Assembly: GCA_030581615.1 (NCBI GenBank)
Contig: JAKTTT010000017.1
Span: 368,845 to 432,844, forward strand
DNA length: 64,000 nucleotides
Direction: 5' to 3'
DNA from: Alloascoidea africana
Lineage: Eukaryota; Ascomycota; Alloascoideomycetes; Alloascoideales; Alloascoideaceae
This document shows positions 1 through 64,000 of the stretch, in pieces. Each line of letters begins with the position of its first letter. Positions within the stretch are counted from its first letter, which is position 1. The notes under the pieces were generated by a model, which had not been told where the DNA came from, ran no database searches, and saw only the letters and a list, made by a program, of their open reading frames with translations. The position numbers and the translations under genes were made by a program.

Positions 1-1
1 A

Positions 2-1423
2 CAAGTTTTACGAAACTCTTTGGTCTCAGATAACCTTACGGACACATTTGTTGACCTATCTCTTCAAATCATAAGAAAACTGTCTATTAACGCTAATGAT
101 TACACAGAAATGATAACGGAAATCATTTCTGACGTTAAAGACGAAATGGCAGATGAGGAGCTGGGTAGTGATACGGCCGAGTCTTTCCATTCTGCCATTT
201 CTGATGAGCGAACCTTAGAAGAAAGAGTTGCTGCAAAGCGAAAGTCTATGACACCAGAGGAACTAGAAAAAATGAACAAATTGGAAAAAGAGGTGTTCCT
301 CAAGTGTCTTTTAATAGCTCAGCATATGTTGGAGCAATTGAAAGAAGATTTGCAAACCAATGCTCCTCTTCTAACACTATTGGATTCGCTTGTTAGACCT
401 GCGGTTCGAAGCCATGATGCCCAAATCCGTGAAAGTGGACTGCGTTGCCTTGGTCTATATTCGCTTCTCGATCAGAACCTCGCAGTTGAGAATTTGTACC
501 TTTTTGGTCTTTGCGTTTCGAAGGGACACGAATCCCTCAAGGTTGAAGCGCTAAATATCATATCGGATATTCTGAGCGTTCACGGAAGTAGGGTGTTAGA
601 TGTGGAAGGTGGTGTGGATTCCCTCAGCTTGTATAAACTGTACTACAGGGCTCTGCGAAATCCTGAGATGCCACTGGCACAATCATCTGCTGCCGAGGGT
701 CTCTGCAAACTATATCTTGCCGATGTCTTGACAGATGAAGATCTCTTTGAAACTCTAATTCTCACATATTTCAATCCTTCATCTGCTGATAACAATTCGT
801 TAACCCAAGCGTTAACCTTTTGCATCCCTGTTTATTCTTTTTCACATCTTTCACATCAGGAGAAAGTGGGTGCCATATTTGTGGATGCGTTTGAAAGGCT
901 TTTCGACGTTTACGAATCTCTAGATGACCCCAGCGAAATGACACCTCCTGCACAGGTTATTCAGCAGCTAGTTTATTGGACCAGTCCTGATAAAGTTGTT
1001 GGAGTTACCAAGGAGGAGGTTCAAAAATCGCCTCTTCATGCAAAGATTGCTATTGAAATTCTTGAAAAGGTTCTCGATAGCGATTCAAAGCTGAAAAAGA
1101 AGATTTTGATATCTGGGCTCGGGAAACTACGCATTGGGAAGCAAACAGAGGTGGAACTACTTCAGGAATTACATGAGAAAGTAGCCCAAGCAGTAGAAGA
1201 GAGGGTTGCGACTGATGCTTTATCAAGAAATGCTTTGATAAAGTTTGAAAGCTCAGTTAAATTATTGGTTGAAGCTTCTGAAGCTAGTAGAGAAAAGCCC
1301 GAGGCTGTAGAAAGCGAAACCAGTGTTGAGCAAGAAGCGCAACCCAATGAAGAACAAGAAGAAAATGTAGAAAAAAGTGATGCTGAAGAAAACGAAGAAG
1401 AGAGTAGTGAAGTTGACAGTTAG
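2..1423 (+). CDS. YCG1: Condensin subunit Ycg1/Cnd3 (CAP-G), C-terminal part, 5' partial
   Basis: HEAT-repeat subunit of condensin, which compacts mitotic chromosomes together with the Smc2-Smc4 ATPases and the kleisin Brn1. The reading frame is open to the left edge from base 2, so the N-terminal half lies outside the window and no true start is present. The visible 473 residues contain the conserved C-terminal block of the family, including AAEGLCKLYLADVLTDEDL and the FCIPVYSFSHLSHQEK segment (roughly 715-870), which in CAP-G proteins belongs to the helical-repeat surface near the kleisin contact. The last 70 residues are a Glu/Asp/Ser-rich acidic tail, common in yeast Cnd3. Family assignment is firm. 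Confidence 0.9.
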   Translation, partial: QVLRNSLVSDNLTDTFVDLSLQIIRKLSINANDYTEMITEIISDVKDEMADEELGSDTAESFHSAISDERTLEERVAAKRKSMTPEELEKMNKLEKEVFLKCLLIAQHMLEQLKEDLQTNAPLLTLLDSLVRPAVRSHDAQIRESGLRCLGLYSLLDQNLAVENLYLFGLCVSKGHESLKVEALNIISDILSVHGSRVLDVEGGVDSLSLYKLYYRALRNPEMPLAQSSAAEGLCKLYLADVLTDEDLFETLILTYFNPSSADNNSLTQALTFCIPVYSFSHLSHQEKVGAIFVDAFERLFDVYESLDDPSEMTPPAQVIQQLVYWTSPDKVVGVTKEEVQKSPLHAKIAIEILEKVLDSDSKLKKKILISGLGKLRIGKQTEVELLQELHEKVAQAVEERVATDALSRNALIKFESSVKLLVEASEASREKPEAVESETSVEQEAQPNEEQEENVEKSDAEENEEESSEVDS

Positions 1424-2060
1424 GAAACAGGTTTTGCAGACTTTTCTCCATTTGTACTCTGAATAATACCCCACATCATAACGAAATAGTCAATGTTTGT
1501 TGTTCTTTTTCTACATTTTTATTTTTCCTTTTGACTTTGGTTGGTAAGATAATTGAATTTTAAACTACATTTGCGACAAATTGTAACCTGTTTTGTTAGC
1601 AATCCAATTCGCCTACTGACACTAAAGACTAGAGAGAAAAAAAAAAAAGATTTGAATATTAAAAAAAATATGCTCTTCTGTACAATCGCCATTTAAGCTA
1701 TTATAAAACAATGTATTCCGAACAATGGCCATTATGCAAATAATTTTGCGTCTCTGGAACATGTTAAAGAGGCCCCTTGTATCATAGGTAACTCTCATGA
1801 CCTTTATCCCAAATTGTGGAATTCAGTTATTGTGTCCATGCAAAATAAAACATTAAGTAGTATATCATTATTTAGGTCAGGGAATGGCAATTGGAATTCA
1901 AAGGCGCAGAGAGACAAAAAGATGGCGGTGAGTAATTAAAGCGAGGCCAGTGGGGAATGAACAAACAAAAATAAGATGGTAGATAAACATACAGAGGAAG
2001 AGGCAGAGATGTTCCAGATAATGTACAAAGTACAAAGCACCAAGTCAGCCTCCTCTAAAC
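1424..2060. other. Intergenic region between convergent genes
   Basis: AT-rich 3' flank shared by YCG1 and the convergent membrane-protein gene. It holds an A-rich run near 1635-1670 and AATAAA-like signals near 1845. I see no coding potential or RNA gene. Confidence 0.5.
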
Positions 2061-3209
2061 TCAGTAGTATGAGTAAGGCTTGTAGGATTCTTCCATAGGC
2101 TGGATGGTCTTGGAATTGTTATAGATGGGAGGTTCAAATATATGAGAGTTTTGGGAGACGAGGCGTAGCGGTCTTGTGCTGTACTCCTCGTGCTCTTCAC
2201 GGATAGTGCCAAAAGATTGTTGGGGTTGATGTTTATTATATTCAGGTGTCTGTGTTGTTGAGTTGTTGTTTGATGATGAATTTTGTCCACAGGTGGCATC
2301 TGCTTTTGAAGGCTCGTCATCATAGTGAATGATTTGGCTCCATAGCTCTGAAATGCCTGCCTCATTGGTTGCCGAGTCTAGTCCAAAAGTCCCACGGTCC
2401 TCTTCTACTGAGAGGCCGTTACCTTTGTGGACTGGCTCTGGCAATCGAGGGAGAAACTCATCAAATCTTGTCTCTGAACTATTGGAAGGCTTTGTAGAAC
2501 CCTTGGCCAGCTTTTTGCCATACAAGTTTGATCCTTTTGCTGGTTCAAGGGTTAGCATATGGGTAGACACGGATGAAAGCGAGGGCACCTCAGATGCTCG
2601 ACTTTTCTCGTCATTACTGGTATTGTCATGCTCGTTAGGGGCATTTCCTGCCCCTTGCTTTGCGTCCCCGGCTAGTCCTGGATTGATTTGGGTGCCGTCA
2701 CCTAGAATAGGGTTCGAAATGTCGCGGAAACTAATTCTTCTTTTCTTTCCCCATACTTTATTTCGAAATCCTCCAGTTTTCGACCTTTGACTGCTTCGGG
2801 ATCCATATGCCGATTTGAGACTCTGAGATTTTGAGTCCCCAAGCGAAGAGTCCTTTTCAGAAGAGGCGATGGAGAACCTTTTGGGCTCAAAGTCTAGGTC
2901 TCTATCCCGTCTCTTCTTTTTCCTCCTCCAAGCCAGAAATACAATAAAGGTGACAACAAAGCTCAGTCCCACTAATAGTAAACCGACGAGAAGACTGTAG
3001 TTTATTTGACCTGCTGAGGATGCGTCCGCTTCCCCTGTTTGAATTGAAGATGCAGCAGTTGTTGCTTGAGAGTCCTCTGTAAATGATGCTGATGGAACGT
3101 CTGTTCTTGTTCGAACTCTTGTTTGAAGTGTGATAGTAGTCACCACGCCTATGGTTCTGACAGATGGCTCGATGGCAGTGCTAGAGAAAACACCAGATTC
3201 GGTGCTCAT
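2061..3209 (-). CDS. Single-span membrane protein, Skg6/Tos2-like architecture
   Basis: Protein of 382 residues starting at an ATG (3209-3207). There is no cleavable signal peptide. A Ser/Thr-rich N-terminal segment (about 1-69) is followed by one hydrophobic helix (about 71-93) and a strongly basic stop-transfer cluster (WRRKKKRRDRD), so the N terminus is probably outside the cytosol. The cytoplasmic part is long, polar and low in complexity, and has a PPIY motif near the C terminus (PPxY type, a binding site for WW domains such as those of Rsp5). The layout resembles the yeast SKG6/TOS2/AXL2 group of polarity proteins that share a TM-plus-basic-cluster domain, but I see no residue pattern that proves orthology. 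Membrane topology is better supported than the family. Confidence 0.6.
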   Translation of the reverse strand: MSTESGVFSSTAIEPSVRTIGVVTTITLQTRVRTRTDVPSASFTEDSQATTAASSIQTGEADASSAGQINYSLLVGLLLVGLSFVVTFIVFLAWRRKKKRRDRDLDFEPKRFSIASSEKDSSLGDSKSQSLKSAYGSRSSQRSKTGGFRNKVWGKKRRISFRDISNPILGDGTQINPGLAGDAKQGAGNAPNEHDNTSNDEKSRASEVPSLSSVSTHMLTLEPAKGSNLYGKKLAKGSTKPSNSSETRFDEFLPRLPEPVHKGNGLSVEEDRGTFGLDSATNEAGISELWSQIIHYDDEPSKADATCGQNSSSNNNSTTQTPEYNKHQPQQSFGTIREEHEEYSTRPLRLVSQNSHIFEPPIYNNSKTIQPMEESYKPYSYY

Positions 3210-4208
3210 GATTACTAAATTAGTCTATATGCTTCTACCCTCCTGTGGTGATCAGATATAGTAGACGAATTGAAAAAGCGACGATGATATTGGATTCGGA
3301 ATGATAGACAGGAAATGATGGAGGATATACGTAACAGATTTTTGAGGAGCCTTGACCATTGGCAATCATAGGCTCGTCTAAAGTAGAGGTGCATATATAA
3401 TACCCAGACCAGTAGTATAAATATACCTTGATCTGAATCTGGTGGGTAGCAGTCTGTGCCAACTCTGCATGGCTCGCCGTTTAAACAGCGTACGCCCTAA
3501 ATGTTTCGAAGTTTATCTGCTTGCACCTGTCAGATTGAAGACAAACAGAAGGGGACTCTTTCGTAAGTTTGCAAAGACAGATTCATCTCTGCAGTACAGA
3601 CAAGTTGGCGTGTTTTGTGTAGCTTATCCAGAATCGTAACCATTATGTTTCATACCTGGTTGTCTTTAATAATGATAAACTTTTGGGATAGATAGTAGGA
3701 TCATTTCCTATAAGAGTTGGACCCTAACTTCGTGCATTAAGTGGCATTTTCAGAGAGAGATCCTGATTTGTAGATATCTTTTGACAGGTTAGGCGATTAA
3801 TGACCAGCATCTTTAATAATATCGGGTCAATACCGGATTGGTCAAAACATTTCTCGAGAAGAACCAACGATGAAAAATTTCTACGTTTTCTACTGCAGCT
3901 TGAAAGTCCAGTTCTTAAATCAGGTTTCAGATTTGTGAATAGTTCAAACATTTTTCCGTTATAGATCAGTGCATATATACTTTCCTAAATAGGAAGTAAT
4001 TCGTTGCTTTTATCCAGCTTTTAACTCTATAGTTTTATGACATGAATACTCTAAAAAACCACCCTATATATACCCTTTTTCAGGAGTTGGATATCTTAAA
4101 TACATGCTAAGGAAAGACAGGCACTGGACGGTAGCCTATAACAGGAGTGCCACAACTACTTGTACAATTATAGATAACTATTCGTGATAAAATTTGCAAA
4201 TGTTTCAT
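3210..4208. other. Intergenic region, about 1 kb
   Basis: Upstream region of the membrane-protein gene (TATATAA around 3392-3398) and 3' flank of ASC1. Short open frames are present but none resembles a known protein, and no tRNA-like promoter boxes were seen. Confidence 0.4.
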
Positions 4209-5567
4209 TTAATCCGCTCTCATAACTTGCCAGACACGAATGACATTATCCGTGTAACCGGCAAACAAGTTTTGGCCATCGGCAGACCAAGCTAAAGAAA
4301 TTGGTTCGGGGTCTCTTGACTTCAATCCAGAAGCAGCGAAATCTGGTTTCAGTTCATCGATCAGCTTCTTCTCCCGCAAGTTATAAACCTGGATCGAGGA
4401 AGCGGTGGCAGCACAGAGCCAGTACCTATTGGGAGAGAAAGCCAAAGCATGCACCTCATCGTTGGTGGACAAAGAGTAAAGATGGGTTGAGGCAGACAAG
4501 TCCCAAAGGATTATGTTGCCATCTTTGCCTCCTGAAGCACAGAGTGAGCCATCAGGAGAAATAGTGATAGCAGCGACATAGCCATTGTGGCCGGTGAAAT
4601 CTGCCTTCAACTTCCATTGGTCGAGATCCCATGACTAAAATCGAAAACTGTTAGCTTTTTTTTCGGCTCACGCAAAATCAGGAGAACATTGATCCTTAAA
4701 ACCAACAATAGTCTAAACCCCTGTTCCATTGAATCTCTGAATATCAGAAAAAATGGATTTATGGTCTCACGCGCTGTTCTATCAGCATCTGAAGTAGCAA
4801 ATATATTTGAAACATCATAATAAAGAGATTTCAATGGAACAGAGGCGTTGGGGAAAGAAGCACTGTGAACTCACCTTGACGAGTTTGTCCCATCCTGCTG
4901 AAATTACTGCAGTTGATGGATCGTCTTCAGTCGAGGGCTTGAATCGAACGGCAGAGACCCAGTCACTGTGTCCCTTGTCAGTCAAAGTGAATTTGCATTC
5001 ACCAATGGTGTTCCAAATCTTGATGGTGTGATCACGGGAAGCAGAAGCGATCTGCCTGCTGTTCCTGGCAATGGAAACAGATAGCACATCGCCTGTGTGG
5101 CCGACGAATCTGGTTGTGCATTCTCCAGTCTCCAGGTTCCAAAGACGTAGAGTTTTGTCCCAGGAGGCTGACAAGGCATACTGTCCATCAGGGGTTATAG
5201 TACAATCTTGAACAATGTGGGAGTGTCCATGAAGTGATTTCTTGGGCACACCATATGAATATTCATCCCTTGTCAAGTTCCAGATGATCAAGGACTTGTC
5301 TCTAGAGGCAGACAAGAGCAAGTCTGGCTGGGTAGGAGTGGTAGCCAGTGAGGTGACCCATCTACTCGTGCGTTAGCATATACTGAATAAGAGTCTTCAA
5401 CCGCGATCTAGCGGAAACACCAATCTGTGCGATATTCACCCGTTATGCCCTAAACAATTGCGTTAATACCAAATATCCAATATCAATGTTACATTGCAGA
5501 ACAGAAAGAAATAAAGCTTACCTTCCAGAGAGCCTCGCAGAACCAATATTTCATTGCTTTCAGCCAT
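4209..5567 (-). CDS. ASC1: Asc1/RACK1, WD40 protein of the 40S ribosomal subunit (4 exons)
   Basis: Seven-bladed WD40 propeller at the head of the 40S subunit, linking translation to signalling. Exons on the minus strand: 5567-5522, 5449-5440, 5361-4875 and 4634-4209, together 969 nt, 322 residues (RACK1 proteins are about 315-320). The joined start reads [20 protein letters not shown]. Introns 1-3 have donors GTAAGC, GTGAAT and GTGAGT, and branch boxes TATTAAC, TGCTAAC and GCTAAC. Exon 2 is only 10 nt and restores the invariant GHNGWVT motif of blade 1. The 240-nt third intron carries the U24 snoRNA, the same arrangement as in S. cerevisiae, where snR24 sits in the ASC1 intron. WD-type repeats end in W-D/N-L-T, K-I-W-N and similar motifs. 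It is divergent from CSE1, sharing a 318-bp promoter. Confidence 0.96.
4723..4840 (-). ncRNA. SNR24: Box C/D snoRNA U24 (snR24) in ASC1 intron 3
   Basis: A near-perfect terminal stem of about 16 bp (4723-4738 with 4824-4840, one bulged base) closes the RNA. Inside it, on the minus strand, box C is ATGATGT (4818-4812) and box D is CTGA (4747-4744). The antisense element ATATTTGCTACT (4804-4793) is complementary to AGTAGCAAATAT, a segment of 25S rRNA that U24 is known to methylate, and is followed directly by a D'-like CAGA (4791-4788). Host gene, position and this guide all match yeast U24. The second classical U24 guide, complementary to GATCTTGGTG, is not visible upstream of box D. Boundaries are set by the stem. 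Confidence 0.9.
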
Positions 5568-5885
5568 CTTTTGAGACGAGTGTTTGGGCCAGCTGGGTTG
5601 AAGTTAACTTTCCAATGCCCTGCACAGCGATATAAAATGAGCAGGAGAAGAAAAATTCCCTTTTAGGAAGGTCTGGTGTGACTGCTTTATTCATATCCCC
5701 GGAACATTCTGGAAATAACTTCCGGGTTAACGACTTCTTCTTCGAAAGGTTACCCTACTGCAAACCATCAACACGTGATTTAATAAGGGTGTACGGAAGA
5801 ATCCAAGAATTGTAGCGGTTTTGTTGTTTTTGTTTCGTTCACTTTCCCTCTGGTGAGCTTCTCCATCTCATTTGCATTCATTATC
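5568..5885. promoter_or_regulatory. Divergent ASC1/CSE1 promoter
   Basis: A 318-bp intergenic region between divergent starts. It contains GGTTACCC (5748-5755), which resembles a Reb1 site, and a palindromic CACGTG (5772-5777), a Cbf1-type E-box. The second also appears in the HAP2/VRG4 and CYC1/U14 divergent promoters of this window. Factor assignments are by motif only. Confidence 0.45.
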
Positions 5886-8800
5886 ATGGCATCGCTAGGT
5901 AGCGTCGCTGAGGTACTTCAGCAATCGTTAGATCCTCGATTGGCTAGAAAAGGTAGGCATGGATTGAGCCTAGGTTTGAATAGGCTGACGAGTTTTCACC
6001 ATTTCGCTGCTCCTGATCTGGAATGAAAACTTCAGCGCACGCACGCAAACACACATGCCCCCTGTTTTCATTTTAGGGAATTGATTGCTCGATTTACTAA
6101 CCATAACATTTGTATTTCTTGAACAGCCGAGCAGAATCTTCGTGCGCTAGAAGCACAACCTGGATTTGTTCTTCAACTTCTCCAAATCACCGCCTCTCAA
6201 GAGCTGCCTAGCAGCACAAGGTTAGCCTCTGCACTGTTCTTCAAAAACTATATTCGAAGAAAATGGACTGTATGCTTATTTTTCAATCGAGGAGAATTTT
6301 TCACAAAACGACTAACGCGAATCTAGGATGAAACTGGAAACTATTTGATCAATGAAGCAGATGTAAATACTGTAAAGCAAGAAATTGTCCCCTTGATGAT
6401 TAGCGTTCCCAGTAACCTTCAAGTACAGCTTGGGGAAGCAATCTCTATCATTGCAGATTCAGATTTTCCCGACCGTTGGCCTCAATTACTTGATGTATGT
6501 TTTGCTACAGGCTTGGCATTCTGCTTCTGTTTTCTAACTAGATGATTTAGACCCTGGTTTCAAGACTCAGTCCCGATGATATGAAGGTGAACGAAGGCGT
6601 GTTACAAGTGGCTCACTCGATTTTTAAGAGATGGAGACCTCTGATCAGATCTGATGCTTTGTTTCTTGAGATCAAATATGTGCTTGAGAAGTTTAGTACT
6701 CCTTTCCTCACATTACTCCAGCAGGTTGATCGTCTCATTGACGAAAACCAAAACAATAAAGAAAAACTGGAGCAACTGCTATCTGTTATGCTTCTCTTGA
6801 TCAAAATTTACTACGACTTGAACTGTCAAGACATCCCCGAATTCTTTGAGGATAATTTGAACACAGGAATGTCAATAATTCACAAAATGTACTCATATAC
6901 AAACCCTCTTCTTGTTACAGATGACGAGGATGAGGCTGGAGTACTGGAGAAGATAAAATCCAGCATCTCAGAGCTGGTTCAACTTTACACAGTTCAATAC
7001 GAGGAGGTTTTCCAGCCCATGATTCCGGAGTTTATTCAAACATGTTGGAATTTGCTTGTTTCTATTGGTCTAGAGCCAAAGTACGATATTTTGGTATCAA
7101 AAGCGCTCTCGTTTCTTACTGCTATTGCAAGCATTCCTAGACATGCCGCTGTTTTCAGTTCCGAAACTGCTTTGAGAGAGGTTACAGAAAAGATTATTCT
7201 TCCAAATATGCAACTGCGTCCATCTGATGAAGAATTGTTTGAAGATGATCCAATCGAGTACACCAGAAGGGATTTTGAAGGATCAGGCAGTGACACAAGA
7301 AGACTAGCATCGACTGATTTCTTGAGAGAACTGAAAGATCGAGATGAAGGTCTTATCACACAAGTTGTAATGTCATACATTACCCATTTTCTGGATGAAT
7401 GGAAAGCTGACAACTCAAAATGGCGATCAAAAGACATTGCGGTGTACTTGTTCACCTCAGTTGCTATTAAAGGTAACATCACTTCTGCTGGTGTCTCATC
7501 TACAAACTCGAACCTGGACATTATTGGCTTTTTCACAACTAGCATAGCTCCCGATCTTGTCAATGAGGGTGCCCACCCAATCCTAAAGGTCGATGCAATC
7601 AAGTACATTTATACATTTAGAAACCAACTCAGCAAGGAGCAGCTGGTCGAAACGTTCCCATTATTGTCAGCACATTTCCGATCTTCAGAGTATGTTGTAT
7701 ACACATACACTGCTATAACAATTGAGCGCATTCTGTCTATTCGAAACCCCGAGAAGACTGGGCCGCTGTTCGATAAAAATGATGTGTCCGGAATCAGCCA
7801 GGAGCTTTTAACCAACCTATTTGGTTTGATATCAAAGGGAACAACTCCAGAAAAGCTGGCCGAAAATGAGTTTCTCATGAAGTGCGTTATGCGTGTGCTG
7901 TTAACTTCCTCTACAACAATTGAGCCATATGCGGATGCCGTGCTTTCTCATATAGTCAACATTGTTGAGCAAATCAGCAAAAACCCTTCGAATCCAAAGT
8001 TCTCGCACTACACTTTTGAATCTATTGGATCAATCATTAAATCTACAATATCTTCCAAAGGTACAGCATATTTCGAATCACTTCTCTTCCCCCCTCTCTT
8101 ACAGATCCTTGCCAATGACATTCAAGAATTTGTTCCCTATGTTTTGCAACTATTTGCATTTTTGTTGGAGATGACACCAACTTCAGAAGGTCTTTCAGAT
8201 AACTACAAGGGCCTTTTACCCCCATTGGTGGCCCCCTCCGCTTTTGAATACAAGGCTAATATTCCAGCAATTGTACGATTGCTGAAGGCTATTGTCAGCC
8301 AGTCGCCTTCTCTTTTTGACAACGATAGCTTACGTTCATTGCTTGGTGTGTTTCAAAGCCTGATTGCTTCTAGGGCAAACGATAACTTTGGTTTTGAGCT
8401 TTTAGAAACAATTTTTTACTACGTTCCTTTTGATTCGTTAAAAGGATATACCTCTTCAGTTGCAAGTCTCCTGTTGCAGAGGTTACAAGGCTCGAGAACG
8501 GAAAAATATGTCCGGAACTTTGCGAGATTCATCTGTTTTCTTGCCGCGACAGACAAAAACCAACTAGGTCCAACGTTTGCAGTAGATTTTATTGATAATG
8601 TACAAGCAAATCTTTTTGGCAACGTTTTTGCACAGTTTGTCGTTCCTACAGCGTTAAAGATTTCAAACAGTCTTGACAAGAAGATTGTCATTGTCGGACT
8701 TACGAAGCTCTTAACAGAAAACCAAAAGTTTATTAGCGGGCCATACTCAGACAAGTGGGTATCTTCCCTGGATGAACTTATTCAGCTAACAGTTTCCGAG

Positions 8801-9130
8801 TCTCCACTTGTAGCTTCTAGTGCTGATCCCCTTGACGAGATTGTGTTTGACCAGGTCGGATTTGGATCACATTTTTCAAAGTTGGTGACCACAAATACGA
8901 AGCCTTTTGATCCCTTGCCATCAATTACTGTTTATCACAATAAGAATCTAGCAAATACTGGAGCAGGGTTTTCGAAAGATGGTCTGTCTCCGGTTACAAA
9001 CATGAACGTTAGAATCTACGTAAAGGAGAAGCTGGATCTTTTGGATAAGGAAATTGGTGGTAGCTTGGCACAGGTAATTTCTCAACTGTCTGGAAAGGGT
9101 AAAGAAGGTTTCCAAAAGTTGACTGCTTGA
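5886..9130 (+). CDS. CSE1: Cse1/CAS, exportin of importin-alpha (4 exons)
   Basis: Karyopherin-beta family exportin that returns importin-alpha (Srp1) from nucleus to cytoplasm with Ran-GTP. Exons: 5886-5952, 6127-6269, 6327-6494 and 6551-9130, giving 2958 nt and 985 residues (S. cerevisiae Cse1 is 960). Donors are GTAGGC, GTATGC, GTATGT and GTATGT-type; branch boxes such as ACTAAC and TCTAACT precede each acceptor. The N terminus has the importin-beta N-terminal repeat with FFKNYIRRKW, and exon 3 ends in the signature SDFPDRWPQLLD, which continues in exon 4 as TLVSRLSPDDM and GVLQVAHSIFKRWRP. The rest is CAS/CSE HEAT repeats. All introns lie in the first 220 codons, typical of 5'-biased yeast introns. 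Confidence 0.95.
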
Positions 9131-9307
9131 TGGAGAGACTGTTTTTTGGAGTTGCTTCTGTTTTTAATAGTTTCATTGTTTGCTAAAAGGAACAGTTGTT
9201 GTGTATTCAGGAAAGCCATTATTTACAGAAACTAATAATAAATAGTATACCGTACAATTCCTCAACAAATAAAATATGCTATGTACAACCAAAAATCAAA
9301 AGTGCAA

Positions 9308-11368
9308 TTAAAACTGGACAGGCATAGAAGTAAAGGATCCAAGCTCTATTCCTCGCTCTTTTTTGTATTGAGCTTGCTTTGATCTCACCAGATTGAACAG
9401 CTCAAAACAAGCCGCTGGAGTCACCCCTTGTATTCTCTTTGCCTGGCCCATTGTCTCCGGTTGAATCATGTTCATCAACACTTTAACTTCGCTTGACAAA
9501 CCGTGGAGGGTGTTATAGTCAAAGTTCAGTGGGAGCAACACATTTTCATCATTTTCAAAACTCTTAACAAACTTGAGCTCTTTAGAGATGTAGGGTGCGT
9601 ATTTTGCCTCAACGTCCAGCTTATCCAAGAGGATCCAAGAAAGATCCAAGTCTTTAAACCCTGAAATCAAACCTAAAAACATTGACGGATGTGAATTCTG
9701 CTTCAGAAGAATCTCCATTGCAGATTTTTTGGAACCATTCTGCCTCTGTGGAAACTGAAGGGGGATTTTTGTCCCCTCCCAACCAGTTGAGCTAAGCCTG
9801 TAGTTATCCAGCAATATTTTTGCTCTTTCCAATTTACTCATGTCGTCCTGGAACCTTTTCCATCTAAGGTCCGAGACGACTCCCTTTGATCTCCCCAGTT
9901 CAGTTAGTCGAACGTCGGCATTGTCAGATCTCACGCTTATTCTGAACTCAGATCGTGACGTAAACATTCTGTATGGCTCCTCAACTCCCTTTGTGATCAA
10001 ATCGTCGATTAGTACTCCAATATAGGCATCGCTTCGCTTTAACACCAGTGGAGACATTCCCTGAGATGCAAGGCCAGCGTTTATTCCAGCCACAATTCCT
10101 TGCGCTGCAGCCTCTTCATATCCCGTCGTTCCATTGATCTGCCCAGCTAGAAATAGTCCTTTGACAAGCTTTGTTTCCAATGATGGCCTTAGCTCGCGTG
10201 GGTCGACATAGTCGTACTCTACTCCATATCCAGGCTGCAGCATTGTGACGTTTTCAAGACCCGGAATCGTTCTCAACATCGTAGCTTGAATGTCTGCCGG
10301 CATGGTGACGCTGATTCCATTCGGATAAACGACATTTGTATCCAGACCCTCAGGTTCTAGCCAGATCTGGTGAGACTCTTTGCCTGGGAACCGAATGATC
10401 TTGCTTTCGATCGAGGGGCAATAGCGCGGACCCTTGACAGTTTCGCGGATATGAATAGACTTGTCAAGATTGTTCCGAAGTAGATTATGTGTAGCCGGTG
10501 TTGTTCTCGTCATGTAACAGTCGAGCTGCTTGTCAATAGCCACAGAGTCGTTCATATAGCTGAAGGGTGAAGGCGGCTCATCTCCCTTTTGCACAACCAA
10601 CCCCGTATAGTCGATCGTTCTGTGATCAAGTCTTGGGGGCGTGCCTGTCTTGAGTCGACCCAGTCTAAATCCTGCCTCTCTGAGAGTTTTGCTGATGCCA
10701 AACGTGGCTTCCTCACCTATTCTTCCAGAAGGATATGCTGAAAGGCCAATATGAATCTCACCGCCCAGGAACGTTCCAGTGGTAACCACAACGTTTGAGG
10801 CTTTGATCAACTCTCCAGATTCCAATATCACACCCCTGACTCTGCTTCCCTCGCTCTGGTCGACAATTATGTCTTGAACCGTGCCCTCCTTCACCATAAG
10901 ATTAGCGTATCCGCCTGTCAGCAGCTTTTGCATCTCTCTCTTGTAAATACTACGGTCGATTTGAGCCCTTGGGCCCCATACGGCCGGCCCTCGCTTCCGG
11001 TTCAGGATCTTAAACTGGATGCCAGCCTTATCCACGATCTTCGGTGCGACTCCATCCAAAGCATCAACCTCTTTCAACAATGTTCCCTTCCCTATGCCCC
11101 CAAAGCTGGGATTGCAAGAGCATACCCCTATGGACTCTGTTTTCTGTGTCACAAGCATTGTCGGAGACCCCGTCCGTGCAGAACCAGCGCTGGCTTCGCA
11201 CCCGGCATGCCCGCCGCCAATGACGACCACAACCTCCGGGCCGGGGAGAGCATCCAGCGCAGCTTTTGTGTCCGCGGTCAGTGCGATGCTCCGGTGAAAC
11301 GTCTGTGGCCCAGCATACCAGGGAACACGTGGTCTTCGCAGTCCTTTCAGAGCTTGCCTCAGAAGCAT
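9308..11368 (-). CDS. MTO1: Mto1, mitochondrial tRNA uridine-34 modification enzyme (GidA/MnmG family)
   Basis: FAD-dependent partner of Mss1 that installs the carboxymethylaminomethyl group on the wobble uridine of mitochondrial tRNAs. The first in-frame ATG is at 11368-11366, giving 686 residues; the frame is open nine codons further upstream but only from a TTG. Residues 1-30 are basic and amphipathic, as expected of a mitochondrial presequence. The dinucleotide-binding motif [10 protein letters not shown] is at about 51-60. Family signatures follow: [48 protein letters not shown] and [20 protein letters not shown]. The C-terminal helical tRNA-binding domain ends with [13 protein letters not shown]. 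It is divergent from the aminotransferase gene. Confidence 0.95.
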
Positions 11369-11540
11369 GGTTTTCCAGATTTGTGTCTGGTCCAAATCTT
11401 TCTTTTCAGTTTTGCGTGAAGAGTCGGGCGTGTGGGTGTTTCGGAGGTTAATTGTGGCCTTTGTGGCTGGAGAAAACTCCTATTTGAACCGATCTAGATC
11501 CTCAGCTCTGGTCTTTTGTCTTTAGTACCTGCTCAGCAAT

Positions 11541-13169
11541 ATGGCCTCCACGACTTCGGACGATTGGGACGACGGCAGCGATTTTTCTGATTTTGAGCAG
11601 ACTCTGCCCGAGCCGCTCAAGAAATCGGCATCCAAAATATTTCATCCCAGCGAGCCACCGTCTCCAAAGCCTTCTTTCTATACAATCCCTCGCCAAGGAG
11701 CAACCAACACGGCGACGAATCAGCATTTGCACACCCACGTTCACCATGTAGCCGGTCTCAGAGTGCCCCATCCTACAGGTCCCGGCTTTGGTATGGGACC
11801 AATTCCTTCTCGGTCGGGAGTAGATTCGCCCGTGCCTATGCCAGGACCTTATGAGCACGAAGCGAAGCACCCTGCGCTAGATTTGGATCAAGCTTCTACA
11901 GGGGTTATTTGGACCACCGAGCGGGCTTACGAAAGAGGATATACGAACGGTGATCCATCTTGGATCAATCTCGGTCAGGGAATGCCGGAGGTGGGCCATA
12001 TTCCCGGGTGTTTCGAGAGACCAACCTCTATCCCGCTGGACGAGGAAGGCATGGAGTATGCCTCCACAGCTGGCATCAAGGAATTGAGGGAGGCTGTAGC
12101 CAACCTCTACAATGCCCATTATCGTCCCACTAAGCTGTCTAAATATACGTGGGAAAACGTGTGTATAGTGCCTGGTGGAAGAGCAGGACTCACCCGAATT
12201 GCTGCCATCATCAAAAACTGTTATTTATCATTTTTCCTCCCCGACTACACAGCCTATGCCGAGATGCTCTCACTCTTTAAGAATTTTGCTCCTCTTCCAG
12301 TGCCACTATACGAGTCTGAATTTTACCACATTGATCTAGAAGTTATTAGGAAAGAGTTACAGCGAGGTGTATCTGCGATTTTGACCTCTAATCCTCGAAA
12401 TCCAACGGGCCAATGCATGACGTCAGATGAGCTTGAACAGTTGCAAAATTTATGCCGAAATGACTGTCTTTTGATCATGGATGAATTTTACAGCAGATAC
12501 AATTACGCCAACAAATGCAATGGCGAGGGCTTGAGTTCTGCTTCCCACGTAGTGGATGTGAATCGAGATCCCGTGCTAATTTTGGATGGACTTACAAAGG
12601 CTTTTAGACTCCCTGGCTGGCGTATCTGTTGGATCTTGGGTCCCAAGGATTACATAAAGTGTCTTTCATCTGTCGGCTCATTTTTAGACGGTGGCTCAAA
12701 TGTGCCTTTCCAACAAGCTGCTGTCAAATTTTTGGATCCCACTTTGGTCCAACACGAGATGGCAGCATTACAGAAACATTTTAAGAAGAAGAGAGATTAT
12801 TGTATTTCGAGACTCACGTCAATGGGCTTTCTTATCAAGAAGATTCCAAACTCTACTTTCTACCTCTGGCTTGATCTTTCTGGCTTGCCAGGGAAAATTT
12901 CAAACTGTTTAGGGTTTTTCCACGAGTGTCTACATGAAAAAGTTATCTGTGTGCCTGGTATCTTTTTCGATTTGAATCCTCTGTCGAGAAGAGAGCTGAC
13001 TGATTCTGAGATGTATTCATATGTCCGGATTTCTTATGGACCGGAGCTTTCTCAGCTAGAAAGGGGCATGGATGCCATTGAAAGAATCATCAAGAGATTT
13101 GAGGCTAAGGACAACTCTATGACTAGCCTAAGCATAGATTTTTCTCATTCAAAGTTGTCTCAGACTTGA
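11541..13169 (+). CDS. PLP-dependent class I/II aminotransferase, substrate unknown
   Basis: 542-residue fold-type I aminotransferase. The first 120 residues are a low-complexity polar extension without an obvious targeting signal. The catalytic core follows: NLGQGMPE near the substrate end, NPRNPTGQ in the cofactor-binding region, an Asp-x-x-Tyr element in MDEFYSRYNY, the Schiff-base lysine in LDGLTKAFRLPGWR, and the carboxylate-binding arginine in YVRISYG close to the C terminus. These motifs place it with the aspartate/aromatic/kynurenine aminotransferase superfamily. I cannot separate it from several fungal subfamilies by reading alone, so no gene symbol is given. The start is the first ATG downstream of the shared promoter with MTO1. 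Confidence 0.85.
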   Translation: MASTTSDDWDDGSDFSDFEQTLPEPLKKSASKIFHPSEPPSPKPSFYTIPRQGATNTATNQHLHTHVHHVAGLRVPHPTGPGFGMGPIPSRSGVDSPVPMPGPYEHEAKHPALDLDQASTGVIWTTERAYERGYTNGDPSWINLGQGMPEVGHIPGCFERPTSIPLDEEGMEYASTAGIKELREAVANLYNAHYRPTKLSKYTWENVCIVPGGRAGLTRIAAIIKNCYLSFFLPDYTAYAEMLSLFKNFAPLPVPLYESEFYHIDLEVIRKELQRGVSAILTSNPRNPTGQCMTSDELEQLQNLCRNDCLLIMDEFYSRYNYANKCNGEGLSSASHVVDVNRDPVLILDGLTKAFRLPGWRICWILGPKDYIKCLSSVGSFLDGGSNVPFQQAAVKFLDPTLVQHEMAALQKHFKKKRDYCISRLTSMGFLIKKIPNSTFYLWLDLSGLPGKISNCLGFFHECLHEKVICVPGIFFDLNPLSRRELTDSEMYSYVRISYGPELSQLERGMDAIERIIKRFEAKDNSMTSLSIDFSHSKLSQT

Positions 13170-13975
13170 GCAATTCATATTGTGAAAGGCAGAGCAGCAA
13201 TTCTACGGCATCTTGTCGCAATCATGCCAGGCAGAGGACACAGATCACTATTTCAAAGTATCCGTGTTTTGTGGTATTTTTGCTCTTCTTGAGTATCCCT
13301 AAAATGTTGACCTAATTGACTTGATTTGTATTGATGGTTTTGTGTTTTGTGCTATGCTTCCGGTATCGGAGAAAAAACAAATAATGGTTGAACAATCGTT
13401 GAATGATCAATAAAACTGTTGAAATCATTAAACTTACATATCAAAGTGTTACCAACAAACACAGTATATATACATACATATACTTAAATATATATATATG
13501 TACCAATCAAAAAAAAAGAAGTTAACCAAAGACAAACAGCCAAGACTAGGACTTTTCCAGAACAATTGTCATTCCCTTTTTTTTTCTTTTTTTCTGGTAT
13601 TTGTTTCCTTTGCGGCTCTTTTTTATTGCTTTTGTATTTTTACTAATGGGCAAAAAAAGGTACTATCACGAACAGTGAGTTCTCCAGTGCCCGGAAGACC
13701 GAAGAAGGTTCGTGCCTACCAATATCATATACAGACATAAAAAAGCAAAAAAAGAAATTGTAAATAGCAACAGCTCAACATTAAATAGAGGGACCCATTA
13801 ATTTTTTCAATATATTTTTTTTGTTGTTGTGTTTGGTTAAAGACAAACAAAAGCCAAGATTTTCAAAGACGGAAATTTCAAAAAAACGGTTCATAATTGT
13901 GGTTTTAAATATAAAAAAAGAAAAACAAAAATTACAAAAAGATTGTGGCATCAAACACCACTTGCTTAAACCGTA
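13170..13975. other. Intergenic region between convergent aminotransferase and HAP2
   Basis: Very AT-rich 3' flanks, with a TATATA dinucleotide run around 13467-13500 and many A and T homopolymers. No gene recognised. Confidence 0.5.
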
Positions 13976-15292
13976 TCAAATATCGTCTTTCCCTTCTGAA
14001 TCTTGACCCGTTTGATTGTCGTGGGCTCCTGTGATATTTGGATCACTGTTGGTAGACTCAATTCCATTAGTCAATTTGCTTTCCGCAAGATTATGGTTAT
14101 TTTTTCCTACTAGCTGTATTTCGTCTGGGCTATTTGCTAGGTCTCCTGCTGAAAGAGATGGTTTGTTTTTATTTTGCTGTACAGTTTCTTCCATTACCTC
14201 ATCGGGATTTATGTTTTCCTGTGTAGTATAGCTCCTGTTGCCCAACTCCTCTTGGTCTCGCTCTGGTTCATGGCCATGTCCTTGTGCTTGAGCCTGCTCC
14301 TTTTCCTTCTCCAAACGATCCCTCTCGGCAATTTCAGCAGCCGTTAAAAACCGGCCGCCTTGCCCTCTAGGACGTCTCATTGCGTGCTTATGTCGGGATT
14401 CGTGTAAATATGGCCTTCTCCCACGGGCCACTTTCAGTGTTTCTTCCAGTTTGGCGCGAGCAATTCGCCTTTTCAAAATTCGGTGGTACTGCTTTGCATT
14501 CACATAAAATGGCTGCTCTGTTGCGGGGGCTATCTGTACAGGCTGATGTATATGTTGTGTCTGTGCTGATGTCTGTGTCTGTATTAGTCCGGGATCTGGG
14601 TGCTGGGGTTGTTGGAGTGCAGTAGAGGCATCTGGTCCCATCGGCAGCTGGCTCGACGTCGGAGGCATGTAGTTGTGAATGTTCATTGTGTTCTGGATCC
14701 CAGAGGAGCCCGAAGACTGGGGAGAAGTCGTGTGATACGGATAATGGAGTTTTGCGTTGGGCATCGAAGGAGGAAGATTGGGGGCGGGAACCCCTGGAAC
14801 CGTCTCGTTCACTGCCCCTGTGGCTCCCCTTCCTTCAACATGCGAGGAAAAGGCCCCATACGACTGGTCTAGTGATTGATAGTGTGTTCCGTTTACATCG
14901 TCCTCATCTTGTTGAGGCGAGGATTGGTTTTGTGGAGAAGGTTGTGCTTGTCTGGGCAGTGGTGTTGGACCCGGTAGTGGAGGCTGGTTCACTTGCTGGA
15001 GCGAAGACTGCTGGCCAAGATCCGAGAGCACATCTTTTCTCAACTGTTGGTTTACTCGCTGCTGGTGATGATGATGATGAAGATGGCGGTCGTCATCCTG
15101 TTGTTGGTCCTGTTGCTGTGGCTGCTGCTGCTGTTGTTGTTGTGGTGGTTGTTGCTGCTGTTGCGACTGCGATTGTGACGAAAACTGCGGCATTTCTGGT
15201 ATCATGAAGGAGGATTGATCACCATTTCGTGTCTGTTGATGACTGCCATCTTGGCTGGGATCGACATACTGCGCGTAGTTTAGAGTAGCCAT
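13976..15292 (-). CDS. HAP2: Hap2/NF-YA, CCAAT-binding factor subunit
   Basis: Sequence-specific subunit of the heterotrimeric CCAAT-binding factor, which with Hap3, Hap5 and the activator Hap4 switches on respiratory genes in yeasts. The protein has 438 residues. The NF-YA core lies at about 260-318: the subunit-association helix PFYVNAKQYHRILKRRIARA, then the linker, then the DNA-binding segment YLHESRHKHAMRRPRGQGGRF. The N-terminal 250 residues are Gln/Pro-rich, with poly-Gln and a His run encoded by repetitive CAG/CAT-type codons (around 15060-15170). The C-terminal 110 residues are acidic and polar. A likely target, CYC1, lies 30 kb away with two CCAAT boxes upstream. It is divergent from VRG4. 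Confidence 0.96.
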   Translation of the reverse strand: MATLNYAQYVDPSQDGSHQQTRNGDQSSFMIPEMPQFSSQSQSQQQQQPPQQQQQQQPQQQDQQQDDDRHLHHHHHQQRVNQQLRKDVLSDLGQQSSLQQVNQPPLPGPTPLPRQAQPSPQNQSSPQQDEDDVNGTHYQSLDQSYGAFSSHVEGRGATGAVNETVPGVPAPNLPPSMPNAKLHYPYHTTSPQSSGSSGIQNTMNIHNYMPPTSSQLPMGPDASTALQQPQHPDPGLIQTQTSAQTQHIHQPVQIAPATEQPFYVNAKQYHRILKRRIARAKLEETLKVARGRRPYLHESRHKHAMRRPRGQGGRFLTAAEIAERDRLEKEKEQAQAQGHGHEPERDQEELGNRSYTTQENINPDEVMEETVQQNKNKPSLSAGDLANSPDEIQLVGKNNHNLAESKLTNGIESTNSDPNITGAHDNQTGQDSEGKDDI

Positions 15293-15607
15293 GTTGTGGA
15301 ATGTGTATTTTGGTCTTGATATGTTGATGGATCTTTGGGTTCGCGAGACTAAACTGTGCTTTGGAAGTCACCAAGCAGAGAACTTTGAGAGAACGCGAAT
15401 AGTGTGATGAACAGAACAGGAATCGAAATTCAACACGCTTCTTCGGGCTCTGGGTACAACTTTCTCTGGTCGAAGAACGCTTCTTTCTGGAGGTTTTCCT
15501 GATGTTTTCCCGTTTCCGCTGGGTGAAAAAAAGAGTGCGGAGTTTGTTTAGAGTCAGGGTAAGTGGTGTCACGTGCTGTCTCTTCCTCTCAGGTGCTTCT
15601 CAGAGTT
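15293..15607. promoter_or_regulatory. Divergent HAP2/VRG4 promoter
   Basis: A 315-bp region between the HAP2 ATG and the first VRG4 ATG, containing a CACGTG palindrome at about 15579-15584. No clear TATA box was seen. Confidence 0.4.
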
Positions 15608-16958
15608 ATGTCCAGCATTTTGGCAGTTCAGATATCTCCAACAATGTCTTCTTATCCAGAGAAGCAGAAGCAGGACGACGCGCCCGTGGGAATGGCCGCG
15701 AAGCGTTCTATTGCAAACAACCCCATCATCTCCATCCTCTCGTATTGCTTTGCTTCAATCCTCATGACCACGACCAACAAATATGTCCTGTCCGGCTACA
15801 ACTTTAATCTCAACTTTCTGCTGTTGACTGTTCAGGTGTGTATCTCTATCCTTTTGGGTTGCCTGAAGAATCCTGTCTTTTGCTCCTTTGCTCTTGAAAT
15901 CTCTTGAGATTCCAGATCAAGCACCATTTTTTTCTGGAGGAAGCTCTCGGGAAGGAATGGCTATTGTGCCCTGCTGCTGTATTTAGGTTTCACATACATA
16001 AACTAACTATTTTTGACGGCAGTCCGTCGTCTGTGTCCTCACAATATACCTGCTCAAGGCCCTTGGCACAATCACTTACAAGGGCTTTGAGAAAAACCTT
16101 GCCAAGAAATGGTTCATCATTGCGCTCTTACTAGTGGTGATGATCTATACCTCTTCAAAGAGTTTACAGTACCTAAGCATTCCTGTGTATACCATTTTCA
16201 AGAACTTGACTATCATCCTCATTGCCTATGGTGAAGTTCTATGGTTTGGGGGGAAAGTCACTTCTATGGCTCTCTTTTCCTTCTTTTTGATGGTTCTTTC
16301 ATCAGTCATTGCGGCTTGGTCGGATATCACAGATGCGCTTCTCACTTCTGGCGCTGCAGCAATTGCTTCCGATGGATCTGTCACGGCCGCTGGCACAGCC
16401 GTTGCCGCTACAAATGAGTTTTTTGGCCTTGAAGCAGTTCTCAATGGCTTGAATATTGGCTACTTGTGGATGTTTACAAACTGTTTTTCATCTGCAACAT
16501 TTGTCCTTGTGATGCGAAAGCGTATCAAGGTAACCAACTTTAAGGATTTTGATACAATGTATTACAATAACCTGCTCTCAATCCCTGTTCTTATTCTCTG
16601 CTCTCTGGTTCTGGAAGACTGGAGTCCTGCCAACCTGGAAATCAACTTCCCATCCGCAAATAGAGGCTCAGTTATTGCTGCCATGATCTTTTCAGGCATG
16701 TCCTCAGTGGGCATTTCCTACACCTCAGCTTGGTGTATCAGAGCAACATCCTCCACGACCTATAGCATGGTAGGCGCTCTCAACAAGCTTCCTATTGCAC
16801 TCTCGGGCCTTATCTTCTTTGATGCTGCCGTTACTGTACTCTCTGTGACCTCTATTTTGATCGGCTTTCTTGCTGGTATTGTGTACGCTGTGGCTAAACA
16901 ACAGCAAAAGGCGAGAGATGCATTGAAATCGGCCCTCCCGACACTCGGCTCCAAATAG
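15608..16958 (+). CDS. VRG4: Vrg4, Golgi GDP-mannose transporter (2 exons)
   Basis: Imports GDP-mannose into the Golgi lumen for protein and lipid mannosylation. Exons 15608-15835 and 16023-16958; intron donor GTGTGT, branch box AACTAACT, acceptor CAG. From the first ATG the protein has 387 residues; an alternative ATG at 15644 gives 375 (S. cerevisiae Vrg4 is 337). It is a ten-helix drug/metabolite-superfamily carrier with strongly conserved blocks [33 protein letters not shown] and [17 protein letters not shown], and the GDP-mannose-binding GALNK motif within [20 protein letters not shown]. The loop after the fifth helix carries an Ala/Ser/Thr-rich insertion (about residues 190-220) that explains part of the extra length. 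Confidence 0.95.
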
Positions 16959-17147
16959 AGGACTATTTTAAATGTTTTAGATTGATAGCACGGCAGTATA
17001 CATAGTTATGAGAAAGGATAGGGCTGGTGTTGGCCCTTTTTTTTTATGCGTTCTTATATTCTACACGTCCCTCCACCCAAAGAAGCAGTAAAAAGTGCCA
17101 GTACTAAATAATTGGAGTCCACTGACGAATCAGCCTAGGACCTGAAA

Positions 17148-18492
17148 ATGGCCACAAGAGACCCCGTATGTTTTTCTCGAGAACGGAAATTTTATTCATT
17201 TGACCTAACAATGTTGTTATAGAAATTGGAAGTAAGCGTAGCTTTTACAAGCACACCAAAAGTGGAAAGATTCATGATGGACCGCAACTAATCCTTTTTG
17301 ATTCTTCAGACGAATCTTGTCAGTGCGACAGTCGCTGGTATTACTGCCGCTGCCTTCGAGACGGTTTGTACCTGTATGGATATGATTGTCTCTTGAAATG
17401 AATTAATTTTGCTTGCTCTGCTAACAAAGCCCTCGAACAATAGACCCATTTGAGTTTCTCAAGGTAGGCACTCAGCTCCATCGCAAACTCCCAGGGACGT
17501 CTCCCTTGGAATACCCACGGTTAGCACGTACCGCCCTGAATGGGTGCTCGATCCTAGCAATTGGGAACTCTCTGAAGGCTGTTGTCAGGATATGGAGTTA
17601 CAACTCGGCGACAAAGTTCATGGCAAATGAAAACGGTAAAACGTCGGCAGCACGAGTTGTCGTCGCGGGAATATTCACCGGGTTTCTTGAATCTCTCTGG
17701 ATCGTTCCCTTTGAGAGTATCAAAACGACCATGATTGAAAATTCGTTTATCAGAATCCAGCGACGGTACGGCACAGGGGTCAAAGCAAATAACCCAATCG
17801 ATATCTTTGGGAAGATTGCGCAGGATGAGCGTCAGTTTCAGAATCAGCAGTATCATTCACTTAAAAAAGCAAATCCTTACATGTCTCAGGTAAAAGCTAC
17901 GAGTAAAACGTTCAAACAGGTCAAGTCCCCTTTGAATACCGTAAACACCGACCTAGAAGCAAAGTGGATCAAATGGGATAAGAATCCCGCGGTTGGTATC
18001 CAACAAACGGTGACTGAAATGTACGAGACAAGAGGTCTGAGATCTTTTGTTCAAGGCTTCCTCCCAACGATAACAAGACAGGTTGCAAACTCAGCTGTGC
18101 GGTTCTCGAGTTACAACCTCCTCAAGCAGGTTTTCTTGCCCAAATCAGGCTCAGATGGTAGTGCAATGATGCCGAACGGCTACGTGAACACAGCTGTAGT
18201 CTCCATGTTTTTGTCACTGACCTCGTCTCTACTCGTCGTGCTGATAACTCAGCCCATCGATGTTGTCAAGACTAGAGTTCAGTCAAAGAATGCTGCATAT
18301 TTGTATGGCAATTCCAGCTTACGGTGTGCCTATCGGACTTTTACAGAAGAGTCTCCCATGGCGCTTTGGAGCGGCGGAGTTGCCAGATTCGTAAAAGTTG
18401 GCTTTAGTGGAGTAATGACGTTTTCAGTCTACGAGATTGTGAACAAATACACGACAAAGGCCATGAAGGAGAATCCATTTTCTGCAGCATAA
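17148..18492 (+). CDS. Mitochondrial carrier (SLC25), tricarboxylate/YFR045W-like (4 exons)
   Basis: Inner-membrane solute carrier of about 379 residues with three repeats. The repeat signatures Px[DE]xx[KR] are all visible: YPFEFLK (about 31-37), PFESIK and QPIDVVK. Proposed exons are 17148-17165, 17223-17231 (9 nt), 17310-17373 and 17444-18492. Branch boxes are CCTAACA, AACTAATC and TGCTAAC; donors are GTATGT, GTAAGC and GTATGG. The last junction splits the Tyr codon of the first signature and restores it exactly. VANSAVRFSSYN and the TQLHRKLPGT segment resemble the citrate-carrier group (Ctp1, YFR045W/Mrx20). The matrix loop after the second signature is unusually long. The substrate is not certain, and the 9-nt exon is optional because skipping it keeps frame. 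Confidence 0.85.
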
Positions 18493-18531
18493 ATCAATGT
18501 ACATAGTTTATAACAAGGGCAATAAATACTA

Positions 18532-20913
18532 CTAGTAGAGACCATCTGAGTTGATCACTGTGCACTTTGCTCTACCGTCATTACTTTCAACAAGAGTTCC
18601 AACTTTGTAAACTCTCTCACCGCTCTCGTTCAAGCTTTTTGTTATGCTTTCAACATTACTCTCCTCGACAATGAGAATCATACCAATTCCCATGTTCAAT
18701 GTCTTCAAAATGTCCGCAACTGGAACACTTCCATTTTTCCCAAGCCATTTGAACACCTCTGGAACCTTCCAAGTAGAAATGTCAATCACAGCCGAGAGCG
18801 ATGGTGGGAGGGCCCGTGGGACATTCTCAATTAAACCGCCTCCAGTAATGTGTGCAAGACCCAAAATCTGGTTCTTCTTGATAGAAGGCAGTAATTGTTT
18901 GACGTAGATCTTTGTTGGCGTCAACAAAGACTCTCCCACAGTTGTTGTTGGATCCCAAGGAGCTTGGTCAAAAAAAGTCAATCCAGCATGCTCGACAATC
19001 TTTCTCACCAAGGAGAATCCATTTGAGTGGATGCCACTGGATGCCAACCCAAGAAGAACATTTCCTGCTTTCATTGCACCAGTATTGGGAAGCACCTCTC
19101 CTCTGTTGACTGCTCCAACACAGGTTCCGTTAGCATCATAGTCATCGCCATAGTAGATGCCTGGCATCTCTGCCGTTTCTCCGCCTACCAGAGCACAACC
19201 AGCTTGTAAACAACCATCGGCAACTCCAGAAACAAAGTCGGCAGCAGCTCTTATATCCAGTTTGCCAGTGGCATAGTAATCAAGAAAGAACAAAGGCTCA
19301 GCACCTTGGACAACCAGGTCGTTTACGTTCATGGCAACCAAGTCAATTCCCACTGTATCGTGTTTCTTGATAGTCTGTGCAATCTTCAGCTTTGTACCGA
19401 CACCATCGGTGGCTCCAACAAGAAGTGCATCGTCATATCCAGCAGCCTTCAGGTCAAAGAGCCCTCCGAACCCACCAATCTCGGAGTTTGTACCTGTTCG
19501 GGCTGTAGACTTGACCTTGGCCTTGATCTTCTCCACAAACAAGTTGCCGTTATCGATAGACACACCGGCTTGAGCATATGTGATTCCAGACTTGTTTGTA
19601 GTCTTTGATCTAAACGCACGGTGTGCGATATCTGTTCTGTTGTATTTCCCCTTGAACGAAATGGCGTCAACGCTCTTGTAGGCCTTGGACACAGCATCTT
19701 CAAGGCTATCAGCGACAGCTGTGACCGCAATAACACGGCCACCGCTGGTCACAATCTCCTTCAAGTTGTTCAGCGCTGTCCCAGCGTGGAAAACAACGGT
19801 GTCCTCGCCAATCTGCGACTGATCAATCGAGATGACGTCTCCCTTTGCATAGATTCCAGGATAGCCTCCTGCTGCCATAACAACAGTTGTTGCAAACTTG
19901 GACTCGTCAACCTTTAGTTGCACAGAGTCTAGTCTGTGTTCAGCACAGGCAAGCAACACCTCAGCAAGATCTGTGTCTTTGCTCAGCAGAGGAAGAACCG
20001 TTTGAGTTTCAGGGTCTCCGAATCTTACATTATACTCGAGGACCTTTGGCACAGTGCCGTTTTGAGTCAACATGATGCCCGTGAAAAGTGTGCCAACAAA
20101 CGGGAAGCCATCTCTGCGCATTCCGTCAATTGTGGGCTTTAGAATTGTGTCTCGGATCTCCTGGAGCAACTCTTTCGAAGCGATTGGCGTTGGAGAGTAA
20201 GCGCCCATGCCTCCTGTGTTCAAGCCTGTATCTCCATTGCCAACTCTCTTGTGATCCTGGGCGGGAGGCAAGTCCACAATAGTGTAGCCGTCACTAAAGG
20301 CCAGGATGGAAAGTTCATCTCCATCAAGATACTCCTCGATCACAACTTCGTCTCCGGCCTCGCCAAAAGCCTTGTCCACCATAACCTCTTTGAGGCCGGC
20401 GAGAGCCTCTTTCTTTGTGCTTGGGATCAAAACACCTTTTCCAGCTGCCAGTCCAGAAGCCTTGATCACAACGTTAAAGTCGGCCTTCTCGATAAACTCC
20501 CTTGCCTTGTTATAATCGGTGAAATTCTCGAACTGCGCTGTTGGGATGTTGTGCTTTTTCATGAAATCTTTTGAAAAAGTTTTGGATCCCTCCATAACGG
20601 CCGCTTTCGCGCTGGGGCCAAACACAGGGATCCCCACCTTTCTAAAGTGCTCAGAGATTCCCTCGACAAGAGGCTGTTCAGGGCCGGGGATGACGAGTCC
20701 GATCTTATTCTCGAGCGCAAACTCTACCAAAAGACTGAAATCTTTCTTGCTTGAGCCTATGCCAATGTTTTTGACCTTGTCGCTGAACGATCCCGTTCCG
20801 CCATTTCCTGGAGCAACGAAGATCTCGGAAACTTTGGGAGACTGTGCCAGTCTCCACGCGAGGGCATGCTCTCTGCCACCGTTTCCAACAAGGAGGATTT
20901 TAAAGGTGCTCAT
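18532..20913 (-). CDS. ADE5,7: Ade5,7, bifunctional GAR synthetase / AIR synthetase
   Basis: Catalyses two steps of de novo purine synthesis: glycinamide ribonucleotide synthetase (N-terminal half) and aminoimidazole ribonucleotide synthetase (C-terminal half). The first ATG of the conserved frame is at 20913-20911, giving 793 residues (S. cerevisiae 802); the frame extends about 38 codons upstream without an ATG. The GARS half starts with LLVGNGGREHALAWRL and includes GVLIPSTKKEAL and an ATP-grasp GDPETQ motif. The AIRS half starts around ITYAQAGVSIDNGN and includes LVGATDGVGTKLKIA, GGETAEMPGIY and AHITGGGLIENVPRALP. The fusion is typical of fungi. Its 3' end is only about 40 bp from the convergent carrier gene. 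Confidence 0.97.
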   Translation of the reverse strand: MSTFKILLVGNGGREHALAWRLAQSPKVSEIFVAPGNGGTGSFSDKVKNIGIGSSKKDFSLLVEFALENKIGLVIPGPEQPLVEGISEHFRKVGIPVFGPSAKAAVMEGSKTFSKDFMKKHNIPTAQFENFTDYNKAREFIEKADFNVVIKASGLAAGKGVLIPSTKKEALAGLKEVMVDKAFGEAGDEVVIEEYLDGDELSILAFSDGYTIVDLPPAQDHKRVGNGDTGLNTGGMGAYSPTPIASKELLQEIRDTILKPTIDGMRRDGFPFVGTLFTGIMLTQNGTVPKVLEYNVRFGDPETQTVLPLLSKDTDLAEVLLACAEHRLDSVQLKVDESKFATTVVMAAGGYPGIYAKGDVISIDQSQIGEDTVVFHAGTALNNLKEIVTSGGRVIAVTAVADSLEDAVSKAYKSVDAISFKGKYNRTDIAHRAFRSKTTNKSGITYAQAGVSIDNGNLFVEKIKAKVKSTARTGTNSEIGGFGGLFDLKAAGYDDALLVGATDGVGTKLKIAQTIKKHDTVGIDLVAMNVNDLVVQGAEPLFFLDYYATGKLDIRAAADFVSGVADGCLQAGCALVGGETAEMPGIYYGDDYDANGTCVGAVNRGEVLPNTGAMKAGNVLLGLASSGIHSNGFSLVRKIVEHAGLTFFDQAPWDPTTTVGESLLTPTKIYVKQLLPSIKKNQILGLAHITGGGLIENVPRALPPSLSAVIDISTWKVPEVFKWLGKNGSVPVADILKTLNMGIGMILIVEESNVESITKSLNESGERVYKVGTLVESNDGRAKCTVINSDGLY

Positions 20914-21712
20914 GGAGGTATGTGTGGTACAGGCAAATTTTTTTTGCAAGTCGGAGATGACGATCTCTGGAGAAATAGCCGTTCTATTCCTTAGCGGGTG
21001 TCGGGTTACCCTCTTTTCAGAAGGCACCGGCGTTTTACCAGTTTACTTTTTCTTTTCAAAAATAGAAGCTTCAATTAAATGTGCATGGTATAAATCTAAA
21101 GACCAAACAACTATCTTTGAATTAAAAAAAAAAAAATGAAGAAGGATAGGATGAGGGTGGGATGGAAATACATAAATGCGTACAATCATAATCTTCATCA
21201 ACTTACCAAGACATGTTAATAGATCATCTGGAGCTGCGGTTTCAAGGTTAACAAAATAATGACTGTAGTACTTTTTAGTTTCTTCCTTTTTTTCTTTTTT
21301 TTTTTGTTAGTTTTTTATATTTGATTTTTTAATTTTTTTTTTTCCATTTTTTTGTCGTTTAAGTGAGTTGTATTCTTGCTTTGCGAGTGAAAAGAGAGCA
21401 AAAATTAGAATATATCTGGTTAGGGCCTGTAATAAAACCAAAGCAGATAGGACTCCGTGCGGAATTGAAGTTGAATCTAAAAAGATCAACGAAATCAAAA
21501 GCCATGAGAATATACAATAGGAAGGTGTAAAGGGAAAAGGGAAAGGTAAAGGACGGAAACAAAAAAAAATAGAAGGCATTTCTTTCAAAATACAAAGCGT
21601 TAAATATTAAAACAGGTAATGACAATCGATTAGCCCCATTCAAAAAAGTGTAGACAAAATAAAAAGGAATATACACCATTGAGAAGCATAAAATGCAGAG
21701 AAACAACATTGA
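20914..21712. other. Intergenic region: ADE5,7 promoter and DHH1 3' flank
   Basis: About 800 bp with an A run near 21124-21136 and T runs near 21295-21350. DHH1 mRNA 3' ends probably lie here. No gene recognised. Confidence 0.45.
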
Positions 21713-23200
21713 TCACTGAGCCTGCTGCTGCTGTTGATTCTGAACATTAAATTGGCTAAACTGCTTCTCATGTCGATTATACCTCCCAACTTTAGCGGAG
21801 TAATGACTCTGGGGCATCTCCGGTATTGGGAATGGTCTGGGAACGTTGTCCGGTTCCGAAGCAACATAAAGCGAACGATCAATCTGTCCAGGAATAGGAA
21901 CAATTTCCGTTCCCAGCTCTTGCTCAATCTTGTACAAGTTAAAGCGGTCATTCCAATTGATCAAATTTATTGCTAAGCCCAAGTGGCCAAAACGTCCAGA
22001 ACGACCGATACGGTGCAAATAAGTTTCCGCGTTCTTTGGAAAATCAAAGTTTATAACAACATTGACGGCCTGAATATCAATACCACGGGTTAACAAATCG
22101 GAACACACCAAGTTCCTTACTTTTCCGATCCTAAACTCATGAAACACTTTATTTCTAGCAGATTGGGGCATTTTGGCGTGTGAGTAGTAACAAGAATAGC
22201 CCAGATCTGTGATTTTCTTGGCCAATAGCTCGACCCTATTGGTTGAATTGCAAAAGATGATAGATTGGTTTATCTGCAACTTTGAGAAAAGAGTGTTCAA
22301 GCAGTGAAGTTTCTGTTTCTCCTCAACGAAAGCATAGAATTGAGTGATACCTCGAAGCGTCAACTCGTCCATAAGGTTAATCTCATAAGGACGGTCGAGA
22401 TGTTTATCCATAAAACTCTTTACAGCAAGTGGGAAAGTGGCTGAGAACAATAGAGTTTGGCGTTTATCTGGGAAATGAGCAAGAACCTGTTCAATGATAG
22501 GTATAAATTCGGGTGATAGAAGTTTATCTGCTTCATCCATTACGAACATTGGACATTGAGAAAAATCAGCAATACCCCTCCCTGCTAAATCAAGTATTCT
22601 GCCTGGTGTGCCCACCAAAACGTGGACTGTTTCGTTTAATCGTAAAATATCATCTTTTAAAGTGGTGCCTCCTGTGCTTACCATAATTTGGATTCCTAGA
22701 TGCTTCCCTAGTGTTCGGCACACCTGTGAGGTTTGTAGAGCCAGTTCTCGAGTTGGAACTAATATTACAGCCTGGATTATGGATACCTTTGGTTTGACTT
22801 TTTCCAGTGCCGGGATCACAAATGCGGCAGTCTTGCCCGTTCCATTTTTGGCTCTGGCCAGTATATCTCTGCCTGCAATGGCAATTGGAATAGCTTCTTC
22901 TTGAATTGGAGAAGGCTTTTCAAATCCAGCTTCAAAGATTCCCATTAGCAGCTCACGCTTTAAGTAAAAGTCCTCAAAACCATTTCCCTTTGTGGCTGTG
23001 ACATCTTCCGTTTGTACACGTGTGTCTTTTGGTGGTAAATGTAAGCTTTTCTTCCATTCAGCGGATTCTTGACTGCATGATTATGAACAAGAGTTTGTGT
23101 GTCAGATTCCGTCGGCAACAATACCAATACATTAGAAAAGTTGGGGGGGTTCCTCTCACCTTATTTTCATGTTTTCTAACTGGTTCTCTAGAGAGGTCAT
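21713..23200 (-). CDS. DHH1: Dhh1/DDX6, DEAD-box RNA helicase (2 exons)
   Basis: Cytoplasmic DEAD-box ATPase of P-bodies that stimulates decapping and represses translation. Exon 1 is 23200-23160, starting [13 protein letters not shown]; the intron runs 23159-23073 (donor GTGAGA, acceptor CAG); exon 2 is 23072-21713. The total is 466 residues. The split Ser codon joins exon 1 to [16 protein letters not shown], which aligns with the Dhh1 N terminus. Motifs: Q motif [13 protein letters not shown], Walker [21 protein letters not shown] in [11 protein letters not shown] in [36 protein letters not shown] is diagnostic of DDX6. The C-terminal tail is a short Gln-rich stretch, shorter than in S. cerevisiae. 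A similar role in mRNA decay links it to PUF3 in this window. Confidence 0.96.
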
Positions 23201-23901
23201 TTTTTGTTGAATTCTTGATTGCGGCTATCTTCTCGGAGAAAGAAAAAAAAAAGATCTGGGTTGTATAGAGTCGAATAAAGCGGAATTGTTTCTGTTGTGG
23301 TTGTCGGTCGTCGTCGTCGTTGCTGTTCGTGGTGGCACAGAGAGAGAGAGAGAGAAAAAGCCTATCACACTGCCAGAGTTTTGTTTCGGGAGTTTGGTTA
23401 CCCGGATATGGTAGTGAGAATTCTGCAGCGATCGGTCCGAGAAAGCTGTCTAGGGCACAAAAATAGTTCCCTGAGTGTATTATGAGACCTTTTTATAAAA
23501 GTCCGAAGCGTTCTTCTATTTTAGTCCGATCACCGAGAGTGCGGATCTTTCTTCTGGGTTGCCATATTCTAAGCTAAACCTTTGCGACGGCATCCGGGTA
23601 ACATCCGGTCACCAGAAAAGTTTGTTTTAGGCCCGAAAAAGAGGTCTAGACAAGCAATAAAAGGCCCTGGATTATACTCTCAAATAAAGCTTCTTAGACA
23701 ATGTGAAATTTCACCGCTGGGTGACATTTCTCGTTTCTCAGATCCGGTTCCCAAGATCCAGCGCGGTAATTTGAGAACCGCGTGCGTATATGTGGGGCCG
23801 GAAGGAGATCGCCTCACCCTTGAAATGCTGAATTATGTTTAAGACAAAAAAGTCATCCCTTGTTGTTCCCCCAGATATCATTCTTTTGTCTCGTTCTTTC
23901 T
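23201..23901. promoter_or_regulatory. Divergent DHH1/STE7 promoter region
   Basis: A 700-bp region between divergent genes. It has two Reb1-like sites, TTACCCG (23398-23404) and CGGGTAA (23595-23601), in opposite orientations about 190 bp apart, and an AG dinucleotide run at 23338-23355. Assignments are by motif only. Confidence 0.4.
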
Positions 23902-25233
23902 ATGTCTCTGAACCATACGTCCGGGCTAAACTCGGTAGAGCACTCCTCGTCCTGTCTAATCTCTCCCCACGATGCACTCGAACAGGCGAATAAACAGTCT
24001 CAATCGATTCTGGCGCCTAAATCTTTAAAAAGAAGAAATCTAAAACAGCTAAAGCTGGGGGGAAAAGGTCCAGTGCCCTCTTTGTCTTTGGGCCAGGTTT
24101 CATCAGCATCTTCATCCATAACCACAAATACAACAACAAACACTACAACGACAACGACAACGACGGCATCGTCACCATCGACAGGTTCAGATAATCGCAA
24201 TGGTGTTGTTGCTCCTGCTGCTGCTGCTGCTGCACAGACAGTATCGCCAAAGGTTACCGTGGATGCGAAAGGAAAGACATTTGTCATAGCCCCTTCCTCC
24301 TCTACAAAACAGCTTGAGACCTCTTTTAGTGAGTTGGAGCTTGGACTCGAGTTTAAAATAGACGTCAAGAAAGATGATCTGGTTCAACTCAAGGCTTTGG
24401 GATCTGGCAACAGCGGCACAGTTTCGAAAGTGATGCACATTCCAACACAGAAAATTATGGCCAAAAAGATAATCAGAATCGATGGGAAGCCCGAAGTTAG
24501 GAAGCAAATTGTACGTGAGCTGCATATAATGCACGAATGTAACAACGATAACATTGTCCAGTTCTACTGCGCTTATGTTGATGAAGGTGATGTGGTCATT
24601 TGTATGGAGTATATGGACTGTGGATCTCTCGATTACATTGTGAAACGCACTGGGAAAATCGCTGAAGGGGTTATAGGCGAGATCACCTTGTGTGTGCTAC
24701 GTGGCTTGACCTATCTCTACGATGAGCATCGGATCATTCATCGTGATGTCAAACCTTCAAACGTTCTGGTCAACTCAAAGGGCCAGTTCAAGCTGTGTGA
24801 TTTTGGCGTTTCCAGAGAGCTCATTAATTCTGTTGCTGACACGTTTGTTGGAACCTCCACGTACATGTCTCCTGAACGTATCCAGGGCGGTGCGTATACT
24901 GTGAAGGGAGACGTGTGGTCGTTGGGATTAATGCTCTACGAATTGGCCACTGCAAAGTTCCCGTTTGTGAATGGGAACGTGGGCCCAGAAGGGATTTTGG
25001 ATCTTTTACAGCGTATAGTAAATGAACCTCCTCCAAAGTTATCGTCAGAGGATGGGTTTTCTGAAGATTTTATCAGTTTGGTAGACAAGTGTTTGCAGAA
25101 AGTGGATCAAAGGCCAACACCCAAGGAACTGTTAACTGGTCATCCATTTATGCAAAGGGCTATAGAGTCTCCTGTTAACGTGAGAGTCTGGGCTAGGGCT
25201 GTTCGTCGTCAAATGAACCAGGCTAAGAAATAA
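23902..25233 (+). CDS. STE7: Ste7-type MAP kinase kinase
   Basis: Dual-specificity kinase of the pheromone/filamentation MAPK cascade, between Ste11 and Fus3/Kss1. The protein has 443 residues. The N terminus carries a basic-hydrophobic MAPK docking site KRRNLKQLKL (about 43-52), closely like the Ste7 docking site. A Thr/Ser/Ala-rich linker follows (about 65-115), partly a run of ACA/ACG codons. The kinase domain starts near 160: glycine loop GSGNSGTV, catalytic Lys about 188, HRDVKPSN (280-287), DFG (300-302), and activation-loop Ser310 and Thr314 in SVADT, then FVGTSTYMSPERIQG, matching Ste7 rather than Mkk1/2 or Pbs2. GILDLLQRIVNEP is also Ste7-like. No intron. Confidence 0.9.
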   Translation: MSLNHTSGLNSVEHSSSCLISPHDALEQANKQSQSILAPKSLKRRNLKQLKLGGKGPVPSLSLGQVSSASSSITTNTTTNTTTTTTTTASSPSTGSDNRNGVVAPAAAAAAQTVSPKVTVDAKGKTFVIAPSSSTKQLETSFSELELGLEFKIDVKKDDLVQLKALGSGNSGTVSKVMHIPTQKIMAKKIIRIDGKPEVRKQIVRELHIMHECNNDNIVQFYCAYVDEGDVVICMEYMDCGSLDYIVKRTGKIAEGVIGEITLCVLRGLTYLYDEHRIIHRDVKPSNVLVNSKGQFKLCDFGVSRELINSVADTFVGTSTYMSPERIQGGAYTVKGDVWSLGLMLYELATAKFPFVNGNVGPEGILDLLQRIVNEPPPKLSSEDGFSEDFISLVDKCLQKVDQRPTPKELLTGHPFMQRAIESPVNVRVWARAVRRQMNQAKK

Positions 25234-25695
25234 AGATACTTGCATTTAACCTCTCCATAAAGCTTCTCAAATGGAGTGGTTTAACAAAGTCTCCTCGTCT
25301 ATTAATGAAACCAAAAAAGAAAATAAAGATACTGTTATCAAAGGAGAACTTTTGTTATTTTTATGTTTACCGTGATTATTAAATGTATCACTTTTTCATC
25401 TCTTTCTTTTTTCATCCAGCCTTTGTTAGATTGCTTTGCCTTGCCTTGGCTTGAGTCCATCCTTTTTTTGTTTATGTTACATTAAGTACATCGAGCTTTA
25501 CATGAATCATCGTTGACATCCACTTTGAATCGGATTCAAGTTCAAGTTCACATTCAAGTTCAATTTTCAATTTCAATTTTCAATTTCAGTTCAAAGTGTC
25601 AGTTCGATTTGCCGTTTCAATTTTGCATCATATTATATCTCATTAGTGTCTTGTGTAGCCTACTAAATATGAAGAAAGAAAAAAATAAATCATCA

Positions 25696-25705
25696 NNNNN
25701 NNNNN
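25696..25705. other. Assembly gap (10 N)
   Basis: Ten undetermined bases immediately before a long A-rich tract. The true length of the gap is unknown. Confidence 0.99.
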
Positions 25706-25719
25706 CCCAACAAAAAATG

Positions 25720-25742
25720 AAGAAAAAAAAAAAAAAAACAAC

Positions 25743-25773
<31 letters not shown>

Positions 25774-25780
25774 AGAAAAG
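25720..25780. repeat. Poly-A tract
   Basis: Nearly pure adenine with a few C or G interruptions, next to the assembly gap. Confidence 0.9.
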
Positions 25781-27215
25781 CAAATATACACAAAATGAAT
25801 CTTGTTCATGCATTCTGGTGTTGTCCCCAATCAGTACAAGTAATTAATATTCATTCAAAAACAGCTGTAATGCAAGCAAAAAAAAAAAATCCCTGGATGT
25901 ATTTCCGTTCTAAAGGAACGCATCGTATCACATTTTGCCCATCTTTATCACATTTTTGTCATTTGAAGGCAGATTGGTTGGTGGAGGGGGAGGGGTAAAC
26001 AAAAGGACAAAAAAAACAAGTTCACATAAAGATGAAGATCATAATTTTTGTATTGCTTTTCTCACCACTGTTGTCTCCAAGGAGATGATCACAAGGAGTT
26101 TTTATTTTTATTTTTTTTTTGGTTTGAGAAAACCGCTATCAAGATGTCAGACATGTTCACGTTCACGTTCTGGTTCTGACATTTGAACCTTTTTATAGCT
26201 TGAGTCCTATTTGTAGAACAACAATTGTTTGTCTATTGTGTAAAACGTACAACAGCGGCTAGAATCGAATTAAACCAAGGTGAGTAGAACAAAGAGGCCA
26301 GATCTATTCTTGGTCAAAATTGGAAATCAAAGTAAGGAACAGAACGAAACAGAAATCAACGGAAAAGAAAAAAGAAGAAGGTGTGCCTAGAACGTTTTGC
26401 TTTGAGACCACTGGTATCAGAACAGGCCCATCCTTAAGAGCTTTTTCATCTAATTAACCACAATTTTTTTTTTTTTTTTAATTTGTTGCTTTAATGGAGA
26501 GAGCACCCGAGAGAATTCCAAGTGTGTATGTAGCCAATGTCCAGATCCGAAATAAACAAATAAAAATTCAAGTGTAATAATAATAAATTCATATTGGGAT
26601 TTACTTGTTGTAGTTCTGTTGGTACAAATTTGTGTATTCCTGTTTTTTTTTTTGATTTTTGGAAAGAGAAATCGAATGGAAAGATTCTGATTATGAGTGT
26701 GTATGGTTTTGAAATTATTGAAATTAAACATAAATAAATGAAAAAAAGCTTTCGTCTTCTTCTATACAGTAAACAAACTGATAATAGATATTCTATTTTT
26801 CTTTTTTTTTTCTTTTGGTTTTCTTTCTCTTGTGTATTCTTGATCTTTCTGTACGTAACGCGATAACCCGTTATTGAACTTATTCCCCATCTTTTGACAT
26901 GTTCAATCAATCATCATTGGAGGGGAGGGATTTTTTTCCTGGTTACTTCATACAATGTAACAATAAGACGTAATATTTTAAGCTACTTTTACTGAAAAAG
27001 AAACAAGCAAAAAAAAAAAAAAAAAAAAAATTCCGAACCAAAAATGATGTGTGGTTCTTTGGAAGATCACTTCTTATCGGGAGAACACCCAACCCTATTT
27101 GTATTTTTTGGAGGGGGGGGAGTTGTGTTTCACGTGACCGCGACGATAACGTAGTTTCGAATGCTCCAGCCCAACCTTGCCCTCAGTTCAAGCTACCATT
27201 GCTGTTTAACAAAGC

Positions 27216-28850
27216 ATGGACACGTCCTCCTTTTCTCCGGTTTACAGTAGAGATTCGGAGGAGGCCCGTTTAAATCCGCAGGAGTTGGAAAAAGAGTGGC
27301 AGCAGCAGCAGCAACAGGAGTTGGGATTAGGGTTGGGACGAGAGCATGATTGTGATCATTCCCCTACTGGCTCCTCAAGCGTAAGGAGAGTTGAGGTTGA
27401 TGATCACAGCAACTGTAGAGATTTCGGGACCCAGATTAGCACGGGGATAAGTCACGGTGTTTCTACTGGAGTTGAGGCATCTTATCATGACATTAGCAAC
27501 CGATCAGTGGCCTCTTGTTCTACAAAACGAGTAAGGAGTAATGATGATGATGATTGTGAGGAGGAGGAGGATTTCAGACAGTCATTGTTGCATGACAGGA
27601 GTCAACAAACCTCCAACTCTGATTTTCCATCTGAAATGAAAGGTCATCAAGATCATGAGGAGGAACATTGTCTAAAGCAGATTAGGAAACAGCATGATTA
27701 CTATGATTCGGATGAACACATTTGCCGGATATGTCTTCTCTCAGCAGATGATTGTAAAAATGGATCTGGGGGTCTTGTGTCAGTAAATGATGATGATGAT
27801 GGGATTGAAGAAGAACTTGGTCCACTAATATCACCATGTCATTGTAAAGGAAGTTCTAAATATGTTCACGTTTCATGTCTTCAAAAATGGCGGAATAGGA
27901 ATTTTGGTAAAAAAGGTTACAATGAATGTGATCTTTGTGGATTCAAATATCTTTTTGAAAAAAGATATGGATTTCATTGGATTGGGAAAATTCCAAAATT
28001 CCCTTGTAAAGTTTTCATCACGGTTTCAATTATCATGCTTTTGATACTTTTATTTTCGCAAGTTGCTCAAGAAGCTTTATTAATGGGGTTTGAACCCAAT
28101 GATATTGTCATGATTGCGAATTGGCCCGAACTTTTTTTGGCGAAAATGGGGGTTAAACAACTATCAGATCCAACTCGGAAAAGTATAATTAGAGCTTTGA
28201 ATCGAAATGTTGAAAAGATGATTCAAAAAGCACGGTCAAGTGGTAAAACAGGAGGAGGGGGAACAATTGGGGCCACAGAAACATCAACAATTACGGCGAC
28301 AACAACTAGAACAAATACAATATATATAAATGGATTCAGATTCAAGTTGCTTGCCGGGGGTCGACTCAGTGTTTGGAGTTTTTTAACAGATACTGATATT
28401 TTATCAGTTTTTGTTCGGATTTTCACATTTCAAGGTTCACTTTCAAACAAGTTCAACCATATTATTAAACATCCAACTTTACAACAACGTATTACATTAG
28501 GAACAAGTTTACTTGGGTTTTTGGGGTATTATTGTTCGTATCTTCGAGTGTTACCCTTGATTCAGGAAACACTGGGGATAACCATGGCCGGGTTTGAAAT
28601 GGTTGATTTTTATAACAACAACAACAATGGTGATGGTGATATGAGGAGAAAATATCAACAACAAGAGCCTGTTCCTATTCATCAACTTTTAAGGTTTGAC
28701 GACTTTCGGGTCATTACAATGTTAATTGGAACGTATTTTACAATTGATCTCGTATGGAAATGTGTCAGTGTTGTTATGGATATTACAATTCAACTCATGA
28801 CGCGGCTTAAAGTGATTCAAAAGGATATTCCACTTGATTTGAATAAGTAA
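27216..28850 (+). CDS. RING-CH (MARCH-type) membrane E3 ubiquitin ligase candidate
   Basis: 544-residue protein. After an acidic, Ser/Gln-rich N-terminal region, a RING-variant zinc domain of C4HC3 type lies at about 169-245: CRIC, then CHCKG, then YVHVSCLQKW with the His and Cys ligands, then CDLC. This is the signature of MARCH/Doa10-type E3 ligases that ubiquitinate membrane proteins. Several hydrophobic helices follow: one right after the RING (about 265-285), others near 430-455 and 495-530. Doa10/Ssm4 is far larger with 14 spans, so this is a separate, shorter protein. A His-Phe-rich boundary (YGFHWIGKIPKFP) links RING and helix. Asn repeats occur near 470. No intron; AT-rich codon use. 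Confidence 0.85.
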   Translation: MDTSSFSPVYSRDSEEARLNPQELEKEWQQQQQQELGLGLGREHDCDHSPTGSSSVRRVEVDDHSNCRDFGTQISTGISHGVSTGVEASYHDISNRSVASCSTKRVRSNDDDDCEEEEDFRQSLLHDRSQQTSNSDFPSEMKGHQDHEEEHCLKQIRKQHDYYDSDEHICRICLLSADDCKNGSGGLVSVNDDDDGIEEELGPLISPCHCKGSSKYVHVSCLQKWRNRNFGKKGYNECDLCGFKYLFEKRYGFHWIGKIPKFPCKVFITVSIIMLLILLFSQVAQEALLMGFEPNDIVMIANWPELFLAKMGVKQLSDPTRKSIIRALNRNVEKMIQKARSSGKTGGGGTIGATETSTITATTTRTNTIYINGFRFKLLAGGRLSVWSFLTDTDILSVFVRIFTFQGSLSNKFNHIIKHPTLQQRITLGTSLLGFLGYYCSYLRVLPLIQETLGITMAGFEMVDFYNNNNNGDGDMRRKYQQQEPVPIHQLLRFDDFRVITMLIGTYFTIDLVWKCVSVVMDITIQLMTRLKVIQKDIPLDLNK

Positions 28851-29219
28851 AAACGACCAAAACTAAAACTAAGATCAAAGATGATGACGATGACGATGAT
28901 GATGATGATGATGCATACTTTAGATATCATCACTATCGACTAACAGTTATCAATAAGTAAATAAGAAATTGAATTATTAAGGGAAAACTTTATGACTTGA
29001 GTAAAACTTTGGATTTAACTTTTTTATGTTTAATTCTCTCTGACATATCCGTAAGCTATATTCAATATTCAAATGACTGTATATATGCAACCATTTTACA
29101 ACAACAACAACAACGAGCAGTAAACACACATATAAATTTATAGTTTAAAATGTCCAAACCAATTCAAGCCAGTCAAAAACCTTCTAGATGAGAAAGAGGA
29201 GGTGGGACCTGATCTGACA

Positions 29220-29486
29220 ATGACATGTTTATGGTGTTGTCGTGTGAGGAAGCAGGTTCCTGTGATTACAATAGTGATTAATTTAGTGATGACCGCCACC
29301 TCTATTTTTGTAGCTCTTGGGTTTCTTGAAGTATCATTTATTAGAAGACGCCGATTATCAAAAAATAAAAAAGAGTGTTACATATCTTGGGAAAAGTTAT
29401 TCTGGATAAATGTTCAAATTGGATTTTTAAGAATAACACCTTATACTCTTGTTTGTTTGAGGACCCCTTTTATGATTATCGCTTGA
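29220..29486 (+). CDS. Possible small membrane protein (88 aa), unsupported by homology
   Basis: Starts MTCLWCCRVRKQVPV and contains one hydrophobic segment (about residues 14-34), then a basic patch (RRRRLSKNKK). Codon use is AT-rich like that of the RING-CH gene just upstream. I recognise no family, the length is short, and nothing else supports expression. It could be a chance frame. Confidence 0.2.
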   Translation: MTCLWCCRVRKQVPVITIVINLVMTATSIFVALGFLEVSFIRRRRLSKNKKECYISWEKLFWINVQIGFLRITPYTLVCLRTPFMIIA

Positions 29487-31648
29487 AAACTCAAGACATG
29501 TATGTATGTATGTACACATAAGGTATGGTATGGTATGAATAATGATAAAGGAGGATTAACCTAACGTAAACGTAAACGTGTTTTATCGGGTTGTTCATTA
29601 TCAGGTGTATACAGAGGGTTTATTAATGCAAAAAAAAGTTTTGTGTTTGACATATTCATAAATTGACGAAATAAAATGTATATAGTCAAAAAAGTTTAAA
29701 ACGTTAAAAACGGTCAAGGTATAAAGTAAAACCGCCCACAAAAATAAAGATGGAACTTTAGTATACATTCCTATAAGTTTGTTTGTTGAGGAGAAATATA
29801 GGATGAAGAAGATGCCGTTCCTGATTCCAAACACACACACGCACACATACATACACATCCAATATTCTTATTATTGTAGACGTTTTTTGGAGAATGGAGA
29901 TGTGTTTAAACGCTAATGATTAGAGTGTTTTCTTTGTACTATCCTTCATACTTCTATGGAGGTAAGGTAGTCAAAGTTTGTTCCTCTGGACAAATAAGTA
30001 AAATAAAGGAAAGGATTGTGTAAGATGGATGGATGGATGATGCAGTAGTTGATGATCATTATCATTGGGACGAGGAAAAGTTAATTTTTGTTTCTTGGGT
30101 GAGTCAAAAAAAAAAAAAAGGAGATTTGGAAGGGGACAGTAGAGTAGTAGTAGGAGTAGTAGAATAGACAGAAGATGACGACGATCTACAAAGCTTAGAG
30201 TGAGTGAGTGAGTAAGAGTTTAAGCTAGAGTTAGAACCAGAACCAGGATTAGAGTTTGAGCTAGAGTCAGATAGATAGATAGATAGAAAAGGATCCGACG
30301 GTGGATCTAACAAGTATCGCGATACAAAAATAAAATGGATGAATAAATGAATAAGAATAAATTTGACAACAAGATGCGTATGTGTATGTGCTTCTAGTTC
30401 CATAGATCATTTGTGAAAGAGAAGCCCAATACAGTTCAGTTCAATTTAGTATGATAGTTTAGTTTTATATATATTTTGATAAATCAGGATATCAGGATAT
30501 CAGGGGTATGGGTAAAATGGTATTTATGTTATGTGGTTTGGCAATTTGTAACCTTGGTTGAACACGCTGTTAAAAGCCCGCAATTTTGGAAAACTGAACT
30601 ATGTGTGAATCGTAAAAAAAGAGTTTTAAGAAATGGCTTTCCTACAGTAGTATTTCATGGTTGTTATTTGACCGTAGTATAGAGCGTTTTTTAAAAAAAA
30701 GCAAGAGATAAAAATCCAAATGATTGAATATTTTGTTTGTCTCTGGTTATTCATCATGTGGTGGTGGTGTGAAAGGAATGAAAGAAACGAAGATAGTGAA
30801 TTGAATTGAATTGAATTGGCTTTATGATAAAGTTTAGTATCATATTCTTGGGTATATATAAGAATATGATTACGATTTACTCTGGTTTCAAGTCACCAAC
30901 TCTTTCTGTGCTTTAGATTGGGTATCACTTTCCGTCAAAGTAGAAAGAACAACTCGAGATTGAATAGTTCGAGCAAAGATGGAAAAAAGACAAATCATGA
31001 TTTTCATATCATACTTTTGAATCTCACTTCAATAATCAGACTGGACAGTGAGTAGACAACCAGTGAGGAATGAAGATATCTGTTCTATCCAGGGTGAACA
31101 TTCCACCGGAACAAGAACAAGAACAAGAACAAGTGCCAAGTTGCAAAGAGACATCAACCCAGTATACAACAACCAGCACATACCCGTGGAAAACGAACTG
31201 TCAGTTTGAGAGGAGTGTTAACTGGGGCTGTGAGCGCCAAACCGAGCAGGAGGATTAGGATTAGGTTGATCCCGGCAAGCAGGCAAAGAGATGAGATGAG
31301 AGACGAGAGTGAGAACACGATACGATACGATCTGCCACTCTGAGATTTGCAGAGATTTGAGATTTGGAGATTTGGAGATTTGGAGGTGGAGACACAAAAG
31401 TTACAGCTGTCACTTTATGCATAAATTCTTCCGCGGGTGCCGCGGCGACGCAGCGCAAAAAGAAACGAGAGGCAAGGAGATTTCGGGCATCTTGCTGTTG
31501 CGTACGCAGTATGCGTTTTAAGCTTGATCTGGGCGCAGGATGCCTTCCGTATGCATCTGTGGGAGCCCAGCGAGCCCAGCAAGCTCAGCGAGCACAGCAC
31601 AGCGAGCGCTGGACGTAGGATCGAGGATGAGATAAAGAGAGGATGAGC

Positions 31649-31682
31649 GAGTGTGAGTGTGAGTGTGAGTGTGAGTGTGAGG
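31649..31682. repeat. GAGTGT microsatellite
   Basis: Tandem copies of the hexamer GAGTGT in the intergenic region upstream of PUF3. Confidence 0.9.
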
Positions 31683-32251
31683 ATGGGCTGGATGACTGGT
31701 CATGGAGACGGTGGCCGGTTCTCGGTTCTCGGTTCTCGGGAGGATGATGAGCAGGAGATGAAGCAGGCGAGAGACACAAGTTGAAGTTGAGAACGAGCTG
31801 CTGAGGTTTTGGAGTGTAGTCTTGTGTTGTGGGCAGAATTAGGCATGTGTCAGTGTCACAAGGTTTAGGTTTAATACCTGATGGAGGAGCATTAATTTGG
31901 AAGCACAACAGTAATCTTCCAGAGGAGGTATTTTTGGTATTATTGTTGCACGAAACACTAACAACAACAACAACAACAAGAAGAAGAAGAATGGTATAGA
32001 GCTCTAGATCCAGACACAACACTCAAAACTCATGACCGGGGAGTGACCGTGGGTGGGATCGGGGATCGCTCGTGGACAACAATGTGTGAAGTGAAGGATG
32101 GATGGGGAAGGGCAAAGACATTCGCTTCATCATATCATATGGGCAGAGAATCAACTCCACCTTAATCTCCTCTTCTACACATGTTATCTGCTGAGAATAC
32201 AATCTGCTACGTTTCCTTGTTCTTGTTCTTTCTACATTTTATTTCTGTTTC

Positions 32252-32279
32252 AGCTGTAGCTGTAGCTGTAGCTGTAGCT
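32252..32279. repeat. AGCTGT microsatellite
   Basis: Four to five tandem copies of AGCTGT in non-coding DNA. Confidence 0.85.
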
Positions 32280-32958
32280 TCGATATTTTTGGCAGCTGTG
32301 TGCACGCGGCTGGATGATGTACACCAGATTGCAATGTGAAGCTGAAGCTGATGCTGTCCTTGTTGGCGTATCACGGGTGTATGGGAATGAAGATAAAGAT
32401 GTAAATGAAGATGAAGATGAAGATGAAGACGAGAATGGGCGGTAATTATGAGCTTTCATCATCACCGGCAATATTTTGTAATTATCTCATTTGGAATACA
32501 CACGGGGAAATTGATTTCTATTAGCGGGAACTAGAACTGGAAGGAGCCTATTATTTAGCCTCTGGATTATGATAATGAGACAGGAAAGCGGGATTCTCGC
32601 CGGACAGATTGGGAATGCCGCCCATCCAATTTCCAATTTCCAATTTCTGGTTTCCAATTTCTGGTTTCTGGGATTTGGGGAGGGCGGACCAGGCATTTTT
32701 ATTTTGGGCACTTTTAATATCCGCGGCGGTGGCAGTTGGCGTGCGCAATGCAGACGTGCAGGCAGAGACAGACCTCCCGGATCGGGACGGCAGGGTAACC
32801 TGTCGCTCGCGGGCGGGAAACGCGCTTAGTAAGGGGGGAGCGGCTGGCGTATCCCGCCTCCATCGAACTGCAAGTGGAACAGTAACTGGAACAGCAACTG
32901 GATGGGGTCCAGGAAGTGGGAGTAGCAGAGCAGAATGTGGAGTAGCTGTTCGAGACAT

Positions 32959-32983
32959 CCACTGGATCCTCTGGATCCAGTGG
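32959..32983. repeat. Perfect 11-bp inverted repeat with 3-nt spacer
   Basis: CCACTGGATCC (32959-32969) and its exact reverse complement (32973-32983) are separated by TCT. The sequence would extrude a stable hairpin. Partial copies (CCAGTGGCCACTG) follow immediately. Confidence 0.9.
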
Positions 32984-33668
32984 TTCCAGTGGCCACTGAA
33001 CAGAGTTCTGTGTTCTGTGTTCTGTGGACGCCATGGCGTGGTTGCGATGAGCCGGGAGGAGCGTTGCAAGGCTTCACGGATGGCCATCCAGACCCGAATC
33101 TGGAGCTGCACCTTTGATCTCGGTCGTAAATTACCGCGCTGTCCAGAACTCAGAACTCAGAACTCTGTTCAGCTCAGCCCTGCTCATCGCCCGACGGTTA
33201 AAGTCAAAGTCAAAGTCAAAAGGCCATGTCAAGGTGCACGTCACAAACATCATCAGGATGGTTGGGAAGATGGTGGTTGAGGATCAAGGCTGTCTGGCGA
33301 TCGATCGAGAGACTAGAGACGAGAGACGAGAGACGAGAACGAGAACGAGAGACATTAATTTAGCAACCCTATTTGCACTCGACAAAAAGTTGCAGATCCT
33401 CTGGTGCATATCCTGAGCGAGCCCTCCAGCCTCCAGCCTCGTGCCCAGTGAGCTGTCCGGGGCCAAGTGCCCGGGCGGGCGCGGGCGGCTGGGCCATCCA
33501 TCCTCCTCCAGCTAGTTAGTTAGCTGGCTGGCAGTGGCAGTGGCAGTGGCAGTTGATGGTGTTGGTGTTGGTGTGGCGGTCCTCGTGACAGGAGAGATCG
33601 GCAACGCAGCGGTGTTTTCAGCCAGCGAGACCCAGACAGACGGTGTTGGGCGAGTTCAGCACAGCGGG

Positions 33669-33756
33669 ATCTCGAATTCGATCTGAATCTGAGCCTGAAT
33701 CTCGATCTGAATCTGAATCTCGATCTGAATCTCGATCTCGATCTCGATCTCTATCT
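33669..33756. repeat. Degenerate GATCTGAATCTC tandem repeat
   Basis: About 88 bp of hexamer-based units mixing GAATCT and GATCTC, 500 bp upstream of the PUF3 start. Confidence 0.85.
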
Positions 33757-34052
33757 GGTGGTTCGGGTGCCAACTCGCTTGTGTACCCAACGCACACCTC
33801 CTGCGGCACACGGCACGGCACGGTACCATTCTGCAGACGCATGCGCCAGTGCTCTTGGGTCCAAACCTCTGGCTTCGATTCGATCCAGATTCCCGTGCAC
33901 CTGTGTCTGCGCCCGTGCAGCACGCGTGCAGCGTGTGCGCAACACGCTGCATGCAGTGCCCGGGCGGCGGGCTGATCTGGGCTGCTGCGACCCGGCGGCG
34001 GCACCCGGCGTGCCCGCGCCCCGGGATCGCGGCCCCGGCGGGAGGTCGCAGT

Positions 34053-34258
34053 TATAAAACCAAGTGCTGCTTCTCTTCTTTCCTTCTCTTTTTCTCTTTT
34101 CTCTCGCTCTCTCTCTTTTCACCTGCTTCCTCTCACTCTCCTCCTTCATCTCCTTCTTCCTGTTCTCTCCATCACATCTTTCTTTCTCGCCCCCAGCCTG
34201 ATAAATCCATCCATCCAGCACCCCCCACTCAATCACACATACTACACACACACTTTAC
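34053..34258 (+). promoter_or_regulatory. PUF3 core promoter: TATA box and pyrimidine-rich leader
   Basis: TATAAAA at 34053-34059, at the end of a GC-rich block, is followed by an almost pure C/T tract (about 34070-34200) running towards the ATG at 34259. The tract is probably the 5' leader or initiator region of PUF3. Confidence 0.55.
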
Positions 34259-36631
34259 ATGTCAACTGCTTCGTCCCCTTCCTCTTCTGCCTGGATACCC
34301 TTCAATCGGACTCCAACTTACAACTCCAGCCGCCAAATGGACCAGGAACAGGCCCTCTACTCCCCTCGCTACTCAACACCCGCTTTCTTGCCGCCCCAGA
34401 TGAACCACAACAGATGTCTCCCGGTGAAGCCTCGAGGATCTTCCTCTTCTACCGATTACAACCTCAATTTCAATTCCAATTCCAATTCCACAACCCCAAC
34501 CGGCCTCCATCACACTCCCCTCTGGTTCTCGACCCAAAACCCTCCTCAAGCTCCTCCTCCACAAGCCGCTCCTGCTGCTCCCACTGCTTGTGCTCCGTTG
34601 CAACTCGCACCCGGCAATCCCCCTGCCTACACAACCAGTGCTGCCGCAGCCCTGCGCAGAAACAGTGCAACCATCATCTCAGATCACGACATTGAACTGT
34701 CCTCTTCAAATCTCAACAGACTGTCGCTTGGCCTGCCCATATCCTCCTTCTCAAACTCGTGCTCCTCGTCATCGTCCTCCTCTTCTTCATCCTCGTCTTC
34801 TCTCTCAACTTCCACAAACGCAACCGTTGTAACCAGAAAAGACCACCATCACCATAGAAATCACCACCAGGCTCCTCCAACGCAAATCCAAACTCAAACT
34901 CAAACTCAAACTCAATCCACACTGCGCATGCCTACTCCTGACTCAAATCCTCAAGGTTATGCTTTCCCTCACAATTATAATCCTCTCCCACAACCCAATT
35001 TCCATTCGCATGCTGCTGTCCGTAGCCTCAGTGCAACCCTGGGAAATCAGGAGTCGGAAATGATCAGAAAATCGCTCTACGGCGACTCTTTACCCTCGAT
35101 GGACAGAATCGTCTCCGTTTCACCAACCTCAACTGCTCTCATCAACGACCACCATAGAATGTCCTTCTCCTCGTCTTCCAATTGTTCCGACTATGCCTCC
35201 TGTGGTAGTGGCTCATTATCCCCCATGGTCTCCTCCACAACCTCAACTTCTGTCTCAAGACCAGTTTCTCAATCCAGTTTTGATTTCGAACGGAGGTTTA
35301 GTTGCTTCGAGCTAAACAGTGGTACCGTTAGTGATTACGATTTGAACGATTGCAACGGTAAATGGAAAGATAGACGTTTATCGCAAACACAACTCCCTTT
35401 ACAAGTTCAAGCTGCTACAGCTGCTGCTGTTACTGCTGCTCCCGATTTCCACAGAAGAGCAATTAATGCAAACACAAATATTTTCAGAAATCACACAACT
35501 CCCTCACCACCACCACCTCCACAATCCCTCATGCAAACTCCAATACAGCAGCAACAGCAACAACAACAGCAACAACGTGTTAGACCATTGACTCTACTTG
35601 AAGAGTTTAGAATGAATAAAGACAGTTTCCAACTGCCTGATATAATCGGTTCAATTGTCGAGTTTGCAAGTGATCAATACGGCTCACGATTCATTCAAAA
35701 ACAATTGGAAATCTGTCCCAGTAAAGAAATCAAAGCGATAGTTTTCGAAGAGGTCCGATTACATCTTTTACAACTCATGACAAATGTATTTGGGAACTAT
35801 GTTGTTCAAAAATTTATTGAACTTGGTGATGATACCCAACGTGCAAGAATCGTTAATGAGATGAAGGGCAAAGTTTTACAACTTTCAATGCAAATGTATG
35901 GATGTCGAGTTGTTCAACGTGTTTTGGAATACATTTCATTAAATGAACAAACCTGTTTGGTTAATGAATTAAGAGATCACATATTGGAATGTGTGAAAGA
36001 TCAAAATGGTAACCATGTTATTCAAAAGGCAATTGAAAAAATCCCAATGCAATATATCGAATTTATAATCGATCCATTAAGAGGTCAGGTTTATCAATTG
36101 GCAACAAATCCTTATGGTTGTCGTGTTTTACAAAGGATTTTGGAAAATTGTCCTGAAAGGAAATATCAACAATTTATATTGGATGATGTTGAAAAATTTT
36201 GTCCCTATTTGATTCAAGACCTGTATGGGAATTATGTTATCCAACATATTGTTGAATGTGGAGATCCCTATTACAAAAATCTGATTATAAACACCGTAAT
36301 GTCTTCTTTATTACATTTTTCGAAACATAAATTCGCCTCGAATGTTGTTGAGAAATGTATAGTTCATTGTTCACATCAACAATTGAACGATCTTATCGGA
36401 ATGATAATCACACCCACAACAAATAGTTTGATTCCAATTAACGAAATGATGAAAGATCAATTTGCAAACTATGTTGTACAAAAATTACTCGAAGTGAGTA
36501 ATTATGAACAAAAAATTGTTCTTGTTGGTTATGTAAAAGCATGTTTACAAAATGTTAAACGATACAATGGTGGGAAAAGACTGGCCTCAATCGAAAGGTT
36601 AATTGCAATTTCCGAAGAGATTTTGGTTTAA
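34259..36631 (+). CDS. PUF3: Pumilio-family RNA-binding protein, Puf3-like
   Basis: 790-residue PUF protein. The first 440 residues are disordered and rich in Ser, Pro, Gln, Asn and Thr, with serine, histidine and glutamine runs. The Pumilio homology domain occupies about 443-787 with eight repeats whose core helices can be read in order: SRFIQKQLE, NYVVQKFIE, CRVVQRVLE, NHVIQKAIE, CRVLQRILE, NYVIQHIVE, SNVVEKCIV and NYVVQKLLE. This S-N-C-N-C-N-S-N series of base-contacting positions is that of canonical PUM/Puf3, which bind UGUA-type 3'UTR elements; in S. cerevisiae Puf3 controls mRNAs for mitochondrial proteins. Puf1/2 and Puf4/5 have different series. It acts by recruiting deadenylase and decay factors such as Dhh1. 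Confidence 0.88.
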   Translation: MSTASSPSSSAWIPFNRTPTYNSSRQMDQEQALYSPRYSTPAFLPPQMNHNRCLPVKPRGSSSSTDYNLNFNSNSNSTTPTGLHHTPLWFSTQNPPQAPPPQAAPAAPTACAPLQLAPGNPPAYTTSAAAALRRNSATIISDHDIELSSSNLNRLSLGLPISSFSNSCSSSSSSSSSSSSSLSTSTNATVVTRKDHHHHRNHHQAPPTQIQTQTQTQTQSTLRMPTPDSNPQGYAFPHNYNPLPQPNFHSHAAVRSLSATLGNQESEMIRKSLYGDSLPSMDRIVSVSPTSTALINDHHRMSFSSSSNCSDYASCGSGSLSPMVSSTTSTSVSRPVSQSSFDFERRFSCFELNSGTVSDYDLNDCNGKWKDRRLSQTQLPLQVQAATAAAVTAAPDFHRRAINANTNIFRNHTTPSPPPPPQSLMQTPIQQQQQQQQQQRVRPLTLLEEFRMNKDSFQLPDIIGSIVEFASDQYGSRFIQKQLEICPSKEIKAIVFEEVRLHLLQLMTNVFGNYVVQKFIELGDDTQRARIVNEMKGKVLQLSMQMYGCRVVQRVLEYISLNEQTCLVNELRDHILECVKDQNGNHVIQKAIEKIPMQYIEFIIDPLRGQVYQLATNPYGCRVLQRILENCPERKYQQFILDDVEKFCPYLIQDLYGNYVIQHIVECGDPYYKNLIINTVMSSLLHFSKHKFASNVVEKCIVHCSHQQLNDLIGMIITPTTNSLIPINEMMKDQFANYVVQKLLEVSNYEQKIVLVGYVKACLQNVKRYNGGKRLASIERLIAISEEILV

Positions 36632-39600
36632 AACAAGAGAAATGAGAACGAACGATGAACGAGAACGAGAACAAGAACGAGAAAATGAAAATGAAAAACT
36701 GAAAACGAAATTGATGTGATATGAATACTCAACTATTGATTTGAACTTGACTTTTTACTGATATATCCCCCTTACCCCCCACATGCTTACTTTACTGTTT
36801 CTTTAGAAGGTTTTTGAAGAATTTTTTAAAACGTTTGGCTTTATCGTTGGATGGTTAATTTTGTGCTTGCTTACTTTACTTTACTTTACTTTACTTGCCT
36901 TTTTCTGGGATTGGCTTTTTACTCTTTCTACATCCTTTTTTCCGTTTTCGTTTTCTGTTTCTTTTCTTGCACGTTCGTTGGGCTCTATGGCATTCTTGTT
37001 TTTTGATTTTGATTTAGAACACCTCTCCACCAATCTTATACACGTTATTACTATTTTTTCTTTTTGATTTTGGATCATTCTGTATTTGACTTTTATATTA
37101 AGGCTCCTTTCACACACACACTTTTTTTTTTCTTTTCATTTTTGTTATTCTATATCTATTATTATCTCCCTGGTTCAACTCTAAATTTGTTCATAGTAGT
37201 GTCTATATATATTTTTGTTTTGTTTATTCGAGACGTTTGTTCTAAACCTATTTTGTATTCGACCCCCTTTTTTTTTTTTTCTATTTGACACCTTGTATTA
37301 CACATGATACTTTACAATTCTTTTATTGTCTTTGCCCTAATCTGTTTGCCTTTGATCCGTGCACTTTCATTTCCATTTTCATTTTCATTTTCATTCTCTT
37401 TGACTTTTGATTGATTGATTGCCTTTATTGCCCCATCCATCCAAGCTTTTTTCCGCTTTTTGCCTTTCATTTTAAAGATGTTGGAGTGTTTCTATTTTGG
37501 CGAGTAACATTATCATTTTTGTCTTTTAACGTTTGAGCACACCCACATATACAAACACACACACACACACACGTATTAATCCAACTATAACTATCTATAC
37601 GTTTAAACCTCTCACCTGTTTGTCTTGCTTTTTTAAAGTATATGTGGTGATTATACATATATATTATTCTCACGACTAAGTTACCCTTTTCATCTTCTTG
37701 TTGTTGTTGCCTATACTATACCCTATCCATAGAAATATTCTACTCTACTACCGTCTTTATATGCTTTTTTCCCCCCTTATCCAAAAAGAATAATACACAA
37801 AAAATCGTAAAAGTGAGATTGAAATTGATAACAGATTTTTTGAAGTTTTGGAGTTTTTCGTTAACTATTTGGAAAATAAAAAAAAATTCGTATGCATGAT
37901 TGGTCTTGTCTTGATTTGTATGTGTGCCTTAAGCCCCAACTTTGATCACATCAATAATAACACACATACACAAAAAAAGAGGGAAAAAAAAAATTGGGGG
38001 GAAATTTAGATAAGTATATACAAGTCAGAAGAGTTTGTTTTTTCATCGAGGGGTCGAGATACTATAAATCTAGTTTCTAACCTTTTATTATTTTCATTTT
38101 TATTTTTAGTTATTTGTGTGTGTGTGTTTTTCTAGACCTTTTTGATATTTTTGTTGTTGTGGGGATCTTGGAACTTGTACAACTTATATCCCATTTTTGT
38201 ATCACTATGGAACATCAACGCAAGAAAAAGGCAAAAAGAAATAGTTAGGCACAACAGCAGCAGTAATACAAAAACTGTACAAAACGCATATATCCAAGTA
38301 TTTAAGGGGAAAAAAAAAGGTTTTGAATCCAACATAAATCTATCTATCAAAAATGTAATCTTTTTTTTTTTTTTTTTGACTTGTTTGTTATTTGTTCAGG
38401 TCTCTAGACATAACAAAGTACAAAATTTAATCTATTGTAGGGTTCTATCGGAGAGTTTATAATTTTTTTTTTTTTTTTTGTTGATACCGTCCGTCTAAAC
38501 AAAAAATTTTGACTTTTTGTGTCTTTAGGAACTGCTGTGTGTATTCTTGTATTGTTTTCTTATCCATGGTAGCCGTAGCCGTAGCCACGACTACAACCAC
38601 AATCACGATCATAGACGAGATATCAGTTGGTAATTTTTTTGTTGTTGACATATGGTGCTCTTGATAAAAAGTTAACATTGGCTAAACTATTTGTTAGTCG
38701 ATTTTAAAAGATCATTCTATACTTGGGACTTGGGACTTGGGACTTGAGACTTGAACCTACACCTACACCGGCCATAGACGGGATCGGACTCTGGACTCCA
38801 TACGATACTACATTACAATGCCATACCATGTCATAGAATGTGTATGGGTCTGGAGAAAACTAAAAGTGAAATGAAACGCCGTTTGCCAATAATTTTCCAA
38901 ACAGTTAACTTAGTGGGGTTTTGCAGATTCTGATTCGTCTTGTCAAGTCTCACTAATCTATTTCGGATTCGAGTTTAACCCAACATAGATCAATATCATA
39001 TCAGATCTCATCTAATACTTTGTAATCCGAACCAACATGTTAAAACAAACTAGTAACATTACTTTTACTAATTTTTCCAATTTTTTTTTTTTTTAAAAAA
39101 ATGGGATCGATAAATGCACACTCGCGTTTAATTATCACACTTTAGTTATGCCTCTGGAATGAAGGTGATGGGGATTGATTGATAAACAAATTGATAGATA
39201 TACACACATACATACATACATACATATAGTTTTCTCGGTTCCCCCTCCTTCAAAAAAGCTCATAATAAAATTTTATTATCCCCGTTTTGCTGTCGTATCT
39301 TGTACTTCTTCCAACATCCGATCCAAAAAAAAAAAAAAACAATTGTAGAAATCCAAGATCCTGTCTTTTGTGTACCATACATACAGTGTGTATAACTTGT
39401 CGTACTCTATCTATCTGTATTCATCATCCCTTGTCATCCGTACCTGTTTCTGTCCAAGGATACGGATTTTGGACATTAGACAAATTGTAAAATGCGGCGA
39501 CAATCAATCAACAAACAATACTAAAACAATTTTGGTTTCTGACCCATGTCTCGCTTTTGTTCCGTTCGTCGCAATAGATAAACAATACAGGCATACACCA

Positions 39601-41853
39601 TGAACGTGGACTTGAGATGTGTATATACTGTACCTGATTTTATTATTATTTCTTTCCTATTGGTAAGAGGAGGGGTCTTTCAGACTTTGCTTTTTACACT
39701 TTGGATTGATTGTATGAGAAACAGACACCAACAAGTTGGCATTTGGTCTTTTTTTTTTATGATTATTATCAGTTTCTTTATTTTTGGGATTTTGGGATTT
39801 TGAATTTTGTATTTTTTTTTTTGAACAGTTGATAAATATAAGCAACCGCTTACCGAACTTGGGAACAGATATCGTGAAATAAGCGCGACACAATATTCTA
39901 TACTGGCAAAAAAGAAATAAGCAAAAAAAAATAATAAAAAAAAAAAAATGGCGTTACATGTTTATTTAACAAGTAGCACAAATTTTTATTTATTTATTTT
40001 GGTGATGGAGATCTCGGCCTGTTTCAAACAAGCCGAGCCTGAGTTCCCGTTTAAGCAATTTAGGTAAGAGAAGAGGTGAAAAAAAACAGCAGAAGTACTG
40101 TTTTCCAATCGATCTAGAAACAATTCATCCGAATATGAACATACGCACTTATTTCTGTTTTTTCTAGCCACGTTGACTTGGTCTTAGACTCAGACACAGA
40201 CTCAGGCTCGGGCTCAGGATCTGGCCTGGCATTGGTATTGGTCCTGGCCCTCAAACATGCCGAAAGGATGGTAATTGAGTCCTGTATCGCCAAGGATGAA
40301 GAAGCAGCCGTGAGAACTGATAATGTCCTTCTCGTATACCATGCTGTCTGTTTCCAGATCCGCGCTTCCTCCATGCCATGTCCCATGTCTTAGCCCATAA
40401 CCACATCATTAAAAAAGTCTCCCTCTCCCTCCCTCCCTCTTTTTTTTTTTTTGTTTTTGCTTATATTATCTTCTACCTTGTCAAACAATGTATACACATG
40501 CTGGATCAGACATGGGAATTGGAAACAAAAAAAAAAGCATTCTTACATATGGAATGAGACGTATCTGTATGCGGTGGTTAATTGAGATTACGGTTACAAT
40601 TGTAATAACTAGCAAAGCTCATTATTAATACTGATTCCACTTTGCCAATCCCATTGGCTATGAGCTTTTGTTTTTCCCCTTTTGTAGCCATTTTCATTTT
40701 CATTTTCATTTTCACTTTCACTTTCACGTTTACTTGTTCTTTTGTTTTTCGATGATGTTGATGACGCACCATCCTCACCATCATCATCATCATTGCAAAG
40801 AACAAAAAGACAAATTTTTATCATACCTAAACCCACTTCCCGCTTCTGTTGATGTCCAAAATAAAGCATTCAAGTGGAAAAATTAGCAGGACCTTGGATG
40901 CACCTACTCAGGACTTATTAAAAGTGTATTGGTATTCTCCTCTTACAATCCCAGACGACAGGTTCTGGCCCCATTCTCTCCTTCTCTATTCAGCTTTCTT
41001 TCTATCTTCTTTCCTTTTTTGTTTCTTCTAGAGGCCTGCCTGTAAAGAAAGAATATAAATCACTTTGCAGAAATGATAATGGGTCCCGCCGCAAACGAGT
41101 GGGTAGGTTTTTATACCAATATAAAATAGAACCAAAACCGCCAAGTTGTTTCACTTTTCAACAAAAGCAAGCCACAGTTGTTTATTCAGAATTGCATAAT
41201 TGGGAAAGGATCAATTATGAGACTTTTTCCAATATATGAAGCAAGCAGCAGCAGGAGAGAGCTAGGAAATTGGGCTTGTTCCAGCACTCAATGCTTTGAA
41301 TGAATTGGCGCGGTTAATTCACCGTCATCATTCTGTTATCTACTGGGATTCTTCCTCGCTTTGGGCGCTCTTGCCGACGACGATGCACAGACTCATGGCT
41401 CGTACTTGCCAAGCAAAGTCGAGCTGAATCAAGTCGAGACTAACTAGTGATTCTTTTAATTAATAGAAGCTCTGTATACTCGCGCTTTTCCTAGCCCTAG
41501 ATCCCTGAACCGCAGCGGGCTCTCAGCCCGACCTGCTCTGAACGCCCAGTGCTTTCTAGAAAGGTCAGATCTGATGCCGGTCCAGTATGTTTCCATCTCT
41601 CTAAATGTAGACTATGGACCCAATCCACATCAACACCATCGCGTAGGTGGTGTGTGCGATTCAACAAAACTCCAGAATGCCCTGGCGTTGACTCATTTCA
41701 CACTCAAGAAGCAAAATGAGTAGAACTGGAGAAAGGTGTCCCCTGACACAAATAATCGACTCATAGACAACCCCAAGAGCAGATCTCCTTTTAAGAGCAT
41801 TGCTGCTCCATCTACTATTCCCCATCCATTAACCCCTTACACCTGTGTCAGTT
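36632..41853. other. Gene-poor 5.2-kb region downstream of PUF3
   Basis: AT-rich low-complexity DNA with many homopolymers and short tandem repeats: TTTAC (36872-36896), CATTTT (37371-37396 and 40689-40714), ACAC (37555-37571), TACA (39205-39226) and CTC-rich runs near 40425. The last kilobase (40870-41850) is more complex in sequence but has no frame resembling a known protein. It must contain the PUF3 terminator and the promoter of the DIP1984-family gene. Confidence 0.5.
40689..40714. repeat. CATTTT hexamer repeat
   Basis: Tandem TTTTCA units; a similar run lies at 37371-37396 in the same gene-poor stretch. Confidence 0.85.
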
Positions 41854-42408
41854 ATGAAGTTAGGAGAAGCGTTGAGTTTGAGCAAAAGCCTTAGGGACCA
41901 GCTCATGAGCATCACGCGCCGTGTTGAGCACAACTCCAAGGTCCAAGAAGGCGACGAGCCTGGCGAGTCCCCTGAAGACCTGATGAAAGAGTTTGAGAAG
42001 GTTGCGGAATCGCTACACAAGCTTATTGATCAAATCAAATTGACCAACAACTCAGTCAAGATCGAATCCGGCCGTGTCAAGCCTTTGGTGGGCAACAGAG
42101 AGACCGTTACTCTATGTGAAGCGCTTTCATTTCGGTCCATGGCGAAGTCGAAACGCGATTTGTACAATTTCGTTGCGGACAGAGCTACAATCAGCTACCT
42201 GCCTTTCAGCCAGTCCGAGATCAAATTCAAGAGCTATGTTTCTGTGAAGGACACCCAGAAGAAAGCAGACAAGTATTTGGAGGACTTGAGAACGCTGGAC
42301 TCGTGGATCCAGGAAAAGAACTGGACTACAGATTTGGTCGCTGTTGAAGTCGTTCATGGCGGTGGTGATGATAATGATGTTATGAAGTTAGACGACAAGT
42401 ACGAGTAA
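41854..42408 (+). CDS. DIP1984-family protein (bacterial-type, helical)
   Basis: 184 residues from the ATG at 41854. The N-terminal half is a long coiled-coil-like helical hairpin and carries the family pattern: MKLGEALSL, then VQEGDEPGESPEDL, then LIDQIKLTNNSVKIESGR, and near the end LRTLDSWIQEKNW. This matches the DIP1984 family, known mainly from bacteria, where the function is not established. No intron, unlike many neighbours. The last 20 residues (GGGDDNDVMKLDD) look like a lineage-specific acidic tail. The scattered bacterial distribution makes horizontal acquisition plausible, though codon use here is not obviously foreign. The gene is followed closely by ISY1 (117 bp) on the same strand. 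Confidence 0.82.
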   Translation: MKLGEALSLSKSLRDQLMSITRRVEHNSKVQEGDEPGESPEDLMKEFEKVAESLHKLIDQIKLTNNSVKIESGRVKPLVGNRETVTLCEALSFRSMAKSKRDLYNFVADRATISYLPFSQSEIKFKSYVSVKDTQKKADKYLEDLRTLDSWIQEKNWTTDLVAVEVVHGGGDDNDVMKLDDKYE

Positions 42409-42524
42409 TGATAATAAATGTCATGCCTTTCTGGCCTTCTTCAAAACATGATACGATTATCACTTGAACTAACCTCACACTTTTTTTTTTGGCTTGTTTC
42501 CTTTTCTTCTTTTTATTCATAGTC

Positions 42525-43522
42525 ATGTCTCGAAATGCAGAAAAATCACAGAGTCTGTTGTATCGGTTTCAAGAACAGCAGGCAGCTGAGCTCGGTATAA
42601 TAGATGCTGGTCGCACAAGACGACCACGGAATGTAGACACTGTGGAGCGAGTCCCAATGTGCGAAAAATGGAGGAGTCAGGTCGTCCGTGAAATCAGCAG
42701 GAAAGTGGAAAAAATCCAGGATTGTATGTATTTACAAGTAGTACTGAATACCAATCAATCATTTGCATATACACATTTTGTAAAAGGAGAGAAAAAAAAA
42801 AAAACTAAACTGAATTGCCAACAACTTTCTTTTTTGTAGCTTTGATATCCGAGTTTCAAATACGTGATCTCAATGATGAGATTAACAAACTGATGCGAGA
42901 AAAACATGCTTGGGAAATCCGAATTCGAAATTTGGGTGGACCCAACTATCTTCGATTCAACAAGGCTCGAGATGCAAATGGGAATAGGATTCCAGTGGTT
43001 CGAGGATACAGATATTTTGGAAGAGCCCGGGAATTGCCCGGGGTGCGTGAGCTGTTGGAACAGCAGGAGGAAGAGTTGAAGAGATCACGACAGAGGGACA
43101 GGGCCTTGGAAGAAGAGTATAGGCGGCGCGTGGAGATTAGGAGAATCAGAGATATAGTTGGAGCAACCTACTACGGATATTGCGATGAGAAGAGTTTTCT
43201 CGACAAGATGGTTGCACCAGAGAAGCTGGATAGAAACATTGGTTCAAAAAGAAAGCAAATAGAATTGGAGGCGACCACGCAAAAGAGCTTTTTTACATCA
43301 TCATCATCATCATCATCATATGAGGAAGAAGACGAATTACTACAATTTGAACAAGAATTGAGTAATAGGCGTTTTAAAGAGATGGCAAAAACCGGAGACT
43401 CATCATTATCTTCCTCATGGAAGCCCTTGCCTGTCTTTTCCCATATTCCAGCGGCCGATGAGATTGGATCATGGCTAATTGAGCGCGAAAAGAGGAAAAT
43501 TCTAGAAATGCTTCAATTGTAA
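42525..43522 (+). CDS. ISY1: Isy1, spliceosomal NineTeen-complex-associated factor (2 exons)
   Basis: Pre-mRNA splicing factor that joins the activated spliceosome and affects fidelity of 3' splice-site choice. Exons 42525-42723 and 42840-43522; donor GTATGT, acceptor TTTTTGTAG; joined length 293 residues. The start MSRNAEKSQSLLYRF is the hallmark of Isy1, followed by RVPMCEKWRSQVVREI, then across the junction LISEFQIRDLNDEINKLMRE and WEIRIRNLGGPNY. A RYFGRARELPGVRELL block and YYGYCDEKSFL complete the conserved core (to about residue 210). The C-terminal 80 residues are lineage-specific, with a serine run encoded by TCA repeats. Confidence 0.95.
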
Positions 43523-43837
43523 CCATATTTAACCTCATCTAATCAACCAAGATTGCACATTCGAACCTACTGTAGATTTCTATGTATTCCACACACACAC
43601 CACCTTAGTTGTAGATTGATTGCTATTTAAATAAACCTCCGGAAGGCAAGCGTCCTTCCGCCACTACCCAGCGAATCATGTTGTTTTTGCCGTATTGCCA
43701 CGGATGGAGTAGCCGGCGGGGCTTCTGCTAGATAATGTGGAAGAAGCCATGGGGTGACGAGCAAAATGTGTCGGTATAAAAGAGGTTACAAAAGCACATT
43801 TCTTGTAATGTCTCTTGTACAACATAAACCTTTCAGA
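43523..43837. promoter_or_regulatory. Intergenic region with TATA box for the SDR gene
   Basis: 315 bp between ISY1 and the dehydrogenase gene. GGTATAAAAG (TATA box at 43775-43781) lies about 60 bp before the start chosen for the downstream gene, which argues against the ATG at 43766 that precedes the TATA box. Confidence 0.5.
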
Positions 43838-44662
43838 ATGGCCAAAGTTTACTTTATAACAGGTGCAAATAGAGGATTGGGACTGGTCTTTGCCAAATTA
43901 CTTTCCACACGACCAAACACAACTGTGATTGCTGCTGTACGGGATCCACTCGCTGCTACAGATTTACAGAGACTTGTTACAGCCACAAACAATGTCCATG
44001 TGGTCAAGGTAGATGTTGGAGATGAGAAGAGCATCGGTGCAATTGTACCCCAGATCAAACAGTTTACAAATGGAATTGACGTTTTCATCAATTGCTACAC
44101 TGTTTCTGGAAGTGTCTCCCCGTTGTTGGAGACCAAAACAGAGGAGTGGTTAGAGACGTATCGGATCAATCAGCTCGGACCCATTTTGCTCTTCCAACAG
44201 CTGTTCCCGTTCCTGATGGCGAAACAAACGAGGAAAGTTGTGTTTTTGACAAGCGCCACAGCATCTTCACATATGCTTTCCGCAGATAACAGTTTCTACT
44301 TTGCGTACGGAGTGATGGATTCACATACGATCGATGTCCCCAACACAAAAAGGTTTTTTGCATCGTTCAGCGCTTCCAAAGCTGGTCTAAACTACGTTGT
44401 GCAATCCATCGCGCACGATTTTGCAGATGAAAAGTTCATTGTTATTGGCGTGCATCCGGGGATGGTATCAACGGATTTATCACAGGAGAAACAACAAAAG
44501 TTGATTCAAGCCACGGGGAATCCGGAAATTACGAAACGCTGGAACGAATTTAAAATATCCCCTTTGCAGAGCGTTGAATCCCAACTGCAAGTTATCGACA
44601 ACCTGACGGCGAAGAGTAATGGACGTTTTTACAACTACGATGGATCCACCATCCCCTGGTGA
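43838..44662 (+). CDS. Short-chain dehydrogenase/reductase, atypical active site
   Basis: 274-residue classical SDR with a Rossmann fold. The cofactor motif is TGANRGLG (8-15), with VDV near 58-60 and the structural Asn in YRINQLGP (Asn111). Two hallmark motifs are altered: the NNAG element is NCYT (about 85-88), and the catalytic YxxxK reads FSASK (177-181), with Phe in place of Tyr. The serine region LTSATASS is present. HPGMVSTDLS near the C terminus is typical of the carbonyl-reductase/sniffer-like group. Two ATGs further upstream in frame (43766, 43808) are possible starts; the TATA box at 43775 excludes the first. The enzyme may be catalytically impaired or use an unusual mechanism. Confidence 0.82.
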   Translation: MAKVYFITGANRGLGLVFAKLLSTRPNTTVIAAVRDPLAATDLQRLVTATNNVHVVKVDVGDEKSIGAIVPQIKQFTNGIDVFINCYTVSGSVSPLLETKTEEWLETYRINQLGPILLFQQLFPFLMAKQTRKVVFLTSATASSHMLSADNSFYFAYGVMDSHTIDVPNTKRFFASFSASKAGLNYVVQSIAHDFADEKFIVIGVHPGMVSTDLSQEKQQKLIQATGNPEITKRWNEFKISPLQSVESQLQVIDNLTAKSNGRFYNYDGSTIPW

Positions 44663-45106
44663 AGAAGAGCAAATAAGAGCAGCACAATAGGAGGTTTTAA
44701 GGAAAAGTTGGAATAAGGTTTGGGCAATGATGAGACAAGCATGCAGCCAGATTCAAACTCAATAAAATAGTGTCAGAATTCTTCGTTAAACAGATTATAT
44801 ACAAACTAGAACCATGACCAAAATTTTACATCTAATAATGTATAGGTGAGAGATTTCATTCATTGATAGTTGTTTTTTTCATTTGTTCCAATTTTTCTTA
44901 GGATGCAAAATAAAACTAGACTGGAGGGGGAAGCTCGATATCCAAGATAGGACATAATAAACAGGGGGGGTTCACAAAAAAAAGATAAAAGTGAAAAAAA
45001 TGCAAAACCTGGAAAATCTTGCTACCATTACCCATGGACTTGAAGGAAAATGCTGCTAGTTTTTTTTTTTGGCATCATCGGAAAAAACATAGATCGTATG
45101 GATTAA
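44663..45106. other. Intergenic region between convergent SDR and CYC1 genes
   Basis: AT-rich 3' flanks with a G run (about 44963-44970) and T or A homopolymers. No gene recognised. Confidence 0.5.
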
Positions 45107-45532
45107 TTAGCTGGTGGCCTTCTTGAGGTATGTAACCAGGTCGTTTCTGTCCTTGGCCTTCTTCAGACCACCAAAAGCCATCTTTGTTCCTGGAATGTAC
45201 TTCTTTGGGTTTTCCAAGTACTCAAACATGGTTTGCTCGGTCCATTCGACTCCCTTCTTCTTGTTGGCATCTGTGTAGTTGTAACCAGCGGCCAAACCAG
45301 ACTTTCTTCCAAAAACGCCAGCAAGGTTAGGACCAACCTTATGTGGGCCACCTTGTTCAACAGTGTGACATTGGAGACATCTCGTCTTGAAAAGGTTGGC
45401 ACCTTTCTTAGCGTTACCTATAGGGAAAAAAACATTGACAGGTTAGCGAACAATATAAAAATCATATGATGAAAAAATCAACCGAGCAAACAATAGTAAG
45501 CGTTGCATACCTTCAGCAAATGCAGCAGCCAT
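45107..45532 (-). CDS. CYC1: Cytochrome c (2 exons)
   Basis: Soluble haem protein of the mitochondrial intermembrane space that carries electrons from complex III to cytochrome oxidase. Exon 1 is 45532-45511 (22 nt, MAAAFAEG with the Gly codon split), the intron 45510-45418 (donor GTATGC, branch GCTAAC, acceptor CTATAG), exon 2 45417-45107. Total 110 residues. The haem-attachment motif CLQCH is at 21-25 and the axial methionine in GTKMAFGG is Met87. [13 protein letters not shown] and the lysine-rich trimethylation region (PGTKM) are standard. The upstream region has a TATA box and CCAAT boxes, consistent with control by the Hap complex. Confidence 0.98.
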
Positions 45533-45653
45533 TATTAAAAGAGTATGTAGATGTTTTTTGAGTTGAAAGAGAGAAACTGGCTCTTGGAGTTGGGAAAAGA
45601 GTTTGGAAATTGGTGATGAAATTAAGAGAAAAGGACCTAGCGGTCAGCCTTTC

Positions 45654-45760
45654 TTTATATATATTCGGCCCGTTGGCTTGATTGGAGGACTCTTTCTTAT
45701 TTCTGGCCTCGCTGAGTGGTCCGTTCGCACCGGGTCCCCTGCCCGGGCCCCAGCCAATCA
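45654..45760 (-). promoter_or_regulatory. CYC1 promoter: TATA box and two CCAAT boxes
   Basis: On the minus strand TATATATAAA lies at 45663-45654, about 120 bp before the ATG. CCAAT occurs on the minus strand at 45685-45681 (as CCAATCAAG) and on the plus strand at 45754-45758 (as CCAATCAG, the preferred NF-Y/Hap context). HAP2 itself is encoded in this window. Binding is inferred from motif only. Confidence 0.55.
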
Positions 45761-45850
45761 GCGTCGAGCCGTTCGCGCTTAGTCCGCACTCCCTTTCGGG
45801 GCCTCGAGGCGGACTCCGAGGCGTCCCGGGTTCTCCCGCCCGAGCCGAGT

Positions 45851-46026
45851 CACGTGAAATACAAAAGCTTTTTTTTTGCTTTTGCTCTCGATTTTTCCCA
45901 ACTTTTCATGCGATCCGGGTAACTCCAGACGCAGAGAAGTTGCGAAAAATCGCAGATTTTTAAAATGCCTGCGAGCCCTAGATCACGTGCAGATCTCAGT
46001 TACCCTTCTGCGCGCCAGTATAAAAT
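45851..46026 (+). promoter_or_regulatory. Promoter of the U14 host transcript
   Basis: Elements in order: CACGTG (45851-45856), Reb1-like CGGGTAA (45916-45922), AGCCCTAG (45974-45981, resembling the Tbf1 core used at yeast snoRNA genes), CACGTG (45984-45989) and TATAAAAT (46019-46026). The first spliced donor is 85 bp after the TATA box. The set is typical of yeast snoRNA promoters; individual factor assignments are by motif. Confidence 0.5.
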
Positions 46027-46195
46027 GGCAAAATTTTTTTTTTCGCCTTCAAGAATATTCCCACTCACTAAAGCACTAGCTTTTTTTGGGGGTGGGGGCT
46101 ATAGATAATGGTAAGTGAAGAAAGATACTTTTCTTTGCCAATTGTAGCTGATTTGATAAAGATCGGTTTAAAAGCACTCCTCATACCATTTTTTT

Positions 46196-46374
46196 TCATT
46201 TTCAAACTGATGAAACCCATTTTTACTTCTTTCCTCATCCGATTTCGACTCTGACGACAGGATTAATAACGTTGTTTTCAACTGGTTGCTTTGATTTTTT
46301 TGAAAAATCGGGTAATAATGGTTGTTTACCGACTTATACTTGCCAGTATTTTAAGATTTCTGATTTATGAATGA
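46196..46374 (+). ncRNA. Possible box C/D snoRNA in host intron 1 (snR190-like position)
   Basis: CTGATGA (46207-46213) could be box C and CTGA (46360-46363) box D. The flanks TCATTTTCAAA and TTTATGAATGA pair partly, giving a weak terminal stem. The length of about 180 nt and position just before U14 recall snR190, which is transcribed together with U14 in S. cerevisiae. An internal CTGA (46251-46254) could be box D'. I could not confirm an rRNA antisense element. Confidence 0.3.
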
Positions 46375-46560
46375 TAATGGATATCAAGGGGGGCAGCTTG
46401 CCATTTTTACAAGCTTTGGTTTTTGTGCCTTGTGGATTTCGTTTTGCTAACTTGTTTGCCAATGAATAATAGTGTGATCACATATTAATATGGCCCTGAT
46501 TTCATCCATGTTTGATGATGGTAAGTGTCAAATTTTTATCTGGGGGCTTTTTTTGGGCAC

Positions 46561-46690
46561 AGTCTTTTCATGATGATGAAACAATGTGTAAACATTCGCA
46601 GTTTCCTCGGTAGCGTGCATCAAGAACCCATCTTAGCATGCCGGTGACCGTGGTAGTCCTTCCATGGATGTCTGATTTTGTGGAAAGACT
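46561..46690 (+). ncRNA. SNR128: U14 snoRNA (snR128), intron-encoded
   Basis: Box C/D snoRNA essential for 18S rRNA processing. Terminal stem AGTCTTTTCA (46561-46570) with TGGAAAGACT (46681-46690); box C ATGATGA (46573-46579); domain A ATTCGCAGTTTC (46594-46605), exactly complementary to 18S GAAACTGCGAAT; a yeast-specific Y-domain hairpin with GAACCCATC in its loop and closing CGGTGACCG; domain B CCTTCCATGGATG (46658-46670), complementary with one mismatch to the 18S methylation target; box D CTGA (46672-46675) preceded by GGATGT as in other U14 RNAs. It lies wholly inside an intron, flanked by GTAAGT and CTAAC/TAG signals. Confidence 0.93.
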
Positions 46691-46821
46691 TGTGTTTTAA
46701 AAGTTTGCAACTGTTGTTTTCTAAGAGTTTGTTCTAACTTTTACTAGTATTAATGACTTTCCACTTTAAAAGATTAAATAGATAGTAATATAGATGATGA
46801 ATATCTATTGCATTTTTTATT

Positions 46822-48452
46822 CTACACTGCTGTTCCAAAAGCACAAGGCACCCAATTCGTAGGTCTTCTGGCCCATGCAAAATTTGACGTATTTCCACTT
46901 GCTTCTGCCATTTCTACATCTGTATCTCTGGATGGCATTTGACTTGAAGGCAGGGACCTTAATTGTTTCTTCAAAGTTTCCAGATCCAGTTCCATTTTCG
47001 TAATGTCGATTCCATCTCCATCCCCAGTTGTCAATTGTGATCCATTCAATTTCATTCTGTTTTCAGAGCGCCATTTAAACTGAAATTCTTTCATGGTTTG
47101 AATCAATGGCGTCAGATCTGTTTGTGAGAGATTCAAATCTTGGATATAGCCCAAAAGTTTCAAAGACCTGGGATTCCAAGTGTTAGCAATAACCCAATCA
47201 GGAAAAAGATATAAAGTTAGCTTACCAGTCGGAAGGGAAATAGCGACATTGTTCAACAACGCTCTGTGCATTAACGCCCCATGGCCTCAATGATCTACCT
47301 CTCTGACTCAGAAAATACTTGATCCATTCGACCATTCCTTCGATTTCATAAACGTGCTCAAAACCATCGAGGGATTTATTAATTTGCTCTTGTTCCTCCT
47401 CCTCCTCCTCTTCCTCGTTATTACTACTTTTGGAAATGTGATTTTTGCTCTTGGTGTACCAGCTCGAAGACTTGCTCCATTCGAGCATTTTAACCAGTAC
47501 GTAATCAACAAACCGAGATACAAAGCCCAATGTGTTTAGTTCATCGAATACCGGACTATAGAGCACGGCATATGGACCAATTTTGAGATTTCTAAAAACT
47601 TTTTGGTTAGAAAATACCATATGCGATTCTTCTTCGACAATCAAGGTACTCACTTTTTTGGCAACAATACTTTTCGAAATAGTAAAACATTCATGAATAG
47701 AACCTCATCTTTAGTTTCCAATTCCATCAGCCTATTCATAACTTTCCAATATTCCCGTCCACTTTCTGTACTATCACCTTTTTTAATCACTCTATTTGGA
47801 TCTTTCCGCCTCAATCTGCGCCATTCTCTAAATTCTTGTTTTATTTCTTCTTCCAAGCCACCACTTGAAAATCCATTGCTTTTTTTACCATCTTGGGACC
47901 TTGAGAAAAGTTTGTTTTCAACCCAGTAGTTCTCCCATAACCAAGTTAACGCTCTCCCAGCAGTGTCCCGTAATATTTCCAAAGAAGGAAGAGTCTCGTG
48001 TGTCCCCGTGTGTCTCAACTCAACAAAGTAAGAAGGCAGGTTCAAATTTTTGGCAAGTGTGGTTAATGGAATTGCAAATTGGGATTGTTGTTGAGGATCA
48101 AGTAATCCATTCACAAATCGAATTATCGACATGGAGTAGCTCATTCGTACAACTAGTGGATCCTGAGAATGTCCATCATCCAGAAGAATAGACGCCGTGA
48201 GCATCGAGGTTGCTTCTATCGCATGTGGGATCTTTGTTCTGGTCAAGTAGGCCTGGACCTTTTTCCCATCATCAAAGGTTAGCATACTCCTGCAAAAACA
48301 GAGGGAAAAAAAAAAATGGGTGGTCTCTTGGGTCTTACTTTTGCAACAGCGCGAGCTCGATTGTCCCGATCCTCATCAAATTCGAAAAACCAGGTTTTCA
48401 ACTGCTCCAGTTCTTGAGAAGAACGCCATGCCACTACTTTTGGCGTCCCCAT
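46822..48452 (-). CDS. LAS1: Las1, pre-rRNA ITS2 endoribonuclease (4 exons)
   Basis: HEPN-domain nuclease that cuts ITS2 at site C2 with the kinase Grc3 during 60S maturation. Exons on the minus strand: 48452-48339, 48258-47654, 47591-47226 and 47167-46822, in all 476 residues (S. cerevisiae 502). Donors are GTAAGA, GTGAGT and GTAAGC; branch boxes are TGCTAACC, TCTAACC and TGCTAACA. Exon 1 encodes MGTPKVVAWRSSQELEQL, then across intron 1 comes AVAKVQAYLTRTKIPHAIEAT. The HEPN catalytic motif RHTGTH is at 120-125 in VELRHTGTHETLPSLEIL; RFVNGLLDP precedes it. A Glu-rich run lies in exon 3. The start is chosen at 48452 because TATATATAG lies just upstream. Divergent from NAD kinase by 164 bp. Confidence 0.93.
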
Positions 48453-48616
48453 CTTAATATGTTGAAACTTTTTTGGCGCTCCACCACGAAGCACTATATA
48501 TAGTGTTTTAGAACCACCCACGTGATCCAAGCTCGGGGGAAGGGTTTAGTGATTTGTGTAATAAATGGCACTCGGCCAGCAAACCTTTTGAGTCCACTCT
48601 TTCCCACAAATCCAAG

Positions 48617-50035
48617 ATGACGGACGATTGTGATAACAAGCAGCGCACTTCTCCCACAAGACCTAGGTTGCACGACATGTATGGGCGTCGGGGGTCAATT
48701 ACGTCCTCGTTCATGAAGACGTTGATTGACAAGAGTGATGATGTGGGACAGAGGAGGTCTATTGGACTTGGGTGTAAATCGAATTCAAGGCTAATTTCAA
48801 AAGAGGAGTTGTCAAAGCTTGTGTTTAGCATTCGGGAGTTGGAAAACAAGTTCAGTAAGTGGATATCATGTTGATATCAGTAGTACAAAAGGACTAACTG
48901 TTTTTGGCTAGACCAAATATTCATCAGTATGAACATTACAAATATCATACTTGTGACAAAGTTGTACGATCCGGAGCCTATCCAGATATCACATAACGTG
49001 GCCAAGTACTTGCTGTCGTTGCCCAACAAGGGCAATCCTATAACAGTTTACATCCAGGACAGGATCAAAGAGATGCCATTGTTTCGGTACCAAGCGCTGG
49101 TACAAGATAATAAGGACTATGAGAGCCGGATTAAGGTTTGGAGCAGCGATTTGTGCGTTTTCAAGCCGGATACTTTTGACCTTGTGATTACGCTTGGAGG
49201 AGATGGTACGGTGTTATTTGCAAGTTGGTTGTTCCAAAACGTTGTACCGCCGATTCTCTGTTTGGGCATGGGCAGTTTAGGGTTCTTGACAGAGTTCCGG
49301 ACAGAGGAGTACGAACAAGTGATATGTAAAGTGCTGGAGCACGGATGCCAATGTTCGATCCGGATGCGGTTTGACTGCACGATCATGAAGGCCAAACCGC
49401 GAGAAGCAGTAGGCGGCGGCGAAGGCAGCGACGACGAGTACGGCGTAGACCCGAGAGACCTGGAGCAGGAGATCAAGGCCGCCGAGCACAGCGAAACCGG
49501 GTTTGACGAGACCCACAGCGCGCTGGAGACGTTTTGCATTCTGAACGACGTTGTGATCGACCGCGGGCCCAAGCCGTTCATGGCGTCGACGGAGCTGTTC
49601 GGCGACTTTGAGCTGCTGACGACGGTCGAGGCGGACGGGGTCGTGATCTCGACGCCCAGCGGGTCCACGGCGTACTCGCTGTCGGCGGGCGGGTCGCTGG
49701 TGCACCCGTCGATGCCGGGCATTCTGATCTCGCCCATCTGCCCGCACACGCTGTCGTTCCGGCCGCTGGTCGTTCCGGACGCGATGATCATCCGGGTCGG
49801 CGTCCCGTACGACGCGCGGTCGTCCGCGTGGGTCTCGTTCGACGGCCGCGCGCGCGTCGAGCTGGCCCGCGGCGACTTTGTGACCGTGACCGCGGCCCGG
49901 TACCCGCTGCCGATGGTGACCGCCGCGCCGGGTAACGCGCGCTGGTTCCGCGGGCTCAGCTCCACGCTGCACTGGAACGAGCGCCGCCGCCAGAAGCCCC
50001 TGGTGCACCCACACACCCTCCCTGCGAATATATAG
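48617..50035 (+). CDS. UTR1: ATP-NAD kinase, Utr1/Yef1 type (2 exons)
   Basis: Phosphorylates NAD(H) to NADP(H) with ATP in the cytosol. Exons 48617-48854 and 48912-50035, 453 residues; donor GTAAGT, acceptor CTAG, intron only 57 nt. The N-terminal 80 residues are a polar extension. Motifs: GGDGT (175-179) in LVITLGGDGTVLFASWLF, the LGFLTEF strand, the NE/D-type substrate element in FCILNDVVIDRG, and the glycine-rich TPSGSTAYSLSAGGSLVHP followed by ISPICPHTLSFRPLVVPD. It is more like cytosolic Utr1/Yef1 than mitochondrial Pos5, having no presequence. Base composition changes sharply within the gene: from about 49400 third positions are almost all G or C, unlike its first half and its neighbours. 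Confidence 0.93.
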
Positions 50036-50101
50036 TCGTTCATTCAGCATTCGGTGTTCAGTATTCACTCCCTCCACAGCACAGCAGCAGCAGCAGCAGC
50101 C

Positions 50102-51233
50102 ATGGCCAGCATCCCCAAGCGCACCGACGACTACGAGGACGACGAGCTGGACGAGCTAGACGACTTTCTCGACGACTTTGCGGGAGACGTCCTCAGCAAG
50201 CCCCCGGGATCAGCACTGAACCAGGGCTCAGAGCAGCCGCAAGGAGGTGATGCTGCTCTCACAGACTCTCAAGCCCCAGCCCCAGCACAAGCTGGAGCCC
50301 CAGCACAAGCTGGTGCGGCCTCGGCTACGCCCAATGACCGTGCAGCTGGCGGCCAGGATGATGTCAATCAGGACGACATGAAGAGCTTCAACGAGCTGAT
50401 GGAAATCATGAAGGAGAACCCTGAGGCTCTGGAACAGCTGGAGGCTCTTTTACAGCAAATGTCGATGGATGATCCGGCCACTGCCGAAGGCGAAGAGGGC
50501 TCTTCTAAATCCGGTACGGAGAACCTCCCCAAAAACTTCCAGGACGTGATAAACAGCACCATAAACAGACTAAAGGAAAGTGACAAATCTATAAATGAAC
50601 CATTAAAGGGAGATGGAAGCGAGATATTTGAAGCCTTTATGAAACAGGCAGGCAGTGGAGATGACGCCAGCATTTTGGAGGCCCTGGGTGGTGGAGAAGG
50701 AGGCCTTGCAAAATTGTTGGTTGAAATGTTAGATCAATTGTGTTCTAAGGAGATTCTGTATGAGCCCATGAAAGAGTTGAATGACAAGGTAACGCCCAAA
50801 TTTTTTTTTTTTTTGATGTTGATTGATTGATCCGTCAACGTACATGATCTAACTCAACAACTTGTGAAAAAAATTTAGTACCCTGGATGGTGGAAAGATA
50901 ATGAGAGCAAACTTAACGATGAACAGCGAGAACAGTATAGTCTTCAGATGAAACTGGTTTCCGAAATCGTTGCAAAGTTTGAAGACAAGTCCTATAACGA
51001 CACCAGCAAGCCCCACAGAGAATACATTTCCTCACGACTGGAGAGAGTATGTCCCTTGCTTTTGTACTTTGGTTTTGATTATACTAACATTTCGTCTCTA
51101 GATGCAAGCTTCTGGTGCTCCTCCAAAGGAGCTTTTGGGAGACACTGGTGCCATCCCTGGATTGGGTGAAGGAGGCATTCCACCTTTCCCTGACTTTAAT
51201 GGGAACCCCGATGAAAACTGCGCTCAGACATAA
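50102..51233 (+). CDS. PEX19: Pex19, peroxisomal membrane protein receptor (3 exons)
   Basis: Cytosolic chaperone/receptor that delivers peroxisomal membrane proteins to Pex3. Exons 50102-50788, 50879-51046 and 51102-51233; donors GTAACG and GTATGT, branch boxes TCTAACT and ACTAACA; 328 residues. The acidic N terminus (DELDELDDFLDDF, about 14-27) is the Pex3-binding region. An Ala/Pro/Gln linker with an imperfect APAQAGA repeat follows. The C-terminal helical domain has EALEQLEALLQQM, KEILYEPMKELNDKYPGWW (spanning intron 1) and an IPGLGEGGIPPFP segment. The protein ends in CAQT, a CaaX-type farnesylation box, as expected for Pex19. It starts only 66 bp after the NAD kinase stop. Confidence 0.95.
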
Positions 51234-51620
51234 TCAATTCAATTCATCTTTGTTGATTTAGCAGCGCCACCACGACGACCACGACCACACCCGCGGCCGC
51301 CTGGTCTTGTCTTGTCTTCTATTATTCTTCTCAACAACACCTGCCCATTTCGTTTATTTGTTTTGTTTGTTTGTTTGCATATGTCTTTTATTTTTAATAG
51401 TCACCAAGTTTACGAGTAAGAAAACAAAAAAATCAAAAAAAAAAAAGAAGAATGTGAAGTGGAGAAACCTCTTAATGCCATGCACAAGCTTTTCACCATC
51501 CTTTTTTTTTTTTTTTTGAAATGTGCTTATGCTTTAGTTTTGGAAATCGTGAAAAAATTGTAGGTACACAACTACCCTTGTTTAGATGCTATGGACATGT
51601 AGATATATACAACATCTGTA
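51234..51620. other. Intergenic region between convergent PEX19 and REI1
   Basis: Shared 3' flanks with TTTG and TGTTT repeats near 51355-51376 and A and T homopolymers. No gene. Confidence 0.5.
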
Positions 51621-52982
51621 TTAGTCTAGCATCTGATCACGGAAATGTTTTTGAAAGTTTTGATGCTTGTTATCTCTTCTAACATGTCGGATATCAATAA
51701 GTTCCTTCTGCCATGCTTTCCTTTGCTCCTTAATCATTCTCGCGCTTGTTATCGATGCAACCAAGGTTCTCGAATCTGACACCATCACTGTGGTTTCACC
51801 TTCTCTAGGTACATTATCCAACCTTGGATTTTGTCGGTAATACCGATTCAGAGATCTATGTCCAAGTCGATAACCACTGGATAGAATAAGCTCATACCCT
51901 GAACTGTCTGTCCTTGTTAAAGCATCATCATCATCATCATCATCATCATCTCCGTCCAAGAAATCAGTAATTTCCTTCTCTTCCTTTGTGCCGCCGTGGA
52001 CATCTGATGCATTAGAATCCGTGGGTTCTTCAAACATGACTTTCTTGTGCGTCTTCGCCTTTGCAGGTGGTTCGTAATTATATACATAAAATTGTGATAG
52101 TTCTTGTTTTTCTTCCTGTGTCTCGTACGGTATTCGATAATGCGATTTCATGGAAATATGAGCCAAAATGCTTTCTTTACTCTTACCTTCAAAAGAGCAA
52201 CAATTACATAGATGATCCACTCGAATCTTGGTATACAAGTACTCGAGAAGTCCGGAAATGTCAACCAGATATGATCGATCTGGAATGTACATCCCATGTT
52301 TCTTAAACATGTGTTGGACATTGGTCTCCATCGATCCAGAAGATTGATTACAGAAAATGCAATGTGTTTGAAAGGCTTCTTCTCCCTCTGCATCTTCATC
52401 CACCACAAGCGTTCTATCCCCCTCTTCTTCTTCTTCTTCCCCTTCACTACTGCAATTCCCAACATCGCTTTCGCTAAATCCATACTCGGATGCCGTTTCC
52501 CCATACTCAGACTCTGCTTCCAAGTCGGTTCCTGTGCCACACTCGGATTGAATAGAATCTCCCCAAGAGATTGTTGTACAATGTGAAACAAAACTATCCG
52601 GGGTACTTGGTCGATTCGGCTTATTTGGAACATTTTCTAACGCTCTTTTCCTCTCTCGTTCTCTCCATCTAAGCTCCTTCTTTGTAATCTGTCTTGCCCC
52701 CACAATTCCAAAGTTTCGTGGAACTCTACCGCTTTTAGCCATCTGTTGCTCAAGTAAATTTTGCTGTTCCTGCTGTTGAAGCACTTTTTCTGCAAAAACA
52801 TCGGCTGTTATCGGTGGTAATTGTGCTATTCTTCGTTTTAAATTGTATCGATGAAATTCCATCTTCATGTGCATCCTTTGAAGTTCTGCTGTTGGGAAAG
52901 TAAGGTTACAAGTGTTACAGGTGAATCCAATCAACTCGTTCGGATTAAGTTGATGATCAAGTCTGGATTCTGATGAACTCAT
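51621..52982 (-). CDS. REI1: Rei1/Reh1, cytoplasmic pre-60S maturation factor
   Basis: Zinc-finger protein that inserts its C-terminal tail in the polypeptide exit tunnel of pre-60S particles and promotes release of Arx1-Alb1. 453 residues from the ATG at 52982-52980. The first C2H2 finger (about 22-44, CNTCNLTFPTAELQRMHMKMEFH) is followed by HRYNLKRRIAQLPPI, diagnostic of the family. A second group of Cys/His pairs occurs in HCIFCNQ...HMFKKHGMYIPD and in DHLCNCCSFEGKS...HISMKSHYRIPYE. The GYRLGHRSLNRYYRQN block and the terminus HFRDQMLD match Rei1/Reh1. Two acidic runs (poly-Glu and poly-Asp, the latter from GAT repeats near 51926-51950) separate the domains. I cannot tell Rei1 from its paralogue Reh1. 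Confidence 0.92.
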   Translation of the reverse strand: MSSSESRLDHQLNPNELIGFTCNTCNLTFPTAELQRMHMKMEFHRYNLKRRIAQLPPITADVFAEKVLQQQEQQNLLEQQMAKSGRVPRNFGIVGARQITKKELRWRERERKRALENVPNKPNRPSTPDSFVSHCTTISWGDSIQSECGTGTDLEAESEYGETASEYGFSESDVGNCSSEGEEEEEEGDRTLVVDEDAEGEEAFQTHCIFCNQSSGSMETNVQHMFKKHGMYIPDRSYLVDISGLLEYLYTKIRVDHLCNCCSFEGKSKESILAHISMKSHYRIPYETQEEKQELSQFYVYNYEPPAKAKTHKKVMFEEPTDSNASDVHGGTKEEKEITDFLDGDDDDDDDDDALTRTDSSGYELILSSGYRLGHRSLNRYYRQNPRLDNVPREGETTVMVSDSRTLVASITSARMIKEQRKAWQKELIDIRHVRRDNKHQNFQKHFRDQMLD

Positions 52983-54408
52983 GATGATTGTAGTAATAAC
53001 CGTTATCAATAATGTGTCCTCTTAAAATGTTCAAGTTTCGGGTTTTATCTAGTATCGGTGGTGGTTCCCAGGCAGTCACTATGAGTAATGGATGCATGGA
53101 GGTTTGTTTGAATTGGATAACCAGTAGTTCGTGGGCGTTGCATGTTGGATCGATCCCCGATATCGCTGATTTGAATTCTTGGATCAAAAATAGTTTGTCT
53201 AGAGTGTTATTGTAGCTTTTACAACTACTGATGCGGCGACCTTAGTATGGAAAGAACTGGTCACCATTTGTGAATTTTTTTTCTTCCTTTTTTTGCGCTT
53301 CTACAGTTGAGTAAGTAGTTTACCAAAGGATTTGATTTTGGGTATAAGTTCTTTCCCGCGTAGGATCTAAAAAACTAAAAAATGAATGTGTATGAACTGA
53401 ATTTGTATCTATTTTCCTTGGTTGATCCTATAATTATTGAGTAATATATTTCACGATAAGACAACCACACCAGATTTCTACAAAATGTCTAGAATGGTCA
53501 CTTTTGGATTTAGAAAACGATCTAAAAGTTGCAATGGTTTTAATCACATATCTTCTAGTCAACTTATCCTTTTGTCTTCTTCTTCTTCTTCAGGATGATT
53601 TGGCTTCAGCACAAAATGGGAAACTTATACCATGACTATAACTATAAAGAGGACTTTGTCTCCCTTCTACCATGCTTAGATTTGGATTATAAAGTTACTC
53701 AATCGAAAACAGATTTCATTTTTTGATAAAACAAAATTAAAATTACAACATTGATTTTTCTTGGCCCTTTTGTGTTTGGTCTTTTAGAACCAAAAAAAAA
53801 AAGACTGGGAGACACTGTAAATACTGAACCCATACATACAAAAGTCTTCGTATCAATACTTTTACAAATACTCCCGGTTATCAATTTTTCTAACCCAAGC
53901 TTTTTGTAGATTATAGTCTGTTATGAGTCATGTTTCTAGATCTCATCTTCATCTGGTGATATCACGTCGTCAACAAAACAAAAAACGAAATATACCTCAA
54001 TCCCATGCAATCTTTCCATTTTGCACGATATGTATCGATGGATTGAAAACTGAAGTTATGATGGTTGTCATAATATCAGGTCATTGAATCTAATCCTCTT
54101 GTGAACCATTGTATATCCTTTTGTCTACATTAAAGATTCGAACTTGAAAAAACATAGCCATGTTTAGAACCTTTTCAATTCCATCATTCCTCCTAGAGAA
54201 AGAATCTGGATGCTTAAAAAGTTATTTTATTTCATATTAAAGTACACCTAAAGCTTAGCTAAAGCTTGGCTAAAGCCATTCTTATTAATAGGATTCATGA
54301 GAAACTAAGGCTTCCACCGATTGACCTGTGTAACTGGCGAATTGCTGTAGAAGGAAGGTCTATGCTACATACAAGCCACGCCAGAATCAGACTGGGAACA
54401 CTCTATTG
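52983..54408. other. Intergenic region upstream of REI1, mostly without recognisable genes
   Basis: About 1.4 kb between the REI1 start and the end of PRP21. It includes a small plus-strand frame (listed separately), a CTT run (53575-53592) and AT-rich sequence. No RNA gene found. Confidence 0.4.
53027..53215 (+). CDS. Small hypothetical protein (62 aa), divergent from REI1
   Basis: Starts MFKFRVLSSIGGGSQ and ends IADLNSWIKNSLSRVLL. It looks like ordinary, folded-protein composition rather than low complexity, and all 62 codons are sense. The start is only 44 bp from the REI1 ATG on the other strand, a very short divergent spacer, which argues against an independent gene. It might be one exon of a longer product. 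I recognise no family. Confidence 0.25.
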   Translation: MFKFRVLSSIGGGSQAVTMSNGCMEVCLNWITSSSWALHVGSIPDIADLNSWIKNSLSRVLL

Positions 54409-55731
54409 CTAATTGTCGCCTGTGGTTCTTCGGGCATTATTTGTAACTTTGGATATGGAAGACTTGTACCCGTCCCATTGAATCGGTTCAGTTTTGGCAA
54501 GCTTCTGTCTTTCTTCGTTATCATGTTCGTCTTCTCCTCGAAGCCGTTTAATATTTGAAACAACATCCCCGGGGACAAGGTTTGTCCCGGCGTTTTTCGC
54601 TCGATACCGTTCTACTTCTTCTTTATACCTTGGATCAAGTAGAATAATGCGCATGTGTTCTTCGAATTTGGACTCTTCGATTTCTTCTCCTGTAATTGGT
54701 GATACAACTGTTCTTTCTTTTCTCATTCCTTTCTTCGATCTCGTATAGCCGGCCTCACGGATTTTCACATTCTTACGGCTTGCTCTCATTGAAACTGTTG
54801 CTGGCTCAGTCGCAGCAGCAGCAGGCGGCGGCGGCGGCGGTGGTGGGATGGTTTCTGATGTGACCTCAAAGTCTGATCTTGGTTTTGGTGCCTCGGGCTC
54901 ATAATCTGGAGGCGCTTCTTCAATTCGTAATGCCCTACTTTTTTGTTCCAACGAAGAAAATTGAATCTCCATGAGAGAAAGTGGTAGTTGAAGTTCTGCT
55001 TCTCTATCTGCTTCTGTGAAATCTATGGTTTCAACGACGACAAAATCATTCCAGTCGATTCGGGCATACTCAACTTTTTCCAGCTCTTCCTCTTTCTCGC
55101 GTTTTGCTCGCTCATCCTTTTCGTATTGTTGATATTCTGCCCTCCTGTAGGCAGAACTCAACACTGACTGAACACTTTTCAAACCTTGATCGATTTTCGA
55201 CGTGATTTTACTCGTTGGGTTGAAAAGTTTCGAATATTGTGTTATGTACTCTTGAAGTAAAGGATTTAATGAATGTGAAGGTCGTAAAAAATCAAACTGA
55301 AAGTTCATCTTCTCCCTTTGATGCAGATTAGAAAGCCAATGTTTACCGTTTTTCGCAGCAAAAAGAGCAGTGACTTTTATCACATCCAGGTCTACAGCTG
55401 ATATCGGCGGTAACGTTACAGAAAATTCAAACTTTGGAGGCTCTTTTGGTCCATGGTCCTCAACATCACCATTTGTTGCTTCTGATGATGCTCCCTTGCT
55501 CCCACTCCGTCCTTCTCTATGCTCATTAAGTCTCCATTCATAGTATGGTCGAAATGGGTCATCAAGCACTAAAAATTGAAACCGATGGTCGTTCTGCCGT
55601 CGTTCTCGAATACGACTCTCAAAATGTGTTCCGTTTCTATTTACATACTCTACCGTAGTTTCAACTGTATCACGAACATCTTTGGGCGGGATAACTATTC
55701 CTGGCGGCGCGCTTGAAAGGTCAACAGCCAT
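54409..55731 (-). CDS. PRP21: Prp21/SF3A1, U2 snRNP SF3a subunit with two SURP domains
   Basis: Splicing factor of the SF3a complex that stabilises U2 snRNP at the branch site. From the ATG at 55731 it has 440 residues. Two SURP (SWAP) modules are visible: IPPKDVRDTVETTVEYVNRN and following (about 15-60), and DVIKVTALFAAKNGKHWLSN with FDFLRPSHSLNPLLQEYI (about 112-160). A charged linker, a Pro run in IPPPPPPPP (CCG-rich codons near 54825-54845) and a basic segment ending YRAKNAGTNLVPGDVV follow. It is shorter than human SF3A1 and lacks the ubiquitin-like domain, as in yeast. An in-frame ATG at 55854 would add 41 residues but lies only 90 bp from the divergent gene's start; I prefer 55731. Confidence 0.9.
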   Translation of the reverse strand: MAVDLSSAPPGIVIPPKDVRDTVETTVEYVNRNGTHFESRIRERRQNDHRFQFLVLDDPFRPYYEWRLNEHREGRSGSKGASSEATNGDVEDHGPKEPPKFEFSVTLPPISAVDLDVIKVTALFAAKNGKHWLSNLHQREKMNFQFDFLRPSHSLNPLLQEYITQYSKLFNPTSKITSKIDQGLKSVQSVLSSAYRRAEYQQYEKDERAKREKEEELEKVEYARIDWNDFVVVETIDFTEADREAELQLPLSLMEIQFSSLEQKSRALRIEEAPPDYEPEAPKPRSDFEVTSETIPPPPPPPPAAAATEPATVSMRASRKNVKIREAGYTRSKKGMRKERTVVSPITGEEIEESKFEEHMRIILLDPRYKEEVERYRAKNAGTNLVPGDVVSNIKRLRGEDEHDNEERQKLAKTEPIQWDGYKSSISKVTNNARRTTGDN

Positions 55732-55943
55732 TTTACTCTGCTTTGCTGTTCTGGCTGCTCTCAAAAGTGAAAGAGCTGGGGTTTTTCTCTCGTGATGATC
55801 CTCGGTTACCCCACCATGCCAGCAAGTAGTGATTTCCGAAATCTCCTGCCTCATCTTTCCCTTCTATTTCTATTTTGGCATCTCTTGAAGAGATAAACTA
55901 GCGTTTGGTTATTTTCGGATTTAATATTGTTTCTCTTCCTACA

Positions 55944-57786
55944 ATGAAGTTAGTGGTTTCCACTGATGCCACTGGCGGATTGGCTGGTACGCTTGTGAGG
56001 CTGATTTTCGAAACTAGACCACAGTGGAAACCGAAGGATTAACGGCGGCGTTTCTCGTGTTTTAATAGTGGTGGACTTTGAAAAGTTAGAGCTGGATCAA
56101 AAGAGCTCAAGCAAAGATATCAATAAAGGGATCACGCGATTTGGTAATGAGGGTATTTCGTCCTATGTGCAGAAAATGATTTACATAAAGCAAGGGCAAA
56201 GCGAATATGTAAGATCCTGTTTTCTCCCATCATCGGATTTGTTTAATCTCTAACTATGCTACCTGTTCTAGATTGCCGCTGCAAGAAGATGGGGCATCGT
56301 CCAACTCTACGATGTGAATAAGAACTTTGAGCTGATCAAGGAATGGAAAGGAGCGTCGGTAAAGAAGGATGACGCTATATCTGCTCTACAATATGCGAAC
56401 GGAAAGCTCTGTAGTTGTAGTATCGAGGGCAAGGTTGCTGTGAGAGACATCACAGATGATGACAGCGACTTTAGCTACCTTGTCGCAGTAAGCATCAAGC
56501 GTTTGTGTTCTGAGAAAGAAAAAAAAAGAAGATCAGCTTTAACAATGACGTTATACTAGGAGATCAAGAGCCCAGTTAATGCTTTTCGATTGCACCCTAA
56601 CCAGCCAGGAATAGCAGCCGCTGGAGGAAAGGACAACGATGTCGAAATAGTACGTTTATACCATCCAATAGCACCAATAACCAGCCTTACAGGAAGTAGT
56701 GGAAGCAGGTATTCCTCCATGGTTTTGAGTGTTAATGCGGATTATGAGTTCAGAAGTAACCCTATAGGTCCTGGGTTTGTGTCCACAAGCAAACTAAAAG
56801 CAATATGGAAGGCTCGGGACAACCAAAGAGACGAGATATCAAATGAATACCATCCATGCTGGGTTAGTGATATCCAGTTTCTGGAATTGGATCGACCTCG
56901 AACAGACGGGTGGAGGATAGCAACATGCTCCAGGTTTGGAGTGATCAATATCTATGAGACCCGGATGTCGAGAAGACCCATAATCAAAGTGGAAGTATCC
57001 GATCACCCACTAATCAACTTGACTCTGGGACCCGATGAAAGGACACTGTGGTTTTCAGATTCGTTTCGGACTGTTGGCTACATTGACGCCTATTATGATA
57101 ATAACAAGCCTGCCTCTGAGCAAGTTAAAAAGTTTTCTTGTGACCCAGGCTCTCTAGTTGCGTTCGATATGGTTTTCTCAGATAAAGCAGAAAACACCCC
57201 ACAAGAAGACACGAGTAGCAATCAGACTGCTGATAATCATTCCCGTGCCGCCGCACTACCATCGACCGATACCGATCCATCTCCGACCTCTCTATCGAAT
57301 TTCCTCTCGTCTATATCCCTAGCTTCCAATGGTCTTGGTCCATCTGGTCCAGAAATCCAAGTGGTTCAACCAAATGCGTGTACATCTACATCAAATGTTT
57401 TACTGGTTAGTGGGGGGTTGGATAGAAAACTGCACTTTTATCACCTCTATCAAAAGGAGGCTTCCCTGGCACGCGCCCAAACTTTCCAATCTTCTCTGTA
57501 CAATGTATCGCGAAATGATAGATGTTGGACAGTAGCGTGCAAGATTTTGAAGTTGGATCTCGGCTCAAAAGTTTCGAATGTAGTGGTGATTGGAGATGAA
57601 GGTGTCACTTTCCCTTCTCAAGAACAGCAATCAGAGGTAATCAACCGAGTGGAACGCAGCAGCGCTGGAAGAAATAAACTGAGTATGGCTCTAAAACATA
57701 AACTGATAGAGAGCAACGATGATGATGATGATGATAAAGTAAATGGTTCTGATTGTGTTAGACTATCCAAAAGGCAAAGAACATGA
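55944..57786 (+). CDS. NSA1: Nsa1/WDR74-like ribosome biogenesis WD40 protein (4 exons)
   Basis: Nucleolar WD40 protein that in yeast joins pre-60S particles and is removed by the AAA-ATPase Rix7. Exons 55944-55986, 56069-56208, 56272-56487 and 56560-57786, in all 541 residues. Donors GTACGC, GTAAGA and GTAAGC; branch boxes ATTAACG and CTAACTA; acceptors TAG. The start reads MKLVVSTDATGGLAV. Supporting family features are KLKAIWKARDN followed by HPCWVSDIQFLE and TDGWRIATCSRFGVINIYETR, and late NVLLVSGGLDRKLHFYHL, in the order seen in Nsa1. A Ser/Thr/Asn-rich insertion (about 350-405) and a C-terminal Asp run with basic residues are lineage-specific. No sharp catalytic motif exists in this family, so confidence is moderate. 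Divergent from PRP21. Confidence 0.75.
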
Positions 57787-59477
57787 GATTCTAATTCGGT
57801 ATAATGTTCAGGTTTCGTCCGCTCGTTCGCTTTTTTTTTTGGTTTCCCCTAAGTATATCAGCATTTGCTTATATTAATGGTTTATGTGCTTTAACAATGT
57901 TAATATGACATTCTTCCTTTATTATCAATTGTTATTGGTTTATATTTCACAGGTATGTTTGGATAGTTCTTGCTTGTCCCTTTTGTTCATTTTTTCGATG
58001 ACTCTTATTGTTATTTATTTATTTTTAGTTACTACTTAGACATCTGGTTGAACAATCTCGATTATGTGTGACTGTAGTGACTTGTGAATCAAGTATTGGA
58101 GGATTTTTTTGTCATTTTTTTTTGTCTGTTTACCGAGTAGTATATACGCACTGTTAAAAATCAAATGTTTATGCGAATGCTTTGAGTTTTCACAAGTCTA
58201 CTATTTCTTTCTAAAATGAAGTAGTAGTCATTATTCTAGACAGGTTATATGTCTCCTTTCACCCTCTCTTCTACAACGAAAAATGGATAAAGACATTCTA
58301 TTTGCAATATCGTTTTCTACAAGCTAAACCAAACTGACGCGGTTCGAGTTATTATAAATGATGTTTTCACTACGAATATAAAGTATTCTTGGCCTTTTAT
58401 ATTGTTGTAAAAGGTAATTCAACACACAAACCCAAGCTTCTCCGTAGGCTCTACCATAAGCGAATAAGACAACGACGCACCGTGAAATAGAGTGGATATA
58501 TTTTACAGGCTTTAGAACCCCCCCTCACTGATATTATATATCAAAAGGAAATTTTAAGAGTGCTTCTCTTTGATTGTTGACGACGTTGAGTATGAATTGA
58601 CATTTTCTAATTGGTGCATATTCCATTTTGGGCCTTTTTTAAGAGTTAAGAAACTGTTTATGTTTAGGACATTGTTCTTTCATTACTTGAAGTAAGCAAT
58701 TTTGATTCAAAAGGAGAATGCGTGGCTATCTGTAAGGATAAAAGATTTCCAGGAAAACAAAGGTCTACTAAGAACTATAAAATCTTTCTTCTTATCAAAT
58801 ATTATAAAAACAGGGGGAAAATCAGCGCCACTCAAAACATATGACGTAATGCGCAAAAACTTTATGACCTCTGCTTGCCTGTTTTACCATTTATGAAAAC
58901 TTTTGGAGAAGAGATTGGTGATTCGGGTATGACCGAAAGTCTCCAAATATGACTGTCCTCTCTCTCAAACCTTCAGCAGAAGAAGGATTCTGAACAAAGC
59001 TGTGAAGTACAGGAGCAACAGTTCTTGGAAATAGACACTTCTGGACGACTACTACAAGCATGTGCTATTTTCTAAATCATATTTATTCTCTACTTGAATT
59101 GCCAAGACTTCGAGGAAACATATACTCATTATCATTAGAACTATAGGTGTGGAACAATGACCAAAGGGACAAATGTCAAGTTCGGGTCTTGTGCCAAAAA
59201 GCTTAGACTCTTTATCTGCATAACAACTCTATTAGATAAAATGCATGGGACAAAAAACAAAGGGTAACTGAATCCAAAACTTTCGTGTCTAGTTGTTCAT
59301 GAGTTGTTGTCCGCAAATAATAGACAAAAAAAAAAAGAGCTCATTCAAATTTCTATCCCCTATTAACCATTTCGTTGAATAAATCTTATACTACATAGAA
59401 AAAAAAAGTGGTGAACACTTGTCCGTGAGACTACCCCAGTTTTCCATTCTCATTGTCTTCTCCTTCATGCCATACAA
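57787..59477. other. Intergenic region between convergent NSA1 and the protease-like gene
   Basis: About 1.7 kb, AT-rich, with scattered short frames none of which resembles a known protein. No tRNA-like promoter boxes or snoRNA boxes stood out. Confidence 0.45.
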
Positions 59478-61097
59478 CTAGTTGTTGTTTTCTTGATATG
59501 GTGGAGGATTTCGTTGCCTGTCGTATACTGGTGGACGAGGATCTAGGCTAGGGAAGTTGGTTGGATTGGCCTCGGTGGAGCTGCTAGCATCATGGACGGA
59601 GGTGGTCCTATTGTGTGTTGGAAGAGGAGGAGTAATGGGACGAGCAATTCCTGCGAGTCTGAATGCTTCGTCAAGACTGACATTATTAGGAATTGGTGCC
59701 ATTTCGATATTATTAGCTTGATCTGGCTGTGCTTCTAGGTTGATTTGAGCTGGCTGTGCTTCTAGGTTAGCAGGAGGATCTCTTCTGAACCACTGGGTTG
59801 GGGTCACCAAAGCTCGAAGCCAACGTCTGACACGACGGGAATGCCATAACGCTTTTAAAAATACCCATATGACCCATAAGATTATCCATAGAACAATCAG
59901 TTCACCAATAAGATAGACCAGCATAAGGATTATGAGCAGACGATACTTTTCCCAAATGGTTTTCTTCTTTGGTTGAGGGTATAGCGACCCAAAATTCCAC
60001 TCTGGTCGAAGCTGCTCAAGATCACCCACGTTGCAATTATCGCCTTTGCAAGCTTCAGCAAAATTCAAAGAGGTTGTGGTATAGTCCCAGACAAGGTAAT
60101 GCCAGTGAGCAGCATAAAACCCGAGCACTACAGTAGGTGAAGAATCTGGATAGCCCAATTCGGAGATTGGCGCTATAGGCAGAGCACATGTTTCATTGGC
60201 ATAAGGATTAATTTTGAAATCGGACAGCGAAAAGTTCATGCTTTTGTTAACAGCAAGTTCGAGGCTAAAATTGCCCTTAAGTTTCCCGAACGTGTTGCAG
60301 TCAAGTACATACTCCCCATTTGAGTCAGGTTCATTGACATTATAGGTGTCAAGCAACGTCTGAAGTATTTTCTTGGGCAAGTGAATGTAATTGGTATCAT
60401 TGAATCGGAGTGTAAGGTTTGAGAACAAGTCTGCCCTGCCTCCATTGCTGATGGAGGCTTTAATGTTAGCGATGGACGGAAACACTCTGTGGTTTTGATC
60501 CCCATCTGACTTGTTGCTTTGGAAAAGAACGCTTTCGAAAGAGGAAACGGACAAGTTTGGATATATTCCTCCAATTGCAAACTTTCCTGTGAAGTCGTAT
60601 TTTCCCAGCCATAAAGAGACAGCATTTATCATCGTTAAATTATTATTATCCAAAATCTCCGGCAGGTTGGAGTCACCAATGGTCGAAGGCCCTGATATCG
60701 ACAAGAAAGAGTGATTATAGAAGTTGGAAGAGTTGCCTGAGTTGATATTGTGTTCTCCGATCGTCAACTCCATATTTACGTCCTGACCACTCCCCATTGT
60801 CACGATATCACGAACCACAAGGCCGGCATCGTCGTCATCTTTCAGGATCGAAGCGGATGATGAATCTTCAATTGAGTATGTAATTCCTTCGCAATCTGGA
60901 TTTTCGTTTTCACAAAACGACGCGTTCTTAGAAATGATGTAGGAAAAGTCGTGGTCAAAAGAGAGGTCCATCTTGACATTTTGGGGAGGTGTGCCAACCT
61001 TGAGCTCCATATGGACTGGTACATTTTTCATGTGGCGGTCTGCAAAGGACAGAGAAGCTAGCCCTAATAGAGCCACGATCAGGCTTCTTAGTATCAT
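59478..61097 (-). CDS. Degenerate aspartyl-protease-fold type I membrane protein with PPxY motifs
   Basis: 539 residues. A signal peptide is clear (about 1-19, cleavage near SFA). The lumenal part has the pepsin/yapsin (family A1) opening VPVHMELKVGTPPQNVKMD (27-45), but the first catalytic DTG is replaced by DLSF/FDHDFS (44-52), and the second region reads NDTNYIHLPKKIL (233-245) with Asn in place of the glycine. Conserved A1 fold pieces such as LWLGKYDFTGKFAIGGI and TVVLGFYAAHWHYLVWD remain, with many N-glycosylation sequons. A transmembrane helix (about 386-414) and a basic flank are followed by a 120-residue cytoplasmic tail with a NLEAQP repeat and two PPxY motifs, PPVY (522-525) and PPPY (531-534). 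Probably not a protease; perhaps a receptor or Rsp5 adaptor. Confidence 0.82.
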   Translation of the reverse strand: MILRSLIVALLGLASLSFADRHMKNVPVHMELKVGTPPQNVKMDLSFDHDFSYIISKNASFCENENPDCEGITYSIEDSSSASILKDDDDAGLVVRDIVTMGSGQDVNMELTIGEHNINSGNSSNFYNHSFLSISGPSTIGDSNLPEILDNNNLTMINAVSLWLGKYDFTGKFAIGGIYPNLSVSSFESVLFQSNKSDGDQNHRVFPSIANIKASISNGGRADLFSNLTLRFNDTNYIHLPKKILQTLLDTYNVNEPDSNGEYVLDCNTFGKLKGNFSLELAVNKSMNFSLSDFKINPYANETCALPIAPISELGYPDSSPTVVLGFYAAHWHYLVWDYTTTSLNFAEACKGDNCNVGDLEQLRPEWNFGSLYPQPKKKTIWEKYRLLIILMLVYLIGELIVLWIILWVIWVFLKALWHSRRVRRWLRALVTPTQWFRRDPPANLEAQPAQINLEAQPDQANNIEMAPIPNNVSLDEAFRLAGIARPITPPLPTHNRTTSVHDASSSTEANPTNFPSLDPRPPVYDRQRNPPPYQENNN

Positions 61098-63767
61098 TGC
61101 GATGTGAGATGTGAGATGTTACTACAGCAGCAGGGGAGTAAAGAAGAAGGAGAAGAAGAGAAAGAGAAGTAGAAGTAGAAAGACTAGAAGTAGGAGACTG
61201 GTGCAGAAAATAGGACAGGGCCCGATTTATATACGACAGCGCTCAGGGTCATCCCGTTGTTACAATGCAAAGGGGCGATATGGAGGAACTTAGTTTGTGC
61301 TCTCTGCCGCTTCAAAGACCGCTGGCTCGCACACGCGGCGGGCCCAACTTTCTTCAAATGCCCCCGGCGCCGTCTCCGGCCTGGCCCCCCAAATCCTGGG
61401 GCCTGGGGCCTGGGGTCTGGAGAGCCAGAGCCTGGGGCCGCTGGACCGTGCGACTCGCCTTGCGTGCCGCGGCCGTTGGACTGAACTGCCTCCTGAGACC
61501 TCGGGCCCGGGGGAAAAACGGTGATGCCATTTGCTTTTGCTACTGCTCTTATCTCCAGGATGAAAAGTCCCTTCTCCGACGGCTCCGAGGAGAAACAAAC
61601 ATCACCCTTGTCATTGCCTTGATGAGACAATCCTTTATCTGCCAGTGGTTGCTTGGCCATGCTTTACTCAGGGGCCGTTCACTTGGGACCCCAGCTTAGC
61701 GTTAAAGTTTCCTTTCCTTGTGTCAGATGTGACATTGTTGATCTACACCAGAGACATTTCTAATCATCTGAAACCTATCTGAAAGCTTATTGATGAGCCA
61801 GCTCAGTGTCGACAAAGCACAACGTTTTTGTCGTCAGCCAGGACAGAGAGACAACCAACCCAATCCAGTTTCTATTAGTGCGCCGCACCACTGTTCGACA
61901 CATACGTCCCTGAACCTTATCCCTTTATTAGGAGTAAAGTTTTGTTCTACCTCCAAACCTTGTGCCAATTTCTAAGCTGCTTGTTTTTTTTCTTTCACAA
62001 AGACTTGTTTTTGACATTTCTTTTGGAAACGTTAATTGCAATTATGCTGTACCCATTCTATTTCCCTCGAGGTTGTCATCAGGATAGGAACAGGAAACAG
62101 CATCTGTCATACTGCATTTGGATTAGAGGCACTCCACACACGAGACAAGATGATACTACTGGAACTATTAAATTTCATCGGATTTTGCAATTAATTTCTA
62201 GTTAAAAATACACAGTAAACAACTCCACCTAGAAGAACTTCTTAGATTTTTTACAATTTCAAAACGTGGATGGTAGTGTAAAAAGCACATTATGTATAAC
62301 ATTCCTTTTCTGATTTGTTGCTCCATTCATAAGGTAAGAAAATTGCCATGTGCCCTGGGCAAGAGCTAAACCTCATAGTACCTCTGTTACAAACACCCAA
62401 CAGAGCCTTGTACTTTGCATAGACATCCACTCGTCTAACCATGCCACAGTCGAACCACCAGTACATACCAAGTGTGACCCAAAGACTGAGCGTGTGGGTC
62501 GTAAAGATTAACCGCTTTATAATAATCTTGAGAATATTTTCATTGGTGGAAGCAGTGAGTTCAAAGCGTGAGCTTGTTAAAGGTGCTCGGATCTTCCAAT
62601 GTTCCGGGAGACATCTCTAAGCAGTATTAGCCAGACAAAGTGGAGAGGCAATTCCAGGATTAGTGGCTATGTGGACGGGTGGGCGATCGACAGGATTCAC
62701 AAAACACATGTTTGTTTTTCAAAGATGGATTCGCCATTGCTGGCCAACCCTTCCATCGAGATGCATGTCCACAATTACCGCCGCCACCAACCCCTCCAAT
62801 ACAAAAACAAAAGCATTGCCCGTCTTGAATCCATTCCAATCCGTTCTAGCTCAATTGATATCTCCGTTGACTCATCGTACAAATTATTCAAGTAGCCAGG
62901 ATATAACTGGTTTTTGATTTTCCAGCTTTTCCAATAGCATTGATGTTAACTGCTTTGCGCACTTCATATTGTGCTGAACCGCTCCTGCAGTGGACATCAT
63001 CGTTCAGTACCAAGAAAAGCAATGCTTGAATTGTTCACGCAATGCTTAAACAGATTGCATCCCCTTTTCTTGCATAAAGTATGCTTACAAAAGCAGAGGA
63101 CGAGTAAAAACACACAGAAATGGCATTCTCTTAAGGAGTACAAAACATGAGGGTAATGGATAGTGACCACAAACCCATTCTCACTCGTGAGTTTTCCAGT
63201 GTCAGGGTATAAAATGATACTCAAGTAATCCTTAACCGAAAAGAACTTAAACATGACAATTACGAAAAAAGCACAAGCGGTCAAACATCTCAAGTGGTGA
63301 TTTTGTCAGTCACCCCCTTTTCATGCTCTTGAATCTTTCTATTGAGTCGCAAAATACGGAAAGAAAACAAACAAGTTGAGGTCAAAATACATAACTAAAA
63401 AGAATATTACACAATAGTTTAGAATTGAGTAATATCAAAAATTACACATGAATTGTGGGAAAAATTGGATCAAGAACATCAGGTTTAAAATAGTTCTATC
63501 AGAGGAAAAATTCACTGTTCACTTAACTCTTGGTGGACTATCTAAGTGTGTAATCCATGTCATGACTACGTATAATTCAGCACCAAAACAGATTACACCC
63601 AAAAATGTAAAGGATCCAAAGATCATAATGTCAAATAAAAAAATAGCATTAGTTATTAAATGTTGAAATAGTTTTCTAAAAGCAAACACAAAACTAGGTG
63701 ACAAAAGGAACGTGAAAATCTCACAAGCTATCATTCATTAATATAGTTTACTCAAAATAAAAAAAGC
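61098..63767. other. Intergenic region, about 2.7 kb, with a GC island
   Basis: The left end is the purine-rich leader of the protease-like gene (AGAAG runs near 61140-61200 and the TATA-like TTTATATA at 61224-61231). A GC-rich island with a short CTGGGGC tandem repeat lies at about 61310-61520. The rest is AT-rich to 63767. Overlapping open frames exist on both strands across the island, but none resembles a known protein. Confidence 0.45.
61310..61520. repeat. GC-rich island with CCTGGGG tandem units
   Basis: GC is far above the surroundings. CCTGGGG recurs four times around 61398-61437. Similar isolated GC islands occur at 33450-34050 and 45720-45845, in each case upstream of a gene start. 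Confidence 0.6.
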
Positions 63768-64000
63768 CTAGGCATGGCTTTCCAATGCCTCTTGGGACCC
63801 GGCAATTGGATTGGTTCCATCTTCATTCTGATCCAATTCAGTGATGCCCGTATCTTCCTGGACGTCGTCTTCTAGAGCCTCGGGCCCATGTGCGATCCAC
63901 CGCTTGAATCTCAGGGTGGCCGCATTGGCCGCGCTGTTCACGCCGCTCAGGGTGCTCAGGGTGCTCGCGTTGCTCGCGTTGGTTACGCTGGCCTTGCTCG
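63768..64000 (-). CDS. C-terminal end of an unidentified protein, 5' partial
   Basis: A minus-strand frame is open from the right edge to a TAG at 63770-63768 and encodes at least 76 residues. The first part is Ser/Asn/Ala/Thr-rich with a repeat (NASNAS, TLSTLSG) encoded by GC-rich codons, followed by LRFKRWIAHGPEALEDDV and an acidic end, EDTGITELDQNEDG. Codon composition is unlike the AT-rich flank, which supports coding. I recognise no family; the start and most of the protein lie outside the window. Confidence 0.5.
   Translation of the reverse strand, partial: SKASVTNASNASTLSTLSGVNSAANAATLRFKRWIAHGPEALEDDVQEDTGITELDQNEDGTNPIAGSQEALESHA

Follow-up and report, generated by a model that had tools for sequence, protein, structure and literature searches.

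An intronic snR190-U14 snoRNA pair predicted in a non-coding host gene of the yeast Alloascoidea africana

How is U14 snoRNA produced at a locus where it lies between two sets of splice signals, and does it have a partner there? These questions are raised by one locus within the window, the whole 64-kb stretch of Alloascoidea africana DNA analyzed here. A preliminary description had interpreted this locus as an intron-encoded U14 in a spliced, apparently non-coding host gene. Of the possible readings, the sequence still supports this one best, though it was incomplete: the locus is very probably a non-coding host gene that carries an snR190-family snoRNA in intron 1 in addition to U14 in intron 2.

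U14 occupies positions 46562-46689 of the plus strand and includes a 12-bp terminal stem; the assignment is based on a match to RF00016, on pairing with 18S rRNA, and on the predicted fold. The two arms of the terminal stem (46562-46573 and 46678-46689) are seen both in the MFE fold and in the letters, and they flank box C UGAUGA (46574-46579), domain A (46593-46605), domain B (46658-46671), and box D CUGA (46672-46675). Domain A pairs with 18S 83-95 at all 13 of its 13 positions, which is the top duplex when the scan is left unrestricted (score 13; in 100 shuffles, the best score was likewise 13, with a 95th percentile of 11). Read by hand, domain B forms 7 + 6 pairs separated by one internal A-A mismatch, and the base 5 nt upstream of box D faces C414, so that the register is right. 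The 18S reference is a budding-yeast-like rDNA (L002) and not that of A. africana, and the domain B mismatch is judged against this reference. The rDNA in question (L002 2050-5000, BMQD01000062.1, comprising 18S, 5.8S, and the start of 25S) is filed under the bacterium Planomonospora parontospora and is an apparent contamination of that assembly.

A covariance search, suggested earlier as a check on U14, gave a divided answer. Using a permissive threshold, cmscan aligned RF00016 (SNORD14) over its full model length to 46568-46679 of the plus strand with 46.2 bits (E-value 3.9e-8 in a 1.5-kb scan and 1.7e-6 across the whole 64-kb window). This is the top covariance-model score in the window, but it falls below the Rfam gathering score for this family, which is 64. 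The Rfam scan at gathering thresholds was empty and reported neither snoRNA, because U14 and the snR190-like RNA described hereafter both score under the curated cut-offs.

The preliminary description had also pointed to a donor-acceptor pair at 46111 and 46472, upstream of U14. The signals of this pair are intact; what had been overlooked is that the intron between them contains a second snoRNA. This snR190/snR107-like box C/D RNA (46197-46373, plus strand) is placed by Rfam matches and two predicted 25S duplexes, and exhibits box C UGAUGA (46208-46213), ASE1 (46226-46236) upstream of D' CCGA (46239-46242), C' UGACGA (46252-46257), and ASE2 (46339-46351) upstream of box D CUGA (46360-46363). 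Its outer limits are set by a hand-read terminal stem (46197-46206 and 46364-46373, 3 + 5 bp around a 2x2 loop), which is absent from the MFE fold. RF01249 (snR190) matches 46203-46366 with 24.3 bits (E 0.004 in 1.5 kb, 0.17 window-wide), and RF04328 (snR107) matches the same stretch of intron 1 with 18.7 bits (E 1.8), both below their gathering scores of 40 and 44, respectively. Given the window-wide E of 0.17 for snR190, the covariance models alone are therefore insufficient to decide its identity.

Its predicted rRNA targets provide a second line of evidence. ASE1 pairs with GGGGAAAGAAG of 25S helix 73 through 11 bp, including one G-U, and ASE2 pairs with AAATATTGGCGAG of 25S domain I through 13 bp, including two G-U. 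We take GGGGAAAGAAG and AAATATTGGCGAG to be the helix 73 and domain I sites reported for snR190. When the RNA was shuffled 3,000 times, a duplex as good on the named target was obtained in 0.8% of cases for helix 73, in 0.03% for domain I, and in 0/3,000 for both, a significance that is limited to the test on these two pre-named 25S targets. Both duplexes together were likewise found in none of 770 tiles laid over the window on a fixed grid, which also cuts the candidate itself. The unrestricted rRNA duplex scan yielded a best score of 10.0 for this RNA, which is not above 100 shuffles (mean best 9.7, maximum 12). For these comparisons, L001, a viral contig that contains the end of a eukaryotic LSU, supplied the helix 73 piece, and L002 the remaining rRNA; four further rRNA pattern scans over viral contigs gave no match. 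According to the available part of PMC8536666, snR190 has two antisense sites on 25S, in helix 73 and in domain I. Read by hand, the base 5 nt upstream of D' (46234) faces the equivalent of G2395, a numbering inferred from C2392 and G2395 of PMC8536666, and ASE1 is mismatched at the base that faces the C2392 position. Methylation of G2395 is described as not seen in S. cerevisiae and present in S. pombe in the accessible portions of PMC8536666 and PMC11971394. Moreover, the C' box UGACGA is identical to that reported for S. pombe snR107, and the RNA precedes U14 in the same orientation, as do snR190 in the S. cerevisiae pair and snR107 in the S. pombe pair (PMC11971394, available text). Judged from its sequence, the intron 1 snoRNA is probably an snR190/snR107 homologue; the snR190-U14 pairing would therefore be intact.

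Sequence signals place each of the two snoRNAs in its own predicted intron, between consensus splice sites of the plus strand. Exon 1 (46060-46110, its start being a guess from TATAAA at 46019) ends with GATAATG and is followed by the GTAAGT donor of intron 1 (46111-46472, 362 nt), whose branch site GCTAAC (46446-46451) precedes a TAG acceptor. Exon 2 (46473-46520) has only the 48 nt between this acceptor and the next donor, at 46521, where intron 2 begins (46521-46747, 227 nt), with GTAAGT, TTCTAAC (46732-46738), and TAG. Exon 3 (46748-46830, with a provisional end) is convergent with a LAS1-like gene. The splice signals that had been described at 46111, 46472, 46521, and 46747 are thus confirmed, and when the three sequences flanking the two snoRNAs were dinucleotide-shuffled, the complete pattern appeared in 0/20,000 cases. 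Taken individually over 20,000 shuffles, GTAAGT in the left flank arose in 1.0% (6.4% if six donors are allowed), an acceptor followed by a donor in the middle flank in 0.04% with six donors and in none with GTAAGT only, and the acceptor of the right flank in 9.4%. The intron 2 acceptor is the weakest splice element. With both strands counted and the branch set 50-800 nt from the donor, three of the seven GTAAGT/NCTAAC/YAG triples of the 64-kb window fall at the locus, one of them being the exon-2-skipping combination. The U14 stem lies 41 nt from its donor and 48 nt from its branch A; the corresponding distances for the snR190-like stem are 86 and 77 nt.

An explanation that would dispense with splicing is that U14 has its own promoter, or is released from an exon by RNase III as in S. 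cerevisiae, both introns being decoys or relics. A putative promoter upstream of U14 has been reported in N. crassa and an independent one suggested for S. pombe (PMC2780460 and PMC11971394, in their available parts), and a weak NGNN stem (9 bp with one mismatch, at 46520) lies ~40 nt upstream of U14. Nevertheless, both donors, both branch sites, and both acceptors are intact and not decayed, and we regard this explanation as highly improbable. The weak NGNN-loop stem itself (46510-46533) lies over the intron 2 donor and may be a rudimentary Rnt1 site or a product of chance.

The spliced host would be non-coding: as had been claimed, the joined exons offer no usable frame, the longest ATG frame from 46030 on being 22 aa. 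A coding host was rejected on this basis. Another frame, of 27 aa and within exon 1, starts at 46025 and overlaps the end of the TATA box; it is relevant only if transcription begins upstream.

The motifs previously listed upstream of the host are likewise present, and their positions delimit a probable promoter at 45851-46024 of the plus strand. The motif scan places CACGTG at 45851-45856 and 45984-45989, i.e., two of the eight in the window, CGGGTAA at 45916, AGCCCTA at 45974, and TATAAA at 46019. CGGGTAA is presumably Reb1-like and AGCCCTA presumably Tbf1-like. In C. albicans, six snoRNAs have Tbf1 at their promoters (PMC2926782, available text). On one side of the locus is a cytochrome c gene that diverges from it (minus strand, with one intron), and on the other the convergent LAS1-like gene (46822-48470, minus strand), whose last listed frame ends at 46822 and whose Las1 domain is in frame 47650-48285. 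The spacer with CACGTG and the Tbf1-like and Reb1-like motifs is common to the cytochrome c gene and the snoRNA host, and the two may therefore share a divergent promoter. The LAS1-like gene shows three apparent short introns, the first of which (48338-48290) is devoid of a CTAAC branch site; three introns are many for a budding-yeast gene. Elsewhere in the window, 31100-40740 holds many hexanucleotide tandem repeats, and 36001-40000 has a low GC content (0.32) and few open frames.

The Cse1 frame at 6581-9130 is identical to S. cerevisiae Cse1 at 381/703 positions of the compared part of the alignment. Fifteen of the 17 CTG positions in this part correspond to Leu in S. cerevisiae and the other two to Val and Ile; the ORF has 21 CTG, four of them outside the compared alignment rows. 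A CUG-Ser or CUG-Ala yeast was rejected on these 15/17 aligned positions. CTG read as Leu, donors of the form GTAAGT/GTATGC, and branch sites with CTAAC point to a CUG-Leu budding yeast.

When the exons are joined as predicted, a hairpin can form across the exon 1-exon 2 junction. Its 5' arm corresponds to the last ~21 nt of exon 1 (46090-46110) and its 3' arm to the first ~30 nt of exon 2 (46473-46502), both on the plus strand, and the fold of the spliced exons has -22.7 kcal/mol with 18 junction-spanning pairs. One tentative idea, which we hold to be possible though doubtful, is that removal of the snR190-family intron creates an RNase III substrate at the exon junction, as in fission yeast. 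The hairpin was noticed after reading of the Pac1 junction hairpin of S. pombe. Another view, compatible with the host gene and to which we give an even chance, is that the hairpin arises fortuitously from a G-rich exon 1 end and a palindrome with which exon 2 begins, and has no part in RNase III cleavage. Its stability speaks against chance: z is -4.96 and -4.91, with equal stability in only 0/3,000 and 1/1,000 shuffles, in 2/3,000 cases when the exon 1 arm alone was shuffled, and in 1/3,000 when this arm was replaced by random 30-mers of the window. Similarly, a set of 1,680 other junctions from around the locus contained none as stable (acceptors were taken every 4 nt, and the exact real pair is not among them); neighboring junctions share arms, and these comparisons are therefore not independent. 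Six other junctions, namely exon 2-exon 3, exon 1-exon 3, cytochrome c, and the three proposed LAS1 introns, gave no signal (z -0.9 to +1.5), with no hairpin at exon 2-exon 3 (z +1.5) and z +0.26 for the LAS1 intron 2 control. A hairpin within exon 3 (46768-46821) is not unusual either (P 0.12).

Other observations agree with a chance origin. This is one hairpin in one sequence, and 1.4% of 3,000 random 60-nt pieces of the window are as strong. The number of spanning pairs is not unusual, since 14% of shuffles reach 18. The pairing probability of the lower stem is 0.67-1.00 in the spliced RNA and still 0.22-0.33 in the unspliced one. The loop, moreover, is GAUC and not the NGNN that defines budding-yeast Rnt1 substrates in the available part of PMC12508059. 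Among tetraloop stems of at least 7 bp, NGNN caps one of 12 in the unspliced RNA (46030-46830), namely the weak stem at the intron 2 donor, and none of two in the spliced RNA. Before splicing, the upper stem can also form, at 46465-46485, with the end of intron 1 (TAATAG) in place of the exon 1 end; the 3' splice site may therefore be buried until the intron is removed.

The same hairpin bears on whether U14 leaves the precursor through splicing at all. Processing could be mixed as in S. pombe, with intron 1 spliced, U14 obtained mainly from RNase III cleavage of RNA that retains intron 2, and the intron 2 signals little used. This would match the exonic S. pombe U14, which is hardly affected by splicing (PMC11971394, available text), the low strength of the intron 2 acceptor, and the resemblance of the junction hairpin (z about -5) to a Pac1 substrate. 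On the other hand, GTAAGT follows directly on the 48-nt exon, TTCTAAC and TAG are both there with U14 in between, and the GAUC loop departs from the Rnt1 rule. We thus consider mixed processing rather unlikely and favor a host gene in which both snoRNAs are intronic.

Based on these features, in which the identities of the snoRNAs, their rRNA complementarity, the splice signals, and the potential for the hairpin can all be read, we infer how the locus may be transcribed, spliced, and processed, and what an RNase III might do. A single Pol II transcript would begin just 3' of the TATA box near 46019, and splicing would take out both introns. Debranching and exonuclease trimming down to the assembled C/D snoRNPs would then release both snoRNAs, while the tiny exons would be discarded. 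By analogy with the families to which they are assigned, U14 would base-pair in the 5' part of 18S and guide methylation at the C414 position, and the snR190-like RNA would pair with 25S helix 73 and domain I as a chaperone and perhaps as a methylation guide. Removal of intron 1 would bring together the two arms of the strong hairpin. An RNase III may cut there, either to dispose of the host RNA once it is spliced or to free U14 when intron 2 remains unspliced.

The locus would accordingly combine an intact snR190-U14 pair, both members predicted to be intronic, with a yeast that reads CTG as Leu, and its value is that of a budding-yeast case of the intronic pair, predicted from sequence. Among the literature matches listed, as judged from titles and the starts of abstracts, no intronic snR190-U14 pair was recognizable in a budding yeast; this concerns those matches and is no claim about the printed record. 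The closest parallels for the hairpin come from fission yeast, and the comparisons that follow are based on the available portions of the papers cited. At the S. pombe mamRNA locus, snR107 is intronic in a non-coding host and U14 is downstream and exonic (PMC11971394), and the exon junction produced by excision of the snR107 intron lies within a Pac1 (RNase III) hairpin that extends from -15 in exon 1 to +121 in exon 2, with -35 kcal/mol (PMC12508059). The A. africana locus is alike in its predicted intronic snR190-family RNA, the place of this RNA upstream of U14, its predicted non-coding host, and its predicted junction hairpin; it differs in that U14 is predicted to be intronic and that the hairpin is smaller, about -21 to +30 with -22.7 kcal/mol. 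The authors of the 2025 S. pombe study described conservation of snR107-U14 with an intronic snR107 as 'not evident' in organisms farther away than other Schizosaccharomyces (PMC12508059). If the hairpin is real, RNase III processing gated by splicing would be present in a second lineage, that of A. africana, and a splicing-gated switch at snR190-U14 would be ancient in ascomycetes and kept here although U14 is intronic.

In S. cerevisiae, snR190 and U14 derive from one unspliced, Rnt1-cut precursor (PMC11971394). The pair is the same, with snR190 upstream of U14, and the contrast with an intronic arrangement, drawn in the preliminary description, is correct (PMC11971394). If the splicing-gated switch exists, this unspliced dicistron would be what remained after intron loss, and a junction hairpin acting as an RNase III site would offer a testable path by which processing could pass from splicing-gated to splicing-free.

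Intronic snoRNAs in non-coding hosts have also been described elsewhere. The C/D snoRNA host genes of Candida yield non-coding transcripts with the snoRNAs in their introns, and very short exons occur in some of them (PMC5033589). They resemble the predicted host in this respect; they belong to CUG-Ser yeasts, whereas CTG is Leu in this window. The main text of PMC5033589, which does not include its cluster figure, names neither snR190 nor U14 nor snR128, and PMC4202332 mentions none of the three. Human ZFAS1 similarly harbors the snR190-family SNORD12/12B/12C in introns of a non-coding host, with no U14 mentioned for it in the available text (PMC11971394). Other snoRNA clusters share the history of the snR190-U14 pair, namely clusters I-III (PMC3596301) and those of Candida (PMC5033589).

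The nearest counterpart is cluster V of N. crassa, in which CD16, tabled with snR190 and HBII-99, and CD37, which is U14, are listed as intronic, are co-transcribed as judged by RT-PCR, and have a host with short frames only (PMC2780460). N. crassa is a filamentous fungus, and the available part of the paper mentions no junction hairpin for cluster V. The two snoRNAs, their intronic location, and the short-frame host are those predicted here (PMC2780460), and the locus is therefore a further member of a known arrangement. Taken together with N. crassa, it suggests an ancestral intronic form, from which S. cerevisiae would have lost the introns while keeping the pair.
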